From Candidatus Gastranaerophilales bacterium (GTDB lineage Bacteria; Cyanobacteriota; Vampirovibrionia; Gastranaerophilales; Gastranaerophilaceae), in the NCBI GenBank assembly GCA_944324425.1, contig CALUWE010000002.1:124001-188000 (forward strand): a stretch of 64,000 bases of DNA, given 5' to 3'. This document shows, piece after piece, positions 1-64,000 of this stretch. The notes beneath the pieces are model-generated. The model had not been told where the DNA came from. It was given only the letters and a program-made list of their open reading frames with translations, and did no database searches. Numbering within the stretch: position 1 is the stretch's first letter; the number at the start of each line of letters is the position of its first letter. Made by a program: the position numbers and the translations under genes.

Positions 1-182
1 ACAAGGGTATTCCGATTTGTGATGCCGCGCCAAATTCAAACATCTGTAAAAGCTTTAAACAACTGGGAGCATTACTGTCGGATAATTACAACTACACAAA
101 CAAAAACCAAAAACCGCAAAACCAGAGAGAACAAGGGTTTAAGTTTTTAAACTTATTCAGCAAAAACAAAGGAGATATTTAG
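1..182 (+). CDS. C-terminal end of a CpaE/TadZ-like protein (partial)
   Basis: The third forward frame is open from the left edge and stops with TAG at 180-182, directly against the cpaF start at 183. The visible tail begins GIPICDAAPNSNICKSF and ends FLNLFSKNKGDI. Short 'G-x-P-I … P-x-S … K-S-F-x-x-L' tails are what the C-termini of MinD/ParA-like CpaE (TadZ) ATPases look like. CpaE normally sits just upstream of CpaF in Tad pilus operons and helps localise the pilus machine. The ATPase core lies outside the window, so the identity rests mainly on position and the tail. It could instead be another gene of the same operon. Confidence 0.55.
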   Translation, partial: KGIPICDAAPNSNICKSFKQLGALLSDNYNYTNKNQKPQNQREQGFKFLNLFSKNKGDI

Positions 183-1742
183 TTGTCTCTAAAAGACAGA
201 TTAAATGCCAATCACAACAACAATAACGATCGCATCCACAAGGAAGATGCGAACGCTTACTTGAACTACTCCGTTACCCCGCTGAATGATGAACTAAGAG
301 GCCTAAAAGACCAGTTACATGTTCTTTTGATTGAAAAAGTAAATACAACCCCAAACTGGTCAAATTTTTCTGATGACGAACAAAAAAACTTAATCAGACA
401 ATTTATCGAATTTCAAATTGCAAGCAACTTTAGGCAAGTTCCTATTAATAAATCCGAAAAAGAACGCCTGATAAAAGAAATTATACAAGATACAAAAGGT
501 TTTGGCCCGCTGGACCCGTTGCTTGAGGACCCCGGAATAAGCGATATTTTGGTAAACGGCGCAAAGAATGTTTATATAGAAAAAAACGGCAAACTTTATA
601 AAACATCGGTTACTTTTAAAGATAACGACCACTTAAAAAATATCATTGAGCGTATTGTTTCAAAAGTGGGAAGAAGAATAGACGAAAAATCTCCGATGGT
701 GGATGCCAGATTAGCTGATGGCAGCCGTGTGAACGCAATTATTCCGCCGCTTGCAATAGACGGGCCTTCATTATCAATCAGGCGTTTTAAAAAGGATGCG
801 GGAACAATTGAGGCCCTTTTGAGATGGGGTTCAATGTCAACGGAAATTGCAGATGTTCTACAAGCTGCAGTCAGAGCGAGATGCAACATTATTATTTCAG
901 GCGGAACGGGCGCCGGTAAAACAACATTATTAAACAGTTTATCGGCAAGAATACCATCCGGAGAAAGAATTATTACAATAGAAGATTCAGCCGAACTTTG
1001 TTTGCAGCAAGAGCATGTTGTAAGGCTTGAAACAAGACCCAAAAACATCGAGGGCGAAGGTGAAATTTCAACAAGGGACTTGGTTATAAACTCCCTCCGT
1101 ATGAGACCCGACAGGATAGTAATCGGTGAATGCCGTGGCGCGGAAACACTTGATATGCTTCAAGCCATGAACACAGGCCACGACGGCTCTTTAACCACAC
1201 TTCACGCCAACTCTCCAAGAGATGCGCTCTCAAGGTTAGAAACAATGGTTTTATACGCAGGTGTTGACCTTCCGAGTAAAAACATAAAGCAGCAAATATC
1301 ATCAGCCATCAATATAATTGTTCAAACATCAAGACTTCAAGACGGTTCAAGAAAAGTAACAAGGGTATCTGAAATCACAGGTATGGAAGAATCCGTTATT
1401 ACAATGCAGGATATTTTTGTTTGGAAACAAACCGGCATGAGCGACAGCGCCGTTATAGGAACCCATGTTTCAACCGGTGTCCGTCCCGAATTTATGAAAA
1501 AAATTGAGCGAATCGGCATTGAAATAAATTCAAGAATTTTTGATGCAAACTACAAACATACATACATAATAAAATCCGCGCCGAGCGAAAATGTTGTTGT
1601 AAAACAAAAATCGCCAATGGTTGACAAAAAAGACACACAAAATATTGAATCAGTTAGAAAAACAATGGTTTCAAGAAGCGAACAGGAAGCCGATATTTTA
1701 AGAAGGCTGCACAACAAAAATGGACATAGAATTGACACTTAA
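183..1742 (+). CDS. cpaF: Tad/Flp pilus assembly ATPase CpaF (TadA)
   Basis: Hexameric secretion ATPase that powers Tad (type IVc) pilus assembly at the inner membrane. Of 519 residues, the N-terminal ~90 are a variable helical region. A conserved block around residues 105-125 (GFGPLDPLLEDPGISDILVN) is typical of the GspE/VirB11-like family. Walker A GGTGAGKTT lies near residue 240 and the Walker B/Asp-box region MRPDRIVIGE near 306. The His box GHDGSLTTLHANSP follows. The start is TTG at 183, with GGAG at 171-174 about 8 bases upstream. It touches the preceding stop and overlaps tadB by 23 bases, so this is one translationally coupled operon. The ~100 C-terminal residues after the ATPase core are longer than in most CpaF proteins and Ser/Lys-rich. 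Confidence 0.95.
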   Translation: MSLKDRLNANHNNNNDRIHKEDANAYLNYSVTPLNDELRGLKDQLHVLLIEKVNTTPNWSNFSDDEQKNLIRQFIEFQIASNFRQVPINKSEKERLIKEIIQDTKGFGPLDPLLEDPGISDILVNGAKNVYIEKNGKLYKTSVTFKDNDHLKNIIERIVSKVGRRIDEKSPMVDARLADGSRVNAIIPPLAIDGPSLSIRRFKKDAGTIEALLRWGSMSTEIADVLQAAVRARCNIIISGGTGAGKTTLLNSLSARIPSGERIITIEDSAELCLQQEHVVRLETRPKNIEGEGEISTRDLVINSLRMRPDRIVIGECRGAETLDMLQAMNTGHDGSLTTLHANSPRDALSRLETMVLYAGVDLPSKNIKQQISSAINIIVQTSRLQDGSRKVTRVSEITGMEESVITMQDIFVWKQTGMSDSAVIGTHVSTGVRPEFMKKIERIGIEINSRIFDANYKHTYIIKSAPSENVVVKQKSPMVDKKDTQNIESVRKTMVSRSEQEADILRRLHNKNGHRIDT

Positions 1743-2694
1743 AATCGGTATCTGCATTTTTAGCAGCATCTTGACGTATATATGCGTTATCAATTTGTGC
1801 GATTATTTTCACGTTGATGAAAAAGAAGTTGTTAAAAGGCTTATTGCTGTTAAAAACCACGATTTTAAAGGCAATATGCCAAGCAACAACAATTTTGCAA
1901 CTGCAAAGTCCAACTTCCAGTTTAAAGTTTTTTCAAAAATATTTAAAAACATAAAAATTGTTGAAAAAATAAAAGCACTGTTAGAGCAGGCCGACATCCC
2001 CTGGCAGGTTGATACTTTTGTCATTGTAAGTATAGTTTTAGGGTTAATTCCGCTTGTCCTTGCTTTAATTTTTACGCCTCTTTTAATCATTGTTTGCGTT
2101 GCAGGGCTTTTTGGACCGTATTTATATGCAAAATATAAAATTAAAAAAAGAACGGCGCTTTTCACTCAGCAATTGCCGGATGCGCTTGATTTATTGTGTA
2201 ACGCATTGAGGGCAGGGCACTCTTTGTTTTCCGCTTTTGAAGTTATTGTAAATGAAATGCCAAACCCCATAAGCAAGGTTTTTAAAATTTTAACCGATGA
2301 AATTGCCTTGGGGATTGACGCAAGAGATGCAATGAGATCATTGCAAAGAATGGTGCCCGGTTCTGTTGACTTAAGATTTTTTACAACGGTTGTAATTCTA
2401 CAAAGGGAAATCGGCGGTAACTTAATTAAATTGTTGGAAATTTTAGCAGCAACAATCAGAGAAAGATTTAAAATGATAGGCCAATTAAAAGCACAAACAA
2501 TGCAGGCCAGATTATCAGGGATAATAGTTTCTGTTATACCGCCCATAATCTGCGTTGTGTTGTTTATAATGGCGCCTGAGTATATGGACTATCTCATACA
2601 TCACCTCTGGGGTAAAATTGCGCTTGGAGTTTCTGCTGTTTTAATGCTTATAGGATATATTGTAATTAATAAGATAACGGATATTGAAATATAA
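1720..2694 (+). CDS. tadB: Tad pilus inner-membrane platform protein TadB
   Basis: A 324-residue polytopic protein of the type II secretion F (T2SF) family, the platform on which CpaF acts. An N-terminal membrane segment (about residues 7-25) is followed by a Lys-rich cytoplasmic stretch, a long hydrophobic hairpin (about 101-139), then the T2SF domain opening with LPDALDLLCNALRAGHSL near residue 150. Two C-terminal membrane helices end the protein. It overlaps cpaF by 23 bases at its 5' end and tadC by one base (ATAATG) at its 3' end. Order and overlaps match the usual tadA-tadB-tadC layout. Confidence 0.93.
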   Translation: MDIELTLKIGICIFSSILTYICVINLCDYFHVDEKEVVKRLIAVKNHDFKGNMPSNNNFATAKSNFQFKVFSKIFKNIKIVEKIKALLEQADIPWQVDTFVIVSIVLGLIPLVLALIFTPLLIIVCVAGLFGPYLYAKYKIKKRTALFTQQLPDALDLLCNALRAGHSLFSAFEVIVNEMPNPISKVFKILTDEIALGIDARDAMRSLQRMVPGSVDLRFFTTVVILQREIGGNLIKLLEILAATIRERFKMIGQLKAQTMQARLSGIIVSVIPPIICVVLFIMAPEYMDYLIHHLWGKIALGVSAVLMLIGYIVINKITDIEI

Positions 2695-3647
2695 TGTTTG
2701 ATATTATAATGAAAATTTGTATATTACTTGTAATGACCTTTATGACAGGGTTGCTTGTTTATACAATTTTTAACCGAGACAGTAATTATCTTCTTGAAAG
2801 ATTAAAAAGAGGCCATAGCGTCGTTAAAAGAAAAAGTATCTTAGACGACTTATTGGAAGTAATTAAGCCCTTTACCGTTGTAAACATGAAAAACAGTAAA
2901 AATACGGGCTCTACAAAACAAATGTTAATACAGTTAGGTCTTCCCGCCAACGAAAACGATATAATGGATTTTGAGAACAGAAGAATGTTAAAGCTTATTA
3001 TTGTTTTAATGATAAGTACAATTTTGACATTCGTCATTCTTCCTTTTTTGGAAGCCGGAAAAGATACAGGCTCAATTAAACTTATGGTCGGAACCGTTTT
3101 AATTTGTCTGCCTTCCTTTATGGCATACAAAAGCCCGACTTGGAACTTAAATGCTAAAATTAAAAAGAAAGAAAAAGCTTTTGAAAAATTCTTCCCTGAT
3201 GCAATTGATCTTCTTTGTGTCTGTGTGGAAGCGGGATTAAGCATAGACAGCGCCATTGAAAGGGTAGGAAGAGAATTTACCAATTTCTCGCCAGAAGTCG
3301 GCGCGGAATTTAACAGAATTGCAAAAGACATTTTATCGGGCGTTTCCAAACAAGATGCCCTAAGGGGTTTATCAGAAAGGGTTCACAGCAAAGATATTCA
3401 ATCTTTTGTTGCAATAATCATTCAGGCCGATAAAATGGGTGCCAGCATATCATCTTCCCTTGCAATTTCGGCTGACAGTTTAAGAACAAAAAGAAAACAA
3501 AGGTTAGAAGCCCTTGTATCATCTGCCAGCACAAAAATGACGATTCCTTTGGTACTTTTTCTTTTACCTGCAACATTTGCCGTTATTTTAACACCTGCAA
3601 TTATTCAGGTTGTGGAAAGCTTGGGTAAAATGAATGGCTTCCAATAA
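2694..3647 (+). CDS. tadC: Tad pilus inner-membrane platform protein TadC
   Basis: A 317-residue second T2SF-family platform protein of the Tad system, partner of TadB. It has an N-terminal transmembrane helix (about residues 5-25), a membrane pair near 100-145, the T2SF motif FFPDAIDLLCVCVEAGLSI near 165-185, and a final hydrophobic helix before the C-terminus. The ATG overlaps the tadB stop by one base. The 3' end overlaps ribD by 14 bases. No pilin (flp), prepilin peptidase or secretin gene follows, so the rest of the locus must lie to the left or elsewhere. Confidence 0.93.
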   Translation: MFDIIMKICILLVMTFMTGLLVYTIFNRDSNYLLERLKRGHSVVKRKSILDDLLEVIKPFTVVNMKNSKNTGSTKQMLIQLGLPANENDIMDFENRRMLKLIIVLMISTILTFVILPFLEAGKDTGSIKLMVGTVLICLPSFMAYKSPTWNLNAKIKKKEKAFEKFFPDAIDLLCVCVEAGLSIDSAIERVGREFTNFSPEVGAEFNRIAKDILSGVSKQDALRGLSERVHSKDIQSFVAIIIQADKMGASISSSLAISADSLRTKRKQRLEALVSSASTKMTIPLVLFLLPATFAVILTPAIIQVVESLGKMNGFQ

Positions 3648-4683
3648 AAAAGATGAAAAATATATAAAAAAATGTTTTCAGTTGGCCAAAAAAGGGAGAA
3701 ATAACGTTCTTCCAAACCCGATGGTGGGATCTGTAATCGTAAAAGACGGCAGGATTATATCAACGGGCTATCATAAAAAATACGGCGAATTCCACGCAGA
3801 AAGAAATGCTGTTTTAAATTCAAAAGAAGACCTTGAAGGCGCCACGCTTTACGTTAATTTGGAGCCTTGTTCGCATTTTGGAAAAACACCCCCTTGCACT
3901 GATTTAATAATAGAGAAAAAAATTAAAAGGGTTGTTTTTTCATCTTTTGACAAAAACCCAAAAGTAAATGGCGCAAAAAAATTAAAAGAAAAAGGAATTG
4001 AAGTTACAGGCGGGGTTTTAGAAGATGAAGGAGATGAATTAAATAAAGTCTTTTTTAAAAACGTAACTGAAAAAATTCCCTATATTGCACTTAAAACCGC
4101 AACAACTCTTGATTCTAAAATTGCAACCGAAAATTATAATTCAAAATGGATTACAGGCAACAATTCAAGATTAGAAGTTATGAAACTAAGAAGCAGTTAT
4201 CAGTCGATTATGACAGGCTCCAACACCGTTCTTTGTGATAATCCGAAATTAACATCAAGAATAAAAAACGGGGTTAATCCAATCAGAATTATTATGGACA
4301 GAAACGGCAAAATTCCCCTTGACTATAATGTTTTTCAAGATGACGGAACAAGAATTATTGTAATTGATAACACCGGCAAAAAATACCCGAGCCACATTGA
4401 AAAAATCGGTTTTTCTAATATGGATGAGCTTTTAAAAACTTTATTTAATATGGGAATTTATTCCGTTTTAATTGAAAGCGGGCAAGGTTTAAATTCTGCC
4501 TTTTTAAAAGAAAAATGTGTTGATGAAATTTACCATTTTATCGCCCCTAAAATTTTAGGCGGGGGAATTGACTTTACAGGCGGCTTTACACCAAAAAGCA
4601 TAGATGAATCAATTATTGCTTATGATATGAAAATTAAAAAGTTTGAACCGGACATTATGCTTAATTATAAGCTCAAATATTAA
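3634..4683 (+). CDS. ribD: Bifunctional riboflavin deaminase/reductase RibD
   Basis: Catalyses two consecutive riboflavin-pathway steps: deamination of the diaminohydroxy-phosphoribosylamino-pyrimidine and reduction of the ribosyl side chain. The N-terminal deaminase domain (about 1-145) carries the zinc site H54-A-E56 and the PCSHFGKTPPC motif with C79 and C88. The reductase domain (about 150-345) begins IPYIALKTATTLDSKIA and contains the ITG, GSNTVL and LIESGQGLNSAF segments. At 349 residues it is slightly short but complete. It starts inside tadC (14-base overlap), so it is transcribed with the pilus genes, and no other rib genes are nearby. The 3' end overlaps the convergent gene by 11 bases. 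Confidence 0.95.
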   Translation: MASNKKDEKYIKKCFQLAKKGRNNVLPNPMVGSVIVKDGRIISTGYHKKYGEFHAERNAVLNSKEDLEGATLYVNLEPCSHFGKTPPCTDLIIEKKIKRVVFSSFDKNPKVNGAKKLKEKGIEVTGGVLEDEGDELNKVFFKNVTEKIPYIALKTATTLDSKIATENYNSKWITGNNSRLEVMKLRSSYQSIMTGSNTVLCDNPKLTSRIKNGVNPIRIIMDRNGKIPLDYNVFQDDGTRIIVIDNTGKKYPSHIEKIGFSNMDELLKTLFNMGIYSVLIESGQGLNSAFLKEKCVDEIYHFIAPKILGGGIDFTGGFTPKSIDESIIAYDMKIKKFEPDIMLNYKLKY

Positions 4684-5212
4684 AATTTTTTTGCTCAAAA
4701 TAAGCAACATTTCTGTATTTTTCAACTATATTCTTCATTGCCGATTGAATTTCTTTAATAAAAATCTTTTTATTGATTGTAATATCAAAGCAAACTTCCG
4801 CCTCTATAAAAGAATAGCTCAAAATTTGTCCTTCTCTTTCTTTTTTATAAAGTTCATCCGTATTTAAAACGGTAAACCTTATATCCGAACTATCGATTTT
4901 TTCGGAATATATTATATATTCAACCCCTTTGTTAAATACATAAAAAATAAGCGGTTTATCTGAACTGTCAATTTCTTCAATAAAATTTATAAACTTATTT
5001 AAGGTTAAATCAACCGAAGCAAAGGGAATTGAGATAAATCTTTTGTTTTTGCCCCGTATTAAAAAATCAAAATTTCCGGTCTCAAAATCAATGTTTTTAT
5101 ATCCAAAATTAATTCCGGAAACCCTTATCGGTTTTGAAAGTTTAAGCGCAGAAATTATTTCTTCTTCAAAAGGAGATTTTGCCAATAGAAATTTTAACTC
5201 GGTTTTTTCCAT
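4673..5212 (-). CDS. Hypothetical protein, 179 aa
   Basis: I do not recognise a family. The protein is soluble, with no signal peptide or membrane segment. It mixes predicted strands and helices and is rich in Ile, Lys, Glu and Phe. Codon use matches its neighbours, and the competing frame over it gives much less protein-like sequence, so it is likely real. It lies downstream of the giant coiled-coil gene on the same strand but after a strong terminator (5231-5264), so it may have its own weak promoter or depend on read-through. There is no clear Shine-Dalgarno motif before the ATG. Its last 11 bases overlap the end of ribD on the other strand. Confidence 0.7.
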   Translation of the reverse strand: MEKTELKFLLAKSPFEEEIISALKLSKPIRVSGINFGYKNIDFETGNFDFLIRGKNKRFISIPFASVDLTLNKFINFIEEIDSSDKPLIFYVFNKGVEYIIYSEKIDSSDIRFTVLNTDELYKKEREGQILSYSFIEAEVCFDITINKKIFIKEIQSAMKNIVEKYRNVAYFEQKNFNI

Positions 5213-5230
5213 ATTTAATCCAATTTTGTT

Positions 5231-5264
5231 TTAAAAAAATACCTTCCCGACAAGGAAGGTATTT
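5231..5264 (-). terminator. Rho-independent terminator of the giant coiled-coil gene
   Basis: Perfect 11-bp inverted repeat (5237-5247 with 5254-5264) around a 6-base loop. On the minus strand it is followed by a T run (5231-5239). It begins 9 bases past the stop codon of the 1882-aa gene. Confidence 0.9.
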
Positions 5265-5273
5265 CAAACTCGC

Positions 5274-8200
5274 CTATTCGTCTATACAAGATGAAATTAT
5301 GTGGTCAATTTTTGCCTGCATATAATCCATCTTATCTTCAATCCCGTCCATTCGGCTAATTAAACTGTCTTGTTTTTTAGTATTGTCATAGAACAAATCA
5401 ATAAATTCCTTAATGTCAAATGTATCTGTCTGCTTTTGGCTAAGCGCCTCAACCTTGTTTATCATATCTTCAATTTTTGTTTCCTGAACTCTGTATTTTT
5501 TGTAAATTGTCATTATGGCTTCTTCTAATTTTTGAGGCATTGCCTGATTTTTCTCGGATTGAATTAATCTGGATTTTAAATCTTCCATTTTAATTTTTTC
5601 GGATTTTTCAATTTTTGCAGCCAAAACATCAATTTTTGCGGTTGTGTTTTTCAGCCAAGAATCAAAGCGCATAATATCCGCACCGATTACTCTTGAAATT
5701 TTTGCATTTTCAAGGTTGATATTTTTTAATTCAACAAGTCTTGAAGCGAATTCTTTAAAATTGGTCAATTTGTTGTTCTTTTCGATGCCGAGTCTTATTT
5801 TTGCAATGTCAGATTCAAGGTCAACCAAAGTATAGCTTTGTTTTTCGCCTTCTTGCTCATTGTCTTCATCTTTTACAAGAACGGATTCTATTTTTGAAAT
5901 TTTATCCTTAAATTCTTTTGAAATATCCCTCAAAGTTGAATCTGCTCTGAGTTTTAATTCATCTTTAATAATTTCGTTGTTATGATTGATTATTTCATAA
6001 ATTCTGTTATCAATAAGTTTTTGAATATCCGTCAATTTGTCTTCATAATCCGCCTGAAGCTTTTCAACAATAAAATCAACTCTGTTATCAAGAGCTTTTT
6101 TATAGTCTTCGTTTGTTCTGTTTATAGCTTCAATCGTTTTTTCATCCAAGCTTGAAAGTGAATTATCAATAACGCCTTCCAATACGGAAACCTTTTCCTG
6201 CATTTTTTCTTCGAATGAATTTAACAGGCTGTCTATAATATTTTCGGCATTATCACTCTTATTTATTTTGGATGTAATTGAAGCTTTAAGTTCTTCCATC
6301 TCGCCTTTTAGCTGTTCAACAAGCCCTTGAGCATTGTTGTTTATTTCATTTTTAATGCTTTGAACATCATTTTTTAATTCGGAAACGGAAGACTGTATAA
6401 GCCCTTCTTTATCGGCAATTGAAGAAATAATGTTTTCTTTTATTGAACTAATCTGCTTTTTGGTATCATCAATATTTTCATGGATGTTATTGGTATTTTC
6501 TTCAATTTTTTCCATGATGCTGCTTTTTCTTGTATCCGCAGAATTATTAAGGGCAAAGACGATTGAATTTTTAATATCTTCAACTTTTTCTTCGCCAAAA
6601 AGCGTTTTTAGTTCGTTGTATAAAATTTCATTTTTTGAAGATGAGAGATTTTCAAAAGCCGAAATCAACGCATTTTTTAATTCGTTCAGGTCGTTTATGT
6701 TTAATGTTTCTTTTTGAGCCGCATCTTCCGAAATTTTTTCTATAAACTGATGAATTTTATTTTCAACATCGGTTCTTGTTTCAATCGTTTCGGTTCTTAT
6801 TTCCTGAACAAGGTTTTCAATTTCTTCTTTTTCGTCTTCTGATTTTTGCCTTAAACTTTCAACAAAAGCCTGAATTGAATTAACGCTTCTTTGCGTATCA
6901 TCAAAATAATCTTTTAAATTCAGGTCTGATCTGCTTATTGAAGCTTCCAAAGTTTCTTTAATTACGTTTATGTCTTCAATTAATTTTGCGCATTTTTCCT
7001 TTATATCTACTGTTTCATTCGCTATTGCGCCTTGAAAAGCAGGTATTGTTGAATTTATTTCATCCTTAACCGTTTGAATTGAATTTATAAGCTCTTGTTT
7101 ATTATTTTCCGCCGTATTTTTAATATCGGATTTTATTTCTTCAAAATTTACATTTATTGCATTTTGAACGACTTCAGCCGAATTATTATTGCCTTCGATT
7201 GAATTTTCTACTTTTTCTTTTAAGATTTCAAACGAATCGTTAATTGAATTTAATCTCTCATCAACAGCATTTGCATTTTCCGCAATAAGTGCCGCTAATT
7301 TTTCTTCAATCGTTTTGATATTTTCATTTATTGAATTTATTGAAAATTCAATGCTAAGGTCGCTTTTATTTGCCGAATTTGCAAGTTTTGAAGATATTTC
7401 ATTTGTAAAATCAACAATTGAAGTAAGTTTTTCCATCAAACTTGCATTGTTTTCATCCAAAACCTGCTTAATTTTGGAATCAAGAGAATCAAACTTGTCA
7501 TCCAAATTAGAACTGATTTTGTCTATATCCAATCCCAATTTATTTGCCAATTCGTCAACCAAACCGCTGACCGATTTTGAAGCCGCGGCAACTTCTTCAA
7601 ATTGAGAATTGAAACCTTCAAATTCATTTTTGAGATACTGAGAGTTATCCAAAATTGCGGTTATATTACCGGTAACACTTTTAATTAAATTGATTCTCGC
7701 TTCTGAATTTTCTTTTGCATTTATAATTTGAGCAAATTTTGAAACAACTTCTTTTGTCTGAAGTTCAAGGTTTTCCGTTATAAATGAAGTTAAAATTTCA
7801 TTTTCCTGTTTCAGATAATTAACACTGTCTAATTGAATTTCATTAAGCTGTGTTTTAATTAATTCAGCCAAAAGAGTTCTTTGAGCTTCGCTTGCGCCGT
7901 CTGTGATAATTTTGGTTTGATTTTGAATTTCAACTTTTGTTTGCCTTATTTCATTTAATAAGGCTTCCTGAATGCCGTTATATCCGGTTTTTCCGGTTTC
8001 CTCAATCAAAGTTTCAAGAGAAACAATTTTTTCATTCAGTCTTGTTTCAAATTCGTCAAATAAAGGAATAACCGTTTCATTGAAAGAATTTTGTCTTTCA
8101 TTTGATACCGTGCTTTCTTTCACTGAATTAATGCTTGCAAGAATTGAAGTTTGAATATCCTGAACAAGTTCTTTTGTAATATTGGCATTATCGATATTTG

Positions 8201-10922
8201 CAGACAATATGCTCTGTTCAAGAGAATTCAATTGTTCCGTCATCGGGGTTTCGGAAATTTTTCTGATTAAATCCCCGATTGTTGCAATTTGCTCTTTTAA
8301 TTCATCAACATCGTTTTTGTTTTCATTTTCCGTATTTGAGCTTAAAAATCCCAATCTTTCGGAAATTTCCGCTACCGAATTTGAAAAGGCCTCATCCAAA
8401 GAATCAATTTTATTTTGAATATATGTACTAAAAGTGTTCAAGTCTTCTTTAACGCCGTTTTGAACATCTTTTATTTCAGCTTGAAGTTCAATAACAGAGC
8501 CCGTGAGTCTTGAATTTTGAGAGCTCATATCATCTCTTATTGAATTTGCAACATCATATAATTCGGAATTAAAATCAAAATTATTTGAATTCTGATTATT
8601 TTGTCTTAATAAATCAATATTTTCATTTATTGATTCCAAAATTCTTTGAATTGAAATTGAATTTTCGTTTTTAACTTCTTCAATTTTGTTGTTTATATTG
8701 TCTATATTGTCATTAACCGATATAAAAGCTTCCTGAAGTTTTTGAAAATTAACATCGGATGAATTATTTGAATTAATTTCTTCTCTCACCGAACCGATTA
8801 AGTCTTTAATTTCGTTCAGTTTGTCATCATTTTGAACCAAATCATAAAGGGTTTTTAAACCTTCTTTTAAATCTGATTCGTTTTGGCCGTCTTTTGCTTG
8901 TCTTTCATTATAAAGCCTTACCAATTCTTCAATTGAAGCCTTAACATCCTGAATTGAATCTATATTAGAACTTAAATTTGAAACAGCGGCTTCAATATTT
9001 TGAATTTCTGCATCAGAGCCTTGGTTTATGCCGATATTATCTTTAACCGATGTAATCAAGCCTTTAATTTCATCAAGCTTGTGTTCATCCTGAATGGTTT
9101 CATAAATCGTTTTGAGCGCTTCTTTAATATCATCTTGCGCATTTTTATCTTCGGTGTGTTTTTGATTATAAAAACTTACCATTTCATCAATGGAAGCTTT
9201 CAATTCGCCGAAAGCATAATCAATATTTTTAACGGAAACAAGCTCTTCGCCGATATTTTCTATAAGACTTAACTTTTCGTTTATATTGGCAATTTTATTT
9301 TCCAGCCCGTCTCCCGCAAGATAATCTTTGATTAAATTCAATTTATCATCCAACGGGGTAAAGTCAATTTTGTCGTTAATTGAATTTAGCGCAGCATACA
9401 AATTATCAGGGTTTAAAACAGCAGAAACTTCCTCCAGCTTGTTTAAAATCCTGTCATTGTTTGAAATTTCTATAAGTCTGTCAATTTTTTGATTAATTAA
9501 ATTAACGGTCTCATCTTTATTTAAAAGTTCAATTTGTTCTCTAATAGGTGTAAAATCAAGCGCAGATTTAATTTGGTCAATTTGAATTAAAAGAGCGTCA
9601 ATATCTAAGCCCGATTTCAAACCGTCGATTGCATTAACCAAATTTTGAATGCCGTCATTGTTGTTTAAAGAATAAAGCCCTTCTTTTAAGGTTTCAAGTT
9701 CACCCTTCAGAGAATTAACAACTGTTATTGCGTTTTCTCTGTTTTGTTTTTGAATTTCTTCCCTGATGGATAAAAATCTGTCATTCAAGCCTTCCTGCAT
9801 AATGCTTTGAGCTTTTTGCACTTCGCCCGTTAAATTGTTTATTGCTTCATTGTTGTCTAATGTGGCATTAACAACCGAATTTGAAATTTTATCAAATTGA
9901 ACATCCATTGAAGCTATAACATCATTTAATTGAGTGTTTATAGCGGAATATACGCCGTCTTTAAATTCGGCAATTGAAGTATAGAGCCTTATGATGTCTT
10001 CATTAACGTTTGATGAATTATCAAGCTTAAGGCTTTCCAATTTGCTTATAATGTTGTTTAATTGACCCTGAAAAACGTTTTTAATATCGTTTGAATTGTC
10101 ATCTGTATATTGACGCTTAAATTCATTAACTAATTCACCCACAGATGCAATTTTATCCGCCAAAATCTCAAGGTCGGCTTTTGTTGTTGTGTCAATAATG
10201 GCTTTATTTAACTGGTTAACAGCATTTTGAATATATTCAAATCTTTCGGAATTATACGAAGCGGAAGACTGTTTAACAAGGTTTTTAATTTCTTCCTGTT
10301 TGTCATTCACCGCATTCATAGCAGAAACCAAAACATTTTGATTATTTTCAAGAGATTCAAGAAAATATCTTAATCTTTGAAGATCTTCTCTTGAACCTGT
10401 TGCTTCAACTCTTCTTAAAAATTCTTGAAAATTGTTGTTTAAAACTTCGACAATACCGTCATATGATTTTGAAATTGAAACAATTTCATCACAAAGTTTT
10501 GAAACCTGACCGGCACTTGTAGAATTCTTAACGGAATCAAAAGCTTTGATAAGACTTTCTGTTTGAATTTCCTGAGAATTCATTTTTGAATGAAGCGCTT
10601 CAATATCATTTAAAATTCTTGTTATTTCAGAATCGGTCTTTGAGTTTTGAACGGTTTTTTCAACAGAGGCCACAAAATTTTCAAACAAAGATAATCTTTC
10701 TTGAATATCTTTGTATTTGTTTTCAAGGGCACCGATTAAAGAAGCCGAAACTTCTTCGGTTAATTTGCTCATCCCTTCTTCGTTTGAATCTTCAACACGT
10801 TTAACAAAATTATTCAAAACATTGTTTAAATCGGAAGATGAAACCAAAGGCTTATCCGATAAACCTTTAATAACATCCGTTAATTCACTAACCCTTACTT
10901 CTAAATTATTATTCATACTCAT
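5274..10922 (-). CDS. Giant coiled-coil protein, 1882 aa
   Basis: A single uninterrupted frame of 1882 residues with no signal peptide and no membrane segment, hence probably cytoplasmic. Nearly the whole length is heptad-like (I/L-x-x-x-I/L with E, K, N, S, D). It has very few aromatic residues, a single tryptophan near the C-terminus and only a handful of cysteines. Two adjacent 86-residue units (about 575-660 and 661-746) are clearly duplicated. The C-terminal ~250 residues are a better-mixed, more charged helical domain with the sole Trp (RFDSWLKNTTAKID). It is monocistronic, with a candidate promoter at 10971-10999 and a strong terminator at 5231-5264. Function is unknown. By architecture it could be a filament or scaffold protein, a spacer or a chromosome/cell-shape factor. 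ATG at 10922, or two codons later, is plausible; there is no strong ribosome-binding site. Confidence 0.92.
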   Translation of the reverse strand: MSMNNNLEVRVSELTDVIKGLSDKPLVSSSDLNNVLNNFVKRVEDSNEEGMSKLTEEVSASLIGALENKYKDIQERLSLFENFVASVEKTVQNSKTDSEITRILNDIEALHSKMNSQEIQTESLIKAFDSVKNSTSAGQVSKLCDEIVSISKSYDGIVEVLNNNFQEFLRRVEATGSREDLQRLRYFLESLENNQNVLVSAMNAVNDKQEEIKNLVKQSSASYNSERFEYIQNAVNQLNKAIIDTTTKADLEILADKIASVGELVNEFKRQYTDDNSNDIKNVFQGQLNNIISKLESLKLDNSSNVNEDIIRLYTSIAEFKDGVYSAINTQLNDVIASMDVQFDKISNSVVNATLDNNEAINNLTGEVQKAQSIMQEGLNDRFLSIREEIQKQNRENAITVVNSLKGELETLKEGLYSLNNNDGIQNLVNAIDGLKSGLDIDALLIQIDQIKSALDFTPIREQIELLNKDETVNLINQKIDRLIEISNNDRILNKLEEVSAVLNPDNLYAALNSINDKIDFTPLDDKLNLIKDYLAGDGLENKIANINEKLSLIENIGEELVSVKNIDYAFGELKASIDEMVSFYNQKHTEDKNAQDDIKEALKTIYETIQDEHKLDEIKGLITSVKDNIGINQGSDAEIQNIEAAVSNLSSNIDSIQDVKASIEELVRLYNERQAKDGQNESDLKEGLKTLYDLVQNDDKLNEIKDLIGSVREEINSNNSSDVNFQKLQEAFISVNDNIDNINNKIEEVKNENSISIQRILESINENIDLLRQNNQNSNNFDFNSELYDVANSIRDDMSSQNSRLTGSVIELQAEIKDVQNGVKEDLNTFSTYIQNKIDSLDEAFSNSVAEISERLGFLSSNTENENKNDVDELKEQIATIGDLIRKISETPMTEQLNSLEQSILSANIDNANITKELVQDIQTSILASINSVKESTVSNERQNSFNETVIPLFDEFETRLNEKIVSLETLIEETGKTGYNGIQEALLNEIRQTKVEIQNQTKIITDGASEAQRTLLAELIKTQLNEIQLDSVNYLKQENEILTSFITENLELQTKEVVSKFAQIINAKENSEARINLIKSVTGNITAILDNSQYLKNEFEGFNSQFEEVAAASKSVSGLVDELANKLGLDIDKISSNLDDKFDSLDSKIKQVLDENNASLMEKLTSIVDFTNEISSKLANSANKSDLSIEFSINSINENIKTIEEKLAALIAENANAVDERLNSINDSFEILKEKVENSIEGNNNSAEVVQNAINVNFEEIKSDIKNTAENNKQELINSIQTVKDEINSTIPAFQGAIANETVDIKEKCAKLIEDINVIKETLEASISRSDLNLKDYFDDTQRSVNSIQAFVESLRQKSEDEKEEIENLVQEIRTETIETRTDVENKIHQFIEKISEDAAQKETLNINDLNELKNALISAFENLSSSKNEILYNELKTLFGEEKVEDIKNSIVFALNNSADTRKSSIMEKIEENTNNIHENIDDTKKQISSIKENIISSIADKEGLIQSSVSELKNDVQSIKNEINNNAQGLVEQLKGEMEELKASITSKINKSDNAENIIDSLLNSFEEKMQEKVSVLEGVIDNSLSSLDEKTIEAINRTNEDYKKALDNRVDFIVEKLQADYEDKLTDIQKLIDNRIYEIINHNNEIIKDELKLRADSTLRDISKEFKDKISKIESVLVKDEDNEQEGEKQSYTLVDLESDIAKIRLGIEKNNKLTNFKEFASRLVELKNINLENAKISRVIGADIMRFDSWLKNTTAKIDVLAAKIEKSEKIKMEDLKSRLIQSEKNQAMPQKLEEAIMTIYKKYRVQETKIEDMINKVEALSQKQTDTFDIKEFIDLFYDNTKKQDSLISRMDGIEDKMDYMQAKIDHIISSCIDE

Positions 10923-10970
10923 AATTTATATCTGACCCAATCTCTTGAAATTTCCCCATTATTAACATAT

Positions 10971-10999
10971 ATTTTAGCGTAAAATCTGTATTTTACCAA
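10971..10999 (-). promoter_or_regulatory. Candidate sigma-70 promoter of the giant coiled-coil gene
   Basis: On the minus strand, -35 TTGGTA (10994-10999), a 17-base spacer, and -10 TAAAAT (10971-10976). It lies about 50 bases upstream of the ATG. A perfect 7-bp inverted repeat GTAAAAT/ATTTTAC (10979-10996) fills the spacer. Confidence 0.55.
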
Positions 11000-11022
11000 T
11001 TTTTGTGTAGTTTCTTTACAAC

Positions 11023-11583
11023 TTAAACCAAAGTTTTCACCATCTCTAAATCCTTCAAAGTCAATGCCCTTGGGGCATCAGGCTCCGTTGAATGTTTTCT
11101 TAAAAGATATGAAGGGTGAAAAATGGGAACAAGTTTAATTCCTTCCTTGTAATCAAAAACTTGTCCTCTTATTTTTGTTATTGTAAGTTTTTTGTCCTTT
11201 ATAAACGTTTCAACTGCCGTTGAACCGCATAAAATTATAACCTTTGGTTTTACCACTTCAATTTGTTTGAATAAATTACCCTCGCAGGCTATTTTTTCAT
11301 TGGGTAAAGGTTTTCTGTTCTCGGGCGGCCTGCATTTAACGGTATTTGCAATATATAGGTCAGATTTTCTGTCTATTCCCGCTTTATCCAAAAGTTCATT
11401 TAAAAATTTGCCTGCACGCCCCACAAAAGGGATTCCCAATTTGTCTTCATCAGCACCGGGGGCTTCACCGATAAGCATAATTTTAGCGTTTTTAGAACCG
11501 TCGGAAAAAACAAGCTTGTTTCTGCCCAAATGCAGAGGGCATTTTGTACAATGTTCCAATTCTTTTTTTAATTCATCAAGCAT
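11023..11583 (-). CDS. udg: Family 4 uracil-DNA glycosylase (iron-sulfur type)
   Basis: Excises uracil from DNA to start base-excision repair. The 186 residues match the family 4 layout: Fe-S ligands C12 and C15 (CTKCPL), motif GEAPGADED in the position of motif 1, PFVGRAGKFL, further cysteines in VKCRPPENRK and IACEGN, and the catalytic-loop motif HPSYLLR. Family 4 enzymes lack the catalytic Asp of family 1, and none is seen here. The ATG overlaps the prs stop by one base (TAATG), so it is translationally coupled as the last gene of glmU-prs-udg. Confidence 0.93.
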   Translation of the reverse strand: MLDELKKELEHCTKCPLHLGRNKLVFSDGSKNAKIMLIGEAPGADEDKLGIPFVGRAGKFLNELLDKAGIDRKSDLYIANTVKCRPPENRKPLPNEKIACEGNLFKQIEVVKPKVIILCGSTAVETFIKDKKLTITKIRGQVFDYKEGIKLVPIFHPSYLLRKHSTEPDAPRALTLKDLEMVKTLV

Positions 11584-12602
11584 TAATACGTTTTATATTC
11601 CTTTTCAAACCCAAAAAGTGAACTTACCGATTGATCGTCGTGAATTCTTGAAATTGCTTCCCCTAATAATGGTGCGACCGACAATTGAGTTATTTTTTCA
11701 GGAATATATTCCGATGTATTTAAAGGAATTGTATTTGTAACAATAACTTCTTTAATAGGAGCATCGTTTAATCTTTGAAGAGCAGGTCCGGAAAATACGG
11801 GGTGAACCGCACAAACGTATACTTCTTTAGCGCCTTCTCTTATTAAAAGTTTGCTTGCTTCGCAAATGGTGCCTGCGGTATCAATCATATCATCGAACAT
11901 AACGCAAATTTTACCCTTTACATCGCCTATAACATGGTCTGCAACTGCAACGTTATGCTGTGTTCTTCTTTTATCGATAATTGCAAGAGGGCAAGATAAT
12001 TGTTTTGCAAATGCTCTTGTTCTTTGAACACCGCCTGTATCGGGGGATACTGCAACAAGTTCATCGTGGTTTAAATTTAGCCTTTTAATATAATCTACGA
12101 TAATATTTGTTGCATAAATGTGATCAACCAAAATGTTGAAGAAACCTTGAATTTGGCCTGTGTGTAAATCCATTGCAAGAACTCTTGTAGCCCCTGCAGT
12201 TGTTAAAAGGTCTGCAACCAATTTAGCCGTAATTGCTTCTCTGCCTGAGGTTTTTCTGTCTTGGCGGGCATAACCGTAATATGGAATAACCGCTGTAATT
12301 GTTTTTGCGCTTGCTCTTTTAAAGGCATCAATTATAATTAAAAGCTCAACCAAATTTTCATTAACGGGGTTGCATAAAGGTTGAACGACAAAAACATCAT
12401 CGCCCCTTATTGAATCTTGAATTTGAACGTAAATTTCGCCGTCAGAAAAGTTTTTAATAATCATCGGGCCAACGCTTGTGCCTAAATATTTGGCAATTTC
12501 ATCGGCCAAAACTGTATTTGAACGGCCTGAGAAAAGTTTTATATCATGGGTGGGCAGAACGTTTGTTTTTCTTTCTAAAACAGCTTCTACACTTTCTTTC
12601 AT
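11583..12602 (-). CDS. prs: Ribose-phosphate pyrophosphokinase
   Basis: Makes PRPP from ribose-5-phosphate and ATP for nucleotide, His and Trp synthesis. The 339 residues show the class I landmarks: FSDGEIYVQIQDSIRG near residue 45, the ATP-site segment YYGYARQDRK, the catalytic region DLHTGQIQGFF, and the PRPP loop DDMIDTAGT near residue 230. A 15-20 residue N-terminal extension precedes the usual 'KLFSGRSN' start. A good ribosome-binding site (AAGGAGA) lies in the 15-base gap after glmU. glmU followed by prs is a widespread pairing. Confidence 0.96.
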   Translation of the reverse strand: MKESVEAVLERKTNVLPTHDIKLFSGRSNTVLADEIAKYLGTSVGPMIIKNFSDGEIYVQIQDSIRGDDVFVVQPLCNPVNENLVELLIIIDAFKRASAKTITAVIPYYGYARQDRKTSGREAITAKLVADLLTTAGATRVLAMDLHTGQIQGFFNILVDHIYATNIIVDYIKRLNLNHDELVAVSPDTGGVQRTRAFAKQLSCPLAIIDKRRTQHNVAVADHVIGDVKGKICVMFDDMIDTAGTICEASKLLIREGAKEVYVCAVHPVFSGPALQRLNDAPIKEVIVTNTIPLNTSEYIPEKITQLSVAPLLGEAISRIHDDQSVSSLFGFEKEYKTY

Positions 12603-12617
12603 TAATTTTCTCCTTTT

Positions 12618-13892
12618 TTATTTAACGTAATTTTCAATTTCTCTTTGTTTTGCTCTTGTGATACCAAGCGAATTTGCTTTTATATCTGATGTAATAACGG
12701 AACCTGCACCGATAAGCGCGTTTTCACCAATTTCAACAGGGGCAACAATAACTGAATTTGAACCTATTGAAGCTTTATTTTTAATCACCGTTTTTGACTT
12801 AATTTTTGTTCTTGAATCATAATTTGCGGTAATTGTGCCGGCGCCAATATTCACGTTTTCACCAACTTCGCTGTCGCCAACATAAGATAAGTGGCAGATA
12901 TTTGTATGGCTTTGAACATGAGCTTTTTTAAGTTCAACAAAATTTCCGATTTTAACAAAATCCGCAATTGTACAATCACCCCTTAAATGTGCAAAAGGCC
13001 CGATTTTACAATTTTTGCCGATTGTATTTTTGCCTTCAATAACAACAGATGGCAAAATAACGGTTTCAGGTTCAATTACAGTTTCGGGTGAAATATATGT
13101 GGTATTGGGGTCAATAATCGTAACGCCCGATTCCATTAATTCGTCTAACTTCCTTTGTCTCATTATGGATATTGCTTCCGCTAAATTTTTTCTTGAATTT
13201 ATACCGAAAATTTCGTCTGCTGATTCTAAAACGTACGGGCAAACTTTTTTTGAACCTTTTTTAGCTAATTTTATTACATCTGTTAAGTAATATTCTTTTT
13301 GATTGTTATCGTTTTTGATTTCATCAATATATTTGCCTGCTGTTTCCCAATTTATGCAATAAATGCCGGCATTCACTTCTTTTATTTTTTTAATTTCAAG
13401 GCTTGCATCTTTTTCTTCAACAATTTCAGATACATTGTTTTCATTATCTCTAACAATTCTTCCATACCCAAAAGGTTCATCAAAAAATGCAGATACTACC
13501 GTTATATCTGCATTATTTTCGTTATGAAATTTTACTATATTTTGAATTGATTTTGATGTTATTAAAGGTGTATCACCGCACAAAATCAAAATATTTCCCT
13601 TAAAATCTTTTATTTTTTCACTTGCGCATTTTATTGCATGGCCTGTTCCCAATTGTTCTTCTTGAAAAACGGAAACGGTTGAGGGGTAATTTTTAGCTAA
13701 ATATTCATCAACTATTTCTCTTTTGTGGCCTGTTATAACAATATTTTCTTTAGCACCTGCTTCAATAACGGAATCTAAAACTCTTGCAACAAGCGGCTTA
13801 TTAAAAATCTCATGCATGACTTTAGGAAGTGAAGATTTCATCCTTGTTCCTTTTCCTGCCGCCAAAATAACCGCTTTTAAATCTTTTTCCAT
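12618..13892 (-). CDS. glmU: Bifunctional GlcNAc-1-P uridyltransferase / GlcN-1-P acetyltransferase
   Basis: Makes UDP-GlcNAc for peptidoglycan and surface glycans. The N-terminal pyrophosphorylase domain has LAAGKGTRM (about 10-18), GTGHAI and LCGDTPL. The C-terminal left-handed beta-helix runs from about residue 245 and carries the acetyltransferase signatures LRGDCTI, NFVELKKA and GAGTITANYDSRTK. At 424 residues it is shorter than the usual ~450, with the loss at the C-terminal tail. First gene of the glmU-prs-udg operon. Confidence 0.95.
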   Translation of the reverse strand: MEKDLKAVILAAGKGTRMKSSLPKVMHEIFNKPLVARVLDSVIEAGAKENIVITGHKREIVDEYLAKNYPSTVSVFQEEQLGTGHAIKCASEKIKDFKGNILILCGDTPLITSKSIQNIVKFHNENNADITVVSAFFDEPFGYGRIVRDNENNVSEIVEEKDASLEIKKIKEVNAGIYCINWETAGKYIDEIKNDNNQKEYYLTDVIKLAKKGSKKVCPYVLESADEIFGINSRKNLAEAISIMRQRKLDELMESGVTIIDPNTTYISPETVIEPETVILPSVVIEGKNTIGKNCKIGPFAHLRGDCTIADFVKIGNFVELKKAHVQSHTNICHLSYVGDSEVGENVNIGAGTITANYDSRTKIKSKTVIKNKASIGSNSVIVAPVEIGENALIGAGSVITSDIKANSLGITRAKQREIENYVK

Positions 13893-13943
13893 TTTGAAAC
13901 CTTTTTTAAGGCGATTTTCCCATGAAAAATCATGAAAATGAAG

Positions 13944-14882
13944 TTAAATTTGAGTTTTGTTAAGTTTGTTAAGCATTTCTTTTAAAAGAAGATTATCGGG
14001 ATAGTTTTTAACACCTTCGCTCAATGTGTTTTTGGCAGCTTCAAAATTTCCTCTGTCTGCATAAAGCGTGCCCAGCTGAATATAATCTTCCGGATACTCG
14101 GGCGTTAAATTCAAAATTGTTTCAACCGTTTTTTTGAAATTCTCCTCATCCCTTATGCTTCTGTAACAAATGGCAAGATTATTCAAATAAACATAGCTTT
14201 TTTTATTTATATCAACAGCCCTTTGAAAATAATTCAGAGCTTGAGAATAATTCCCCCTCTTATAGTTTGCAAGGCCGATATAATTTGAAGCTTCGGCCTC
14301 AAGAAAATCATTGCCCCCCAAAACAAAAGAAAGGGCATTCACCGCTTTTAGGTAATCTTTTTGAAATAAATAAATTTTTCCTAATTCCAAATAGTAATCT
14401 TTTTCATCACGGTTTAATTCAATTGCCTGAAGAATATATTCTTTAGCCGAAGTAAAATCTTTATCTAAAATACAAATTTTAGCCAAATAATATAAAATTT
14501 CAGGCGAATCATTCAACTGCGGTGCAATTTCAATTGCTTCTTTCAAATAATTTTTGGCATTTTTGGGGTCATTGTTTTGAATTGAAATAATGGTTAAGCC
14601 TATATAGGCTTCAAAACAATCAGAGTCATATTTTATGGCATCAAGAAGAGCAATTTTTGCTTCGCTTAATTTATTTGCACGCTTATAAATTTCATATTTT
14701 AAAAGGGAAATTTTAGCGTCAAGTTCTCCTTCAAGGTCTATTTTTTTAATTGTTTTTAAAGCACGCTTTATTTCATTATTTTTATACTGCTCTAAAAGCA
14801 AGTTATAATTTTCTTCGCTATATGAAAATGAAGGAAGGCAAAACCCAAACAATATAAAAAATATAAAAAGTTTTTTCAGCAT
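13944..14882 (-). CDS. Secreted TPR-repeat protein
   Basis: 312 residues with a cleavable-type signal (MLKKLFIFFILFGFCLPSFS). After it come about seven tetratricopeptide units, for example DCFEAYIGLTIISIQNNDP, NYIGLANYKRGNYSQALNYF and EDYIQLGTLYADRGNFEAAK. A cysteine at position 15 falls within the hydrophobic core rather than in a lipobox, so it is probably periplasmic rather than a lipoprotein. The ATG lies 2 bases past the tmk stop, so the two genes are co-transcribed. TPR proteins scaffold complexes; no partner is indicated here. Confidence 0.85.
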   Translation of the reverse strand: MLKKLFIFFILFGFCLPSFSYSEENYNLLLEQYKNNEIKRALKTIKKIDLEGELDAKISLLKYEIYKRANKLSEAKIALLDAIKYDSDCFEAYIGLTIISIQNNDPKNAKNYLKEAIEIAPQLNDSPEILYYLAKICILDKDFTSAKEYILQAIELNRDEKDYYLELGKIYLFQKDYLKAVNALSFVLGGNDFLEAEASNYIGLANYKRGNYSQALNYFQRAVDINKKSYVYLNNLAICYRSIRDEENFKKTVETILNLTPEYPEDYIQLGTLYADRGNFEAAKNTLSEGVKNYPDNLLLKEMLNKLNKTQI

Positions 14883-15493
14883 TCAATATACCTTGAAATT
14901 AAATCAATAACTTTTTTATGGATATTTTGAATTGTATCATTAGCATTTATTACTTTAATTCTATTTGGTTCTTCTTTTGCTAATTCCAAATAACCAAACC
15001 TAAGCGCTTTATGAAATTCCAAACCCTCTTTTTCCAAACGGTCTTTTTCACCCTTTAATCTTTCCTGCGCAGCTTCTGATTCTATGTCAAAAACAATTGT
15101 TAAATCAGGCTTTAGACCACCTGTTGCAATTTCATTTAATTTTTTAATTTGATTAATATTTTGTTTTCTTGCATACCCTTGATATGAAACGGTGGAATCA
15201 ATAAACCTGTCGCATAAAACAATGCAGCCGTCATCTAACATTGGTTTTATTTCAAATTCAATATGCTGGGCTCTGTCTGCCAAATAAAGAAAAGTTTCCG
15301 CAACATCAGATACAGGCTTTTCATAATGAAGAAGAATTTTTCTTAACGCCGCACCAAGTTCAGTTGCCCCCGGCTCTCTTGTTTGAATATTTTTAATGTT
15401 TTTCTCATCCAAATACTTTTTTAAAAGCTCAATCTGCGTTGTTTTGCCGCAGCCATCAGCCCCTTCAAAGGTTATAAAAACGCCCCTTTTCAT
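14876..15493 (-). CDS. tmk: Thymidylate kinase
   Basis: Phosphorylates dTMP to dTDP. The 205 residues contain the P-loop FEGADGCGKTTQ (residues 9-20), the REPGATELGAALR segment, the DR motif CDRFIDSTVSYQGYAR near residue 95, and a LID region EKDRLEKEG. A GAGGATG ribosome-binding site sits before the ATG. It stops with TGA, indicating the standard bacterial code. It leads a two-gene unit with the downstream TPR gene. Confidence 0.95.
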   Translation of the reverse strand: MKRGVFITFEGADGCGKTTQIELLKKYLDEKNIKNIQTREPGATELGAALRKILLHYEKPVSDVAETFLYLADRAQHIEFEIKPMLDDGCIVLCDRFIDSTVSYQGYARKQNINQIKKLNEIATGGLKPDLTIVFDIESEAAQERLKGEKDRLEKEGLEFHKALRFGYLELAKEEPNRIKVINANDTIQNIHKKVIDLISRYIEC

Positions 15494-15522
15494 AAATCAT
15501 CCTCAAAATAAAATATAATTAT

Positions 15523-15551
15523 ATTATCTGAAAAAAAGTTAAAAACATCAA
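15523..15551 (-). promoter_or_regulatory. Candidate sigma-70 promoter of tmk
   Basis: Minus-strand -35 TTGATG (15546-15551), a 17-base spacer, and -10 GATAAT (15523-15528), about 30 bases before the tmk ATG. Confidence 0.5.
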
Positions 15552-15560
15552 GAAAAAGAG

Positions 15561-15637
15561 AGGCGAAATTTATATTAATGCGACATCTAAAACCTGTCAA
15601 AAGAGTTCTTTTGATTAACTTTAAAGAATTTCCGCCT
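15561..15637. repeat. Nested inverted repeats in a divergent intergenic region
   Basis: An outer pair AGGCGAAATT (15561-15570) / AATTTCCGCCT (15627-15637) forms 10 base pairs with one bulged C. Within it lies a 7-bp hairpin CAAAAGA/TCTTTTG (15598-15613). No T run follows on either side, so it is not a terminator. It sits between tmk and the HTH/kinase operon, and may be a protein-binding site or a structured leader. Confidence 0.5.
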
Positions 15638-15695
15638 GTTCGTTTCAATTTGTAAAAATAAAATTACAATTAAAGTTTTTTTAATAGTTTTAAAT

Positions 15696-15701
15696 TATAA
15701 T
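15696..15701 (+). promoter_or_regulatory. Candidate -10 element for the HTH-kinase operon
   Basis: A perfect TATAAT at 15696-15701, 60 bases upstream of the GTG start at 15761. No convincing -35 hexamer is seen at 16-18 bases. Confidence 0.35.
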
Positions 15702-15760
15702 GTTATCAAATAAGATTCATTAACAAACATTTTTATTAGATTTTAAGAGGAAGTTTTCAA

Positions 15761-16450
15761 GTGGAAACAACAAAAACCAATTACCCCGATGAAATAGTAA
15801 GCGCTGGACAATTATTAAGAATACTTGATTCCGATGCAAGAGAAATTTCCGCACTTTGCCAAAGGGCTTGTTTAAGACCCAAAAAAGACGGCTTTGGCAA
15901 CATATATTTTTCTAAAGGCGATGTGGATGTCTTAAGAAAAGTTAAAGAATTATACGAACATACAAAAAAATTACAAGAAGAAAAGAAACTTCAGGGAATA
16001 GAAAGCTATTCAGGCGAAACACGCACAAAAGAAAATAAATTAAAAAAATTGAGAGATGAATCAGCTTTGAGAAACAAACCCGAAATGAAAGAAAAAGAAA
16101 CTTCATTATCACCTGAAGAATTCAGTGTTTCAAAAAGTTTGCCCGCAAGAAGCGATTTTGGCAAAATTGAACCTATGAATCCCAATCTTCAAAGCGCTTT
16201 CATCAAAAGGATGGACGCTGTTGAAAACAATGTAATAAATAAAATTACGGATGTTTTATCCGAAAAACTTGACGGACTTGATGAAGTTATTGTTGAACTT
16301 ATTAAAGCAAAAACGGAAAATGAAACCTTAAGACAAAAGGTAAATGAATTAAACAAAGAAAATTTTGCTCTAAAGACAGAAAATTCAAGCTTCAAGGCTG
16401 TCGGCTTAGGCTTTTATGTTAAAAAACCAACGGATGAATTTACATTTTAG
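15761..16450 (+). CDS. HTH-domain protein with coiled-coil tail
   Basis: 229 residues. The N-terminal ~65 (VSAGQLLRILDSDAREISAL … GNIYFSKGDVDVLRKVKEL) resemble a MerR/excisionase-type winged helix-turn-helix. A charged linker follows. The C-terminal ~80 residues form a coiled coil (KTENETLRQKVNELNKENFA), probably for oligomerisation. The start is GTG, 11 bases after an AGAGGAAG ribosome-binding site. The stop codon abuts the ATG of the histidine kinase, so the pair is one operon. A DNA-binding regulator working with the kinase is likely, but the family is not the usual response regulator. Confidence 0.8.
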   Translation: METTKTNYPDEIVSAGQLLRILDSDAREISALCQRACLRPKKDGFGNIYFSKGDVDVLRKVKELYEHTKKLQEEKKLQGIESYSGETRTKENKLKKLRDESALRNKPEMKEKETSLSPEEFSVSKSLPARSDFGKIEPMNPNLQSAFIKRMDAVENNVINKITDVLSEKLDGLDEVIVELIKAKTENETLRQKVNELNKENFALKTENSSFKAVGLGFYVKKPTDEFTF

Positions 16451-18163
16451 ATGAGCAGTCTTTTAAGAAGTTTCTATCACAATTTAAAAGAACCAATAAT
16501 AATTTATGATAAATCTAATGGCACGTTTTACCAAAACAAAGCGTGCCAGAATGTTTTTAATATAAAAACCGATTCTAATGATATTAAGGCTCTAAAAAAA
16601 ATCAGCTATAAATTTCATTTTGATTTTTGCCTTTTGGATGGCGACATTACAAAAACCCCGTTTGATGAAGCGGTTGAATCAAACCTTTCTTTTGTAACAT
16701 ACGGCATATACCAGCAAACCGAAAACAAATTTTTATACTTTGTTATAAAAGCTTTTTCAATTAAAAAATACAGAATAATTTATTTTTATGACTGCACAAA
16801 AGATTTGGAATGCGAGAAAATTTTTGAAGAAAATGAAAAATTAAAAATTCAAAACCAAGAATTTTCAAACATTAATTCAAAAGCGCAAAACCAAGCGGTT
16901 AAAATGGCTTTGTTAAACAGAATTATAACAAGCCTCTCTAAAACTCTTGATATAACAACATTAATTAATAATGCCCTAAAAGAGTTAAGTATAATTTTTG
17001 GTGCAAATAAGCTGTATTACGCTAAAAGAATTAATGAAAACGAATTTGAAATTGAATTTAACTATCCTGAAAATAAAACCCCTGAAGACAAAGTTTTGTA
17101 TTACGGAAACAAAATTATAGATTCTCTTAAAAACAATCAGCCAAATATAATGACAAGCCTAAAAGACCATGATAAATCTAAAAAGCCCATGAAAACGAGT
17201 TTGAATAGAATTATCATGCCGATTCACAAAAGAAACGAACTGTTTTCGGTTATTGTTATTTTTACATCCAAAAAAAATATAACGGAAGAAGAAAGAGAGT
17301 TATTGGTCAGCATTTCAATGCAGGTTTCAAACGCAATTTTAAGTGCTAGCTTGTTTATGGAAGTTAACAAACAAAAAGAAGAACTTCAAAAAACCTTAAA
17401 TGAACTAAAAGAAACACAATTGCAGCTTATAAATTCGGAAAAAATGGCATCTTTGGGGCAATTAATAGCATCCGTTGCCCATGAAATAAATACACCGTTG
17501 GCTTCAATTTCAGCTAATAATGAAATTTTATCAAAACTTACAAATTCAATTAAAGAAAAAATTGAACCCGATTTGCTTGAAACTTTTGAAGATATAAACA
17601 ATATTGATAAAGAAGCAATCAAAAGAATTACAAATTTGGTTCAATCGCTAAAAAGGTTTGTAAGGCTTGATGAAACGGTTAAACAAACAGCAAATATAAA
17701 CAAAGAACTTGATCTTACCTTAGAAATTTTAAGACACAAAACAAAAAAAGGAATTCAAATTGTTAAAAAATACGGCAATATAAAAGAAATTGACTGTTAC
17801 CCGAATATGCTGAATCAGGTTTTTTTGAACATTTTAATGAATTCAATTCAAAGCATTGAAAAAGAAAAAACGGAAAACCCCGAACAAAATGGGGAAATTA
17901 TTATTTCAACAAAAGAAAAGGATGATTTTCTTGAAATAAAAATAACGGATAACGGCTTTGGTATAAAAGAAGCCGACAAAAAGAAAATTTTTACGGCCGG
18001 CTTTACAACAAAAAAAGTGGGTGAAGGAACAGGGCTTGGGCTTGCAATTTGTAAAAAAATAATTGAAAAGCATGAAGGAAAAATCACATTTACATCAAAA
18101 CAATTGAAAAACAGGGAAAAATCAACAAGTTTTATAATTTTGCTTCCGATTAAAATAAGTTAA
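16451..18163 (+). CDS. Soluble sensor histidine kinase (PAS-like/GAF)
   Basis: 570 residues with no membrane helix, so a cytoplasmic sensor. Order: a PAS-like N-terminus (EPIIIYDKSNGTFYQNKA), a short coiled coil (about 120-150), a GAF-like domain (about 155-300), then a helical linker. HisKA carries the phospho-acceptor H344 in SVAHEINTPLASI. The HATPase domain follows, with the N box NQVFLNILMNSIQSI (about 454), G1 DNGFGI and G2 GEGTGLGLAI (about 523). It starts on the base after the HTH gene stop. No receiver-domain protein is adjacent, so the phosphotransfer partner is elsewhere or the HTH protein is regulated differently. Confidence 0.93.
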   Translation: MSSLLRSFYHNLKEPIIIYDKSNGTFYQNKACQNVFNIKTDSNDIKALKKISYKFHFDFCLLDGDITKTPFDEAVESNLSFVTYGIYQQTENKFLYFVIKAFSIKKYRIIYFYDCTKDLECEKIFEENEKLKIQNQEFSNINSKAQNQAVKMALLNRIITSLSKTLDITTLINNALKELSIIFGANKLYYAKRINENEFEIEFNYPENKTPEDKVLYYGNKIIDSLKNNQPNIMTSLKDHDKSKKPMKTSLNRIIMPIHKRNELFSVIVIFTSKKNITEEERELLVSISMQVSNAILSASLFMEVNKQKEELQKTLNELKETQLQLINSEKMASLGQLIASVAHEINTPLASISANNEILSKLTNSIKEKIEPDLLETFEDINNIDKEAIKRITNLVQSLKRFVRLDETVKQTANINKELDLTLEILRHKTKKGIQIVKKYGNIKEIDCYPNMLNQVFLNILMNSIQSIEKEKTENPEQNGEIIISTKEKDDFLEIKITDNGFGIKEADKKKIFTAGFTTKKVGEGTGLGLAICKKIIEKHEGKITFTSKQLKNREKSTSFIILLPIKIS

Positions 18164-18286
18164 ATGGGGTACTGTTCAAAAAAATAAAATTGTGATAGAA
18201 TTAAAACAGAATGTGGGTGAAGATTTTTTGTGTTAAGTGCGCAAATTTTTTTCGTTTCATGTTTTATATAAACGGGGGAAGTTGTT

Positions 18287-18499
18287 ATGATAAGTCCGAT
18301 TCAGCAGAATGTTGTTTTTAAAGGCGGTAAGGTAGGTAAAGGCGCAGAAGGTTTTACCGGAAATAAGCCTGCTATTCAAACTCAAAGAAGCGTTAGGGGC
18401 GATTATATGGCAGCCATTAATAACGTTTTAAAATTACAGCAAGGTGCAAAAGACAAATTTGACTCAACAACGGGCAATAAAATAAATACTATTGCTTAA
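18287..18499 (+). CDS. Small protein with MISPI…FKG N-terminus, 70 aa
   Basis: I do not recognise a characterised family. The 70 residues are basic and Gly/Asn/Gln-rich, begin MISPIQQNVVFKGGKVGKG, and end in a short helix-prone tail. There is a strong ribosome-binding site (GGGGGAAG) before the ATG and a strong terminator after the stop, both supporting a real, well-expressed gene. The N-terminal pattern resembles that of the GNAT-like gene at 45847-46449 (MKISPITFTQK). Possible upstream promoter motifs (TAGAAT near 18195, TATATA near 18268) are weak. Confidence 0.75.
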   Translation: MISPIQQNVVFKGGKVGKGAEGFTGNKPAIQTQRSVRGDYMAAINNVLKLQQGAKDKFDSTTGNKINTIA

Positions 18500-18516
18500 T
18501 AAAAGTTTAATTAAAA

Positions 18517-18549
18517 AAATAACCGGATAAAACTATCCGGTTATTTTTA
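18517..18549. terminator. Bidirectional rho-independent terminator
   Basis: Perfect 13-bp stem (18517-18529 with 18534-18546) and 4-base loop AAAC. T runs follow on both strands. It serves the 70-aa gene (+) and enolase (-). Confidence 0.93.
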
Positions 18550-18553
18550 TTGT

Positions 18554-19888
18554 TTAATAATTACTGCAAGAATTTAATTTAAAATATTTCTTTTCATAAG
18601 AACCAAGCCCCAAATATTTGGCGCCATCCCCTCTGCAGCCTTGAAATTCCCTATTCAATTCACTTTCAATTTCAAGAAGCCTGTTATATTTTGCACATCT
18701 TTCAGACCTTGTGATTGAACCTGTTTTAATAAGCCCTGAATTAACGCTGACCGCTAAATCAGAAATAAATGTATCTTCTGTTTCGCCGGATCTGTGCGAA
18801 ATTATTGTTTTATAGCCGTTCATTTTTGCCATTTTAATGCAATCAAGTGTTTCTGTTAGCGTGCCTATCTGATTTGGCTTAATTAAAATTGCATTTGCCA
18901 AATTGTTTTTAATGCCGTCTGTTAACAATTTAACATTTGTTGTAAAAAGATCATCTCCCACAAGAAGACATTTGTCGGATAAATTATCCGTTACTATTTT
19001 CCATCCTTCAAAATCATCCTGCGCCATAGGATCTTCTATTGAAATTATTGGGTAATCTTCAATTAAATTTTGAAGATATTTTGACATCTCCAAACTGTTT
19101 AATTTTAAATTTTCAGATTTTATTTTATAATGTTTTTCACGGTAAAATTCGCTTGATGCAACATCTAAGCAAATTTTAATGTCTTCTGTCGTATATCCGG
19201 CTTTATTAATTGCTTCAATTATTAAATCAAGCGCATCTTTTGTTGAATTAAGATTAGGCGCAAAGCCGCCTTCATCACCAACAGATGTTATCATATTTTC
19301 TTTTTTTAAAATTTCTTTCAAAGAATGAAATGTTTCAACCGCCATTCTGAGCCCCGAATGAAAACTGTCAGCGCCAACGGGTGTTATCATAAATTCCTGA
19401 AATTCAAGGTTATTATCCGCATGAACTCCGCCGTTTATAATGTTTATCATAGGCGTTGGCAAAATGTTTGCATTAATTCCGCCCAAATATTTATATAAAG
19501 GAATATTTAAAAATTTTGAAGCTAGTCTTGCACATGCTAAAGATACCCCTAAAATTGCATTTGCACCCAAATTTTTTTTATTTTCGGTACCATCCGTTTC
19601 AATTAAGATTTCATCTACTTTTCTCTGCTCTAAAACAGATGTCCCGATTAATGCTTTTGAAATTTTCTCTTTAACGTTTTTAACCGCCCCTAAAACGCCT
19701 TTGCCCATATAAACCGTTTTTTCGTTATCTCTTAATTCATAAGCTTCATGAATTCCGGTTGAAGCACCCGACGGAACGGAAGCCGATGCCGTTAACCCTG
19801 AATTTAATTCAACTTCAACTGCAATTGTGGGGTTTCCTCTTGAATCCAAAATTTGCCTTGCATTAATGTTTTTAATCTTTTCTTGCAT
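18554..19888 (-). CDS. eno: Enolase
   Basis: Converts 2-phosphoglycerate to phosphoenolpyruvate in glycolysis. It contains [12 protein letters not shown] at the N-terminus, [11 protein letters not shown] with the catalytic Glu, the three Mg ligands in [14 protein letters not shown] and VGDDLF, the catalytic Lys in LIKPNQIGT, and [10 protein letters not shown] place the start at the ATG at 19886-19888, 444 aa, because AGGAGG lies 5 bases upstream. The open frame extends 12 codons further to 19924, but those residues are not enolase-like. The C-terminus has an extra ~15-residue tail compared with typical 430-aa enolases. Confidence 0.97.
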
Positions 19889-19951
19889 AAAAACCTCCTT
19901 TTTAAAAAATATAAAGGGGCGCAAGATAGCTTACAATTAGAGTATCGGGGG

Positions 19952-19987
19952 TAATCTTTATAAACCTTTACTTTGATATAAAGATTA
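19952..19987. promoter_or_regulatory. 11-bp inverted repeat carrying back-to-back -10-like arms
   Basis: TAATCTTTATA (19952-19962) and TATAAAGATTA (19977-19987) are perfect inverted copies around 14 bases, between eno (-) and the HEAT-like gene (+). Each arm contains TATAAA. The plus-strand copy is preceded by TGA, giving an extended -10 form. It may be a divergent promoter/operator. Confidence 0.45.
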
Positions 19988-20062
19988 TATTAAAAAAAAC
20001 GGGTTTTCATTTTTTTTAACTTATAATTCAAAATATCAAATGGTTCACATAAAGGAGAAGAA

Positions 20063-20389
20063 ATGCAGGCAGTATTAACCACAAACGTAATGAGAGAAAT
20101 TAAAGATACAAAAAATGAACTTTCAATTTTATTTGAACAGTTAAATAGTGCTGATAATGCTTTAAAAAGCAAAATTGAAAATGAAGTTGTAAGTTTTGGT
20201 GATAGTGCCATTGAATTTCTTATTGATAAATTAACAGGTTCAAAAGGCGTTCAAAGAGGCGTTGCCGCAATGAGCTTAATTAGAATCGGCGAAAACTCAA
20301 TCAGACCCTTAAGACAATTGGCAGATGCAAACAAAAACTTTGTTTGGGTTGCAAATTATATTATTAAAGAAATTGAAGGAACTTTCTAA
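20063..20389 (+). CDS. Small HEAT-repeat-like protein, 108 aa
   Basis: A 108-residue soluble, all-helical protein. The second half (SAIEFLIDKLTGSKGVQRG, AAMSLIRIGENSIRPLRQLA) reads like two HEAT-type helical hairpins. The first half is an amphipathic helix pair. A strong ribosome-binding site (AAAGGAGAAG) precedes the ATG. It is monocistronic. It is probably a protein-interaction adaptor; no partner is indicated. Confidence 0.8.
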   Translation: MQAVLTTNVMREIKDTKNELSILFEQLNSADNALKSKIENEVVSFGDSAIEFLIDKLTGSKGVQRGVAAMSLIRIGENSIRPLRQLADANKNFVWVANYIIKEIEGTF

Positions 20390-20519
20390 CCCTCTTCTCA
20401 TAATATCCGTAATATCCAACCCCTTAAAGCCTTTTAAGACAAAAATATCGGATGGGACAATAAAACAAAATAAAATAACCCACAAAGATAGTCGATAGAG
20501 GCAATGAAGATAATATTTT

Positions 20520-20563
20520 AAAAGTGCATAATTCAACTAAAGCTAGTTAATTATGCACTTTTT
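20520..20563 (+). terminator. Long hairpin with T run, upstream of the SLH gene
   Basis: Stem of 14 bp (20520-20533 with 20549-20562), a bulged C at 20534, 5 more bp (20535-20539 with 20544-20548) and a 4-base loop, followed by TTTTT. It looks like a terminator, yet lies only 36 bases before the SLH start codon at 20599, so it may be an attenuator or a stabilising leader hairpin. Confidence 0.7.
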
Positions 20564-20598
20564 GCATGAAAAAAATATTTTCTTTAAAAGGAGGAAAG

Positions 20599-22530
20599 AT
20601 GACCACAAAAAAATTCTTTTTGACAGCTACTTTAGTCGCTACCGTCTTTGCCTTTACGGTACCTGTCAGTTTTGCTGCATGTTCAACGGGAGGTGCTTGC
20701 CCTGTTGAATCAGTTCAAAAGGTAACGCCTGATACTGCAACATGTTCTAAATGCAAACAAACAACAGACAAATGCAAATGTAAAAAGGCAAAAAAAAAGA
20801 AGAAGTGCGACCCCTGCGAAACGGGGGCAGCAGCACCGTGCGACCCATGCCAAAAGGCAATGGATGATTGCAACAAATGCAAAAAAGATAAGTGTGCAAA
20901 ACCCTGTTATGATGACACAAAGGTAAACACAAATCTTCAAACTTATACCTACCCTAATTCCATTTATTCGACTGCAAACAACGCGGTTGTGGGCGAAGCA
21001 AACAGCTCTGCCATTATTAAAGACTCAAAAATGGGCAAAATTGCGGGTGTTCCTGTTGAAGACAACTGCATAACAGGCGCAGCGGCCCCAATTTTGGATG
21101 AAAAAGTTCTTCCGAAAAGCGATTGCTGCCCTGAACCTAACATTCAATCGCCAAACACAATGAAGGCTATTTACAAAGAAATGGAGCCTTGCTGCAACTC
21201 AAAATCCGATTGCGGCTGCGCAACAGGCGGTGCTGCCGGTATGTTTGATCAAAAATACCCCGATGTACCGAATAATTATTGGGCATCAGGCGATATTAAC
21301 CGCTTAACAGACCAATGTGTTGTTGTAGGGTATCCTGATAATATGTTCAAACCAAATAAAAATATCTCACGTGCTGAAATGGCGTCTATGGTTGTAAAGG
21401 GCTACAACCTTGAAAATACACCCTTAAGTGCTTCGGGCGATTTTAAAGATGTTCCGAAAAACCACTGGGCATATGAGGCAATTAATAAAGGTGTTTCATC
21501 AGATATGCTCGCAGGACATCCTGACGGTAAATTTGCCCCAAACAGCCCGATTACAAGGTGTGAAGCTATGAGCATTTTATCTAAAGGCGTAAATTGCCCG
21601 ATGGATGCTTGCAAGGCTGATGAAATTTTAAGCAAATACAAAGACGGAAATCAAGTTCCTTCTTGGGCAAAAGAACATGTTGCAAAAGCAATAGATAACG
21701 GCGCCCTGAAAGATAACCAAACACCCGATAAAATAAGACCCAAAGACAATGCAACACGTGCTGAAATATCATCAATGCTTCAAAACGTAAGAATTGCAGG
21801 GGGCTATGATACTGCTCAAACAAAAACAGCAATAGGTCCTTCTAAAACAACTTACGTTGAAAAAGAAACACCCGTTTGCATTCCTACTTTATCTTTAGAA
21901 ATGAAAGATATAATTAACGCTAAAAACGCAAACGTTGGTGAAAGATTTGCAGCTGTAACAAAACACGAAATTACAATAGACGGTGTTAATTTCCCTTGCG
22001 GAAGCCGAGTAAACGGTAAAGTAACAGAAGTTGTAAGACCTTCTAAATGTGATGACGGCGCACTTAAACTTGCATTCACTGAAATTGTTGATTGCAACGG
22101 CTGCAAACACCCTCTGCCAAAACAAGTTTTAACCGCAAGAATTGAAAAACAAAAAGATGTAAACGGAATTATAAGATTTATTGAAATGCCGTTCACTCTT
22201 GTTGGTTCAACCTTAGGTAACGTAGGCAGAACCGTTGGCGGTATGCTTGTCGGCCTCGGTAACGCATCTGAAGCATTATTAGACCAAGTAGGCACAGGTA
22301 CGGGCGAATTGTTCTCGGCTAACTTTAAAGCTGCGGGCAGAAGCTATGGCGACGGTATTAAAACAACCCTTAAAGCTCCTGTTGACTTAACAAGAACCGC
22401 ACTATCAGGCACAATGGGCTTATTCCAAAACGCAGGTGATGAAATCACATACGTTGTGGACGGTTCAGGCAACAGAATCTCAAGGGTTAACCCAAAAGAA
22501 ACCGTTACTATTGCCTTTGGTAACAACTAA
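20599..22530 (+). CDS. Secreted SLH-domain protein with Cys/Lys-rich N-terminus
   Basis: 643 residues from the ATG at 20599, which has AAAGGAGG 5 bases upstream. The frame is also open from 20566 but that start lacks a site. A signal peptide MTTKKFFLTATLVATVFAFT ends near Ala23. Residues ~30-100 are Cys/Lys-rich with repeated CxxC pairs (CSKCKQ, CDPC twice, CNKCKKDKC). Three SLH repeats follow: YPDVPNNYWASGDINRLTDQ, DFKDVPKNHWAYEAINKGV and VPSWAKEHVAKAIDNGALKD, each ending with an 'F-x-P…T/S-R-x-E' motif. A ~100-residue beta-rich domain (TIDGVNFPCGSRVNGKVTEV) and a Gly/Ala-rich tail end the protein. SLH repeats usually bind cell-wall polymers, so this is likely an envelope structural protein. 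Confidence 0.9.
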   Translation: MTTKKFFLTATLVATVFAFTVPVSFAACSTGGACPVESVQKVTPDTATCSKCKQTTDKCKCKKAKKKKKCDPCETGAAAPCDPCQKAMDDCNKCKKDKCAKPCYDDTKVNTNLQTYTYPNSIYSTANNAVVGEANSSAIIKDSKMGKIAGVPVEDNCITGAAAPILDEKVLPKSDCCPEPNIQSPNTMKAIYKEMEPCCNSKSDCGCATGGAAGMFDQKYPDVPNNYWASGDINRLTDQCVVVGYPDNMFKPNKNISRAEMASMVVKGYNLENTPLSASGDFKDVPKNHWAYEAINKGVSSDMLAGHPDGKFAPNSPITRCEAMSILSKGVNCPMDACKADEILSKYKDGNQVPSWAKEHVAKAIDNGALKDNQTPDKIRPKDNATRAEISSMLQNVRIAGGYDTAQTKTAIGPSKTTYVEKETPVCIPTLSLEMKDIINAKNANVGERFAAVTKHEITIDGVNFPCGSRVNGKVTEVVRPSKCDDGALKLAFTEIVDCNGCKHPLPKQVLTARIEKQKDVNGIIRFIEMPFTLVGSTLGNVGRTVGGMLVGLGNASEALLDQVGTGTGELFSANFKAAGRSYGDGIKTTLKAPVDLTRTALSGTMGLFQNAGDEITYVVDGSGNRISRVNPKETVTIAFGNN

Positions 22531-22588
22531 AAAACAACAATTTTATAAAATAATCAAAAAGGAACGGTTTGTTGTTTTGACCTCCTTT

Positions 22589-22619
22589 AAGGGCTTCTTT
22601 AATAAAAGGGGCCCTTTTT
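22589..22619 (+). terminator. Rho-independent terminator of the SLH gene
   Basis: 12-bp stem with two G-U pairs (22589-22600 with 22605-22616), loop AATA, and a T run to 22619. Confidence 0.88.
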
Positions 22620-23061
22620 AAATTTTTATTTTAACAATTGCTTTTTTAACCGCTTTGCTTTCATTTTCAAAATTCATGCAGGGGCTGTGAACATCATCAG
22701 GGTATAAAACAACAAATTTATTTTTCTCTAAATAAACCGTGTTTAATTTTCTGTTTGGCGTTTCAAAAAATTCAATGTCTTTATCATCATTATATTCAAT
22801 ATTAACTTTTAAATCTTTTCTGTCTGTTATATAAACTTTTTCTTCCCCTTGAATTAAAAATTGAATATCTATATATTTTCTGTGAGCTTCAAGCTTAATT
22901 TCGCTATCACCCCTTGTTTTGTATTCGTCAATGTTTATAAATGCCTTACCAGAAATTATGTGGCGCCCTGTTGGAATGTTTGGGTCAATATTTAAAATAA
23001 ATTCTTTAACTTCAGGGGCTATACCGTATAAATCAATGTTTTTAAAATCATCAAATATCAT
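22618..23061 (-). CDS. YhcH/YjgK/YiaL (DUF386) family protein
   Basis: 147 residues matching the small cupin-like DUF386 family, which includes NanQ, the N-acetylneuraminate anomerase, and relatives linked to sugar metabolism. Signatures visible are the metal-site segment EAHRKYIDIQFLIQGEE near residue 75, PDDVHSPC near 120 and the closing VKKAIVKIKI. It lies 2 bases after the stop of the upstream membrane protein, and its AAGGGA ribosome-binding site overlaps that gene's end, so the two are co-transcribed. The true substrate is unknown; an anomerase or epimerase on a surface-sugar intermediate fits the neighbour. Confidence 0.88.
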   Translation of the reverse strand: MIFDDFKNIDLYGIAPEVKEFILNIDPNIPTGRHIISGKAFINIDEYKTRGDSEIKLEAHRKYIDIQFLIQGEEKVYITDRKDLKVNIEYNDDKDIEFFETPNRKLNTVYLEKNKFVVLYPDDVHSPCMNFENESKAVKKAIVKIKI

Positions 23062-23063
23062 AA

Positions 23064-24716
23064 TTATTTCCCTTTATAAAATATAACTGCCATAGAACCT
23101 TTATCTTGAAACATTTTAACAGGAATATAGTTATTTAAAATAAAAGTGCATATTTTAAAAGCATATGTGTTGCAAATTTCACCTTTATTATAACTTCCTG
23201 TCTGCATATTGGTAACAACAAAATAATCGGGTGCATATTTTTTATAATGTTCAACTATCTTATCTTCCCCAAAACCTTCCGTGTATAAGGGAATTAAAGA
23301 ATTATAAAACCCGTCGGGCGTGTTTTTCTTTGCCGTTAAAAAATTAATAATCAGCCCCTCAGGCAAAATTAAAATATTCGGATTTTCTTCTTTTATATTA
23401 TCAATATAGTTTATTATATCGCTTGTAATTTTTCCCCATTCGTTAACCGTTGTAATCATTCCCTTTTCGGTTTCAATTTTGCCCTGCATATTAACAGCCC
23501 AAGACAAATTGGTTAAAAGAAAACTTGATAACATTACAAGCAAGAATATACCAATTGAATTAACAAAATTTTTATTCAAATTGTTTTTTAACAAAATAAA
23601 AAATGAAATTAAAACAGAAGGCGCATAATAAATGCCGTAATTAACGTGCGATAAACCCCATAAAGATTTTAAGCTGATTGAAAGAGAGCTTAAAATAACA
23701 ATATTTTCCAAAAAATTATTTTTCTTAAATCTGAAAACAAAAAGAACCAAAGTTAAAAAAGTCAAAAAGAGATAATCTGTCTGTCTTATATAATTTGAAC
23801 CGTAATAAAAACAAACCGAAATAACAATCGCAGATAAAATTTTCAGAAATATATTTTTTTTGTTAAAAAGAAATACGGCAGGGATTATAAAAATTAAATA
23901 AATTAAATCCGAAAGCAAAGAATCAAGCCAACCAAGCCAAACATTATTTGTATAATACACCCCTTGAGTTGTATAAAACACTTTCATGGCATCGGTGAAG
24001 GTGAAACTTTTAATCACTTTTAGAGTATCAATTAAATTAGATATTGTCAGCCCTTGAATAAATAAAACAATAAAAGAAAAAACAATCGGAGCAAAATAGC
24101 TTAAATATGATTTTATAATCAATTTTAAATTTTTTGTCCTTAAAATCACAATGCTTAAAGGAAGAATATAAAGCAAAAAATCATATTTGTTTATAAAAGA
24201 TAAACCTCCGAAAAATGAGGCCAAAACTAAATTTTTCTCTTTTTTGTTTTCGTCAAACTTTATCAAAAAATAAAGAGAAACTAAAAAACAAACTAAACCG
24301 TATAAAACAGCATAAGAATAAGGAAGAGTATAGTTAAAAATTCTTGTAGCCAAACACCCGACTACAATTACAAATAAAGTTATTGCAATTGAAACAAAGT
24401 TTGATAAAAATTTCTTTGAAATTAAATAAACAAAAGAAACAATTAAAAGGGCTGAAATTGTCCCTATTCCATATAAAGTATTAAGGTTTTCGCCAAAAAT
24501 TTTATATAAAAAAGCATTAAACAAATATGAAAAAGGGCCATAGATACAAAATAAATCTTTATATAAAATTTTCCCCTCTAAAATTGCTTTAGGGTAATAA
24601 ATTTCTCTGCCTACATCAATATAAATGTTTGCAACCGTTCCAACCGATAAAAAAAGGCAAAATAGTGCCAAAATTAAGAGTATTATTAACGTTTTATTTT
24701 TTTTTATAAACTCCAT
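23064..24716 (-). CDS. Multi-pass membrane glycosyltransferase-like protein (GT39/ArnT type)
   Basis: 550 residues with about 11-13 hydrophobic helices. The first loop after helix 1 reads YIDVGREIYYPKAILEGK and then LYKDLFCIYGPFSYLFN, the pattern of lipid-phospho-sugar-dependent GT-C enzymes where an acidic residue in the first periplasmic loop is catalytic. A soluble C-terminal ~120 residues follows the last helix. Such enzymes transfer sugars from polyprenyl-phosphate donors to proteins or glycans outside the cytoplasmic membrane. It is co-transcribed with the DUF386 gene. Confidence 0.75.
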   Translation of the reverse strand: MEFIKKNKTLIILLILALFCLFLSVGTVANIYIDVGREIYYPKAILEGKILYKDLFCIYGPFSYLFNAFLYKIFGENLNTLYGIGTISALLIVSFVYLISKKFLSNFVSIAITLFVIVVGCLATRIFNYTLPYSYAVLYGLVCFLVSLYFLIKFDENKKEKNLVLASFFGGLSFINKYDFLLYILPLSIVILRTKNLKLIIKSYLSYFAPIVFSFIVLFIQGLTISNLIDTLKVIKSFTFTDAMKVFYTTQGVYYTNNVWLGWLDSLLSDLIYLIFIIPAVFLFNKKNIFLKILSAIVISVCFYYGSNYIRQTDYLFLTFLTLVLFVFRFKKNNFLENIVILSSLSISLKSLWGLSHVNYGIYYAPSVLISFFILLKNNLNKNFVNSIGIFLLVMLSSFLLTNLSWAVNMQGKIETEKGMITTVNEWGKITSDIINYIDNIKEENPNILILPEGLIINFLTAKKNTPDGFYNSLIPLYTEGFGEDKIVEHYKKYAPDYFVVTNMQTGSYNKGEICNTYAFKICTFILNNYIPVKMFQDKGSMAVIFYKGK

Positions 24717-24861
24717 TTCTAAAATCTAGCAAACAAAAAATTAAAAAGCAAATTATTATAATTGTAAATTTTTGTAAACATGATATTTGCATGTATTAAA
24801 GGTTTTTAGCCTTTTTGTCGACTTATATGAAGTTAAGGAAGGATAAGAAAAGGAAAATTGT

Positions 24862-26865
24862 ATGAGCGAAGACAAAATTTCATCTCTTGCTTCAGTAAAA
24901 GTTGATGCATGGGGTACAGGGGAACGTAACGACTGTTATTGGAACATCGCAAAAAACCAATTAGGCGAAGGAGCAAGCGCACAAGAAATTCAAGCATTGT
25001 GCGAGCAGTTGCAGGCATATAACCAAGAGAAAAATACCGCTATTCAACAACAGGGCGATATGCTATATACCGGTGATCAAATTTTCATTCCTCTTGAATA
25101 TGCTATGGATGAAATTCAAACAAACGTAAGCACAAAACAAGAAGAAATTTCAACTGCACAGGGCGAGCTTGAAACCGCACAGGGCGAACTTTCAACAGCA
25201 ACTGGCAATGTAAATTCGGCTTTAAGCGAATATAACTCAGCAATGGCGGCATATCAAGGTGCTGCGGAAGATGCCGACAATAAAGACAGCCTTAAAAGCG
25301 AAATGGAAAGCGCAAAACAAGCATATTTGGATGCTGTTAAACAACAAGAAGAAGCGCAAGCTAAAGTTGAAGAAAAACAGCAAACGGTTGAAGACAAAAA
25401 ATCCGAACTTGAACAATACAAAACGGAATTAGGCGAACTTCAAGAAGAATATTCGGAAGAAAAAGAAGAATATGAATCGGAATTAAGTCAGCTTCAAGAC
25501 CAAATAGACAGCATAGATACAAGCATACAAGAAACGGAAACTTCTCTTGAACAAGCTAAAGCACAACAAGAAGCTGCGGCAAGTCAGCAAGAAGATGCTC
25601 AGGCTTTAGGTGTTACAAAAAATGAAGACGGCACATATTCTTTGGATGATTCAAACTTAACACCCGAACAACTTGAAGCTGCTGCAATAAACTCAGAAAA
25701 CACAATGACTGCCTTAGAATATTCCGGAAAAGAAATCAGCGAAGAAAAAATCATTGACGGCGGCAGAACAAAAAGCGTAAAATATGCTGACGGCACAAGT
25801 GCCGAATTTCATAGAGACCCTGAAACGGGTGAATGGTCTGCACTTCCGAACATTATGTATGACGGCGAAGGCGGAGCGGTATATACCGCAAAAGTGGACG
25901 CCGAAGATGTTGAAGCAGGCACGGCAAGAGTTGCAAGCGAAGAAAATCCCGAAGAAAATCCTGAAGAAGTAACCGAAGAGCTTACAGCCATTGCAAATAA
26001 CATAAGAAATAACCCTGAAGGCGCAGTTGACTTTATTAATGATTATATTGAAAACGGCGACTATGATAAAGTTCTGGAATTGGCACAAATCTATGCAAGC
26101 GATGATGATACAAGTTCATTATTAGGAGCATACAAAGATAATCCTGAAATTTGTTCGCAAGTGGTAAATGCCCTTCAACAAGCATACGATGAGGGCGATG
26201 ACGCTAAAAAAGAAGAAATTGCAAAAATTCTTGCAAATGATGTAGAAAAAAGTATAAAAGGCGCAAGTTCAACCTATTACGGCGGAACAACTACATATAC
26301 CGCCGATGAAGTTTTAAAAGCGGTCTTTGGTACTGATGAAAACGGAAATTATAACGTTTCGGAAGAATTAATGACAGATATTAAGCGTATCTACGACCAA
26401 GTCGGAACAGAAAATGAAAGAAGCCTTGAAAGCAGTCTTGACAGCAAATACTTCTATACATACGGCAACAGAATAGATCAGGCAGGAATTATGGATGATG
26501 CCGATTTGGCTTCAAGCTATATTTCAGACGTTCAACAAGAACAAATGTGGGGCACGGAAACAGAAACCCTTAAAAATTATTTCAATGCATTTGATTACGA
26601 CAACTCTCAAACAATTAAAGATAAATCAAACGAAGCTTACAGAACAACAAACATCAATGACAATACTGTTGAAAAACTGTTCAACGGCATTGATACTTCC
26701 AATATGACAAAAGAAGATGCTCAAAATATTATTGGAAAATTATACTCACACTACAATAACAGCGACGGCATAGTAGATGCAATCCGTGATATGGATTCGG
26801 GCACCCAAGAAGAATATATGCCGATTCTGGCAGAGCTGTATGTAATAGCATCTCAGGAAGAATAA
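24862..26865 (+). CDS. LysM-like / coiled-coil protein, 667 aa
   Basis: No signal peptide is visible. The N-terminal ~75 residues (CYWNIAKNQLGEGASAQEIQ … LYTGDQIFIP) read like a divergent LysM module: D-x-Y-W-x-I-A at the start and G-D-x-I-x-I-P at the end. A long coiled coil rich in Gln/Glu/Ala (about 85-250) follows. Then comes a mid-region with a short ENPEENPEE repeat, and a C-terminal helical domain containing an EF-hand-like acidic stretch (FDYDNSQTIKDKSNE). AGGA lies 7 bases before the ATG, and a strong terminator follows. Function is unknown; cell-wall binding is suggested only by the LysM-like start, which is odd without an export signal. Confidence 0.85.
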   Translation: MSEDKISSLASVKVDAWGTGERNDCYWNIAKNQLGEGASAQEIQALCEQLQAYNQEKNTAIQQQGDMLYTGDQIFIPLEYAMDEIQTNVSTKQEEISTAQGELETAQGELSTATGNVNSALSEYNSAMAAYQGAAEDADNKDSLKSEMESAKQAYLDAVKQQEEAQAKVEEKQQTVEDKKSELEQYKTELGELQEEYSEEKEEYESELSQLQDQIDSIDTSIQETETSLEQAKAQQEAAASQQEDAQALGVTKNEDGTYSLDDSNLTPEQLEAAAINSENTMTALEYSGKEISEEKIIDGGRTKSVKYADGTSAEFHRDPETGEWSALPNIMYDGEGGAVYTAKVDAEDVEAGTARVASEENPEENPEEVTEELTAIANNIRNNPEGAVDFINDYIENGDYDKVLELAQIYASDDDTSSLLGAYKDNPEICSQVVNALQQAYDEGDDAKKEEIAKILANDVEKSIKGASSTYYGGTTTYTADEVLKAVFGTDENGNYNVSEELMTDIKRIYDQVGTENERSLESSLDSKYFYTYGNRIDQAGIMDDADLASSYISDVQQEQMWGTETETLKNYFNAFDYDNSQTIKDKSNEAYRTTNINDNTVEKLFNGIDTSNMTKEDAQNIIGKLYSHYNNSDGIVDAIRDMDSGTQEEYMPILAELYVIASQEE

Positions 26866-26869
26866 ATTT

Positions 26870-26895
26870 AAAGCCCCTTATTAAAGGGGCTTTTT
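26870..26895 (+). terminator. Rho-independent terminator
   Basis: 10-bp perfect stem AAAGCCCCTT/AAGGGGCTTT (26870-26879 with 26884-26893), 4-base loop and T run, directly after the LysM-like gene. It also faces the end of the pseudopilin cluster on the other strand. Confidence 0.9.
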
Positions 26896-26904
26896 AGTTT
26901 TATT

Positions 26905-29436
26905 TTATTGGTAATGCCAATTAATCATAACATAGCCGTTTTGGCCGTCGCCGCCCTTACCGGGGCCTAATTCACTGTTATATCCGCCTCCGCCGCCGCC
27001 TGAGCCTGCAGAACCCAATTTTTCACCGGTTGCTGAAGAATATGAAGGAGCAATAAATTTTGCTGTTTGTCCGTCAGAGCTTTTCATTGTACAGTTGCCG
27101 TAATAATTATCAACATAAAAAGGTACAAAACCTCCGCCCGAAGTTGTTGTAACCGTATTTATAATCATAGTGCCTTTAAATGAATCGTTGTGGGACATAT
27201 CAGCTAAAAGGCCGTCATTATTACCCGCAAAAAGCCCTCCGCAACCGCCTTTTGTACCAAGTCCCGAAAAACCGCCAAGGCCGCCCATATAAGAATGTTG
27301 ATTATTTACAATGGATTTCGAATAAAAACCTAAATATACTAAATCTGAAGTATTTAAACCATATTGGCTTGATGTAAGTGATTTTGTAATGTCATTAATA
27401 TTAACGGGCGACATAGTTTCATACGCATTAAAGCCGCCGATTTTATCATCAATGTTATTTGCGGGTACAATTTCACCGGTATTCAGTCCTGCACTGTTTG
27501 AATTTAGCTCAAAGTAAGGAGATCTTCTGGGGTTGTTATTATCAAAAAATGCATATCTGCTTACAATCCTTTTGTATTCATAGCTTGAATTAAAAATATC
27601 AACATTTTGATTTTGGTCTCTTAATTCAAAAACAATATTGTTATCCAACAGATTTTCTATATTATCAAAAGTACCGTTTTTTCCTGAAATTACAAGAGGA
27701 TAATTTCTTGCACTGTTTGCAGGAAGAGGCATAGGAGCATAATTTGTAAAATCATTTCCCCCTATGGGCAAAGTCAATTGAGCATTTGTATTTATATTTC
27801 CGCCATATCCGCCCGCACCGCCTATAACAAGCAAAACTAATTTATCGGCACCATCATATATTGCGGTACATGCACCGCCTGCACCGTTTTGCCCTTTTGT
27901 GGGAGTATAATCATAAGCGCCGCTGTTTGCATCCAGCTGACCGTTCTTGCCTGCTGTACCTCCTGCACCGCCAGCACCTACAACAATTGTGTATCTTGAA
28001 CCTGGAACCACCGGAAAATTATTTATTTTTATTGCGGTACCGCCCACACCGCCTGAGCCTGTACCTCCTGGGTTATCCAAATATGCGGTCAGTTTGCCGT
28101 ATTGATTATTCATATCTTTTTCAGCAGGCGTTGATCTTATTTTATCATGAGTGCCTTTGCCGTCGTCAACTTGGTTGTTTAAAGGTATATAACAAGAATC
28201 AACCGCATTTTCACAAACAATCATAGCGCCTTCGCCTCTGCCGCCGGCACCGTATTTGCCGAGAATATTAATTTTAGCGCCTTCGCCGCCTTTAACAAGA
28301 CAGCCGTTTGTTACTTTACCGCTTCTTGGAATAGATGATGTTTTACCTTCAACGGAAGGTATAAATGAAAAATTCGAAAGCTTTGCAAGTGAAGTTACAA
28401 GCTTGGAATCATTCGGCAGCACGGTAATATCCGTTGCACCTTCGGCTTCAACTTCCGGACTGACGGATGTTGTCCAAACAAATTTATCATCACTGTCTCC
28501 CAAACTTGTTTTAAACGCTTGAATTCTTCTGCCGACCTTAGCATCAGCAAGAAATATTCCGGCTTTGCTTCTTGAATCTTGCGTATTTATATGCGCAGAT
28601 CCCGCAAAACCTTGTTCAAGAGTTAATTGATGTGAAGATTCAAAAAATACGCCAAAGCCTTCATATTGTTGAATTCCTTCATATAAGCTATGATATGTGG
28701 AACCATACCCTGTATTTGCACAGATAATATCCCCGTCGTTGCACATTTGCGCGCCCTGAGCCGTTATTTCGCCCAGTTTTGTTTCATCACCAAAGCTTAT
28801 TTTTAATGAAGAATCCGAATTGGTTGTTTCCGTTAAAAAGCTTGGTTTATAGTCAAGAAAAATGAAATCGCGCGGCAATTCATGGTTTAAAATTGCATTA
28901 CCGGAAGAACCGCCTTTTCCTGCATAAACATTGTTATCAGCAGTAACGGTATCTCTCTGATGTCCGTCTTCCCCGCTTGAAACAAGTGCATCAATAACGA
29001 TTTTTTTAATTCTTGAATGCAGCAATTGAAGCGGTGCTGAAGCTCCGCTCATATATTCTTTTTTTACTACTGTACCGCCTGCGGCTCCGCCTCCGCCTCC
29101 GCCGCCTGCAACAAGAGTCAAGTCAATTTTATGAACATCACTGGGAACAACAAATTCATATCTTTGACATTTTCCGCTTGTATCTTTAACAATCGTTCGC
29201 GTTCCGTTAATGCTCAAAGATGTAACATAGCAAGGAAAAATTGGGTTTTCCGTACTTTGCTGTTGAAAAAGAAAAACTGCTCCGTTACCCCTTTTTGCAA
29301 AATTTGCCATTTTATTCTTTTTTGTAATAGCAGGAAACGCCAACAGCAAAATAATCGACAATATCAAAAGTGAAATTAAAACTTCTGCAAGCGAAAAAGC
29401 TTTTTTTCTGTTTATTTTATTTATATTAAAAATCAT
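26905..29436 (-). CDS. Giant glycine-rich pseudopilin 3, 843 aa
   Basis: A prepilin-type leader (KKAFSLAEVLISLLILSII) at residues ~11-35 is followed by a very large glycine-rich ectodomain. Just after the pilin helix come a conserved Cys pair (CYVTSL … GKCQRYEFVVP) and the block LTLVAGGGGGGGAAGG. The C-terminus repeats the family signature GSAGSGGGGGGYNSELGPGK and ends YVMINWHYQ. Ordinary type IV pilins are ~150 residues, so this is a surface-exposed adhesin-like or fibre-tip candidate. AGAGGTAAAATG gives the start. Last of three tandem paralogues, and the most diverged in its middle region. Confidence 0.88.
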   Translation of the reverse strand: MIFNINKINRKKAFSLAEVLISLLILSIILLLAFPAITKKNKMANFAKRGNGAVFLFQQQSTENPIFPCYVTSLSINGTRTIVKDTSGKCQRYEFVVPSDVHKIDLTLVAGGGGGGGAAGGTVVKKEYMSGASAPLQLLHSRIKKIVIDALVSSGEDGHQRDTVTADNNVYAGKGGSSGNAILNHELPRDFIFLDYKPSFLTETTNSDSSLKISFGDETKLGEITAQGAQMCNDGDIICANTGYGSTYHSLYEGIQQYEGFGVFFESSHQLTLEQGFAGSAHINTQDSRSKAGIFLADAKVGRRIQAFKTSLGDSDDKFVWTTSVSPEVEAEGATDITVLPNDSKLVTSLAKLSNFSFIPSVEGKTSSIPRSGKVTNGCLVKGGEGAKINILGKYGAGGRGEGAMIVCENAVDSCYIPLNNQVDDGKGTHDKIRSTPAEKDMNNQYGKLTAYLDNPGGTGSGGVGGTAIKINNFPVVPGSRYTIVVGAGGAGGTAGKNGQLDANSGAYDYTPTKGQNGAGGACTAIYDGADKLVLLVIGGAGGYGGNINTNAQLTLPIGGNDFTNYAPMPLPANSARNYPLVISGKNGTFDNIENLLDNNIVFELRDQNQNVDIFNSSYEYKRIVSRYAFFDNNNPRRSPYFELNSNSAGLNTGEIVPANNIDDKIGGFNAYETMSPVNINDITKSLTSSQYGLNTSDLVYLGFYSKSIVNNQHSYMGGLGGFSGLGTKGGCGGLFAGNNDGLLADMSHNDSFKGTMIINTVTTTSGGGFVPFYVDNYYGNCTMKSSDGQTAKFIAPSYSSATGEKLGSAGSGGGGGGYNSELGPGKGGDGQNGYVMINWHYQ

Positions 29437-29454
29437 TTTACCTCTTTGCTATTA

Positions 29455-31563
29455 TTACTTGCGCCATTCAATCATCAAATAACCGTCTTGGCCGTCGCCG
29501 CCTCTGCCTGAGCCTGCCAAAATATTATAGCCTCCGCCGCCGCCGCCTGAGCCGGCAGAACCAAACTTGGATGAGTTTGGTGTCGGAGCAACAAATTCAG
29601 CTGTTGTGCCGTTTGGAGACATTGAATTGCAATTTTCATAATATGCGGAAATAGGATATAATCTTCTTTCCACAACAAACGTATTTACAAGAAAATCCTT
29701 ATTTGAAGTAGATGTTCTGCCATCGAAATTGCCCAAGAAATACCCGCCGCAACCTGCCTTTTTGCTTACTCCGGAAAAACCTCCGAGGCCGCCGACATAA
29801 GCACCTAAATTATCTTTCAAATTTCTGTAATAAAAACCGTTATAAACATTGTTTATATTTGAACCGTTATAAGAAATTTGCTCATTAACTGCATTATTCA
29901 AATCGAAAGCTGAATAACCGCCCGTTCTTGAATCAATATTTATAGAATTGGTATTAACCTTGTAATTTAAAGTATAAAAAGGTTCTACACTCATATATGG
30001 ATATTGAATGCTCACCATGGACAAATTTGCGTTAGATTCAACATTCGGAAGAGAACTTCCGTCATTTACACTTGATTTCGATGCAACTTTTTGATCCAAA
30101 ACAATATTTGTCGTTAAATTGTTAATTCCTGAAATAACTTTCGGGAAAAATCTGCCCGAAGCTCCGATTTGTCCGGTATATGCGCTGCCGTTATACACTC
30201 TGCCTCCTTGTCCGGGAGCGCCGCCGTTAACCATATAAATTAATTGTCCGTTTTCATTATAGATAGCGGTTGAAACACCGCCTACACCATTTTCGCCTTG
30301 TTTTGGATTTTGCGAAGCAAATGCTCCGGAACCGCCTTTACCGCCTTTACCTACTCTTATTATATATTTTTGTCCGGGCAATACATCAAGACCCATAATT
30401 TTTACGCCTGTTCCGCCGCCTCCGCCGCCGCCGGTGCCGCCCGGATATTCAATGGTATATTCGGCTTCAGCATGAGCACTTTCACCCTCTGTTGCCGCCT
30501 TATTTTGCGTTAAGGTCAAATCGCTTATATTGTTACAAACAAATTTTTTGCATTTAAGCTTCATGGATGCACCGACTCCGCCTGACCCGTAAGAGGAAGT
30601 TCCGTTAACAATTCCGCCGATTCCGCCGACAAAAACCATGTCTTTTCCGTATGTAAAAAATGAAAGCGATGCATTTTTACTGTCGCTGCGGCCGTTTTCA
30701 CCTTTGATGCTGTCAATAATAAACTGTGAAGTTATTCCGCATGCTGATACACCCGCAGGGCCCATATCATAATTTATGCCGCCTAAAGCACAATGTCCTT
30801 TATATCCGTCATCGGTTTTTCTTATACCGTACTCAATTTTTCTGGAACCGTCAAAAACACCGTTTTTTGAATTTTCAACTTCAAAAGAAGATGTTTCACC
30901 GGCAGCAATTCTAATTCTTCCTTGAGGAGCATTGGTTTGGGAAGTGGAGAGATTATTTGAAAAATTAGAGCCTCTGGTATATGCATCAGGCAAGGGAAAT
31001 TCAACAATTGCCATTGAAGAATTACCGCCTTTTCCGCTGCACACATAATTGCCGCCGCCATTACAATCTTTATTTATAGGAAAACCGTTTTGCCCTTTTG
31101 AAACAAGTGATTTTATTTTCACTTCTTTTAAAATGTCAGGTATAAATCCGTCAGCATTAACATGTGCTATTTGAGCATCATTCGTAGACAGTGTTTTTGT
31201 TAATGTTTTCCCGCCTGCGGCTCCGCCTCCGCCGCCGCCGCCTGCAACAAGAGTTAAATTAACTTTGTACACGTCCTTCGGAACAACAAATTGATATTCC
31301 GAGCATTCGCGTGTGCTTGTGTATTTTTCGGTAAAAGATGAATAATTTGAAATTTCGGTTACAAAACACACATTATCATCTTGCACATTATTTCCTGCGC
31401 TGTATGTATACACAACACCGTCTGACACCCTATCAGACACTTTTTTTGTTATAATCGGCGCCAAGGCAACCATTATTAATGATAAAATTACAAGAGAAAT
31501 TAAAACCTCCACCAATGAAAAGGCATTTGTTTTTTTATTTATTTTATTTATATTAAAAACCAT
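29455..31563 (-). CDS. Giant glycine-rich pseudopilin 2, 702 aa
   Basis: Same architecture as its neighbours: leader NAFSLVEVLISLVILSLIMV, conserved Cys pair (CFVTEISN … RECSEYQFVVP), LTLVAGGGGGGGAAGG near residue 105-120, mid-protein YIIRVGKGGKGGSG, CGGYFLGNFDG and NCNSMSPNGTTAEFVAP. It ends GSAGSGGGGGGYNILAGSGR … YLMIEWRK. It is separated from the upstream copy by 12 bases and from the downstream one by 18, with an AGAGGTAAAATG translation start like copy 3. Likely exported and processed by a prepilin peptidase. Confidence 0.88.
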   Translation of the reverse strand: MVFNINKINKKTNAFSLVEVLISLVILSLIMVALAPIITKKVSDRVSDGVVYTYSAGNNVQDDNVCFVTEISNYSSFTEKYTSTRECSEYQFVVPKDVYKVNLTLVAGGGGGGGAAGGKTLTKTLSTNDAQIAHVNADGFIPDILKEVKIKSLVSKGQNGFPINKDCNGGGNYVCSGKGGNSSMAIVEFPLPDAYTRGSNFSNNLSTSQTNAPQGRIRIAAGETSSFEVENSKNGVFDGSRKIEYGIRKTDDGYKGHCALGGINYDMGPAGVSACGITSQFIIDSIKGENGRSDSKNASLSFFTYGKDMVFVGGIGGIVNGTSSYGSGGVGASMKLKCKKFVCNNISDLTLTQNKAATEGESAHAEAEYTIEYPGGTGGGGGGGTGVKIMGLDVLPGQKYIIRVGKGGKGGSGAFASQNPKQGENGVGGVSTAIYNENGQLIYMVNGGAPGQGGRVYNGSAYTGQIGASGRFFPKVISGINNLTTNIVLDQKVASKSSVNDGSSLPNVESNANLSMVSIQYPYMSVEPFYTLNYKVNTNSINIDSRTGGYSAFDLNNAVNEQISYNGSNINNVYNGFYYRNLKDNLGAYVGGLGGFSGVSKKAGCGGYFLGNFDGRTSTSNKDFLVNTFVVERRLYPISAYYENCNSMSPNGTTAEFVAPTPNSSKFGSAGSGGGGGGYNILAGSGRGGDGQDGYLMIEWRK

Positions 31564-31575
31564 TTTACCTCTTTA

Positions 31576-33738
31576 TTATCTGCGCCATTCAATCATTAAA
31601 TAACCGTCTTGGCCATCGCCGCCTCTGCCTGAGCCTGCCAGAATATTATAGCCTCCGCCGCCGCCGCCTGAGCCTGCAGAACCAAACTCAGAGTAATGCG
31701 GCCTCGGTGCAACAAACTGCACGGTTGCACCGTCAGGAGATTTTGTTGAACAGCCTTCATAAAAATCAGTAATTTTATATGAATTGTTTCCGAGCATAAT
31801 GGTATTTATTCTGGCTTGCCTTGTATCCGAATCTCCGGGCAATGAACCGTCATCATCATCTCTGCCGTCAAAATTACCCATAAAGTATCCGCCGCAGGCA
31901 GCTTTGCCTCCAAGTCCGTTAAAACCTCCAAGGCCTCCGATATAAGCGCCTGTATTATTTACAAGACTTCTGTAATAAAGGCCGTCGTACTGGCCGCCGC
32001 TTACTTGAACGGTTTTTATTTCAAAGCCTGAAAAACCGCCTGTTTTATTTGCAACTTCACCGTTAAAATTAGCTATATTATTTGATTCGTTTCTTGTTCT
32101 TTTGTTTAAAGTTTTATATGGTTCATCTTGAAATAGGTTATATTGAATTCTGCGTGTTTGCATATTAATTTTATCGCCGCTTATATTTTTAAATTCAGTA
32201 TTAAAATTACCCTGCTGAAGTTCACTTATTACTTTTCCATCAACGGCAATTTCATTAAACAAAGTATTGCTTGAAGAAATAAGCATTTTATAATTTCTGC
32301 CGGATAAACCGGTTTTTCCCGTATATGCACTGCCGTCATACACCTTGCCGCCTTGTCCCGGAGCACCGCCGTTAACCATAAGAAGAAGATTTCCGCCTTG
32401 GTCATATATTGCGGTAGATGTACCGCCAATACCGTTCTTACCGTCATCCGGATCATTTGACGCAACACCGGCCGCGCCGCCTGCGCCGCCTTTACCAACC
32501 ACTATTGTATAAGTTTGTCCCGGAACAACCGTAAAATTGACTATTCTGACCGCAGAACCGCCTGCGCCCCCACCGCCTGCGCCACCCGGACGCTCTGTTT
32601 CAATAACTATCGAGCTATTGCCTATTTTGCCGACTTTATCCGAGTTTAGCGCAGCAAACAACATTCCGGAATAATCACAGGTTTCAATGTTTGATGAAAA
32701 CCATTTCGGATCATCACAATTTGTAACTTGAAATGATTGTCCTTCACCGCCTGAACCGTAATTACCCAAGGCATGAGCGTTTTTACCGCCTGCGCCGCCT
32801 TGAAATACCTGATTAAGAGGGAACTCTTGATCTGCATATTTGAAAAAGGTGCCGTATGCTCCGTCAATGCTTTGTATGATGCTGCTTGAGGGAATTCGGC
32901 AAATTTGTTCAAAATTGGTTTCTTCAGATTTCACTTGGGTTCCCCCGATATTACACAGCATTTGATATCCGTCGGTCAAGTAATTAATGCCGTATGTAAC
33001 CGTTTGTTCAGGTCTGTTATCACCCCAAGACATTTTTAAAAAAGCAGCGTCCGCAGCATTTGAAACTTCATATTCCGTATTTACGGGAGTTTGAACCGAA
33101 AGTGTATTTACAAAACCGGCACCTCTGATATATTCATCAGGGATATAAAAATCACTTATTGCAGGCGAAGATTTACCGCCTTTTCCTGCGCAGCGGGGTG
33201 CATTATTTCCGATGTCAGGCAAATATTGACAAACTTCGGAAGGAATAAAAGAAAAATACGAACCGTTTTTGCCTCTTGCCGTCATATATATCATTTTTAC
33301 GCTTTTTACAATGTCTGAAATAAAATTTTTCGTATAATTGCTTTCAACAGCGCCGGTTGACAAAGATGAGGTTTCCGTAAACCCGCCGGCAGCACCGCCG
33401 CCTCCGCCGCCGCCCGCAACAAGAGTTAAATTAACCCTGTCAACACCTTGGGGCACTTGAAATTTATATTCCGTGCAATCGGGAGAATATGAATATGTTT
33501 CAGGATAATCGCTGTCCGCAAAGTCCACACTTGCCAAAAAGCAGCTGTTTTGAATTGACAGCTGGCTTGGGCCGTTATACGTGTATACAATGCCATAATC
33601 TTTCCTTGGCATCATTCTTCTTGTAAAAACGGGGGCCAATGCTACAAAAATTAATGAAACAATCAAAATGGACATCAAAATTTCAATTAGAGAAAATGCC
33701 ATTTTATTGGAGTTTGTTTTTATATTTTTTCTTATCAT
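31576..33738 (-). CDS. Giant glycine-rich pseudopilin 1, 720 aa
   Basis: First gene of the tandem trio and the one behind the promoter at 33785-33813. Leader KMAFSLIEILMSILIVSLIF, then RRMMPRKDYG, the Cys pair (CFLASVDF … SPDCTEYKFQVP) and LTLVAGGGGGGGAAGG. Repeated glycine blocks follow (GGAGGGGAGGSA, GKGGAGGAAG), with CGGYFMGNFDGRDD, GCSTKSPDGATVQFVAP, and the C-terminal GSAGSGGGGGGYNILAGSGR … YLMIEWRR. It is closest to copy 2, especially at the C-terminus. The exact start is uncertain: the ATG at 33738 has only a weak GGA upstream. Confidence 0.88.
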   Translation of the reverse strand: MIRKNIKTNSNKMAFSLIEILMSILIVSLIFVALAPVFTRRMMPRKDYGIVYTYNGPSQLSIQNSCFLASVDFADSDYPETYSYSPDCTEYKFQVPQGVDRVNLTLVAGGGGGGGAAGGFTETSSLSTGAVESNYTKNFISDIVKSVKMIYMTARGKNGSYFSFIPSEVCQYLPDIGNNAPRCAGKGGKSSPAISDFYIPDEYIRGAGFVNTLSVQTPVNTEYEVSNAADAAFLKMSWGDNRPEQTVTYGINYLTDGYQMLCNIGGTQVKSEETNFEQICRIPSSSIIQSIDGAYGTFFKYADQEFPLNQVFQGGAGGKNAHALGNYGSGGEGQSFQVTNCDDPKWFSSNIETCDYSGMLFAALNSDKVGKIGNSSIVIETERPGGAGGGGAGGSAVRIVNFTVVPGQTYTIVVGKGGAGGAAGVASNDPDDGKNGIGGTSTAIYDQGGNLLLMVNGGAPGQGGKVYDGSAYTGKTGLSGRNYKMLISSSNTLFNEIAVDGKVISELQQGNFNTEFKNISGDKINMQTRRIQYNLFQDEPYKTLNKRTRNESNNIANFNGEVANKTGGFSGFEIKTVQVSGGQYDGLYYRSLVNNTGAYIGGLGGFNGLGGKAACGGYFMGNFDGRDDDDGSLPGDSDTRQARINTIMLGNNSYKITDFYEGCSTKSPDGATVQFVAPRPHYSEFGSAGSGGGGGGYNILAGSGRGGDGQDGYLMIEWRR

Positions 33739-33784
33739 TCAAACTGTCCGAAAGGAGTAATTCACAAATACCACAGCTGATTTT

Positions 33785-33813
33785 AGTATAACGTATTTTA
33801 TAGTGTCTTTCAA
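33785..33813 (-). promoter_or_regulatory. Sigma-70 promoter of the pseudopilin cluster
   Basis: Minus-strand -35 TTGAAA (33808-33813), exactly 17 bases, -10 TATACT (33785-33790), about 47 bases upstream of the first pseudopilin ATG. It is one of the two best-matching promoters seen in the window. Confidence 0.7.
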
Positions 33814-34069
33814 TAAAGTTAAGAACCAAAAATATCAAAAAAGCCATATGCACACTACAAAAGGATTTCCGCCTTAATTTTTCCTACATATTTCAACACA
33901 AAATTTTAATTGTTAAGCTTTGTTAAGCATATAGTATATAAAAAAGCAATATTTTTTAGATAACAAACTTTATATAAGTACAAGAGAGAAATTAAGAGAG
34001 AAAAAACAAAAAACTAAATTTACCACAAAAAAGTTACCACCAATACCAAAAGAGGACACGAAAAGATTT

Positions 34070-34096
34070 AAGCTCTTAAAAAAAGAGCTTTTTTAT
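34070..34096 (+). terminator. Plus-strand terminator-like hairpin without a gene
   Basis: 8-bp stem AAGCTCTT/AAGAGCTT (34070-34077 with 34083-34090), loop of five A, then TTTTATT. The T run is on the plus strand, where no coding gene is present upstream. It could also act weakly for the M49-like gene on the minus strand. Confidence 0.6.
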
Positions 34097-34109
34097 TGCG
34101 AAAAATTTA

Positions 34110-34135
34110 AACAAGGGACAAGTTTGCCCCTGTTT
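34110..34135. terminator. Hairpin directly after the M49-like gene
   Basis: AACAaGGG pairs with CCCcTGTT (34110-34117 with 34127-34134) and continues inward with CAA/TTG. It starts one base past the stop codon at 34136. T-rich tails lie on both sides, so it may terminate in both directions. Confidence 0.65.
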
Positions 34136-35866
34136 TTATTCATATAAAAGTTTTTCCGCTAAAGTTGAAATTACTCTGCCATTTAAAGTTTTATTCACTT
34201 CTTTTAATTTATTTGCAATAATTTCCATTTCATCTGTCCAAATGAAATTGTCTTGAACGTATTTTTCGGCTTCATTATAACTTCCTGACATTTGAACTTT
34301 AATTATTTTTTCAAGCATTTTATAAGCGGCAGGAACCACTTTTTCAATATTAACGTGAATTTTATTATCAGGCGTTAAATTATATGCGCCTTCTTTTAAA
34401 AGAAAATAATTTTGCATAACGGTTCTAACCCTGTGGGCTTGAGATAGGGTTGGTTTTGATTTTAAAAAGCAATCACAGACAAATGTTACAATAATTTGAA
34501 CCCTTTGTTCTTCTTTGTAATAGCCCATTTTATAAAGGTCATCTACAAATGCCAAAGATGCCATATCTGCTTTATTTTCTTCAATTATACTTGTATATTT
34601 TCCAAGGTTTTCAGTACCCTTATTTGGCCCTAATGAATGGGCATTTTCATGGCCTATTGTAAACCAGTGGTCTGCTTCATCTAAGTAAAATTGATGTTGA
34701 GATTTATCTAAAACATTATCCAGCCTTTTTTGAAGTTTAATCGGGTCTGCAACTCTAATTTGCCTGTGATAGACGTTTCTTCTGCCGCCCCCTATGGTTA
34801 AAGATAATTTATCGTTATTTGGAAGATTTTCAGCTAAGGTTATTCCCCCTCTAAATTCGCCGACATCGCCTGTTATAGCAACTAAATCCACATCCACCAT
34901 GGTTTGTTTTGTTTCGCCTTCGCCGTTTGGGTTTATATTTTGTTCGTATTCATTGTTAAATGGCATCAAAGAAGCTAGTTTCGGAAGATAATTTTTAATT
35001 TCAAGTAATGCTTCTGTTCCTTTTTTATTTACAATGCCGACTCTTCCGCCAAGCGCGTCTTTTGAAATTGGGGTTATGTTGAATTTATCTAAAAGAGCCT
35101 TCAATTCAGAATTTTCAACAACGGTTTCTGTCATTTCATCATGGTAATTTTCTCTTGTTATTGTAAATTCTAAAGGTGTATCTTGAAGCTCTGCCCATTT
35201 TTTATCGGCATAAGCGTCTAACATTGGGTCTGCATTCAAAAGGGCATTTGCTTGAAGTTTTAAAAATTCATTGAAATCAGAATTTGTTGAAACTTTGCTT
35301 GCTTTAATTAATTCATCCGCCATTAATTCAAAATCTTTTTTAAAGTAATCAATGTAATCAATAGCAGTTAATTCATCGTCTTTTCTTTCAATTACAGACC
35401 TTTGATTTAAAATTTTTCTAACTTCATCAATTTTATTTTCATTCAGCATTTTAATTAAAATTGAATGAAATTCACTTACCTCTAAATCTTCGGGGTAAAA
35501 GCCTTTGCCTTTTAATTCAGTTGTATTTTTTTCTAAATTTATTTTGTTTGTTTCAGTATCTATTGCGCACATTCCTTTTTGGGCGTCATACAAAATTTTT
35601 GTTAAAATTGCCCTTTCATCGTTTTCTTTAATTTTTTCATTCAGCCAATTTTTAAAAGGAAGATTTTTTCTGTTATCGAGCCTTTCATTTATTGTTTCTA
35701 AAATGTAGGCGGCTTTAACTAGGTGCTTTAGGGCAATTTTGTCGTTTTCATCTAAATTTAAGTATTCTTCGCTGTTTTCTGTCAGCATTTTTTTATCTGT
35801 AAGATAATCCTTATTTGTTCTTTTTTTTAATTCATCTAAACTTAAACCGTAATCAAAATTTTCCAT
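34136..35866 (-). CDS. Dipeptidyl-peptidase III (M49)-like metallopeptidase
   Basis: 576 residues, soluble, no signal peptide. The zinc motif reads FTIGHENAHSLGP near residue 398, with a downstream IIEENKADMASL supplying a second Glu. HExxH…(S/G)xGP plus EExxAD is the arrangement in the bacterial and plant branch of M49-like proteins, whereas classic DPP III has HExxxH. The N-terminal ~200 residues are helical and charged. It likely cleaves peptides in the cytoplasm. Last gene of a four-gene operon (mutase, aminotransferase, HisH, peptidase), 14 bases after hisH, with an AAGGA ribosome-binding site. The family call rests on motif reading. Confidence 0.7.
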   Translation of the reverse strand: MENFDYGLSLDELKKRTNKDYLTDKKMLTENSEEYLNLDENDKIALKHLVKAAYILETINERLDNRKNLPFKNWLNEKIKENDERAILTKILYDAQKGMCAIDTETNKINLEKNTTELKGKGFYPEDLEVSEFHSILIKMLNENKIDEVRKILNQRSVIERKDDELTAIDYIDYFKKDFELMADELIKASKVSTNSDFNEFLKLQANALLNADPMLDAYADKKWAELQDTPLEFTITRENYHDEMTETVVENSELKALLDKFNITPISKDALGGRVGIVNKKGTEALLEIKNYLPKLASLMPFNNEYEQNINPNGEGETKQTMVDVDLVAITGDVGEFRGGITLAENLPNNDKLSLTIGGGRRNVYHRQIRVADPIKLQKRLDNVLDKSQHQFYLDEADHWFTIGHENAHSLGPNKGTENLGKYTSIIEENKADMASLAFVDDLYKMGYYKEEQRVQIIVTFVCDCFLKSKPTLSQAHRVRTVMQNYFLLKEGAYNLTPDNKIHVNIEKVVPAAYKMLEKIIKVQMSGSYNEAEKYVQDNFIWTDEMEIIANKLKEVNKTLNGRVISTLAEKLLYE

Positions 35867-35880
35867 AAAAAAATTCCTTT

Positions 35881-36486
35881 TTATTTTTTAAGCCAATTTT
35901 TAAAAAAGTTCATGCCTGCAGCTGAACTTTTTTCAGGGTGAAACTGAACTGCAACCACATTATTTTTTTCTACACTTGCGCAATAATCAATGAAATATTT
36001 ACCGTAAGAACTTATTATATTTTCATCTTTCGGTTTTACATAATAAGAATTTACAAAATAAAAATATTCATTATTCAATAACGTATTATTTTTGGTTGTT
36101 TTAATTTCTGCCCAGCCAATTTGGGGGGTTTTACCTTCTCTAAATTTTAAAACTTCCCCTTCAAAAATTTTTAAGCCTTCAACGTTTGGAGCTTCTTCCG
36201 ATTTTTCAAATAAAACCTGAAGCCCAAGGCAAATACCTAAAAAATCTTTATTTTTAGTGGTTAAATCTTGAATAAAATGAAACATATCTTTCGATTTTAA
36301 TTTTTTTATTGCCTGCTCAAAATGCCCTTGGCCAGGAAAAATTATTTTATCTGCAGATTTTATTTCATTTTTATCAGATGTTATTATGTGGGAAATATTC
36401 AAGTATGACAATGTATTTGCTATACTTTGAACATTTCCCGCTTCATAATCTATAATTGCAACTTTTAATTTAGAACTGATGTCCAT
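35881..36486 (-). CDS. hisH: HisH-type glutamine amidotransferase
   Basis: Class I glutaminase subunit of imidazole-glycerol-phosphate synthase, which feeds ammonia to HisF in histidine synthesis. In 201 residues the triad is visible: C86 in GICLGLQVLFE, and H183 and E185 in VQFHPEKS. The oxyanion segment PGQGHFEQA and IGWAEI match HisH better than other amidotransferases. Its ATG lies 17 bases inside the upstream aminotransferase gene, giving tight coupling. No hisF or other his gene is in the window. A role with a different HisF-like partner, for example in a modified surface sugar, is possible. Confidence 0.85.
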   Translation of the reverse strand: MDISSKLKVAIIDYEAGNVQSIANTLSYLNISHIITSDKNEIKSADKIIFPGQGHFEQAIKKLKSKDMFHFIQDLTTKNKDFLGICLGLQVLFEKSEEAPNVEGLKIFEGEVLKFREGKTPQIGWAEIKTTKNNTLLNNEYFYFVNSYYVKPKDENIISSYGKYFIDYCASVEKNNVVAVQFHPEKSSAAGMNFFKNWLKK

Positions 36487-37726
36487 CAGCTTTCATTCTT
36501 TCAATAACTTCATCCAATGAACTTTCAGACGCTGTAATAGACATTCTTACATATCCTTTGCCTAAATCGCCAAAGGCTTCCCCTGGGACAATTACAATGC
36601 CTGATTTTTCAAGAAGGTCATCTGTATATTTTTTAGAATCGCCGTTGTAGCGTGGCGGAATTTTTACCCAAAGGTAAAATGAAGCTTTTGGCATTTTAAC
36701 ACCATAGCCAAGGGAATTTAGCCCGTCTACAAATTTTTGAATTTTATGTTTAAATTTTTTGTTTGCTTCATCAATATATTCATCGCCTTCTTTTGAATCA
36801 AGAAGTTTAGCGCCTGTTAATTGTAATGCTTTAAAAATGCCTGTGTCGATTGTAGATTTTAATTTGCCAAGCATAGAAACAATTGTTTCATTACCGCAAA
36901 CAAAGCCCATTCTCCAGCCTGTCATAGCATAGGGTTTAGAGAAGCTGTGGAATTCAACGGCAATATCTTTAGCATTCTTGCATTCTAAAATGCTTCTTGG
37001 CTTGTCGTTTTCATCAAAATAAATTTCAGCGTAAGCATTATCTGAAATTAAGATGATATTGTGTTTTAAACAAAAATCAACGCATTTTTGCATATAATCA
37101 AAATCGCAAACAACGCCAAGAGGGTTATTCGGGTAGTTTATGATTAATGCTTTAATTTTTTCTTCTTTATAGCCTGCATTTAAAATTTTAGTTAATTCAG
37201 CTTCTAAATCGGGTTGATAGTTGTTATCTTCCGTCAAAGGAACACCCCAAAATAGGCCGCCTGATACTTTTACCATTTCTTTATAGCTTGCATACCCCGG
37301 GTCTGGGCACATAATAATGTCGCGTTCTTTTTCATCAACAACGGGGTTAATTAATTCCCTGATTAAATTTGCTATCCCTTCTTTTGAACCTATAAGAGAG
37401 AAAACTTCTTTTTTAGGGTCAACATCAACATTGAATCTTTTTTTCATTCTTCTTGAAACCGCTTCTAAGAAATAAGATTCGCCTTTTGGGGTTGAATATG
37501 TGTGAATTGAAGGGTCATCCAAAACATTTTTTAAGGTTTCAACCGCAAACATTGGCACCATATCGACAGGAGCGCCCATTGAAAGTGCGATTGGCTTTCT
37601 GTTTTTCTTTGTTAATTCTTCAGTCAGCGCCAATTGTTTTGCTTTTATTTGAAACATGATGTATGTTTCAAGCGATTGCACATAATCGTTAAATTTTGCT
37701 TTCAAAATCTGCTCATTTCCTGCCAT
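36470..37726 (-). CDS. Class I/II PLP-dependent aminotransferase
   Basis: 418 residues of the fold-type I aspartate/diaminopimelate aminotransferase group. Visible motifs are PDPGYASYKEMVK, the cofactor motif INYPNNPLGVVCD, SDNAYAEIYFDEN, the Schiff-base Lys in EFHSFSKPYAMTGWRMGF (about residue 262) and the phosphate/carboxylate Arg region YVRMSITAS. The SKPYAMTGWRMGF context is common in diaminopimelate-type (DapL/DapC-like) and Asp enzymes, so lysine/peptidoglycan precursor synthesis is plausible but not certain. It sits between the mutase and hisH. Confidence 0.85.
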   Translation of the reverse strand: MAGNEQILKAKFNDYVQSLETYIMFQIKAKQLALTEELTKKNRKPIALSMGAPVDMVPMFAVETLKNVLDDPSIHTYSTPKGESYFLEAVSRRMKKRFNVDVDPKKEVFSLIGSKEGIANLIRELINPVVDEKERDIIMCPDPGYASYKEMVKVSGGLFWGVPLTEDNNYQPDLEAELTKILNAGYKEEKIKALIINYPNNPLGVVCDFDYMQKCVDFCLKHNIILISDNAYAEIYFDENDKPRSILECKNAKDIAVEFHSFSKPYAMTGWRMGFVCGNETIVSMLGKLKSTIDTGIFKALQLTGAKLLDSKEGDEYIDEANKKFKHKIQKFVDGLNSLGYGVKMPKASFYLWVKIPPRYNGDSKKYTDDLLEKSGIVIVPGEAFGDLGKGYVRMSITASESSLDEVIERMKADGHQF

Positions 37727-37743
37727 TTTTATATCCTCATTTT

Positions 37744-39945
37744 TTAAAAATTGTAGTTCGGTATTTTAAATTCTCTTTTATCAATGTCTTTATTTGCGTA
37801 TTTTGAATAAATTGAATAAGAAATTTCTTTTGATTGTTCAACGTATTCTTTTGTTAAATATTTAAGGTAAGTTTCATTCAAATCGCCTGAATAATTGCCC
37901 ATTAGTTTTGAATATTGGGCTAAAACTTCTTTATTTTTGCCGCCTGCATAAGCTTTTGTTTTAGCATCTGTTCCGGATGGTCTTATTTCAATGAATTTAT
38001 CGTCAAAATTGAAATATGTGCCGTCGCCCACAAAATAAACACCTGAAAGGTTTGAAAAATCGAGGGTTTTAAAGGTTGAAGATAAAATTTCTTTAATGTT
38101 ATCTAATGTTATTTTATTTTCATATAACCCTATTGCAAGCGCCAAATAGAAAATATCGTTTTTGGTTCTTTGTTTTTCGCCTTCGGTTTTTGCAATTTTT
38201 AATTTATTGATGTCGGGTTCTGATTCGTTGTAATAAGCTATATCATCTCTCACATCAAATTTTGCAATGATATTATTATTTTTATAAACATTTTCTAAGT
38301 GTTTATATAATGGAACATCTAAAGTTGAAATAAGCCCTGAAGCTGCAATAATTGCTTCTGTTGCGCTTTTTTCCCTCATAGAAAGTGCCATTCTGTTATT
38401 TAAGGATTTTATTTCATCGTTTGAACCGATTATCATGCCGCCTGATTCTTCGCCGCCAAAAATCATTCTTGGAGAAGAACCTAAGTGAATTTTATTATTG
38501 AAAATATCTTCAACAACAATGTCTTGAACCTTATTTTCAATTTGAAATTCAACTTTTTTAACAACGTTTGCAATTTCTTTAAAGCCAACGGGTGTATTTA
38601 TAACTTTAATATTGTTAAATTTTGCCCATTCATCCCAGCTTTTTGAGCTTGCCGTTGTTTTTACCATAAATCTTTCAAAATCATTGAATTTGCCTGTTTG
38701 TTTTAATTCATCTTTAATGAAATCCATAATCATCAAAAATGCTTGGTTAGCTGAAAATATGCAAAGAATTCTGTTTTCATCCAAAATTGTATAATCAACA
38801 CCAACATTTTTAACTTCATCAATGTTTTTAATATCTTCAATTTGAACAACAGATAACCTGTCATGGTCAGGGTCTGTAATTAAAGAAACAGTGCCAATCG
38901 GGTAATCTTTTAATTTTGTTTCATAGTGAAGAGAATCAATTACAGGGAAATACGTTTCCCCTTTTTCATTTTTGCTTGTAACCGTTATATCTAATGACCA
39001 ATCATAGAAGGAATCGTTTTTAATATCTTTTCCGATACCATGGAAAAACGGGTCTTCTTCAATATTTAACCAGTCAAAAGTTTTTGAGATTTCAAGTTTA
39101 TCTAGAATTTTGCTTAATGTACGGTAGCTTGCGCCCCCAACGGCATCAATTATTATTTTTTTATCAAAATTCTTAATTTTATCTAAGGTGCTTTTGGTTG
39201 CAACCGTTGTTTTTAAGTATTCTACATAAAGGTCAATACCGTTATTTAACCTATCCATTGCACTTTCATCTATTAAAGAATCATTGGATGCTGCAAATGA
39301 AATTGTATATTCGCCTTCTTTTTCAACAATGTTTAGAATTTCTTCCATTTTATTCACAAATTCCATACTTTCATCGGGTAAAAATTGTGAACCTTGGTTG
39401 TTTAAGTCTTTTGTTGCATTTTTAACTGAAATGCCGTGGGAACTTGTGATGTATTCTGCGCCGACTAAATCTAATTTAAAAGCAAGGAAAGATGCAAGCC
39501 AAATAGGAATTGTTTCTCTGTTTTTTGGGGTTAAGGTTTTAATTCCTTGTTTTGCTTGAATTCTTGCAATTAAATCAAGGTAAATTTTTGAATTATACCT
39601 GACTTCAGACCCTGCCAATTTAACAAGTTCCAAGTTTGGATATTTTTCTTTTAAAACTAAGGCTTTTGCTAAAGTTGCCAATGTAATTCCAACAGTATTA
39701 ATAGGAAACCTTGTATCATGGGGATATAAAATGTTTTGAGGCCCTCTTATGCCTGCAGTTGACACAAGTGCTTCTTTTTTATAATTTTCAAACCAGCTTT
39801 TTAGGTTTAATTTTTGAACCAATTCCCTTGTTAATTTGAATTGAAATTCGTTTTTATTCAAATAATCAAAAACTCTGTCTTTTTTTATATCGTCGGGGGT
39901 GTTTTCTTCAACCCCTTTTTTAAGCATTTCTTCTAAATTGTTCAT
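37744..39945 (-). CDS. Divergent alpha-D-phosphohexomutase, 733 aa
   Basis: Phosphoglucomutase/phosphomannomutase superfamily. The Mg loop DPDHDRLSVV (about residue 355), the sugar-binding loop FGGEESGGMI and the C-terminal phosphate loop RPSGTDAKTKAY are clear. The catalytic serine loop, normally TASHNP, appears here as TSSHGISV near residue 172. At 733 residues it is much longer than the usual 450-580, with insertions in domains 1 and 2. It leads the operon and is preceded by an extended -10 promoter (39979-39984). The substrate cannot be told; it may serve glycogen or surface sugars, since a canonical mutase is encoded at 43588-44976. Confidence 0.83.
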   Translation of the reverse strand: MNNLEEMLKKGVEENTPDDIKKDRVFDYLNKNEFQFKLTRELVQKLNLKSWFENYKKEALVSTAGIRGPQNILYPHDTRFPINTVGITLATLAKALVLKEKYPNLELVKLAGSEVRYNSKIYLDLIARIQAKQGIKTLTPKNRETIPIWLASFLAFKLDLVGAEYITSSHGISVKNATKDLNNQGSQFLPDESMEFVNKMEEILNIVEKEGEYTISFAASNDSLIDESAMDRLNNGIDLYVEYLKTTVATKSTLDKIKNFDKKIIIDAVGGASYRTLSKILDKLEISKTFDWLNIEEDPFFHGIGKDIKNDSFYDWSLDITVTSKNEKGETYFPVIDSLHYETKLKDYPIGTVSLITDPDHDRLSVVQIEDIKNIDEVKNVGVDYTILDENRILCIFSANQAFLMIMDFIKDELKQTGKFNDFERFMVKTTASSKSWDEWAKFNNIKVINTPVGFKEIANVVKKVEFQIENKVQDIVVEDIFNNKIHLGSSPRMIFGGEESGGMIIGSNDEIKSLNNRMALSMREKSATEAIIAASGLISTLDVPLYKHLENVYKNNNIIAKFDVRDDIAYYNESEPDINKLKIAKTEGEKQRTKNDIFYLALAIGLYENKITLDNIKEILSSTFKTLDFSNLSGVYFVGDGTYFNFDDKFIEIRPSGTDAKTKAYAGGKNKEVLAQYSKLMGNYSGDLNETYLKYLTKEYVEQSKEISYSIYSKYANKDIDKREFKIPNYNF

Positions 39946-39974
39946 ATTTTGTTGTTAAACTCCATATAGTTTGA

Positions 39975-40003
39975 AAGAATTATAGCATAAAATCACAATT
40001 CTT
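39975..40003 (-). promoter_or_regulatory. Extended -10 promoter with overlapping inverted repeat
   Basis: Minus-strand TGCTATAAT, with -10 TATAAT at 39979-39984. It is flanked by a perfect 7-bp inverted repeat AAGAATT (39975-39981) / AATTCTT (39997-40003). It drives the phosphohexomutase operon and could be repressor-controlled. Confidence 0.5.
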
Positions 40004-40051
40004 AATAATTTTTTGTGGTAATATTGTTGAATAATATCGGTCGGAGCATAT

Positions 40052-41008
40052 ATGAACCCATCTAAAATTGCAGTTGTAATACCCTGTTTTAATGAAGAAG
40101 AAAGCCTGCCAAACAGCCTTAGAAAAATTTGGGATTGTATGGAAGATCTTTCAAATAAGGGAAAAATTTCAAAAGACAGTTTGATTTTTTTAATTGATGA
40201 CGGCTCATCCGATAAAACTTGGGAAATATTATCTGAAGCCCATAGAAGAGCGCCAGAAAAAGTTAAAGCAATTAAATTTACAAGAAATTTTGGCAACCAA
40301 ACCGCAATTTTTGCGGGGCTTAAAATGATTAAAATTTTTGATGTGGATGCCGCAATTACAATAGATGCAGACCTTCAACAAGATGAAAACAAAATTGAAG
40401 AATTTGTTGAAAAATTTAATGAAGGCTATGATATTGTTGCAGGGGTCAGAGAAAATAATGAAGAATATGATTTTATAAAAAAACAAACTTCAAGCCTTTT
40501 CTATAAGTTAATAAACTGGCTTGGGGTGAACATTAAGCCAAACCATTCCGAATTCAGACTTGTCAGCAAAAAAGTTTTATCTTTGCTTGATTTATACAGA
40601 GAAAATAACCTTTTTTTAAGGGGCTTATTTTATGAATTGGGCTTAAAAACAGCTTATGTAAATTATTCAATAAAAGAAAGAAAATTCGGAGAATCAAAAT
40701 TTTCTTTTTCAAAACTCTTGTGTTTGGCAAGTGCCGGTATTGTTTCTTATTCAACAAAACCTTTAAGAATAATTTTCTTTTTAGGGCTTTTTGTTGCAAT
40801 TATAAGCTTTTTAATTTGGGCATTTACGATTTTTGTTGAAGTTGGCTTAAATCGCGATATAAACGCAATTGAACCGTATGAAATTTGGGAATCTTTTATA
40901 TCAGGCGTTCAAATTTTATCAATAGGTATAATTGGCGAATACGTTGGGCAAATTTTGCTTGAAGTTAAAGACAGGCCAAGGTTTTTAATAGATAAAGAAT
41001 TATTGTAA
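40052..41008 (+). CDS. GT2 polyprenyl-phosphate glycosyltransferase (GtrB/DPM1-like)
   Basis: 318 residues. The GT-A domain starts VVIPCFNEEESLPNSL and has LIDDGSSDKTW, FTRNFGNQTAIFAGL and the metal-binding DAD in ITIDADLQQDENKI. Two C-terminal membrane helices (PLRIIFFLGLFVAIISFLIW and VQILSIGIIGEYVGQI) match the GtrB/ArnC/DPM subclass, which loads a sugar onto undecaprenyl phosphate on the cytoplasmic face. That product would suit the GT39-like enzyme at 23064-24716. GGAG precedes the ATG. The stop is immediately followed by the next gene's ATG. Confidence 0.92.
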   Translation: MNPSKIAVVIPCFNEEESLPNSLRKIWDCMEDLSNKGKISKDSLIFLIDDGSSDKTWEILSEAHRRAPEKVKAIKFTRNFGNQTAIFAGLKMIKIFDVDAAITIDADLQQDENKIEEFVEKFNEGYDIVAGVRENNEEYDFIKKQTSSLFYKLINWLGVNIKPNHSEFRLVSKKVLSLLDLYRENNLFLRGLFYELGLKTAYVNYSIKERKFGESKFSFSKLLCLASAGIVSYSTKPLRIIFFLGLFVAIISFLIWAFTIFVEVGLNRDINAIEPYEIWESFISGVQILSIGIIGEYVGQILLEVKDRPRFLIDKELL

Positions 41009-41593
41009 ATGTTAGAAAATTATGAAAAATATTTAAATTTAATAACAAGCAAAATTGAAGGGTTTTTTGAAAAACAAAAGCCCTATATTTTCTGCAAAAA
41101 AGGGTGTGCAAAATGCTGCGAAAAAGGCGAATACCCTTGGAGCGAAATTGAATTTAAATATATTATGAAAGGTTTTTCACTTCTTGACCCCGAATTGCAA
41201 AATAAAATAAAAGAAAAAGTGAGAAAAATTAAGGAAGATAAGAAAAATTTTAAAGAGGACGGCATTTTTTTATATGAATGCCCTTTTTTAATAAACGGTG
41301 CCTGCAGCCTTTATAAGTACAGAGGCATAATATGCAGAAGTTTCGGGCTTTTAGTTCAAGTGGAAGGGAAAAAACCGCAAATTCCTTTTTGTTCATCCTT
41401 AGGGCTTAATTATTCAAATGTTTATGACCTTGAAAAAAGGTCTATAACAGTTGAAAAATTTAAGCAAACAGGAATTGAGATTGAACCTAAAATTTTTAAT
41501 GTAAGCTATAAATTTTTAACAAACGAAACCTTTGAAAAGGGGTTTAATTTCACCTTTGGCGACAAAAAACCCCTTATAGATTGGTTTGAATAG
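41009..41593 (+). CDS. YkgJ-family cysteine-cluster protein
   Basis: 194 residues with the YkgJ/CxxxCxxCC signature: C29, C33, C36 and C37 in FCKKGCAKCCEKGEYPW, then ECPFL, ACSLY and ICRSFG. The family is thought to bind a Zn or Fe-S centre, and its function is largely uncharacterised. It starts on the base after the GT2 stop and is therefore co-transcribed with it. It is soluble. Confidence 0.85.
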   Translation: MLENYEKYLNLITSKIEGFFEKQKPYIFCKKGCAKCCEKGEYPWSEIEFKYIMKGFSLLDPELQNKIKEKVRKIKEDKKNFKEDGIFLYECPFLINGACSLYKYRGIICRSFGLLVQVEGKKPQIPFCSSLGLNYSNVYDLEKRSITVEKFKQTGIEIEPKIFNVSYKFLTNETFEKGFNFTFGDKKPLIDWFE

Positions 41594-41597
41594 TTAA

Positions 41598-41616
41598 ATG
41601 TTATAAAATATAACAT
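41598..41616. repeat. 8-bp inverted repeat upstream of the RloA/RloB-like module
   Basis: Perfect ATGTTATA/TATAACAT around AAA. It contains only one G and one C, so it is not a good terminator. It lies 50 bases upstream of the -10 element, so it could be an operator. Confidence 0.4.
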
Positions 41617-41666
41617 TATATTAATAAATTAGCGCAATTATTAATTATATCGTTTTTTTATTGTGA

Positions 41667-41672
41667 TATAAT
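41667..41672 (+). promoter_or_regulatory. Extended -10 promoter of the RloA/RloB-like module
   Basis: TGA-TATAAT (-10 at 41667-41672) with a poor -35. The predicted transcript would start just before AAGGGAGA, the ribosome-binding site of the ATPase gene (ATG at 41693). Confidence 0.55.
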
Positions 41673-41692
41673 ATAACAATAAGGGAGATTTT

Positions 41693-43015
41693 ATGTTCAG
41701 ATATATAAAACTAAAAAATTATAAATCACTTGTTGATTTTGGGGTTGACCTTACAAATAAAAGAGGTACACCTAAAAAATTTATTTTAATTTACGGTGAA
41801 AATGGCATTGGTAAATCAAATTTTACTTCTGTTTTTGCAACTTTGCTTGAAACACTTTTGACAAAATCTTCAATAGAAACGATTAATAAGTATTTGGAAA
41901 ATAACAATAATGTTCAAAGTCCGCAATTTCAAAACATGTTAAGAAGCCTAAAAGATACGGAAAGAATCATAAAAAGCACAAAAACAATCGGGGTTGATGA
42001 TAATATGGTTCTTGAATTTGGCTTTAGAATAAATAAAAAGAACGGCTTTTACCGCTTAGAATTTGACAATGAAAAAATAGTTTCAGAGGAACTTGAATAT
42101 AATTTAAGCGAAACAAATAAAATTTCATACAAAATAAAAGAAAATATGAAAAGTTTTGATCTTCAAGATAATTTATTCAAAGATAAAACATACAAAACAG
42201 AAATGGAAAATTTGCTTAGCAAATATTGGGGCAAACATTCCTTAATATCGTTAATTGTGTTTGAACAATCAGACAAAAGACAAGATTATATTATAAATAA
42301 AATCTCAGATGACTTATATGACGTTATAACAAGCATAATAACAATGAGTGTCAGAATAAGCGGTTCAAGAGGGCCTGTATCAGATCAAATGGGAATAAGC
42401 AATATCTTATATTCTCAAATGTTTAAAGGCTCAATACCTACATATTTAGCAAAACAACTGCAAAGGGTTGAGCAATTATTGAATATCTTTTTTACAAACT
42501 CATATTCCGATATAAAACAAGTTTATTACCTTTTGCAAGAAAAAGACGGAATGCTTTATTACCATTTAATGTTTAAAAAAATGGTATATGGAAAATTAAT
42601 TGATATTAAATATGAGCTTGAATCGGCCGGAACAAAATGCTTGGTTGAACTTTTGCCATATTTTATGAGCTCGCTTGAAGGAAAAATAAGCGTAATTGAT
42701 GAAATAGATTCAAATATCCATGATGTTTTAATTAATTCAATTTTAGAAGAACTTCACGATTCAATTGAAGAACAAATAATCATAACAACTCATAACACAA
42801 TGCTTTTAGAATCTGAAAAATTAAGAAGTGGAGCATACATTTTTAATATTGATAAAAAAGGCAAAAAAGAACTTGTTCCAATAACAGATTATGAAGATAG
42901 AATGCACCCCAACATAAATGTAAGAAAACGTTATTTAAGCGGACTATATGGTGGTGTGCCATTTTCCACATACATTAATTTTGAAGAATTAAAAGATATT
43001 GTGGAGCAAAAATAA
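41693..43015 (+). CDS. RloA-like ABC-type AAA ATPase
   Basis: 440 residues. It starts FRYIKLKNYKSLVDFGVDL, the SMC/RecF-type first strand, with Walker A GENGIGKSNF (residues 35-44). A central helical/arm region of ~200 residues separates the halves. The second half has a signature-like ESAGTKCLVELLPYF (about 309), Walker B ISVIDEIDSNIHD (about 332-344), the H-loop ITTHNTMLL (about 362), and the family tail RKRYLSGLYGGVP. The 'ESxGTK…RK-x-YLxGxYGxxP' pattern is that of the AAA_15-type ATPases encoded next to RloB proteins (rloA/rloB, first noted beside type I restriction loci). It overlaps or abuts the Toprim-like gene. Probable sensor/motor of a two-gene defence module; this is inference. Confidence 0.85.
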   Translation: MFRYIKLKNYKSLVDFGVDLTNKRGTPKKFILIYGENGIGKSNFTSVFATLLETLLTKSSIETINKYLENNNNVQSPQFQNMLRSLKDTERIIKSTKTIGVDDNMVLEFGFRINKKNGFYRLEFDNEKIVSEELEYNLSETNKISYKIKENMKSFDLQDNLFKDKTYKTEMENLLSKYWGKHSLISLIVFEQSDKRQDYIINKISDDLYDVITSIITMSVRISGSRGPVSDQMGISNILYSQMFKGSIPTYLAKQLQRVEQLLNIFFTNSYSDIKQVYYLLQEKDGMLYYHLMFKKMVYGKLIDIKYELESAGTKCLVELLPYFMSSLEGKISVIDEIDSNIHDVLINSILEELHDSIEEQIIITTHNTMLLESEKLRSGAYIFNIDKKGKKELVPITDYEDRMHPNINVRKRYLSGLYGGVPFSTYINFEELKDIVEQK

Positions 43016-43016
43016 A

Positions 43017-43586
43017 ATGAAGCGCCAATTATCGTATCTTAAAGCTGTTGTCATCTGCCATGGGAAAAGTGAAAAACAAATAGCAGAGTTTATTAAAAGC
43101 AAATTAAGGTTAAGAATTGATATTGATTCAAAAAATAACGGTAAAAATTCAATACAGATAACAAGCTTAATGAAATTTTTAAGCAGCAGAAAATATAAAA
43201 GCAAAAAAGATTTTCTAAATTTTTATAAAAACGATTTAGACAAACTTAATGATGACTTTAAAATTTTTACAATAATGGACACGGACGATTGCACAGAAAA
43301 ACAAAAAAAGGAATATTTAAATAAAGCCATGTTTAAAAATCACCCCTTGAAAAAATATATTGTGCCCATTGCAAATTCGCCCGAGCTTGAATCTGTTCTT
43401 GTTCAATCCAAAATAAAATTTAACAAAAAGGGTGACAAAAGAAAGGGCGAATACATTTCAATTTTTCCAACAGACCCAAAATATCAAAAATCTGATATTA
43501 TTCAATTAGAAGAGTTTTTAGAAAATTTAAAAAAGTGCCCTTCAACCAATATGAATGAATTTATTGAATTTTGCCTAAATCTTTAA
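43017..43586 (+). CDS. RloB-like (Toprim-type) protein
   Basis: 189 residues from the ATG at 43017, preceded by GGAG 10 bases upstream. A TTG at 42999 would add 6 residues. The N-terminus YLKAVVICHGKSEKQIAEF has the strand-G-x-S/T-E pattern of Toprim folds (E19), and FTIMDTDDC (about residues 83-92) supplies the DxD. These are the expected acidic metal ligands of RloB/OLD-type nucleases. A later ANSPELESVLV segment is also typical of RloB-like proteins. It begins one base after the ATPase stop codon and is the obvious effector partner. It abuts the convergent mutase by one base. Confidence 0.78.
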   Translation: MKRQLSYLKAVVICHGKSEKQIAEFIKSKLRLRIDIDSKNNGKNSIQITSLMKFLSSRKYKSKKDFLNFYKNDLDKLNDDFKIFTIMDTDDCTEKQKKEYLNKAMFKNHPLKKYIVPIANSPELESVLVQSKIKFNKKGDKRKGEYISIFPTDPKYQKSDIIQLEEFLENLKKCPSTNMNEFIEFCLNL

Positions 43587-43587
43587 T

Positions 43588-44976
43588 TTATTTAAGTATA
43601 AAAACGTACCCTTTTATAAATTCTTTAATTGAATTTAATTTTGAAGTTGAATCTGTTTCTATATAAAACCTTAACAAGGGTTCAGTTCCAGACTTTCTTA
43701 TTAAAATTTTTGTTTTTTCATCTTCAAGGTAGAGTTTAACGCCGTCTATTTCAGATTTTTTTGTTATTTTTTGGTTTGCAAAATTTTCCAAAAATTTAAT
43801 TTCATTTATGATTTCTTCTTTTTTTCTGTCATCTGATAATTTAACATCAACTCTATCTTGAACAAAATGAACCCCCGCAAATTCAAGAATTTCTTCTTTT
43901 AATCGGTATAAGGGCTTATTTAATTTTGAAACCATTTCTAAAATTAACAAGTTGGCATAAATGCCGTCTTTTTCCGAGATATAATCCCCTGTGGATAAGC
44001 CGCCTGAATCTTCACCTGCTAAAATGGTTTTATTCATTCTCATGGCTTCCCCTAAATATTTAAAGCCGACAGGCGTTTCAATCACTTTAACATTCAATTT
44101 TTCTGCTACTACATCCACCAATTGGCTTACGCCAACCGTTTTTACCATATAGCCGTCATAATTTTTTGTTTCCTTTAAATATTTTAAAAGCATAGAAAGA
44201 ACAATATTCGGTGAAACATAATCTCCCTTTTCATCTATAACACCGTATCTGTCAGCATCGCCATCGTTTGCAAAAGTTATATAGCCTTCTTTTTTATTTT
44301 TCATAAATTCAGGCTTCGGTTCAGGCAAAAAGCCGCCAAAATTAGGGTCATATTTATTATTATAAATTTCAAAATCAATATTGTTTCTTTTTAAAATCTC
44401 GTCAAAATAACCGAATGATGCACTGAATAAAGCGTCATAAATAATTTTTGGGGGGTTTGATTTAATTGCATCAAAATCAATTAAATCTTCCAAAATTTCA
44501 AAATAATCAACTGAAAAATCTTTTTTAATAACGGAGCCTTCAACTGTCGGGTTCAGTTTTTCAAATTTATGATGTTTTGATTCAATTATATTTTCAATTT
44601 CTTTTGTAATTTCATTTGTTGCAGGGCCGCCATAGTTTGGAATAAATTTAATTCCAAGATATTCAGGCGGGTTATGAGAGGCTGTGAACATTAAAGCCCC
44701 TGCGCAATTTTTGGTGGTTTTTGCTTTGTATGCAATAACAGGCGTTGGCACCACTTTAGATGATAAAATAACATCAAACCCAAAATCGGCCAAAATGTTT
44801 GCTGCTGTTTTTGCGTATTTATCTGCATCACGCCTTGGGTCATAACCGATAATAACCGTTCCTTGCCCTAAATATTCCGCTATTGCATTTACAATTTTTG
44901 TAACCGTTTCAATAGTAAATTCTTTTCCTAAAATTCCACGAAATCCATCAGTTCCGAATTTTATTTTTGTATTCAT
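43588..44976 (-). CDS. Phosphoglucomutase/phosphomannomutase
   Basis: 462-residue canonical alpha-D-phosphohexomutase. It starts KFGTDGFRGILGKEF and has the phosphoserine loop TASHNPPEYLGIK (near residue 98), the Mg loop FANDGDADRYGVID, the sugar loop AGEDSGGLS and the phosphate loop IRKSGTEPLLRFY. It interconverts hexose-1- and -6-phosphates. AGAGGAAAAATG gives the start. It is divergent from pheA with only 29 bases between them, so the two promoters overlap. Confidence 0.93.
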   Translation of the reverse strand: MNTKIKFGTDGFRGILGKEFTIETVTKIVNAIAEYLGQGTVIIGYDPRRDADKYAKTAANILADFGFDVILSSKVVPTPVIAYKAKTTKNCAGALMFTASHNPPEYLGIKFIPNYGGPATNEITKEIENIIESKHHKFEKLNPTVEGSVIKKDFSVDYFEILEDLIDFDAIKSNPPKIIYDALFSASFGYFDEILKRNNIDFEIYNNKYDPNFGGFLPEPKPEFMKNKKEGYITFANDGDADRYGVIDEKGDYVSPNIVLSMLLKYLKETKNYDGYMVKTVGVSQLVDVVAEKLNVKVIETPVGFKYLGEAMRMNKTILAGEDSGGLSTGDYISEKDGIYANLLILEMVSKLNKPLYRLKEEILEFAGVHFVQDRVDVKLSDDRKKEEIINEIKFLENFANQKITKKSEIDGVKLYLEDEKTKILIRKSGTEPLLRFYIETDSTSKLNSIKEFIKGYVFILK

Positions 44977-44992
44977 TTTTCCTCTTTTAATT

Positions 44993-44998
44993 TATAAT
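44993..44998 (+). promoter_or_regulatory. -10 element giving a probably leaderless pheA transcript
   Basis: TATAAT at 44993-44998 puts the expected transcription start at or next to the pheA ATG (45006). No ribosome-binding site is seen between them. Confidence 0.45.
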
Positions 44999-45005
44999 AC
45001 GCTAT

Positions 45006-45845
45006 ATGAACAATTATATTAAAAAAATATTATATTTAGGACCGGATGGTTCAAATTCACAATTTGCAGCTGCCCTTTTTATGGAAAAATTAGGGATAAA
45101 ACCTGAAATGGAAGCTGTTTCAACTATTACAAAAGCAATTGAAGTGTTAGATATTGAACCGGATACAACTTCTGCAATTTTACCCGTTGAAAATTCTATT
45201 GAAGGAGTTGTGAGAGAAACAATTGATAATTTGGTTCACACAAAATCAGACGTTTTTATTCAAGCGGAAATTACCGTTCCTATTTGCCATTGTTTAATTT
45301 CAAAGGGCAAAAATAAAGAAAACATCAAAACAATTGTCTCAATAACTCAAGCCATTGCACAATGTAAAAACTACATTGCAAATAATTTTAGAAAAGATGT
45401 TGAAATTTTATTATATACATCCACTTCAGGCTCCGCCAAATTTATAATGGATAAAGATGAAACCTATGCCTGCATTGCAAGCGAACTTTGCGCACACCTT
45501 TACGGTTTAAACATTATTGAAAAAGAAATAAACGATGTTAAAGACAATAAAACAAGGTTTATTTTGGTTTCTAAGAAAAACATTTTAAAAGATAAAAAAA
45601 CAAGAACATCAATCGCTTTTACAACCGAAAATAAACCGGGGGCGCTATTATCAATTTTAGAAATATTTAAAAAATATGACCTAAACCTTTTATATCTTGA
45701 ATCGCGCCCGTCTAAAAAAGTTTTTGGCGAATATATATTCTATGCTGATATTGATAAAGGCATTGATGATATTCAAAAAGCACTTAATGAAATTAAAGCA
45801 AAATGCACATATAATAGAGTCTTAGGTTCTTATTGCGTTTTATAA
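45006..45845 (+). CDS. pheA: Prephenate dehydratase
   Basis: Converts prephenate to phenylpyruvate in phenylalanine synthesis. The catalytic domain opens ILYLGPDGSNSQFAAALF and contains LPVENSIEGVVRET and the TRF motif DNKTRFILVSKK (near residue 183). The C-terminal ACT domain (about 200-279) has KPGALLSILEIF and the ESRPSKK motif, which binds Phe for feedback inhibition. There is no chorismate mutase domain. At 279 residues it is the normal monofunctional size. It appears to be leaderless. Confidence 0.95.
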   Translation: MNNYIKKILYLGPDGSNSQFAAALFMEKLGIKPEMEAVSTITKAIEVLDIEPDTTSAILPVENSIEGVVRETIDNLVHTKSDVFIQAEITVPICHCLISKGKNKENIKTIVSITQAIAQCKNYIANNFRKDVEILLYTSTSGSAKFIMDKDETYACIASELCAHLYGLNIIEKEINDVKDNKTRFILVSKKNILKDKKTRTSIAFTTENKPGALLSILEIFKKYDLNLLYLESRPSKKVFGEYIFYADIDKGIDDIQKALNEIKAKCTYNRVLGSYCVL

Positions 45846-45846
45846 A

Positions 45847-46449
45847 TTAAACCGTTTTATCCAGCCTTTTTGCGCAATTTTTAAAATCTTTCTTTTCTAA
45901 AACTTTAATTGCGCCGTAATAGTAATCCTCAAAACAGGGAACACCGTCCCAGAATCTGTCTTCTGCGTTTTGTAAAATTACAAAATCGCTTTTTTCTTCT
46001 TGTGCTTGTTTAATGGCATTGGACACCAATTGAAGCCCAAGGCCCCTATATTTTCTGTCATCAGCCGTATAAGAATTTTCCGAATTAACACACATTAAAG
46101 AAACTTCCATTCCCTTTTTATCGGGCACAATATCACTGTATCCGCTCTCAATTCCTGAAGTTGTTTCCATTAAAGCTTGAATTTCACCGTTCTCATCTTC
46201 AATTCCCCAGAATTTAAGCCTTGGGTTGCAATATACCATATTATCAACAAAATCTTGATAAATACACCTTGCATAAGCGCCCTCGACCCTTTCAAATTTT
46301 GTTGATGTTTCTTGTTTAAGCTTGTTTTTATCTTGAATATCATCTTCATACATAACAAAATCAAGGCTGTCAACCTCATTTGTTTGACAGTTTTTTGCCT
46401 TTATGCTTCTTACATATTTTTGGGTAAAAGTGATTGGTGATATTTTCAT
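45847..46449 (-). CDS. GNAT-like acetyltransferase with MKISPI…F N-terminus
   Basis: 200 residues. The acetyl-CoA loop is recognisable as DRKYRGLGLQLVSNAIKQA near residue 133, matching R/Q-x-x-G-x-G/A. Strands before it (LMETTSGI … MEVSLMCVNS) and a final FVILQNAEDRFWDGVPCFED fit a divergent GNAT fold. The N-terminus MKISPITFTQKYVRSIKA resembles the 70-aa protein at 18287. The substrate is unknown. It is monocistronic, abuts pheA tail to tail, and lies downstream of the clpB terminator. Confidence 0.75.
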   Translation of the reverse strand: MKISPITFTQKYVRSIKAKNCQTNEVDSLDFVMYEDDIQDKNKLKQETSTKFERVEGAYARCIYQDFVDNMVYCNPRLKFWGIEDENGEIQALMETTSGIESGYSDIVPDKKGMEVSLMCVNSENSYTADDRKYRGLGLQLVSNAIKQAQEEKSDFVILQNAEDRFWDGVPCFEDYYYGAIKVLEKKDFKNCAKRLDKTV

Positions 46450-46482
46450 TTTTAGTATGCTCCGAAATTTAATTATAAAATA

Positions 46483-46507
46483 AAAACCCCTAAAATATAG
46501 GGGTTTT
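46483..46507 (-). terminator. Rho-independent terminator of clpB
   Basis: 10-bp perfect stem AAAACCCCTA/TAGGGGTTTT (46483-46492 with 46498-46507), 5-base loop and a minus-strand T run, 5 bases past the clpB stop. Confidence 0.92.
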
Positions 46508-46512
46508 AATTT

Positions 46513-49125
46513 TTATTTTTTATTAAATGTTATTTCATCATCTTTAACATCTATTAAAATTTTATCGCCGTCAACAAATTCTCCTTTTAAAATTGCCTTT
46601 GATAAGGGGTTTTCAATTTTTTGGCGAATAATTCTTTTTAAGGGTCTTGCGCCATACATTGGGTTATACCCTTCAAGCGCCAATTTGTCTTTTGCATCAT
46701 TTGTGATTTCAAATTCAATTTTTCTTTCCTGTAACAAGTTTCTTAGGTAATTAATTTGAATATCAACAATTTTATTTAAATCAGACAATGTTAAAGCTTC
46801 AAAGTAAACCGTTTCATCAATACGATTTAAAAATTCGGGGCGGAAGTGTTCTTTCAGCCTTTCTTTAACTTCTTCTTTTGTTTTTTCTTTTTCTTCTTCA
46901 CTTAATAAGCCATTGACTGCTCTATCCAAGATAATGTCAGAGCCTATATTTGAAGTTAGAATAATAATCGTATTTTTAAAATCTACCGTTCTTCCTTTTG
47001 AATCAGTCAATCTGCCGTCATCAAAAATTTGAAGCATTATGTTAAATACATCATAATGGGCTTTTTCAATTTCATCAAAAAGAATAACGGAATACGGTTT
47101 TCTTCTTACTTTTTCTGTTAATTGGCCGCCTTCATCATAGCCGACATACCCAGGCGGTGCGCCTATTAACCTTGCAACAGAATGTTTTTCCATATATTCT
47201 GACATATCTATTCTAATTAGGGCGTCTTCATCTTGGAACATAAATTCTGATAATGCTTTTGCAAGTTCAGTTTTACCTACACCCGTTGGCCCTAAGAAAA
47301 GAAAAGTTCCAATAGGCCTTTTTGGGTCTTTTAAGCCTGAACGAGCCCTTCTGATAGAATCTGATACAACGCCGACCGCTTCATTTTGACCGATTACTCT
47401 TTTGTGCAGAATATCTTCCATTTGAAGAAGTTTTTCATTTTCTGATTCAACAAGTTTGTTAACGGGAACACCTGTCCATTTTGAAACAACTTCTGCTATA
47501 TCTTCATCCGTTATTTCTTCTTTTAAAAGAGTATTTTTATGGTTTTCATTTTGGTTTTTGGTTGCTTCATCCAATTTTTTCATAAGTTCAGGAAGTTTAC
47601 CGTATTTTAATTTAGCCGCAAGCTCAAGGTTTGTTGCTCTTTCGGCGTTATCTATTTCAATTTTTGTTCTTTCAATTTCTTGTTTTATTGAAACTTCATC
47701 ATTCAAATGGGATTTTTCTTTTTTCCATTGTTCTTCTAAAATATTTGCCTTAGCTGAAATTTCATCTATTGCCTTTTTAACTCTTTCAATTTTATCTTGG
47801 TCATTATCTTCTTTTAAGCTTTCAAGCTCAATTTGAAGTTGAAGTTTTTGCCTTTCAAGTTTATCAAGTTCTTCAGGCATTGAATCTATTTCAATTCTGA
47901 CGGATGACGCCGCTTCATCCACCAAATCTATCGCTTTATCAGGCAAAAATCTGTCTGTTATGTACCTATTCGATAAATTAGCGGCAGCAACAAGCGCAGA
48001 ATCTTTAATTCTTACCCCATGGTGCACTTCATATTTTTCTTTTAAGCCCCTTAAAATAGAAATTGTTGCTTCAACCGACGGTTCATCAACTAAAACAGGC
48101 TGGAACCTTCTTTCTAAGGCAGGGTCTTTTTCAATATATTTTCTATATTCATTAATTGTAGTTGCCCCAACAGTTCTTATTTCACCACGAGCTAACATTG
48201 GTTTTAGCAGGTTGCCTGCATCTGTTGAACCTTCTGCAGCGCCTAAACCAACAACAGTATGGAGTTCATCAATAAAAAGAATTATTTGCCCTTCTGATTT
48301 TTGAATTTCATCTATAACTTTTTTCAACCTTTCTTCAAATTCGCCCCTATATTTTGCCCCTGCAACAAGAGCGCCCATATCAAGCGCAATTAAGGTTGTA
48401 TCTTTTAAGCTCATAGGCACATCGCCCCTTACAATTCTTTGGGCTAAGCCTTCAACAATTGCGGTTTTACCAACGCCCGCTTCACCAATTAAAACAGGGT
48501 TGTTTTTGGTTCTTCTGTTTAAAACTTGAATTATTCTTCGAACTTCTTCATCTCTGCCTATAACAGGGTCAAGCTTTCCTTCACGTGCTTTTTTTGTTAA
48601 ATCGACAGAAAACTTTTCTAAAACGTTATATTCTTCATCTGCTGTATTATTATCCACTTTTTTATTCCCCCTTAAATTTTTTATTTTATTTAAGATGTTT
48701 AATTCATTTATTGAATATTTATTGAATATTTTCTTTAAACCTTCTTCATTTTTTTCTTCTTGTACAAATTTTGACATTGCAAGCATTATATGTTCATATG
48801 AAATGTATTTATCTTTCATATTTTTAGCGCATTCAAAGGCTTCATCCATTAATTTTAAAGAATTATTTGAAAAATAAAGTTGAACCGTATTATCTGAAAT
48901 TTTAGGGTAGGTATTAATTAAATTTTGAATATCATCCTTTACTAAATTCCCAGTCAATTTTAATGAGGTTAAAAAACTGTTCACAGCTTCATTATTACTG
49001 GAATTTAAAATTGCAAGAAAAATGTGAGCAGGTTCTAAAAAAGTATTTTTATTAATTTTAACAAGGTTTTGAGCCTCAATTAAAATATTTTGAGTAACTT
49101 TTGTTAATTTTTCAAAATCAAACAT
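46513..49125 (-). CDS. clpB: ClpB disaggregase (AAA+ chaperone)
   Basis: Hexameric ATP-dependent disaggregase that works with DnaK. The 870 residues comprise a Clp_N domain (about 1-145), NBD1 with Walker [14 protein letters not shown] (about 212), and the coiled-coil M domain (about 405-520, e.g. [17 protein letters not shown]) that distinguishes ClpB from ClpA/C. NBD2 has [13 protein letters not shown] (about 612), and a C-terminal ring domain follows. There is no CIRCE operator upstream. Only a weak TTGTAA/TAAAAT-like pair is seen, so heat control is not evident. Confidence 0.97.
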
Positions 49126-49196
49126 ATAAATAAACCTTTCCTTTTATTTATATTTTAATAATGATTTTATTTCATTTTACAAAAATTAATCTTATT

Positions 49197-49361
49197 TTAA
49201 TTTTTTACACCCGAAACTTGAATATAAAAACTATCCCCCTCTTTTTTGCTTATAGACCACCTTATGGGGTTAATTCCTTCACCTAAAATAAAATTTTCAA
49301 TTTCATTAGTTTCAAAAGGGAGTTTTTTTGGTTTATAAATTAGGGTTTGTTCAATAATCAC
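49197..49361 (-). CDS. Small protein, 54 aa, coupled to the nucleoside transporter
   Basis: A short frame not covered by long-ORF criteria. Start GTG at 49361, stop TAA at 49197. The GTG overlaps the transporter's TGA stop (ATGTGA), a standard translational-coupling junction. The product begins with GTG-encoded Met then IIEQTLIYKPKKLPFETN, and contains IENFILGEGINPIRWSISK and SFYIQVSG. It has a balanced, globular-looking composition with one Trp, and codon use like its neighbours. I recognise no family. It sits between the transporter and clpB on the same strand. Confidence 0.65.
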   Translation of the reverse strand: MIIEQTLIYKPKKLPFETNEIENFILGEGINPIRWSISKKEGDSFYIQVSGVKN

Positions 49362-50632
49362 ATTAAAATCCCCGCCATACAGGCTGAAATGTATGAAGCA
49401 AATGTGCCTGCGATTAAAGCTTTTATGCCAAGTTTTGCAATATCGCCTCTTCTTGTTGGTGCAAGTTCACCAATTCCCCCTATTTGAATTGCGATTGAAC
49501 CGAAATTTGCAAAACCGCAAAGGGCAAAGCTTGCAATTGTAATTGCTTTTGGGGTTAGAATGTCTTTCATATTAATTAAATCGGTATAAGCTATAAATTC
49601 ATTTAAAACAAGTTTTTCACCCATTAAAGCACCCACTTGAGAAACATTTTCAAAAGGAACTCCCATAATAAGAGCAAAAAATGAAAATACGGCGCCTAAA
49701 AGAGATTTAATGCTAAGGTTTGATAAATCTATAAAAGAAAGATGAATGTTACATACATCATATAAAAATAAACCGAATTTTGCTAAAACCCAATCTGCCA
49801 TTGCAATTAAAGATAATAATGCAATTAACATTGCAATAACGTTCAATGAAACCTTCATACCGTCTGATGCTGCATTTGCAATAGAATCTATTAAATTAAC
49901 GTGGCATCTTTCAACACTTACTTTAACTTCGTTTTTTGTTTTGCTTTCTTCAACTTCAGGGTAAATTATTTTAGAAACTGCAAGTGCCCCAGGGGCTGCC
50001 ATAACGGATGCTGCAAGCAAAAATTTTGCATCAACCCCCATTGCAATATAAATTGCCATAACGCCCCCTGCAATGCATGCCATAGAACCTGTCATAGAGG
50101 CTAAAATTTCAGATTTTGTAGCCGTTTTTAAATAAGGGCGAATCATAATTTGCGCTTCAACTTGCCCGACAAAAACAGAAGCTATGTTTGATAGGGCTTC
50201 TGCGCCTGAAACATTCATCACTTTATACATTAATTTGGCAAAAAATGCCACAATTCTTTGCATTATGCCAAAATAATATAAAATATTCACGATAGTCAAA
50301 ACAAAAATAATTGTTGCAATTAATTTGATTGAAAATACAAAAGAAGCACCTTCATAAAAAATATGGTCTATCACTTTTGGGGAATTATTTAAAAAGCCGA
50401 ATACAAAATCTGCGCCCGAATTTGAAAAATAAAGAATTTTTTCAATACATTTTGCAATAATGGCTAAAATTTGCTGTCCCAAAGGAACTTTTAAAACAAA
50501 AACGGCAAGAAGAAATTGAAGGCAAAACCCTGTAATTACCGTTTTTAAACTGATTTTTTTCTTATTGTTCGACATTAAATAGCAAATGCCGATTATAATA
50601 ATAATGCCTAAAAGCCCTGTAAATCTTTCCAA
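49358..50632 (-). CDS. nupC: Concentrative nucleoside transporter (NupC/CNT family)
   Basis: 424-residue inner-membrane nucleoside:cation symporter with about 10 hydrophobic segments. CNT signatures seen are PLGQQILAIIAKCIEKIL, FVFSIKLIATIIFVLTIV, the core motif SNIASVFVGQVEAQIMIRPY with the Gln/Glu that contact the nucleoside, MTGSMACIAGGVMAIYI, and CGFANFGSIAIQIGGIG near the C-terminus. The start is TTG at 50632, with AAAGGAAG upstream. A candidate -10 TATAAT lies at 50660-50665. Its stop overlaps the start of the 54-aa gene. Confidence 0.95.
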   Translation of the reverse strand: MERFTGLLGIIIIIGICYLMSNNKKKISLKTVITGFCLQFLLAVFVLKVPLGQQILAIIAKCIEKILYFSNSGADFVFGFLNNSPKVIDHIFYEGASFVFSIKLIATIIFVLTIVNILYYFGIMQRIVAFFAKLMYKVMNVSGAEALSNIASVFVGQVEAQIMIRPYLKTATKSEILASMTGSMACIAGGVMAIYIAMGVDAKFLLAASVMAAPGALAVSKIIYPEVEESKTKNEVKVSVERCHVNLIDSIANAASDGMKVSLNVIAMLIALLSLIAMADWVLAKFGLFLYDVCNIHLSFIDLSNLSIKSLLGAVFSFFALIMGVPFENVSQVGALMGEKLVLNEFIAYTDLINMKDILTPKAITIASFALCGFANFGSIAIQIGGIGELAPTRRGDIAKLGIKALIAGTFASYISACMAGILM

Positions 50633-50693
50633 AATCCGCTTCCTTTAACTTTTTAGTTAATTATAAACCAAATATTTTAAAAAGGCATTTTGA

Positions 50694-50722
50694 TTGCAAA
50701 AAGCTTTTCCAATTGTTAAAAT
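50694..50722 (+). promoter_or_regulatory. Sigma-70 promoter of the prepilin gene
   Basis: -35 TTGCAA (50694-50699), a 17-base spacer, and -10 TAAAAT (50717-50722) with an upstream TG (extended). It overlaps the in-frame TTG at 50713, so translation must begin downstream. Confidence 0.65.
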
Positions 50723-50760
50723 GTGAATATACCGAGATTTTGAAAGGCAGTTTACAAAGT

Positions 50761-51693
50761 ATGAGAAAAAAAGCATTCACGCTTGCGGAAACGTTGGCAA
50801 CTTTGGGAGTCATAGGCATTGTTGCGGCACTTATGATTCCTTCTGTTGTAGCTAACTATAACAATCACATTTTTAAAACATCAAAAGAAACTTTCAGGGC
50901 AACATTATCGGATTCGGTCAGAATTATAGCTGCAACGGAATCAAAATTAAATAAAGCCAAAAATTATACGGATGAAGATAATGAAGAAAATAACAGAAGC
51001 GCAAATGAAGTTTTTGTAGAGGATCATTTTTCAAATTATATAAAATTTGCAAAAATTTGCGACCCTGAACAAGCAGGAGGAATTTACAACTGCGGCTGGA
51101 TAAATGACAAAGTTTACAAAAGCATGAATTCCGACGATAAATTAAACATCCCGACTAAAAACTCGGATGTGGGTTTTGACAGTGATGAAAAACTGTGGAG
51201 TGCAATTACTGTGAACGGTATGTCTCTTTTAATTGCATACAATCCTGACTGCAAAAGCTTTAATAATGCCGAAAATGACGCAGAAGAAAACAAACAGGAT
51301 GAAACAGACAAAGGTTTTCATCCCAAAGAAACAGCCTGTATAAACATTATTTACGATATAAACGGCGTTGCAAAACCAAATACTTTTGGCAAAGATGTAG
51401 GTATTGCAACAGTTTATTACCCGAGAACGGCAAGGGTTGGGGTTCCGATATTTACAAATAATGCTGAATACGTAACCGGAATATCATCATTTGAATCGGC
51501 TGAAGAATATTGCAACAACCTATCTTACAAAAAGAAGGCAACTCTTCCCACTCTTGAAGAAGCAGGCTCAATTTACCTTAATTCAAAACCGCTTTTAAAT
51601 TCGGATTCGCATGAAAAAGTTTGGTTTTCAAGCGCTAAAGAAGAAAAATCTGCGGGTTATACGGCAGGCAGCGTGATTTGCGTTAACAGATAA
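50761..51693 (+). CDS. Type IV prepilin-like protein, 310 aa
   Basis: Leader MRKKAFTLAETLATLGVIGI, a standard N-methylated pilin start with the conserved Glu at +5 and Ala rather than Gly at -1. A hydrophobic helix (AALMIPSVVANY) and an assembly helix (KTSKETFRATLSDSVRIIA) follow. The ectodomain has several Cys (CDPEQ, NCGW, DCKS, ACIN, YCNN and the terminal VICVNR), suggesting disulfides. I choose the ATG at 50761 because the longer frame starts at a TTG inside the promoter's -10 region. It is probably a major or minor pilin exported through a type IV/Tad-like machine. It ends flush against the convergent amidase gene. Confidence 0.88.
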   Translation: MRKKAFTLAETLATLGVIGIVAALMIPSVVANYNNHIFKTSKETFRATLSDSVRIIAATESKLNKAKNYTDEDNEENNRSANEVFVEDHFSNYIKFAKICDPEQAGGIYNCGWINDKVYKSMNSDDKLNIPTKNSDVGFDSDEKLWSAITVNGMSLLIAYNPDCKSFNNAENDAEENKQDETDKGFHPKETACINIIYDINGVAKPNTFGKDVGIATVYYPRTARVGVPIFTNNAEYVTGISSFESAEEYCNNLSYKKKATLPTLEEAGSIYLNSKPLLNSDSHEKVWFSSAKEEKSAGYTAGSVICVNR

Positions 51694-52866
51694 TTAAAAA
51701 TTATTTCTCAAATAATTTTTAACGCCTATGACAATTGCCTTTGCAAGTTTATTTTGAAATTTTGAATCGGAAAGTTTTTCCGATTCTTTTTTATTTGCAA
51801 TGTAGCCGCATTCAACAAGAACGGAAACAGGCTCTGTTGCACGAACAACCGCAAGAGAAGCAAGGTTGGTGCCGTCGTCTTTAAGGCTTGTTCTTCTTAA
51901 AACGGAGTTTTTAATCTCGTCTGCCAGCTTAAAGCTTTCTTTATTGTAATAAAATACGCTTGTTCCTTCTTTTTTATTTTTATTCTTTACATCCGAATAT
52001 GAGTTCTGATGAATTGAAATAAATATATCCGCATTTTTATCTTTTGCAAAATCAACTCTTTCATATAAACCTTTATATTCGTCTTTTTCTCTTGTTAAAT
52101 AAACTTTTGCGCCTAATTTTTTTAATCTTGATTTGATTTTTTTTGAAATATCAAGGTTTATATCTTTTTCTTTTAAATTATAACGAACTGCCCCCGGGTC
52201 ATCTCCGCCATGGCCGGGGTCTATCACTACCGTCAAATTTTCTAACGGTTTATTTTCACCGTATACAAAAGGTTTTTTAACTTTTAATAAAAGGTTATTT
52301 TTATCTATTTCAACGCTGTGGCCAAATAAGGGCTTTTGTGAAAAATAGCTTATTTTAAGGTTGTCAAATTCATCTTTTGAAATTTTGAAATCTGCATTTG
52401 TTTCAATTGATTGAATTAGTTTTTCTTTATCTAAAATTGCATCATAAATTATAAAATCAACCGAATTTTCACTTGTTTCAATTTCATTGTAGGGGGGAAT
52501 TTCAGTTAATTTAATTTTTGCAATGTAATATTTCGGGTTTTCAAAAATTTTAATTTCATCAATTACTGCGGGCTCTTTTTTTAATACTTTTGAAGTTACA
52601 TCAACATCTTTTTTATTAATCCAATAATATTTATCTAAGCCTAAATCAACCCTGTAAAAATTATTTTTGGTTTCATCCGAAAAAATTTTCACCCCTTTTT
52701 CAAGGTGCGAAAACCTTTTGGCGTTATCGCTTGCACTGTCCCTCAAAGGAACATAATTATTTGTTGTTTTTATTATTGTATATTGCTTATATGTGTCTAT
52801 ATCATCTGCAAAAACTGCAAAATTTAAACCGGATAGAAGCAATAAAAAAATTAAAATTTTCTTCAT
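51694..52866 (-). CDS. N-acetylmuramoyl-L-alanine amidase (Amidase_3)
   Basis: 390-residue exported peptidoglycan hydrolase. It has a signal peptide MKKILIFLLLLSGLNFAVFA, an SH3b-like region (YVPLRDSASDNAKRFSHLEKG) at about 35-90, and a middle beta-rich AMIN-like region. The Amidase_3 domain spans about 205-388, with the zinc ligands in VIDPGHGGDDPGA and FISIHQNS, and the catalytic Glu in VLVECGYI. It cleaves the bond between MurNAc and the stem peptide, for cell separation or remodelling. Last gene of PSP1-rsfS-amidase, 70 bases after rsfS. Confidence 0.93.
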   Translation of the reverse strand: MKKILIFLLLLSGLNFAVFADDIDTYKQYTIIKTTNNYVPLRDSASDNAKRFSHLEKGVKIFSDETKNNFYRVDLGLDKYYWINKKDVDVTSKVLKKEPAVIDEIKIFENPKYYIAKIKLTEIPPYNEIETSENSVDFIIYDAILDKEKLIQSIETNADFKISKDEFDNLKISYFSQKPLFGHSVEIDKNNLLLKVKKPFVYGENKPLENLTVVIDPGHGGDDPGAVRYNLKEKDINLDISKKIKSRLKKLGAKVYLTREKDEYKGLYERVDFAKDKNADIFISIHQNSYSDVKNKNKKEGTSVFYYNKESFKLADEIKNSVLRRTSLKDDGTNLASLAVVRATEPVSVLVECGYIANKKESEKLSDSKFQNKLAKAIVIGVKNYLRNNF

Positions 52867-52936
52867 AAGAAAATTCTAGCATTATTTTTTTAAAAAATCT
52901 GCCGTCAAAAACAAAAATTAACCTTTTGATTAATAC

Positions 52937-53344
52937 CTAGAAGGCTTCTTTTTCTAAATATTTTGCAAATTCTTTTGATTCTTCTTCCCAAATTTCTCTT
53001 TCAACTTTTAGAGCATGATTCCAGAATTTTTCAATTTTATAAAGCTCTCTTTGCTCATAATGCATAATATGAACCACAACATCGCCGTAATCAATTAAAT
53101 TCCAGCTGTTTTTTGTGTCGTTTTCAATGTTTTTGGGAAGTCTGTTAAAAATTTCTTTAACATCGTCTCTAACATTATTTGTTAAACCTTTAACCTGAGG
53201 GGTGGATGTTGCGGTTACAATAACAAAATAATCAGATAAAACGCTGACATTTGAAACGTTTAAAATAACAATGTCTTTACCCTTGTTATCATCTAAAATT
53301 CTTGCAATCGTTGAAGCTAATTTTTTACTTGAAACATCTGTCAT
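52937..53344 (-). CDS. rsfS: Ribosomal silencing factor RsfS
   Basis: 135 residues. It binds uL14 of the large subunit and blocks subunit joining in starvation. Conserved family segments are present: LSDYFVIVTATSTPQVKGL, WNLIDYGDVVVHIM and the ER.Y motif EQRELYKIEKFW. Its ATG is the base next to the upstream PSP1 stop, so the two are coupled. Confidence 0.94.
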   Translation of the reverse strand: MTDVSSKKLASTIARILDDNKGKDIVILNVSNVSVLSDYFVIVTATSTPQVKGLTNNVRDDVKEIFNRLPKNIENDTKNSWNLIDYGDVVVHIMHYEQRELYKIEKFWNHALKVEREIWEEESKEFAKYLEKEAF

Positions 53345-54265
53345 TTATATATTTCCCGTACTTGAATTTTTGTCGTTATCCAAATTTTTAATATCTATAT
53401 TTTCATCATTTTCCGCATAATTTAAAATATTTCTTGATTGGTCAATTTCAATGTTTACTTCCTGATCAATCATTTCAATTTCATCTTTTGAATATTGTTT
53501 AATTTTGCCGTCTTCCAATTTGGCAGATACTTTTTGCGTTAAAAAGCAAATGGAAGCAACTTTTGCAACACCATCGGGCGTCATGATGCCTGACCCGACA
53601 GGCGGAAGCATCCTTGCAACTTCAATATAGTTTGAATATTCATAATTTAAGCAGCATAAAAGCCTGCCGCAAGCGCCTGTAATTTTGCCGGGAGTCAGCG
53701 GAATATTTTGATCTTTAGCCAATTTGGTTGAAACAAAATCAAAGTTTTTCAAAAAGCTGCAGCAGCAATAATTTTGCCCGCAAACGCCTTGCCCTTGCAA
53801 AAGTGCGGTTTCATCACGGACGCCAATATGCCTTAAATCTATTCGAACTCTTTTAAATTCTTGAGTTAAATCTTTTAAAAGTTCCCTAAAATCAACCCTT
53901 TCAGGCGCTGTATAATAAAATGTAATTTTTTTTCTGTCAAATGTATAGCTTGCTTTTGTTAAATTCATAACAAGATGCCTGTTTTTTGCAAGCTCTCTGC
54001 ATTTTAAAAGGGCTTTAACTTCAAGCTCTTTTTGTTCATTGTAAACTTTCATATCCTCATCCGTCATAATTCGAACAACAGATAAAGCTTCCGGTTTAAA
54101 TTTTTGCCATTGTTTTGCAATTAAATCGTTAACAACAATAACTTTATGAACTTCTTCACCCTTTTCGGTTCTGATAATAACTAATTGTCCGTCTTTTAAA
54201 TTAACGTCATCAGATACCTTTAAGGGATGAAAAGCATTTTTAATTAATCTTACTGCAAACTTCAT
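53345..54265 (-). CDS. PSP1-domain protein (RicT/YaaT-like)
   Basis: 306 residues from MKFAVRLIKNAF (ATG at 54263-54265). The frame is open 23 codons further to 54334, but those residues are hydrophobic filler lying across the promoter and the divergent gene. The RicT-type Fe-S cysteines are conserved: GVCGQNYCCCSF and GACGRLLCCLNYEY. In Bacillus, RicT works with RicA and RicF in RNA maturation through RNase Y; the role here is inferred by family. The C-terminus is an acidic Asn/Asp-rich tail. A minus-strand TATAAT at 54273-54278 lies just before the start. Confidence 0.92.
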   Translation of the reverse strand: MKFAVRLIKNAFHPLKVSDDVNLKDGQLVIIRTEKGEEVHKVIVVNDLIAKQWQKFKPEALSVVRIMTDEDMKVYNEQKELEVKALLKCRELAKNRHLVMNLTKASYTFDRKKITFYYTAPERVDFRELLKDLTQEFKRVRIDLRHIGVRDETALLQGQGVCGQNYCCCSFLKNFDFVSTKLAKDQNIPLTPGKITGACGRLLCCLNYEYSNYIEVARMLPPVGSGIMTPDGVAKVASICFLTQKVSAKLEDGKIKQYSKDEIEMIDQEVNIEIDQSRNILNYAENDENIDIKNLDNDKNSSTGNI

Positions 54266-54309
54266 AAAAACGATTATACAATAAAACTTTTTTATATTAA
54301 AATGTATAA

Positions 54310-57192
54310 ATGATGGAATTAAACAACTTAACATTTAAGAAAAACGACATTGAAAAATTATTGCTGAATTTGGATTCAAACCCATATTCACAAAAAAATA
54401 AAGACTTTAGATATACCCTATCTTTAATTTATGAACTTATTGAAGAAGAATTTTTTGAAACGTTTGACACCAAAAATAACGTTTTAAGAGCAACGGATAT
54501 TATTTTTGAAAACGAAAATAATGAAGCAAAAATTTTTATAACACCCCCATATAATTTTGATTATTACTTAAAATCAAGGGGGTCATTATACAGATTAAAA
54601 ACGGAATATAAAAATGACAAAATAGGCTATAATATTCCATTAGATTTATTCTTTGAATATTTTACAGGGTTAAATGAAAGTTCTGAATTAACAGACGACC
54701 TTACAGAAAGTTTTAAATTTTATTTTTATTTAACAAATTTTGTGAAAAAAACAGTCGAAAAATTAAATTTCATCCCGACCGTTCAATTTAGAAAAGAAAC
54801 TTTTTCTATAATTTGGGAACCTTATTTTAAAAATAAAGATTATCTTACAAGCTATTCTGAAATTTTAAATAACGGCATTTTAGACAGAGAAACCACCAAA
54901 AAATTAATTGATAAATACCTAAACTATCTTATTTTTGCATTTTTAAACGTTAAACACTATAAATTTAAAGACTTAAAAGCCGCAATTTATTTTACCAAAT
55001 ACCTAAGCCACAAAAGAATGTTTAAAGGCCACGATTTAGCTTCAGACATTCAAATTTGGTTTGATGAAATGAGCCTTGGAACGTATGATATTGTTCCTGT
55101 ATTTAACATTGAAAAACTTGACGGCGAAAAATTCTTATTAAGAATTAAGGCTAAAAACAAATTAACAGGCGAAATTATAGAACCTGATGACCTTTCGGAT
55201 AACGATAAAACAATAATTGAAAAACAAATAAATTGGGCAACAAAATATATTGAGGATTTAGAAGATATAACCTTAGAGCTTGATTTATCCGGCGTTTATA
55301 AATTAATTACAAAAATTACTTTCTATTTGGCGCAAGCGGGAATGGAAGTGAATTTGCCTGATGGAATGGATAATGTCATAATTCCAAGAGCTTCAATTAA
55401 CGCTAAAGTTAAAGAAAAAAGATTAAATGAAATTGAAGAATTCTTTTCTCTTAGAAATGAATCAAGTGTTTCTTTGGATGAAATTATGGATTTTTCAATA
55501 GAAGTTGCTTTAGGAAATGAAAAAATTTCGGCTGAAGAATTTAGGGAACTTGCTAAAAATACAAACGGTTTAATTGAATATAAAGGCAAATTCATTTTAA
55601 TTGATAAAGAAGAAACGGAAAAACTTTTAACCCGTTTGAAAAAACCCAATTTTGTGATGAACAAAATGGAACTTTTGCACCATGCGCTATCCGGCAAAAT
55701 TGATGAATATGATTTTGATTACGATGAAGCCTTTGCAAGAATTGTTTCCAATTTCACAAAAGTGGAAGATGTAACACTTCCAAAAGAATTAAAAGGAACT
55801 CTAAGACCGTATCAGGAAATTGGTTTCAGGTGGTTATACACAAACGTTGTTAAGGGTTTTGGCTGCTGTATAGCGGATGATATGGGGCTTGGTAAAACGG
55901 TTCAGGTTATAAGCTTAATTTTAAAATTAAAAGAAGAAAAGAAACTGAAAAAACCTGCTCTTGTTGTTTGCCCGACAACTTTACTTGGCAACTGGGAAAG
56001 AGAGTTAGAAAATTTTGCCCCAACATTAGATGCTTTTATATACCACGGGTTAAACCGTGAATTTTCAATTGATCACGATGTTATTTTAACCACTTATGCA
56101 ATTTTAAGAATAGACCTTGAAGAATTTAAAAAATATAATTGGGATATTTTAATCATAGATGAAGCCCAAAACATTAAAAATTCAACAACAAGTCAAACTC
56201 AAGCAGTAAAAGCAATTAAAGCGAATATGAAAGTTGCTATGACAGGTACCCCTGTTGAAAACAGGCTATCTGAGCTTTGGAGCATTTTTGACTTTATAAA
56301 TAAAGGCTACCTTGGAACTATAACTGATTTTTCAAAAAATTATTCAATGCCTATTGAAAAATTCAAAGAAGCCCAAAGGGCGCAAAAATTAAAACAAGCA
56401 ATATCCCCATTTATGTTAAGGCGCTTGAAAACAGATAAAACAATCATCTCAGACCTTCCTGAAAAAATTGTTTTGGATGAATACTGTTATTTAACAAAAA
56501 TGCAAGCAGCCCTTTATGAAAGGGTTTTAACTCAATCCATGGCAGAAATTCACTCTGCAGGTCAGGGAATAAACAGGCGTGGTGCCATTTTTAAACTAAT
56601 TACAAACTTAAAACAGGTTTGTAACCACCCTTATCACTATTTAAAGCATGGCGATATGAGCCAAGGGGCTTCAGGTAAAACGGAAAAATTAATGTCGATT
56701 TTACATAATATTGTAGATAACAATGAAAAAGCCCTTGTTTTCACCCAATATAAAGAAATGGGCAGCATTTTAGAAAAAATAACAAAAGAAGAATTTGATT
56801 TTGACCCTCTCTTTTTCCATGGCTCTTTAAACGTTAAACAAAGAGAAGAAATGATAAAAGAATTTTCTGAAGACGATAAGAAAAAAATTATGATATTGAG
56901 TTTAAAGGCAGGGGGTTTGGGGTTGAACTTAACAAGTGCATCAAATGTCATTCACTATGACCTTTGGTGGAATCCTGCCGTGGAAGATCAGGCAACAGAC
57001 AGAACTTATCGTATCGGGCAAGATAAAAACGTTATGGTGCATAGGTTTATTACCTTATCTACCTTTGAAGAAAAAATTGATAAAATTATAAAAGATAAAA
57101 GAGAATTGGCAGATTCCGCCGTATTTATAGGCGAAAAAATAATCACCGAATTATCAGATGATGAAATTTATGAAATATTCTCACTTTGCTAA
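54310..57192 (+). CDS. SNF2/Rad54-family DNA-dependent ATPase
   Basis: 960 residues. The N-terminal ~470 include a bacterial SNF2-associated region (e.g. GEKFLLRIKAKNKLTGEI). The helicase core starts TLRPYQEIGFRWLY, with Walker A IADDMGLGKTVQVI near residue 522 and Walker B as DEAQ (LIIDEAQNIKNS). Motif III MTGTPVENRLSELWS follows. The second RecA domain has KALVFTQYKEMGSIL, KAGGLGLNLTSASNVIHYD and the arginine-finger motif DQATDRTYRIGQ. Such proteins remodel protein-DNA or RNA polymerase complexes (HepA/RapA-like role). No ribosome-binding site precedes the ATG-ATG, and a TATATT at 54293-54298 suggests a very short leader. It overlaps the convergent TPR gene by 4 bases. Confidence 0.94.
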   Translation: MMELNNLTFKKNDIEKLLLNLDSNPYSQKNKDFRYTLSLIYELIEEEFFETFDTKNNVLRATDIIFENENNEAKIFITPPYNFDYYLKSRGSLYRLKTEYKNDKIGYNIPLDLFFEYFTGLNESSELTDDLTESFKFYFYLTNFVKKTVEKLNFIPTVQFRKETFSIIWEPYFKNKDYLTSYSEILNNGILDRETTKKLIDKYLNYLIFAFLNVKHYKFKDLKAAIYFTKYLSHKRMFKGHDLASDIQIWFDEMSLGTYDIVPVFNIEKLDGEKFLLRIKAKNKLTGEIIEPDDLSDNDKTIIEKQINWATKYIEDLEDITLELDLSGVYKLITKITFYLAQAGMEVNLPDGMDNVIIPRASINAKVKEKRLNEIEEFFSLRNESSVSLDEIMDFSIEVALGNEKISAEEFRELAKNTNGLIEYKGKFILIDKEETEKLLTRLKKPNFVMNKMELLHHALSGKIDEYDFDYDEAFARIVSNFTKVEDVTLPKELKGTLRPYQEIGFRWLYTNVVKGFGCCIADDMGLGKTVQVISLILKLKEEKKLKKPALVVCPTTLLGNWERELENFAPTLDAFIYHGLNREFSIDHDVILTTYAILRIDLEEFKKYNWDILIIDEAQNIKNSTTSQTQAVKAIKANMKVAMTGTPVENRLSELWSIFDFINKGYLGTITDFSKNYSMPIEKFKEAQRAQKLKQAISPFMLRRLKTDKTIISDLPEKIVLDEYCYLTKMQAALYERVLTQSMAEIHSAGQGINRRGAIFKLITNLKQVCNHPYHYLKHGDMSQGASGKTEKLMSILHNIVDNNEKALVFTQYKEMGSILEKITKEEFDFDPLFFHGSLNVKQREEMIKEFSEDDKKKIMILSLKAGGLGLNLTSASNVIHYDLWWNPAVEDQATDRTYRIGQDKNVMVHRFITLSTFEEKIDKIIKDKRELADSAVFIGEKIITELSDDEIYEIFSLC

Positions 57193-58739
57193 ATTAATTC
57201 ATTTTGCAATTTGTTCATAAGTTCAATTGCAGGCTTATATTCAGGGTTTAAGTTCAGCGCTTTTTTAACTTCAAAAAATGCATCTTTTTTGTTGTTTTTT
57301 TGGTTTAGGGAAAGTGCAGAATAATAATAATATTCAGGATTTTTAACATCTAAAAAAGAAAGCATAAAAATAAGTGTGTCTAAATTTTGAAAGTTGTTAT
57401 TTTTAAAACTGTCTGCAAGTAAAATATCCCAAGTATCAACATTTAACATATTAATGCTCAAAGATTTTGCGGTATATCTTTTTTTGCTTCTTTCATTATT
57501 GCTGTATAAATTATTCGCAATTATATAATATTCATTAAATGCAACCTTATCTGCTTCCGATTTTTCTTTTTCCAATTTTTCAATTTTCTTTTCATCCGCA
57601 TTCATCTCTTTTAGAGCTATATAAGCTTTTATAATTGCTTCATTTTTATATTCGGTTTTAAACAGTTTTTTGTAACCGTTATATGCCTCTTCATATTGTT
57701 TATTTTTAAAATTAAAATCAGCAATACCCATTAGTGTTAAATCAAATTTTTTGTCTAACTTATAGCTGGATAAAAAGTCGTCATAAGCTTGATCATATTC
57801 CCCTAATGCCAAATGCGCCATAGCTTGCAGAGTTAAAATTTTAGGGTTGTTTTTATTAAAATTAATTATATTTGTTGTTTCTTTTAAAGTTTTATAATAG
57901 TTGCCTGATAAATAATAGCAATAAATTTGGTAGAATTTTTTATCGGAATCATCCTTGGCTAAATTCATATTAATTTGTTGCTTTAAAATATTAAAATCGT
58001 TTGCAAAATAAATTGAAATTAAATTATTTTCTTTTAAATTTTCAATATATTTTTGAGCCTCTTTATACTGTTTCAGCTGACACAAGGTTTTTGCCTTAAA
58101 ATAAAGGTATTGTCCGCATTTTGGATTCTTATCAAGCGCTTTATTTACATAAATCAAAGCCTGATTATATTGTCTGCATTGAAACATTGCCTGCGCCATC
58201 ATAAAATTGGCATAGTCTGAATTTTCCATCAAAATTGTTTTTTTAATCAAATTAAAAGCAACTTCTTCGGGGGAATTATTGTAATAAATTGAACTATAAG
58301 CTTTTACAAGGAAATTTTCTTCTTCTTTAGATAAAGTATATGAGGGCTTATAAGCTTCTTTTAATTGTTCAATTTGAAGATTCATTTTATTTTTGCCCGA
58401 AATTTTTGAAACCGCAGCGTCTCCAAGGCTGAAAAAGCCGTATTCATACAGTTTTTTAGACAACATTAAAAGGGAAATATTTTTATCCAGTGAATTAATA
58501 GTATTATTAAATTCATTATATGCAACAACAACATTTCCGTTGGTTAAATTTTGAACCGCATAAAGATAATTTTCTTTTGAATCGTTTCTTATATCGGAAA
58601 CAAAATCGGAATTATTTTGATAATTTATAATATTTTCAATAATTCCTGCCAAATTAAAAGAATCTTCAACAGCATATGACGGTGCATTGATTTGCAACGT
58701 AAAAACAAATAATAAAAAAAGCAGTATTCTTTTTTTCAT
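57189..58739 (-). CDS. Secreted TPR-repeat protein, 516 aa
   Basis: I place the start at the ATG at 58737-58739, which has AAGG 8 bases upstream and gives a clean signal peptide MKKRILLFLLFVFTLQINAP ending near YA. An ATG 8 codons earlier is also in frame. About 10 TPR-like units fill the rest, for example MMAQAMFQCRQYNQALIYVN, LYFKAKTLCQLKQYKEAQKY and LTLQAMAHLALGEYDQAYDD. It is probably periplasmic or membrane-surface scaffolding. It lies 37 bases after the HD-GYP gene as the last member of the operon that begins with dnaN. Confidence 0.85.
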   Translation of the reverse strand: MKKRILLFLLFVFTLQINAPSYAVEDSFNLAGIIENIINYQNNSDFVSDIRNDSKENYLYAVQNLTNGNVVVAYNEFNNTINSLDKNISLLMLSKKLYEYGFFSLGDAAVSKISGKNKMNLQIEQLKEAYKPSYTLSKEEENFLVKAYSSIYYNNSPEEVAFNLIKKTILMENSDYANFMMAQAMFQCRQYNQALIYVNKALDKNPKCGQYLYFKAKTLCQLKQYKEAQKYIENLKENNLISIYFANDFNILKQQINMNLAKDDSDKKFYQIYCYYLSGNYYKTLKETTNIINFNKNNPKILTLQAMAHLALGEYDQAYDDFLSSYKLDKKFDLTLMGIADFNFKNKQYEEAYNGYKKLFKTEYKNEAIIKAYIALKEMNADEKKIEKLEKEKSEADKVAFNEYYIIANNLYSNNERSKKRYTAKSLSINMLNVDTWDILLADSFKNNNFQNLDTLIFMLSFLDVKNPEYYYYSALSLNQKNNKKDAFFEVKKALNLNPEYKPAIELMNKLQNELI

Positions 58740-58776
58740 TGTTTTTGCCTTATTTTTATTCATCTTCTATCTGCTG

Positions 58777-60588
58777 TTATACAAGATTATAATATTTATT
58801 GAAAATATTAACAAATCTTTCTTCTTCGGTTGTTAATTTTCTGCCTTCGGTGTTTTTGTAAAGTCCGTAAATGTCAGACATTTTATATTTTGAAAGAATA
58901 AAATTATCCGTTTCTTCAATTTCTTGATTGCCGATTATAACATCTATGATTTTATTTGTTTCTAACGATAAAAATACATCAACAACATTTTTGTCAAAGT
59001 GTTTGTTTTCACCCTCAATTAAAATGTCCAATGCTCTTACAATATCCATTTTTGAACGGTAGTGCCTTTTACTTGTAATAGCGTCAAAAACATCCGATAC
59101 AGCTAAAATTCTGCCGCCTAAAGGAATTTCTTCGCCTTTTAAGCCCAAGAAATAGCCTGTGCCGTCCCATTTTTCATGGTGGCTTGATGCAATTTTTGCA
59201 ACGTTTTTAAAATATTTTGAAACATAAATTCTTGATAAAAGGTCATAGGTTATTTGAGCGTGCTTTTTAATTTCATCATATTCTTCTTTTGTAAGCGTGC
59301 CTTCTTTTTGTAATATATGGTCTTTTATGCCGATTTTTCCAATATCATGAAGAAGTGAAGCTTGTCTTATAATATCAAGTTCATCTTCATTCATCTGCAT
59401 TTTTTCACAAATTAAAACAGCATATTTTGTAACCCTTTCGGAATGACCTGCGGTTATTTTGTCTCTGGCATCTATTGAAGCTGAAAGAGTATCTATAAAA
59501 CTTGATAATAATTGTTTTTGCTCTTCAATAAATTGTTTTTGCTTATTAAAAAGCGTGGCATTTTCTAATGCAATACCTGCAGATGAACCTATTGCAATTA
59601 AAAGGTCTTCATCTTTTTGGGTAAAATGCCCGCCTTTTTTATTTAAAACTTGAAATGCGCCTATAATTTCATGGCTCATATTTCTTATAGGCATACAAAG
59701 AATAGATTTTGTTTTATAACCTGTTTGAAGGTCTATTTCTTTATTAAACCTTTTATCGGAATAAACATCCGCAATATTTATGGTTTCGCCGGTTTGAACA
59801 ACATACCCTGCAAGGCCCAATTTTGCATCAAACCTTATTTCTTTTAAATCCATACCAAGTGCCACTTTAGACCAAAGCTCGTTTTTTTCGGTATCTAAAA
59901 GAAAAACGGTGCACCTGTCTGCATTTAGGGCAAGGTTAATTTCTTTTGCAATAATTGTAAGCAAAGTATCAAGGTTTGTTTCAATTGCCATTGTTCTGCC
60001 CACTTTTAAAAGCGCAAGCAGAGGGTCATTTTTGTGATCGGGAATAAAAGAAGGCGGTGCCAAGTGGATTATTCTTTTCTGTTTTGCCTTTTCTATTGCC
60101 GATTTTACAGTGTTTAATTTATTATCAAATTCAAACTCACCGATTTTTATAAGTTGAGCATTTTTAATAAAATCAATTGCATCATCAAAGTTTTCTTCTT
60201 CAAATTCCATAAGTGCAAAAATAAACAAATTAACTTTTTGCGCCAAATACATATTTGATGAAACCGCCAAATATTTTGCATCATTCAGCATCATATAGGC
60301 TCTGTAACTGTTTTTTTCTTCACATCTGTATTTTAAATATGCATAAATGCTCATTGCAATTGAAACAAGTTCAAAATCTTTAATTGCAATGGCAAATTTT
60401 CTTACCTCGTCAATTTCTTTAAGGTAAGATTTTTTAATTTTTTCAGGGAAATTAAATATAATATTTAAAAGACTATCCTTAATTTCTTCCTTATTTTGGG
60501 TTTTTTCAATAAAATTATTCAAATTCTCTTTTCCAAAAATTGCAGTAATTTTATTATACAATTTTTTTTCGAATTTTTCCACTTTCAA
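58777..60588 (-). CDS. GAF-HD-GYP cyclic-di-GMP phosphodiesterase
   Basis: 603 residues, cytoplasmic. The N-terminal ~190 are helical, then a GAF domain (about 205-350: LTIIAKEINLALNADRCTVF … SILCMPIRNMSHEIIGAFQV). The HD-GYP domain (about 360-555) has HSERVTKYAVLICEKM, LLHDIGKIGIKDHIL, SSHHEKWDGTGY and GGRILAVSDVFDAITSKRHY. The 'GYP' triplet reads GYF here. It likely degrades c-di-GMP under control of a small ligand or redox cue at GAF. The start is a TTG at 60588 inside the 3' end of mnmG (35-base overlap); a GTG two codons on is an alternative. Confidence 0.9.
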   Translation of the reverse strand: MKVEKFEKKLYNKITAIFGKENLNNFIEKTQNKEEIKDSLLNIIFNFPEKIKKSYLKEIDEVRKFAIAIKDFELVSIAMSIYAYLKYRCEEKNSYRAYMMLNDAKYLAVSSNMYLAQKVNLFIFALMEFEEENFDDAIDFIKNAQLIKIGEFEFDNKLNTVKSAIEKAKQKRIIHLAPPSFIPDHKNDPLLALLKVGRTMAIETNLDTLLTIIAKEINLALNADRCTVFLLDTEKNELWSKVALGMDLKEIRFDAKLGLAGYVVQTGETINIADVYSDKRFNKEIDLQTGYKTKSILCMPIRNMSHEIIGAFQVLNKKGGHFTQKDEDLLIAIGSSAGIALENATLFNKQKQFIEEQKQLLSSFIDTLSASIDARDKITAGHSERVTKYAVLICEKMQMNEDELDIIRQASLLHDIGKIGIKDHILQKEGTLTKEEYDEIKKHAQITYDLLSRIYVSKYFKNVAKIASSHHEKWDGTGYFLGLKGEEIPLGGRILAVSDVFDAITSKRHYRSKMDIVRALDILIEGENKHFDKNVVDVFLSLETNKIIDVIIGNQEIEETDNFILSKYKMSDIYGLYKNTEGRKLTTEEERFVNIFNKYYNLV

Positions 60589-62458
60589 TTAAAACCATTA
60601 AAACTGAAATATCCGCAGGCTTTACCCCGCCTATTCTCGAGGCTTGAGCTAAGGTTTTCGGTTTAATTTTATTTAAAAGTTCTTTTGTTTCCGTTGAAAT
60701 TTGTTTTATTTCCATAAAATCAATATCGTCGGGAATTTTTATTTTTTCAAGTTTATCTGATATATTAACCTGATTTTCTTGCCTTTCAATATAACCTTGA
60801 TATTTTATTAAAATTTCAACCTGTTCTTCAATTTCTTTTTTTAAATAAATGTCATCAACTTCAAAATTGGGCTTATACCCTAATTCTTTAAGTAAAAAAT
60901 AATCGGTATCGGGCCTTTTTATAATTTGATAAGCACTTTGCCCAACATCAAATTTTTGCCCCGATTTATTCATTATTTCTTTATTTTCACTGTTTGCGGC
61001 AATTTTAAATGTTTTTAAGTTTTCAATTTCTTTTTCAATTGTTTCTTTTTTAAACCTAAACCTTTGAATATCTTCTTCTTTCACAAGCCCTAATTTGTAA
61101 CCTTCTTCCATAAGCCTGAAATCAGCGTTATCGCTTCTTAAAATAAGTCTGTATTCTGACCTTGATGTTAGCATTCTGTAAGGTTCGGGTAAATCTTTTG
61201 TAATTAAATCATCAATTAAAGTTCCGATATAAGAACTTTTTCTCTCGGGTTCAAAAAATTCTTTATTTTGAATATAAAGTGAAGCATTTATGCCTGCTAT
61301 AAGCCCTTGAGCGGCGGCTTCTTCATAGCCTGAAGTGCCATTAATCTGCCCTGCTAAAAATAAACCCTTAACTTTTTTTGTCATTAAAGAACGGGTTAAT
61401 TCAACCGCAGGAACGGAATCATATTCAACGGCATAAGCAGGTTTTATAACAGAAACATTTTCTAACCCCGGCAAAGACCTTAGCATTTTAAATTGAACAT
61501 CAATGGGTAAACTTGTTGAAAAACCTTGAACATAGGTTTCATAAGTTTTTTCGCCTTCAGGTTCAATAAAAATGTGGTGAGAAGGGTTATCTTTAAACCT
61601 TACAACCTTATCTTCAATAGACGGGCAATATCTTGGCCCTATTCCATGGATTAAGCCTGAATAAAGGGGTGATTTATCCAAATTATCCTTAATTATTTTG
61701 TGAGTTATATCGGTTGTTCTTGTTAAATAACAAGGAACTTGGGGGCGAAAACATTTTTCTTTTCTAAATGAAAAGAAATTATAAGTGCCGTATTTATCAA
61801 TACTGTCAGGCGGCTGAATTTGAAGTTTTGAATAATCAATTGTCCTTGAATCAACCCTTGCAGGTGTTCCTGTTTTAAGCCTTTTAATCGGAAACCCTGC
61901 TTTTATTAAGGCGTTACTTAAGCCGACAGCGGCACGTTCTGCCAGTCTTCCCGCAGGAAAACTTTTTAAACCTATAAAAATTTTGCCGTTCAGGCTTGTT
62001 CCCGTTGTTAAGATAACAGTAGGTGAAAAATATTCAACGCCTAATTCATCAATAACACCTTTAATAACGTTATTTTCAATAATTAAATCTACAACTTGAG
62101 TTTGGATTATTTTTATATTTTCTTCGCTTTCAATAAATTCTCTCATTTTTAATTTATAGAGAATTTTATCAGATTGCGCCCTTAAGGCACGAACCGCAGG
62201 ACCTTTAGATGAATTAAGCATTTTTAACTGCATATAAGTTTCATCTGTAATTCGGCCCATAATGCCGCCAAGTGCATCAATTTCTCGAACCAAATTAGAT
62301 TTTGCAGGACCGCCGACAGCAGGGTTACAAGGCATAAGTGCTATATTTTCAATATTTAATGTCATAAGAGCAACTTTAATACCTAATTTTGAAGCGGCAA
62401 TTGCCGCTTCAACACCTGCATGACCTGCACCAACCACTATACAGTCAAATTTAAACAT
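60554..62458 (-). CDS. mnmG: tRNA uridine-5-carboxymethylaminomethyl modification enzyme MnmG
   Basis: FAD-dependent subunit that, with MnmE, modifies U34 of certain tRNAs. In 634 residues the FAD motif IVVGAGHAGVEAAIAASKLG is at the N-terminus. The MPCNPAVGGPAKSNLVREID block, the GLKSFPAGRLAE segment with the CPSIEDKVVRF region, and FLAGQINGTSGYEEAAAQGL are all present. The helical C-terminus that binds tRNA/MnmE ends ASRIGGVKPADISVLM. It starts 3 bases after the OmpH-like gene's stop. Confidence 0.97.
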   Translation of the reverse strand: MFKFDCIVVGAGHAGVEAAIAASKLGIKVALMTLNIENIALMPCNPAVGGPAKSNLVREIDALGGIMGRITDETYMQLKMLNSSKGPAVRALRAQSDKILYKLKMREFIESEENIKIIQTQVVDLIIENNVIKGVIDELGVEYFSPTVILTTGTSLNGKIFIGLKSFPAGRLAERAAVGLSNALIKAGFPIKRLKTGTPARVDSRTIDYSKLQIQPPDSIDKYGTYNFFSFRKEKCFRPQVPCYLTRTTDITHKIIKDNLDKSPLYSGLIHGIGPRYCPSIEDKVVRFKDNPSHHIFIEPEGEKTYETYVQGFSTSLPIDVQFKMLRSLPGLENVSVIKPAYAVEYDSVPAVELTRSLMTKKVKGLFLAGQINGTSGYEEAAAQGLIAGINASLYIQNKEFFEPERKSSYIGTLIDDLITKDLPEPYRMLTSRSEYRLILRSDNADFRLMEEGYKLGLVKEEDIQRFRFKKETIEKEIENLKTFKIAANSENKEIMNKSGQKFDVGQSAYQIIKRPDTDYFLLKELGYKPNFEVDDIYLKKEIEEQVEILIKYQGYIERQENQVNISDKLEKIKIPDDIDFMEIKQISTETKELLNKIKPKTLAQASRIGGVKPADISVLMVLIESGKIRKKIV

Positions 62459-62461
62459 TTT

Positions 62462-62914
62462 TTATCTTGCCGCCACAGGATTTTTAAGGATAGATAAAAC
62501 TTCATTTGTACAGTTAACACCGCCTGCAACTCTTGCATCTTTTTTTACAATCATATCAAGCTTTTTTTGAACTCTTACTTTTTCTGCAGCGGCAGCAACT
62601 TTTGCTTCCAATTCAGCTTCGTATCTTTGTTTTAGAGTAATAATTTCTTTTTGTTTAGCATTAACTTGCGCTATACCTTCTTTTCTGATTTTTTCTTTTT
62701 CTGCATTTGTTTTTGCAGCTTTAACCTGAGCGTCTTTTTGTTTTGCATAAGTTATAATAGCTGCATTTTTAGTTTTAAGGGTTTGCGTATATTTTTGAGC
62801 AAGAGGGTAATTTTTTGAAATATAACCGTAATCTACATAGCCGATTGCGGCAAATGCAGCGTTTGAAACAGTTAAAATTGAAATTACGGATAATAAAGAC
62901 AATATTTTTTTCAT
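62462..62914 (-). CDS. OmpH/Skp-like periplasmic protein
   Basis: 150 residues. A signal peptide MKKILSLLSVISILTVSNAA ends at AFA. The mature N-terminus IGYVDYGYISKNYPLAQKY matches the OmpH/Skp strand. A long Lys/Ala/Glu-rich helical hairpin (about 40-125) follows, as in the chaperone's tentacles. The C-terminus diverges and carries a lone Cys (GVNCTNEV). In the family this trimer escorts outer-membrane proteins; its presence implies a diderm envelope. Confidence 0.82.
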   Translation of the reverse strand: MKKILSLLSVISILTVSNAAFAAIGYVDYGYISKNYPLAQKYTQTLKTKNAAIITYAKQKDAQVKAAKTNAEKEKIRKEGIAQVNAKQKEIITLKQRYEAELEAKVAAAAEKVRVQKKLDMIVKKDARVAGGVNCTNEVLSILKNPVAAR

Positions 62915-62926
62915 TTTTATCTCCTT

Positions 62927-63841
62927 TTATATTTTTCTTGCACCTTTATCTTCAATAGTATATGTATGAATTATTGAATTAACATTTATATTGTTCCAAT
63001 TGGTTTCAACTATTTCATTTATTTCATCAATATTTTTACCGTTTGAAATAATTGCAATAGAAGGACCTGCACCTGCTAATGTGCAGCCTAAAACACCTTC
63101 TGTATGTTTAAGTCCTTCCATAATGGAATTTAGGCCGGGAACTAATTTCATTCTGTAAGGCTGATGAAGTCTGTCTGTCATTGCAAGCTTCATTAAATCT
63201 TCATCTTGCGTATAAACAGCTTCCACAAACATTGCAGATCTTCTTAAATTATAAATTGCATCTTTCATAGGGACATTATCAGGTAAAACAGAACGTGAAA
63301 TATCCGTTGCAAGTTCAAAATCGGGAATACACATTGTTATTTTCCAATTTTTTGGCCACGGAAGTTTTCTGTATGTAACAGAACCCGTATCTTCAACTTC
63401 CGCTATTGTCATTCCGCCAAAAAATGCAGGAGTTACATTATCGGGGTGGCCTTCAATTTCTGTTGCAATGGATAATAAAACGTCATTATCCGCGGGGTGT
63501 CCCAAAAGTTCATTTGCAGCAATTAAGCCGCCCACTATAACAGAAGCGCTTGAGCCCATTCCTCTTGCAACCGGAATGCCGGTTTTAATGTTTATTTTTA
63601 ATTCAGCAGGGGTTTGACCTATATAATTGTATAAAAGTTCAATTGCTTTATATACAATATTATTTTTATCTCTCGGAATATTATCGGAATCATTATCCAA
63701 AATATTAATTTCAATGCCGGAGCCCGGCATTATGGTTTCTTCCAATGTAATTGTATTATAAACAGGTAACGCCAACCCGAAACAATCAAAACCGCAACCA
63801 AGGTTTGCAACGGTAGCAGGGGTTTCAACAGTAACTTTCAT
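62927..63841 (-). CDS. thrB: Homoserine kinase
   Basis: Phosphorylates homoserine in threonine synthesis. GHMP-kinase fold in 304 residues: KVTVETPATVANLGCGFDCF at the start, the ATP loop VARGMGSSASVIVGG (near residue 88), EIEGHPDNVTPAFFGGMTI, and the C-terminal GCTLAGAGPSIAII. I start at the ATG at 63839-63841, with GAGG upstream. An in-frame ATG 11 codons earlier falls inside dnaN. The ATG lies 2 bases after the dnaN stop. Confidence 0.95.
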   Translation of the reverse strand: MKVTVETPATVANLGCGFDCFGLALPVYNTITLEETIMPGSGIEINILDNDSDNIPRDKNNIVYKAIELLYNYIGQTPAELKINIKTGIPVARGMGSSASVIVGGLIAANELLGHPADNDVLLSIATEIEGHPDNVTPAFFGGMTIAEVEDTGSVTYRKLPWPKNWKITMCIPDFELATDISRSVLPDNVPMKDAIYNLRRSAMFVEAVYTQDEDLMKLAMTDRLHQPYRMKLVPGLNSIMEGLKHTEGVLGCTLAGAGPSIAIISNGKNIDEINEIVETNWNNINVNSIIHTYTIEDKGARKI

Positions 63842-63843
63842 TT

Positions 63844-64000
63844 TTACCTCACTTGAACAGGCATAATTAAGCATAAATAGCTGTCGCCTGAATTTTCTTC
63901 TTCCGATTCTTCAGGTTTTATAACCGTTGCAGATAAATTTGTTGACATTTCAATTCTTATTTTTTCATTTTGAATATTTCTTAAAACATCAAGAACATAT
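63844..64000 (-). CDS. dnaN: DNA polymerase III beta clamp, C-terminal end (partial)
   Basis: The minus-strand frame open from the right edge ends YVLDVLRNIQNEKIRIEMST … GDSYLCLIMPVQVR and stops at 63844-63846. The 'Y-L-D-x-L … I-M-P-V-x' ending is the C-terminus of DnaN (sliding clamp), where the last residues help form the partner-binding pocket. Only about 52 codons are inside the window. It is tightly coupled to thrB. Confidence 0.85.
   Translation of the reverse strand, partial: YVLDVLRNIQNEKIRIEMSTNLSATVIKPEESEEENSGDSYLCLIMPVQVR

Follow-up and report, generated by a model that had tools for sequence, protein, structure and literature searches.

Three tandem genes for giant prepilin-like TG-domain proteins in Gastranaerophilales: candidate receptor-binding subunits of a type IV pilus

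A cassette of three giant prepilin-like genes

We analysed a stretch of 64,000 nt (the window; contig CALUWE010000002.1, positions 124,001 to 188,000) from the 1.84 Mb, 30-contig assembly of a Candidatus Gastranaerophilales bacterium (GCA_944324425.1). Three tandem open reading frames lie on its minus strand, separated by 12 nt (A/B) and 18 nt (B/C) (Table 1). They had been described in a first-pass annotation as three giant glycine-rich pseudopilins of 702-843 residues, and the reading frames and their lengths proved to be real. The size, given there as five times that of the usual pilin, holds against a classic pilin of ~150 residues, whereas the other prepilin-type proteins read in the same genome have about 220-330. 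Alignment of the three proteins, proposed earlier as a check, confirmed that the leader, the glycine blocks and the cysteines already singled out are common to A, B and C, as are the LTLVAGGGGGGGAAGG sequence after the helix and the C-terminal GSAGSGGGGGGY block. Four of these cysteines were invariant in 22/22 relatives, and invariant cysteines in pairs are in keeping with export to an oxidising environment. Identity to C, the longest protein, was 38% for B and 34% for A, far above chance; in a search of the genome, B was 46% identical to A, and mutual matches among the three reached E values down to 1e-151.

Table 1. Features of the cassette and its surroundings, in window positions
Feature	Position	Strand	Remarks
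CpaF/TadA-type ATPase and two T2SSF proteins	183-3647		secretin gene just beyond the window edge
Neighbouring gene, 667 aa	24862-26865		long coiled-coil-like stretch; without known family; conserved
Terminator-like stem-loop 3' of gene C	26870-26893		T-run better on the plus strand
Gene C, paralogue, 843 aa	26905-29436	-	single orthologous clade genus-wide
B/C junction repeat	29403-29687	-	end of B, spacer, start of C
Gene B, paralogue, 702 aa	29455-31563	-	
A/B junction repeat	31530-31808	-	end of A, spacer, start of B
Gene A, giant prepilin-like TG-domain protein, 720 aa	31576-33738	-	first in operon
Gene A, TG core part 4	31579-31767	-	residues 658-720; invariant Cys663; GSAGSGGGGGGY...W end
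Gene A, TG core part 3	31849-31959	-	residues 594-630; invariant Cys615
Gene A, insert 2	31960-32334	-	residues 469-593; length and sequence variable
Gene A, TG core part 2	32335-32583	-	residues 386-468
Gene A, insert 1	32581-33387	-	residues 118-386; folds alone, TG-like, predicted nested domain (structure, no sequence support)
Gene A, TG core part 1	33385-33603	-	residues 46-118; TNF-like strands and first Gly stretch
Gene A, leader and hydrophobic helix	33613-33738	-	residues 1-42
Promoter-like site TTGAAA-17-TATACT	33785-33813	-	10/12 sigma-70-like match, best upstream of gene A
AT-rich 53-nt element	33934-33986	-	upstream of gene A
Neighbouring gene, 576 aa	34136-35866		HENAH motif; without known family; conserved

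One strong promoter had been proposed to drive all three genes. The best upstream site is indeed kept upstream of gene A in most alignable genus members, but promoter-like sites in the region were no commoner than in shuffled sequence (25 versus 19.9, sd 5.1). Further upstream, and preceded by pyrimidine-rich sequence, lies an AT-rich element of 53 nt (CTCTTGTACTTATATAAAGT...TATTGCTTTTTTATATAC). Most genus genomes carry one to three further copies of this element (for example at G000:C21:16432, L112), which are intergenic, beside unrelated genes and sometimes between convergent genes. An exact 18-mer of the element was found in genus genomes, and the reversed 18-mer, used as a control, was found in none of them. 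A recombination site, a small RNA or a repeat are candidate roles; a search of Rfam with the region upstream of gene A returned no credible match.

In G001 and G008 a tyrosine recombinase of 183 residues, with a catalytic domain only and of FimB-like size, is encoded directly upstream of the cassette (L047:292-843 and L053:13469-14020); it is absent beside the cassette of the window. This gene prompted us to consider an invertible promoter resembling the fim switch. The recombinase has relatives dispersed across the family, which counts against such a switch, and a search for long perfect inverted repeats around the promoter found none; the candidate was rejected.

Ectodomain, leader and pilus machinery

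The Pfam profile Gly_rich_2 (PF21722; gathering score 24.3 bits) was matched by the products of gene A (39.4 bits) and gene C (28.5 bits), that of gene B not being listed on its own. When the poorly conserved stretches of the gene A product were removed, the remaining core of 257 residues matched positions 5-226 of the 226 profile positions (E 7e-15, 56.1 bits). This end-to-end match indicates, at the level of sequence, that the ectodomain as a whole is a single Gly_rich_2 domain, split by two large inserts of variable length and sequence (~220-340 and ~100-210 residues). Across 22 proteins the core segments were near-constant in length, while insert 1 varied from 222 to 343 and insert 2 from 102 to 214 residues; most core columns had a conservation of 0.6-0.9, and most insert columns one of 0.15-0.5. 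Sequence searches of the PDB with a single protein, the alignment or the insert-free core gave nothing meaningful, the matches of the core to glycine linkers of antibody fragments being dismissed, and a Pfam search with insert 1 gave nothing consistent.

Structure prediction of one ectodomain, also proposed earlier, was performed on the gene A product with AlphaFold and a 22-row alignment (pLDDT 83.9, pTM 0.77). Searching the PDB with Foldseek alone gave no match at E 0.001 or better, and among viral models it returned glycine-rich proteins, with E around 3e-4 but low TM-scores. The Foldseek candidates were then compared with the gene A model by VIA-align, and Z values of 16.4 for the Pam3 tail fibre, 12.6 for the Bxb1 tail tip, 9.2 for LTK and 9.0 for ALK were obtained, the rest being at or below 3.6. 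On this second aligner and the Pfam match, the ectodomain is predicted to have the TG fold (TNF-like plus glycine-rich), with the match of the outer domain extending over both subdomains. The earlier view of the ectodomain as an invention of this lineage was therefore abandoned, since it is an expanded form of a Gly_rich_2/TG-fold domain that phage tail tips and the animal receptors ALK and LTK also have.

Insert 1 of gene A (~270 residues) was also folded alone (pLDDT 86.6, pTM 0.81). VIA-align matched it more weakly, with Z values of 9.0 (Pam3), 8.5 (Bxb1), 5.8 (ALK) and 5.5 (LTK), followed by 4.3 for the next candidate, where values below 8 can reflect a common arrangement. A legume-type or galectin lectin was rejected for this insert, as Z was only 2-4.3, below the TG matches. 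Comparison of the profiles of insert 1 and the core detected no significant sequence likeness. From its predicted structure, insert 1 appears to be a TG-like domain nested inside a TG domain.

The tail fibre gp24 of cyanophage Pam3 (PDB 7ypx, 7yfw; PMC9608196; 26% identity over 230 residues) resembles the predicted gene A ectodomain in having a TNF-like domain followed by a glycine-rich lattice, with a conserved glycine stem and variable outer loops in both. In the phage fibre, which is a trimer, this domain pair recognises the receptor through a conserved stem and a hypervariable tip, and its likeness to ALK has been noted (PMC9608196). Unlike the cassette proteins, gp24 is a phage protein of ~280 residues that docks to the baseplate via an N-terminal helical bundle, has a dedicated chaperone, and lacks a prepilin leader and large inserts. 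The tail tip of mycobacteriophage Bxb1 (PDB 9d93 chain Qa; rmsd 3.8, 32% identity over 208 residues) has the same fold and is again a virion protein without a pilin leader. The TG domains of LTK and ALK (PDB 7nx1, 7nx3) share the TNF-like and glycine-rich arrangement, but belong to animal receptor tyrosine kinases, in which they form the ligand-binding part of a membrane receptor. The first-pass annotation had regarded alignment of the ectodomain to a phage-tail protein of different function as evidence against its proposal; a match to phage tail tips was found, but the shared receptor-binding role fits an adhesin.

At the N-terminus, F+1, S+2, E+5 and P+22 were invariant in 22/22 proteins whose identity to gene A is otherwise 30-54%, and the residue at -1 was Ala in 13, Gly in seven and Ser in two. 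Leader peptides of prepilins end in Gly or Ala (PMC9934059). The class III signal peptide of type IV pilins (G/A at -1, F+1, E+5) is thus present, with P22 in the hydrophobic helix of all 22. The Pfam N_methyl profile was matched above its cut-off by the 843- and 702-residue proteins and weakly, below the cut-off, by the 720-residue gene A product. The long alpha-1 helix under a globular pilin head is missing from the AlphaFold prediction: the gene A model has a single helix (residues 17-42) that runs straight into the TG strands at residue 47, and basic residues directly follow the hydrophobic stretch.

Tip adhesins are known among minor pilins that carry additional binding modules, and other minor pilins form tip complexes (PMC8179133, PMC9934059). 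Among the modular pilins (sensu Raynaud et al. 2021) of Streptococcus sanguinis, PilB mediates adhesion and PilC binds glycans (PMC8179133, PMC9934059). These proteins resemble those of the cassette in joining a prepilin leader to a bulky binding module, and the extra module of the cassette proteins (Gly_rich_2/TG fold) is likewise not specific to pilus biology. However, PilB and PilC keep a small pilin module between the helix and the binding module (vWA or lectin), whereas in the gene A model the helix leads directly into the TG domain, and the cassette has three paralogues in tandem. The parts are known and their combination is new: a pilin-type leader with a TG domain, three genes in tandem and possibly nested domains.

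The genome encodes a prepilin peptidase (PilD), a cluster of a PilB-like ATPase with an MshEN domain, PilC, a secretin and a PilP-like protein, and two PilT-family ATPases scoring above the curated cut-off. This gene set makes a retractile T4a-type pilus likely, the secretin and PilC scores placing a T2SS about as close as a T4P. A second ATPase/T2SSF set, Tad-like by its look, lies near the start of the window (Table 1).

The missing pilin head distinguishes these proteins from previously described modular pilins, and a simple membrane anchor is conceivable. The proteins would then be anchored at the surface or in the periplasm, using the pilin-like signal for export and anchoring only and never entering a filament, a reading favoured by the short helix, the basic residues right after it, the very large ectodomain and the lack of linkage to pilus genes. 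Nevertheless, P+22 and E+5 matter for filament packing and assembly in type IV pilins; both are invariant together with F+1, and a plain anchor needs neither. As the genome also has a full T4a-type machine, we consider the anchor reading unlikely.

Distribution and divergence of the cassette

The count of homologues in related genomes gave strong matches in seven of the eight other genus members in a sample of 98 relatives, the exception being G004, which is 85% complete and in 250 contigs. A few other genera in the sample gave weak, mostly N-terminal matches. In a profile search of 239 family genomes, 23 gave a match; these belong to 4 of 41 genera, a count that is too low for the remoter forms. 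In the contig scan the alignment as query gave matches and the single protein gave none. All named relatives were Candidatus Gastranaerophilales MAGs.

All three genes were present in 7/7 complete cassettes (G000, G001, G002, G003, G005, G007 and G008); the cassette of G006, where the contig ends inside the second gene, was left out of this count. The cassette was intact even where its context differs: G000, G001 and G008 share parts of one, G002, G003, G005 and G006 have another gene set, and G007 a third. The tested neighbours in the window are housekeeping genes (enolase, aminotransferase, phosphomutase), with no pilus genes adjoining. The cassette could conceivably be the remnant of a phage or prophage, made of tail fibre genes that gained prepilin leaders by chance, as the ectodomain has a phage-tail-like fold and weak PHROG matches (phrog_754, minor tail protein, E 1.5e-5). 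However, neither a tblastn search of 50,697 phage records nor the viral contigs yielded a relative, and a phage origin was rejected on both; nor does the cassette lie in a phage or prophage gene cluster, its tested neighbours being housekeeping, and it is conserved through the genus with constrained leaders. We regard such an origin as highly improbable.

Three large pilins of differing lengths were also found in tandem in other family genera (L058, L059, L062 and L066, also L061 and L074). Most of these end in GxVxIxW, and some have smaller pilins alongside. The homology of the cassette proteins to these remoter triples was restricted to the N-terminal 100-150 residues. In another genus, a remote giant glycine-rich pilin with a leader and Gly_rich_2 (L054:14778-17135) has, after the leader and ahead of its glycine-rich part, a weak match to Lcl_C that falls short of the cut-off. 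Lcl_C is linked to sugar binding, which would fit inserts carrying binding functions. The proposal of a lineage-specific family stands in so far as the cassette occurs in one genus, with more distant giant pilins rich in glycine elsewhere in the family; it does not extend to the Gly_rich_2/TG-fold ectodomain.

Over their last 38 codons, A and B were identical in DNA sequence in G001 and G008 (100%) and 93% identical in the window, while the same stretch was 77-83% identical between the orthologues of these three genomes. The stretch running from the end of A across the spacer into the start of B resembles the stretch from the end of B across the next spacer into the start of C, over 300 nt at 93% identity in G001 and 92% in G008. 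In contrast, the first insert regions of the paralogues were only 16-31% identical at the protein level (window, G001 and G008). Near-identical junctions together with divergent insert regions argue that gene conversion or recombination homogenises the gene junctions as the central parts of the genes diverge. In a phylogenetic tree C formed one clade (100/99), and A and B of the same genome paired in several species, with long branches making some joins uncertain; this pairing fits repeated conversion or renewed A/B duplication. The suggested growth of the family by duplication was thus borne out, with conversion apparently ongoing.

The three genes, together in every complete cassette and with C as an old, separate clade, could instead encode structural minor pilins that prime the pilus or a T2SS-like pseudopilus, equivalent to PilV/W/X or GspI/J/K, with adhesion as a side effect. 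The runs of three large pilins beside other small pilins in other family genera would suit this role. The strongly varying inserts, on the other hand, are expected of binding rather than priming parts, and a likeness to the remoter triples that is restricted to the N-terminal region leaves their equivalence unproven. A purely priming role therefore seems quite improbable to us.

A predicted receptor-binding role at the pilus tip

We consider it probable on balance that the products of the three genes are large receptor-binding proteins of pilin type, displayed on a type IV pilus, likely at or near its tip, and the cassette proteins are probably adhesins. We infer the steps as follows. Each protein would be made as a prepilin and cut by the PilD of the genome, and its hydrophobic helix would insert it into a type IV pilus. 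A position at or near the tip is most likely because, at about 75 kDa each, the subunits are too bulky for the shaft. Outside the cell, the TNF-like sandwich and glycine-rich lattice of the TG domain would form a rigid stem presenting the long variable inserts, which, including the nested TG-like domain, would meet a ligand carried by the gut surface, by food particles or by other microbes. The gene number, which is constant at three, and the tendency of TNF-like domains to form trimers suggest, by analogy, that A, B and C probably form a tip complex together.

The first-pass annotation had proposed a surface fibre or adhesin assembled by a pilin-type pathway. The constrained leader and the receptor-binding fold suit the adhesin, while the proteins more probably serve as tip or minor subunits of an ordinary pilus than as the building blocks of a fibre. 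A more detailed picture can be offered as a tentative, somewhat doubtful extension: a heterotrimeric pilus tip, in which each of the three giant subunits has a TG domain and, nested in the first loop of that domain, a second TG-like one, would bind host or microbial surfaces for an uncultured gut lineage, the gene junctions being subject to gene conversion while the inserts diverge, as a convergent or shared-origin counterpart of phage tips and of ALK and LTK.

Gastranaerophilales, which are related to cyanobacteria, are common in the gut and mostly uncultured. Among the papers searched, none combined Gastranaerophilales with glycine-rich pilins. The cassette proteins are concrete candidates for adhesins with which these bacteria may hold on to surfaces. 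By the predicted structures, the TG fold, familiar from phage tips and animal receptors, would also occur on a pilus-type subunit of a bacterium, and the putative design of one TG domain nested in another is directly open to structural work.
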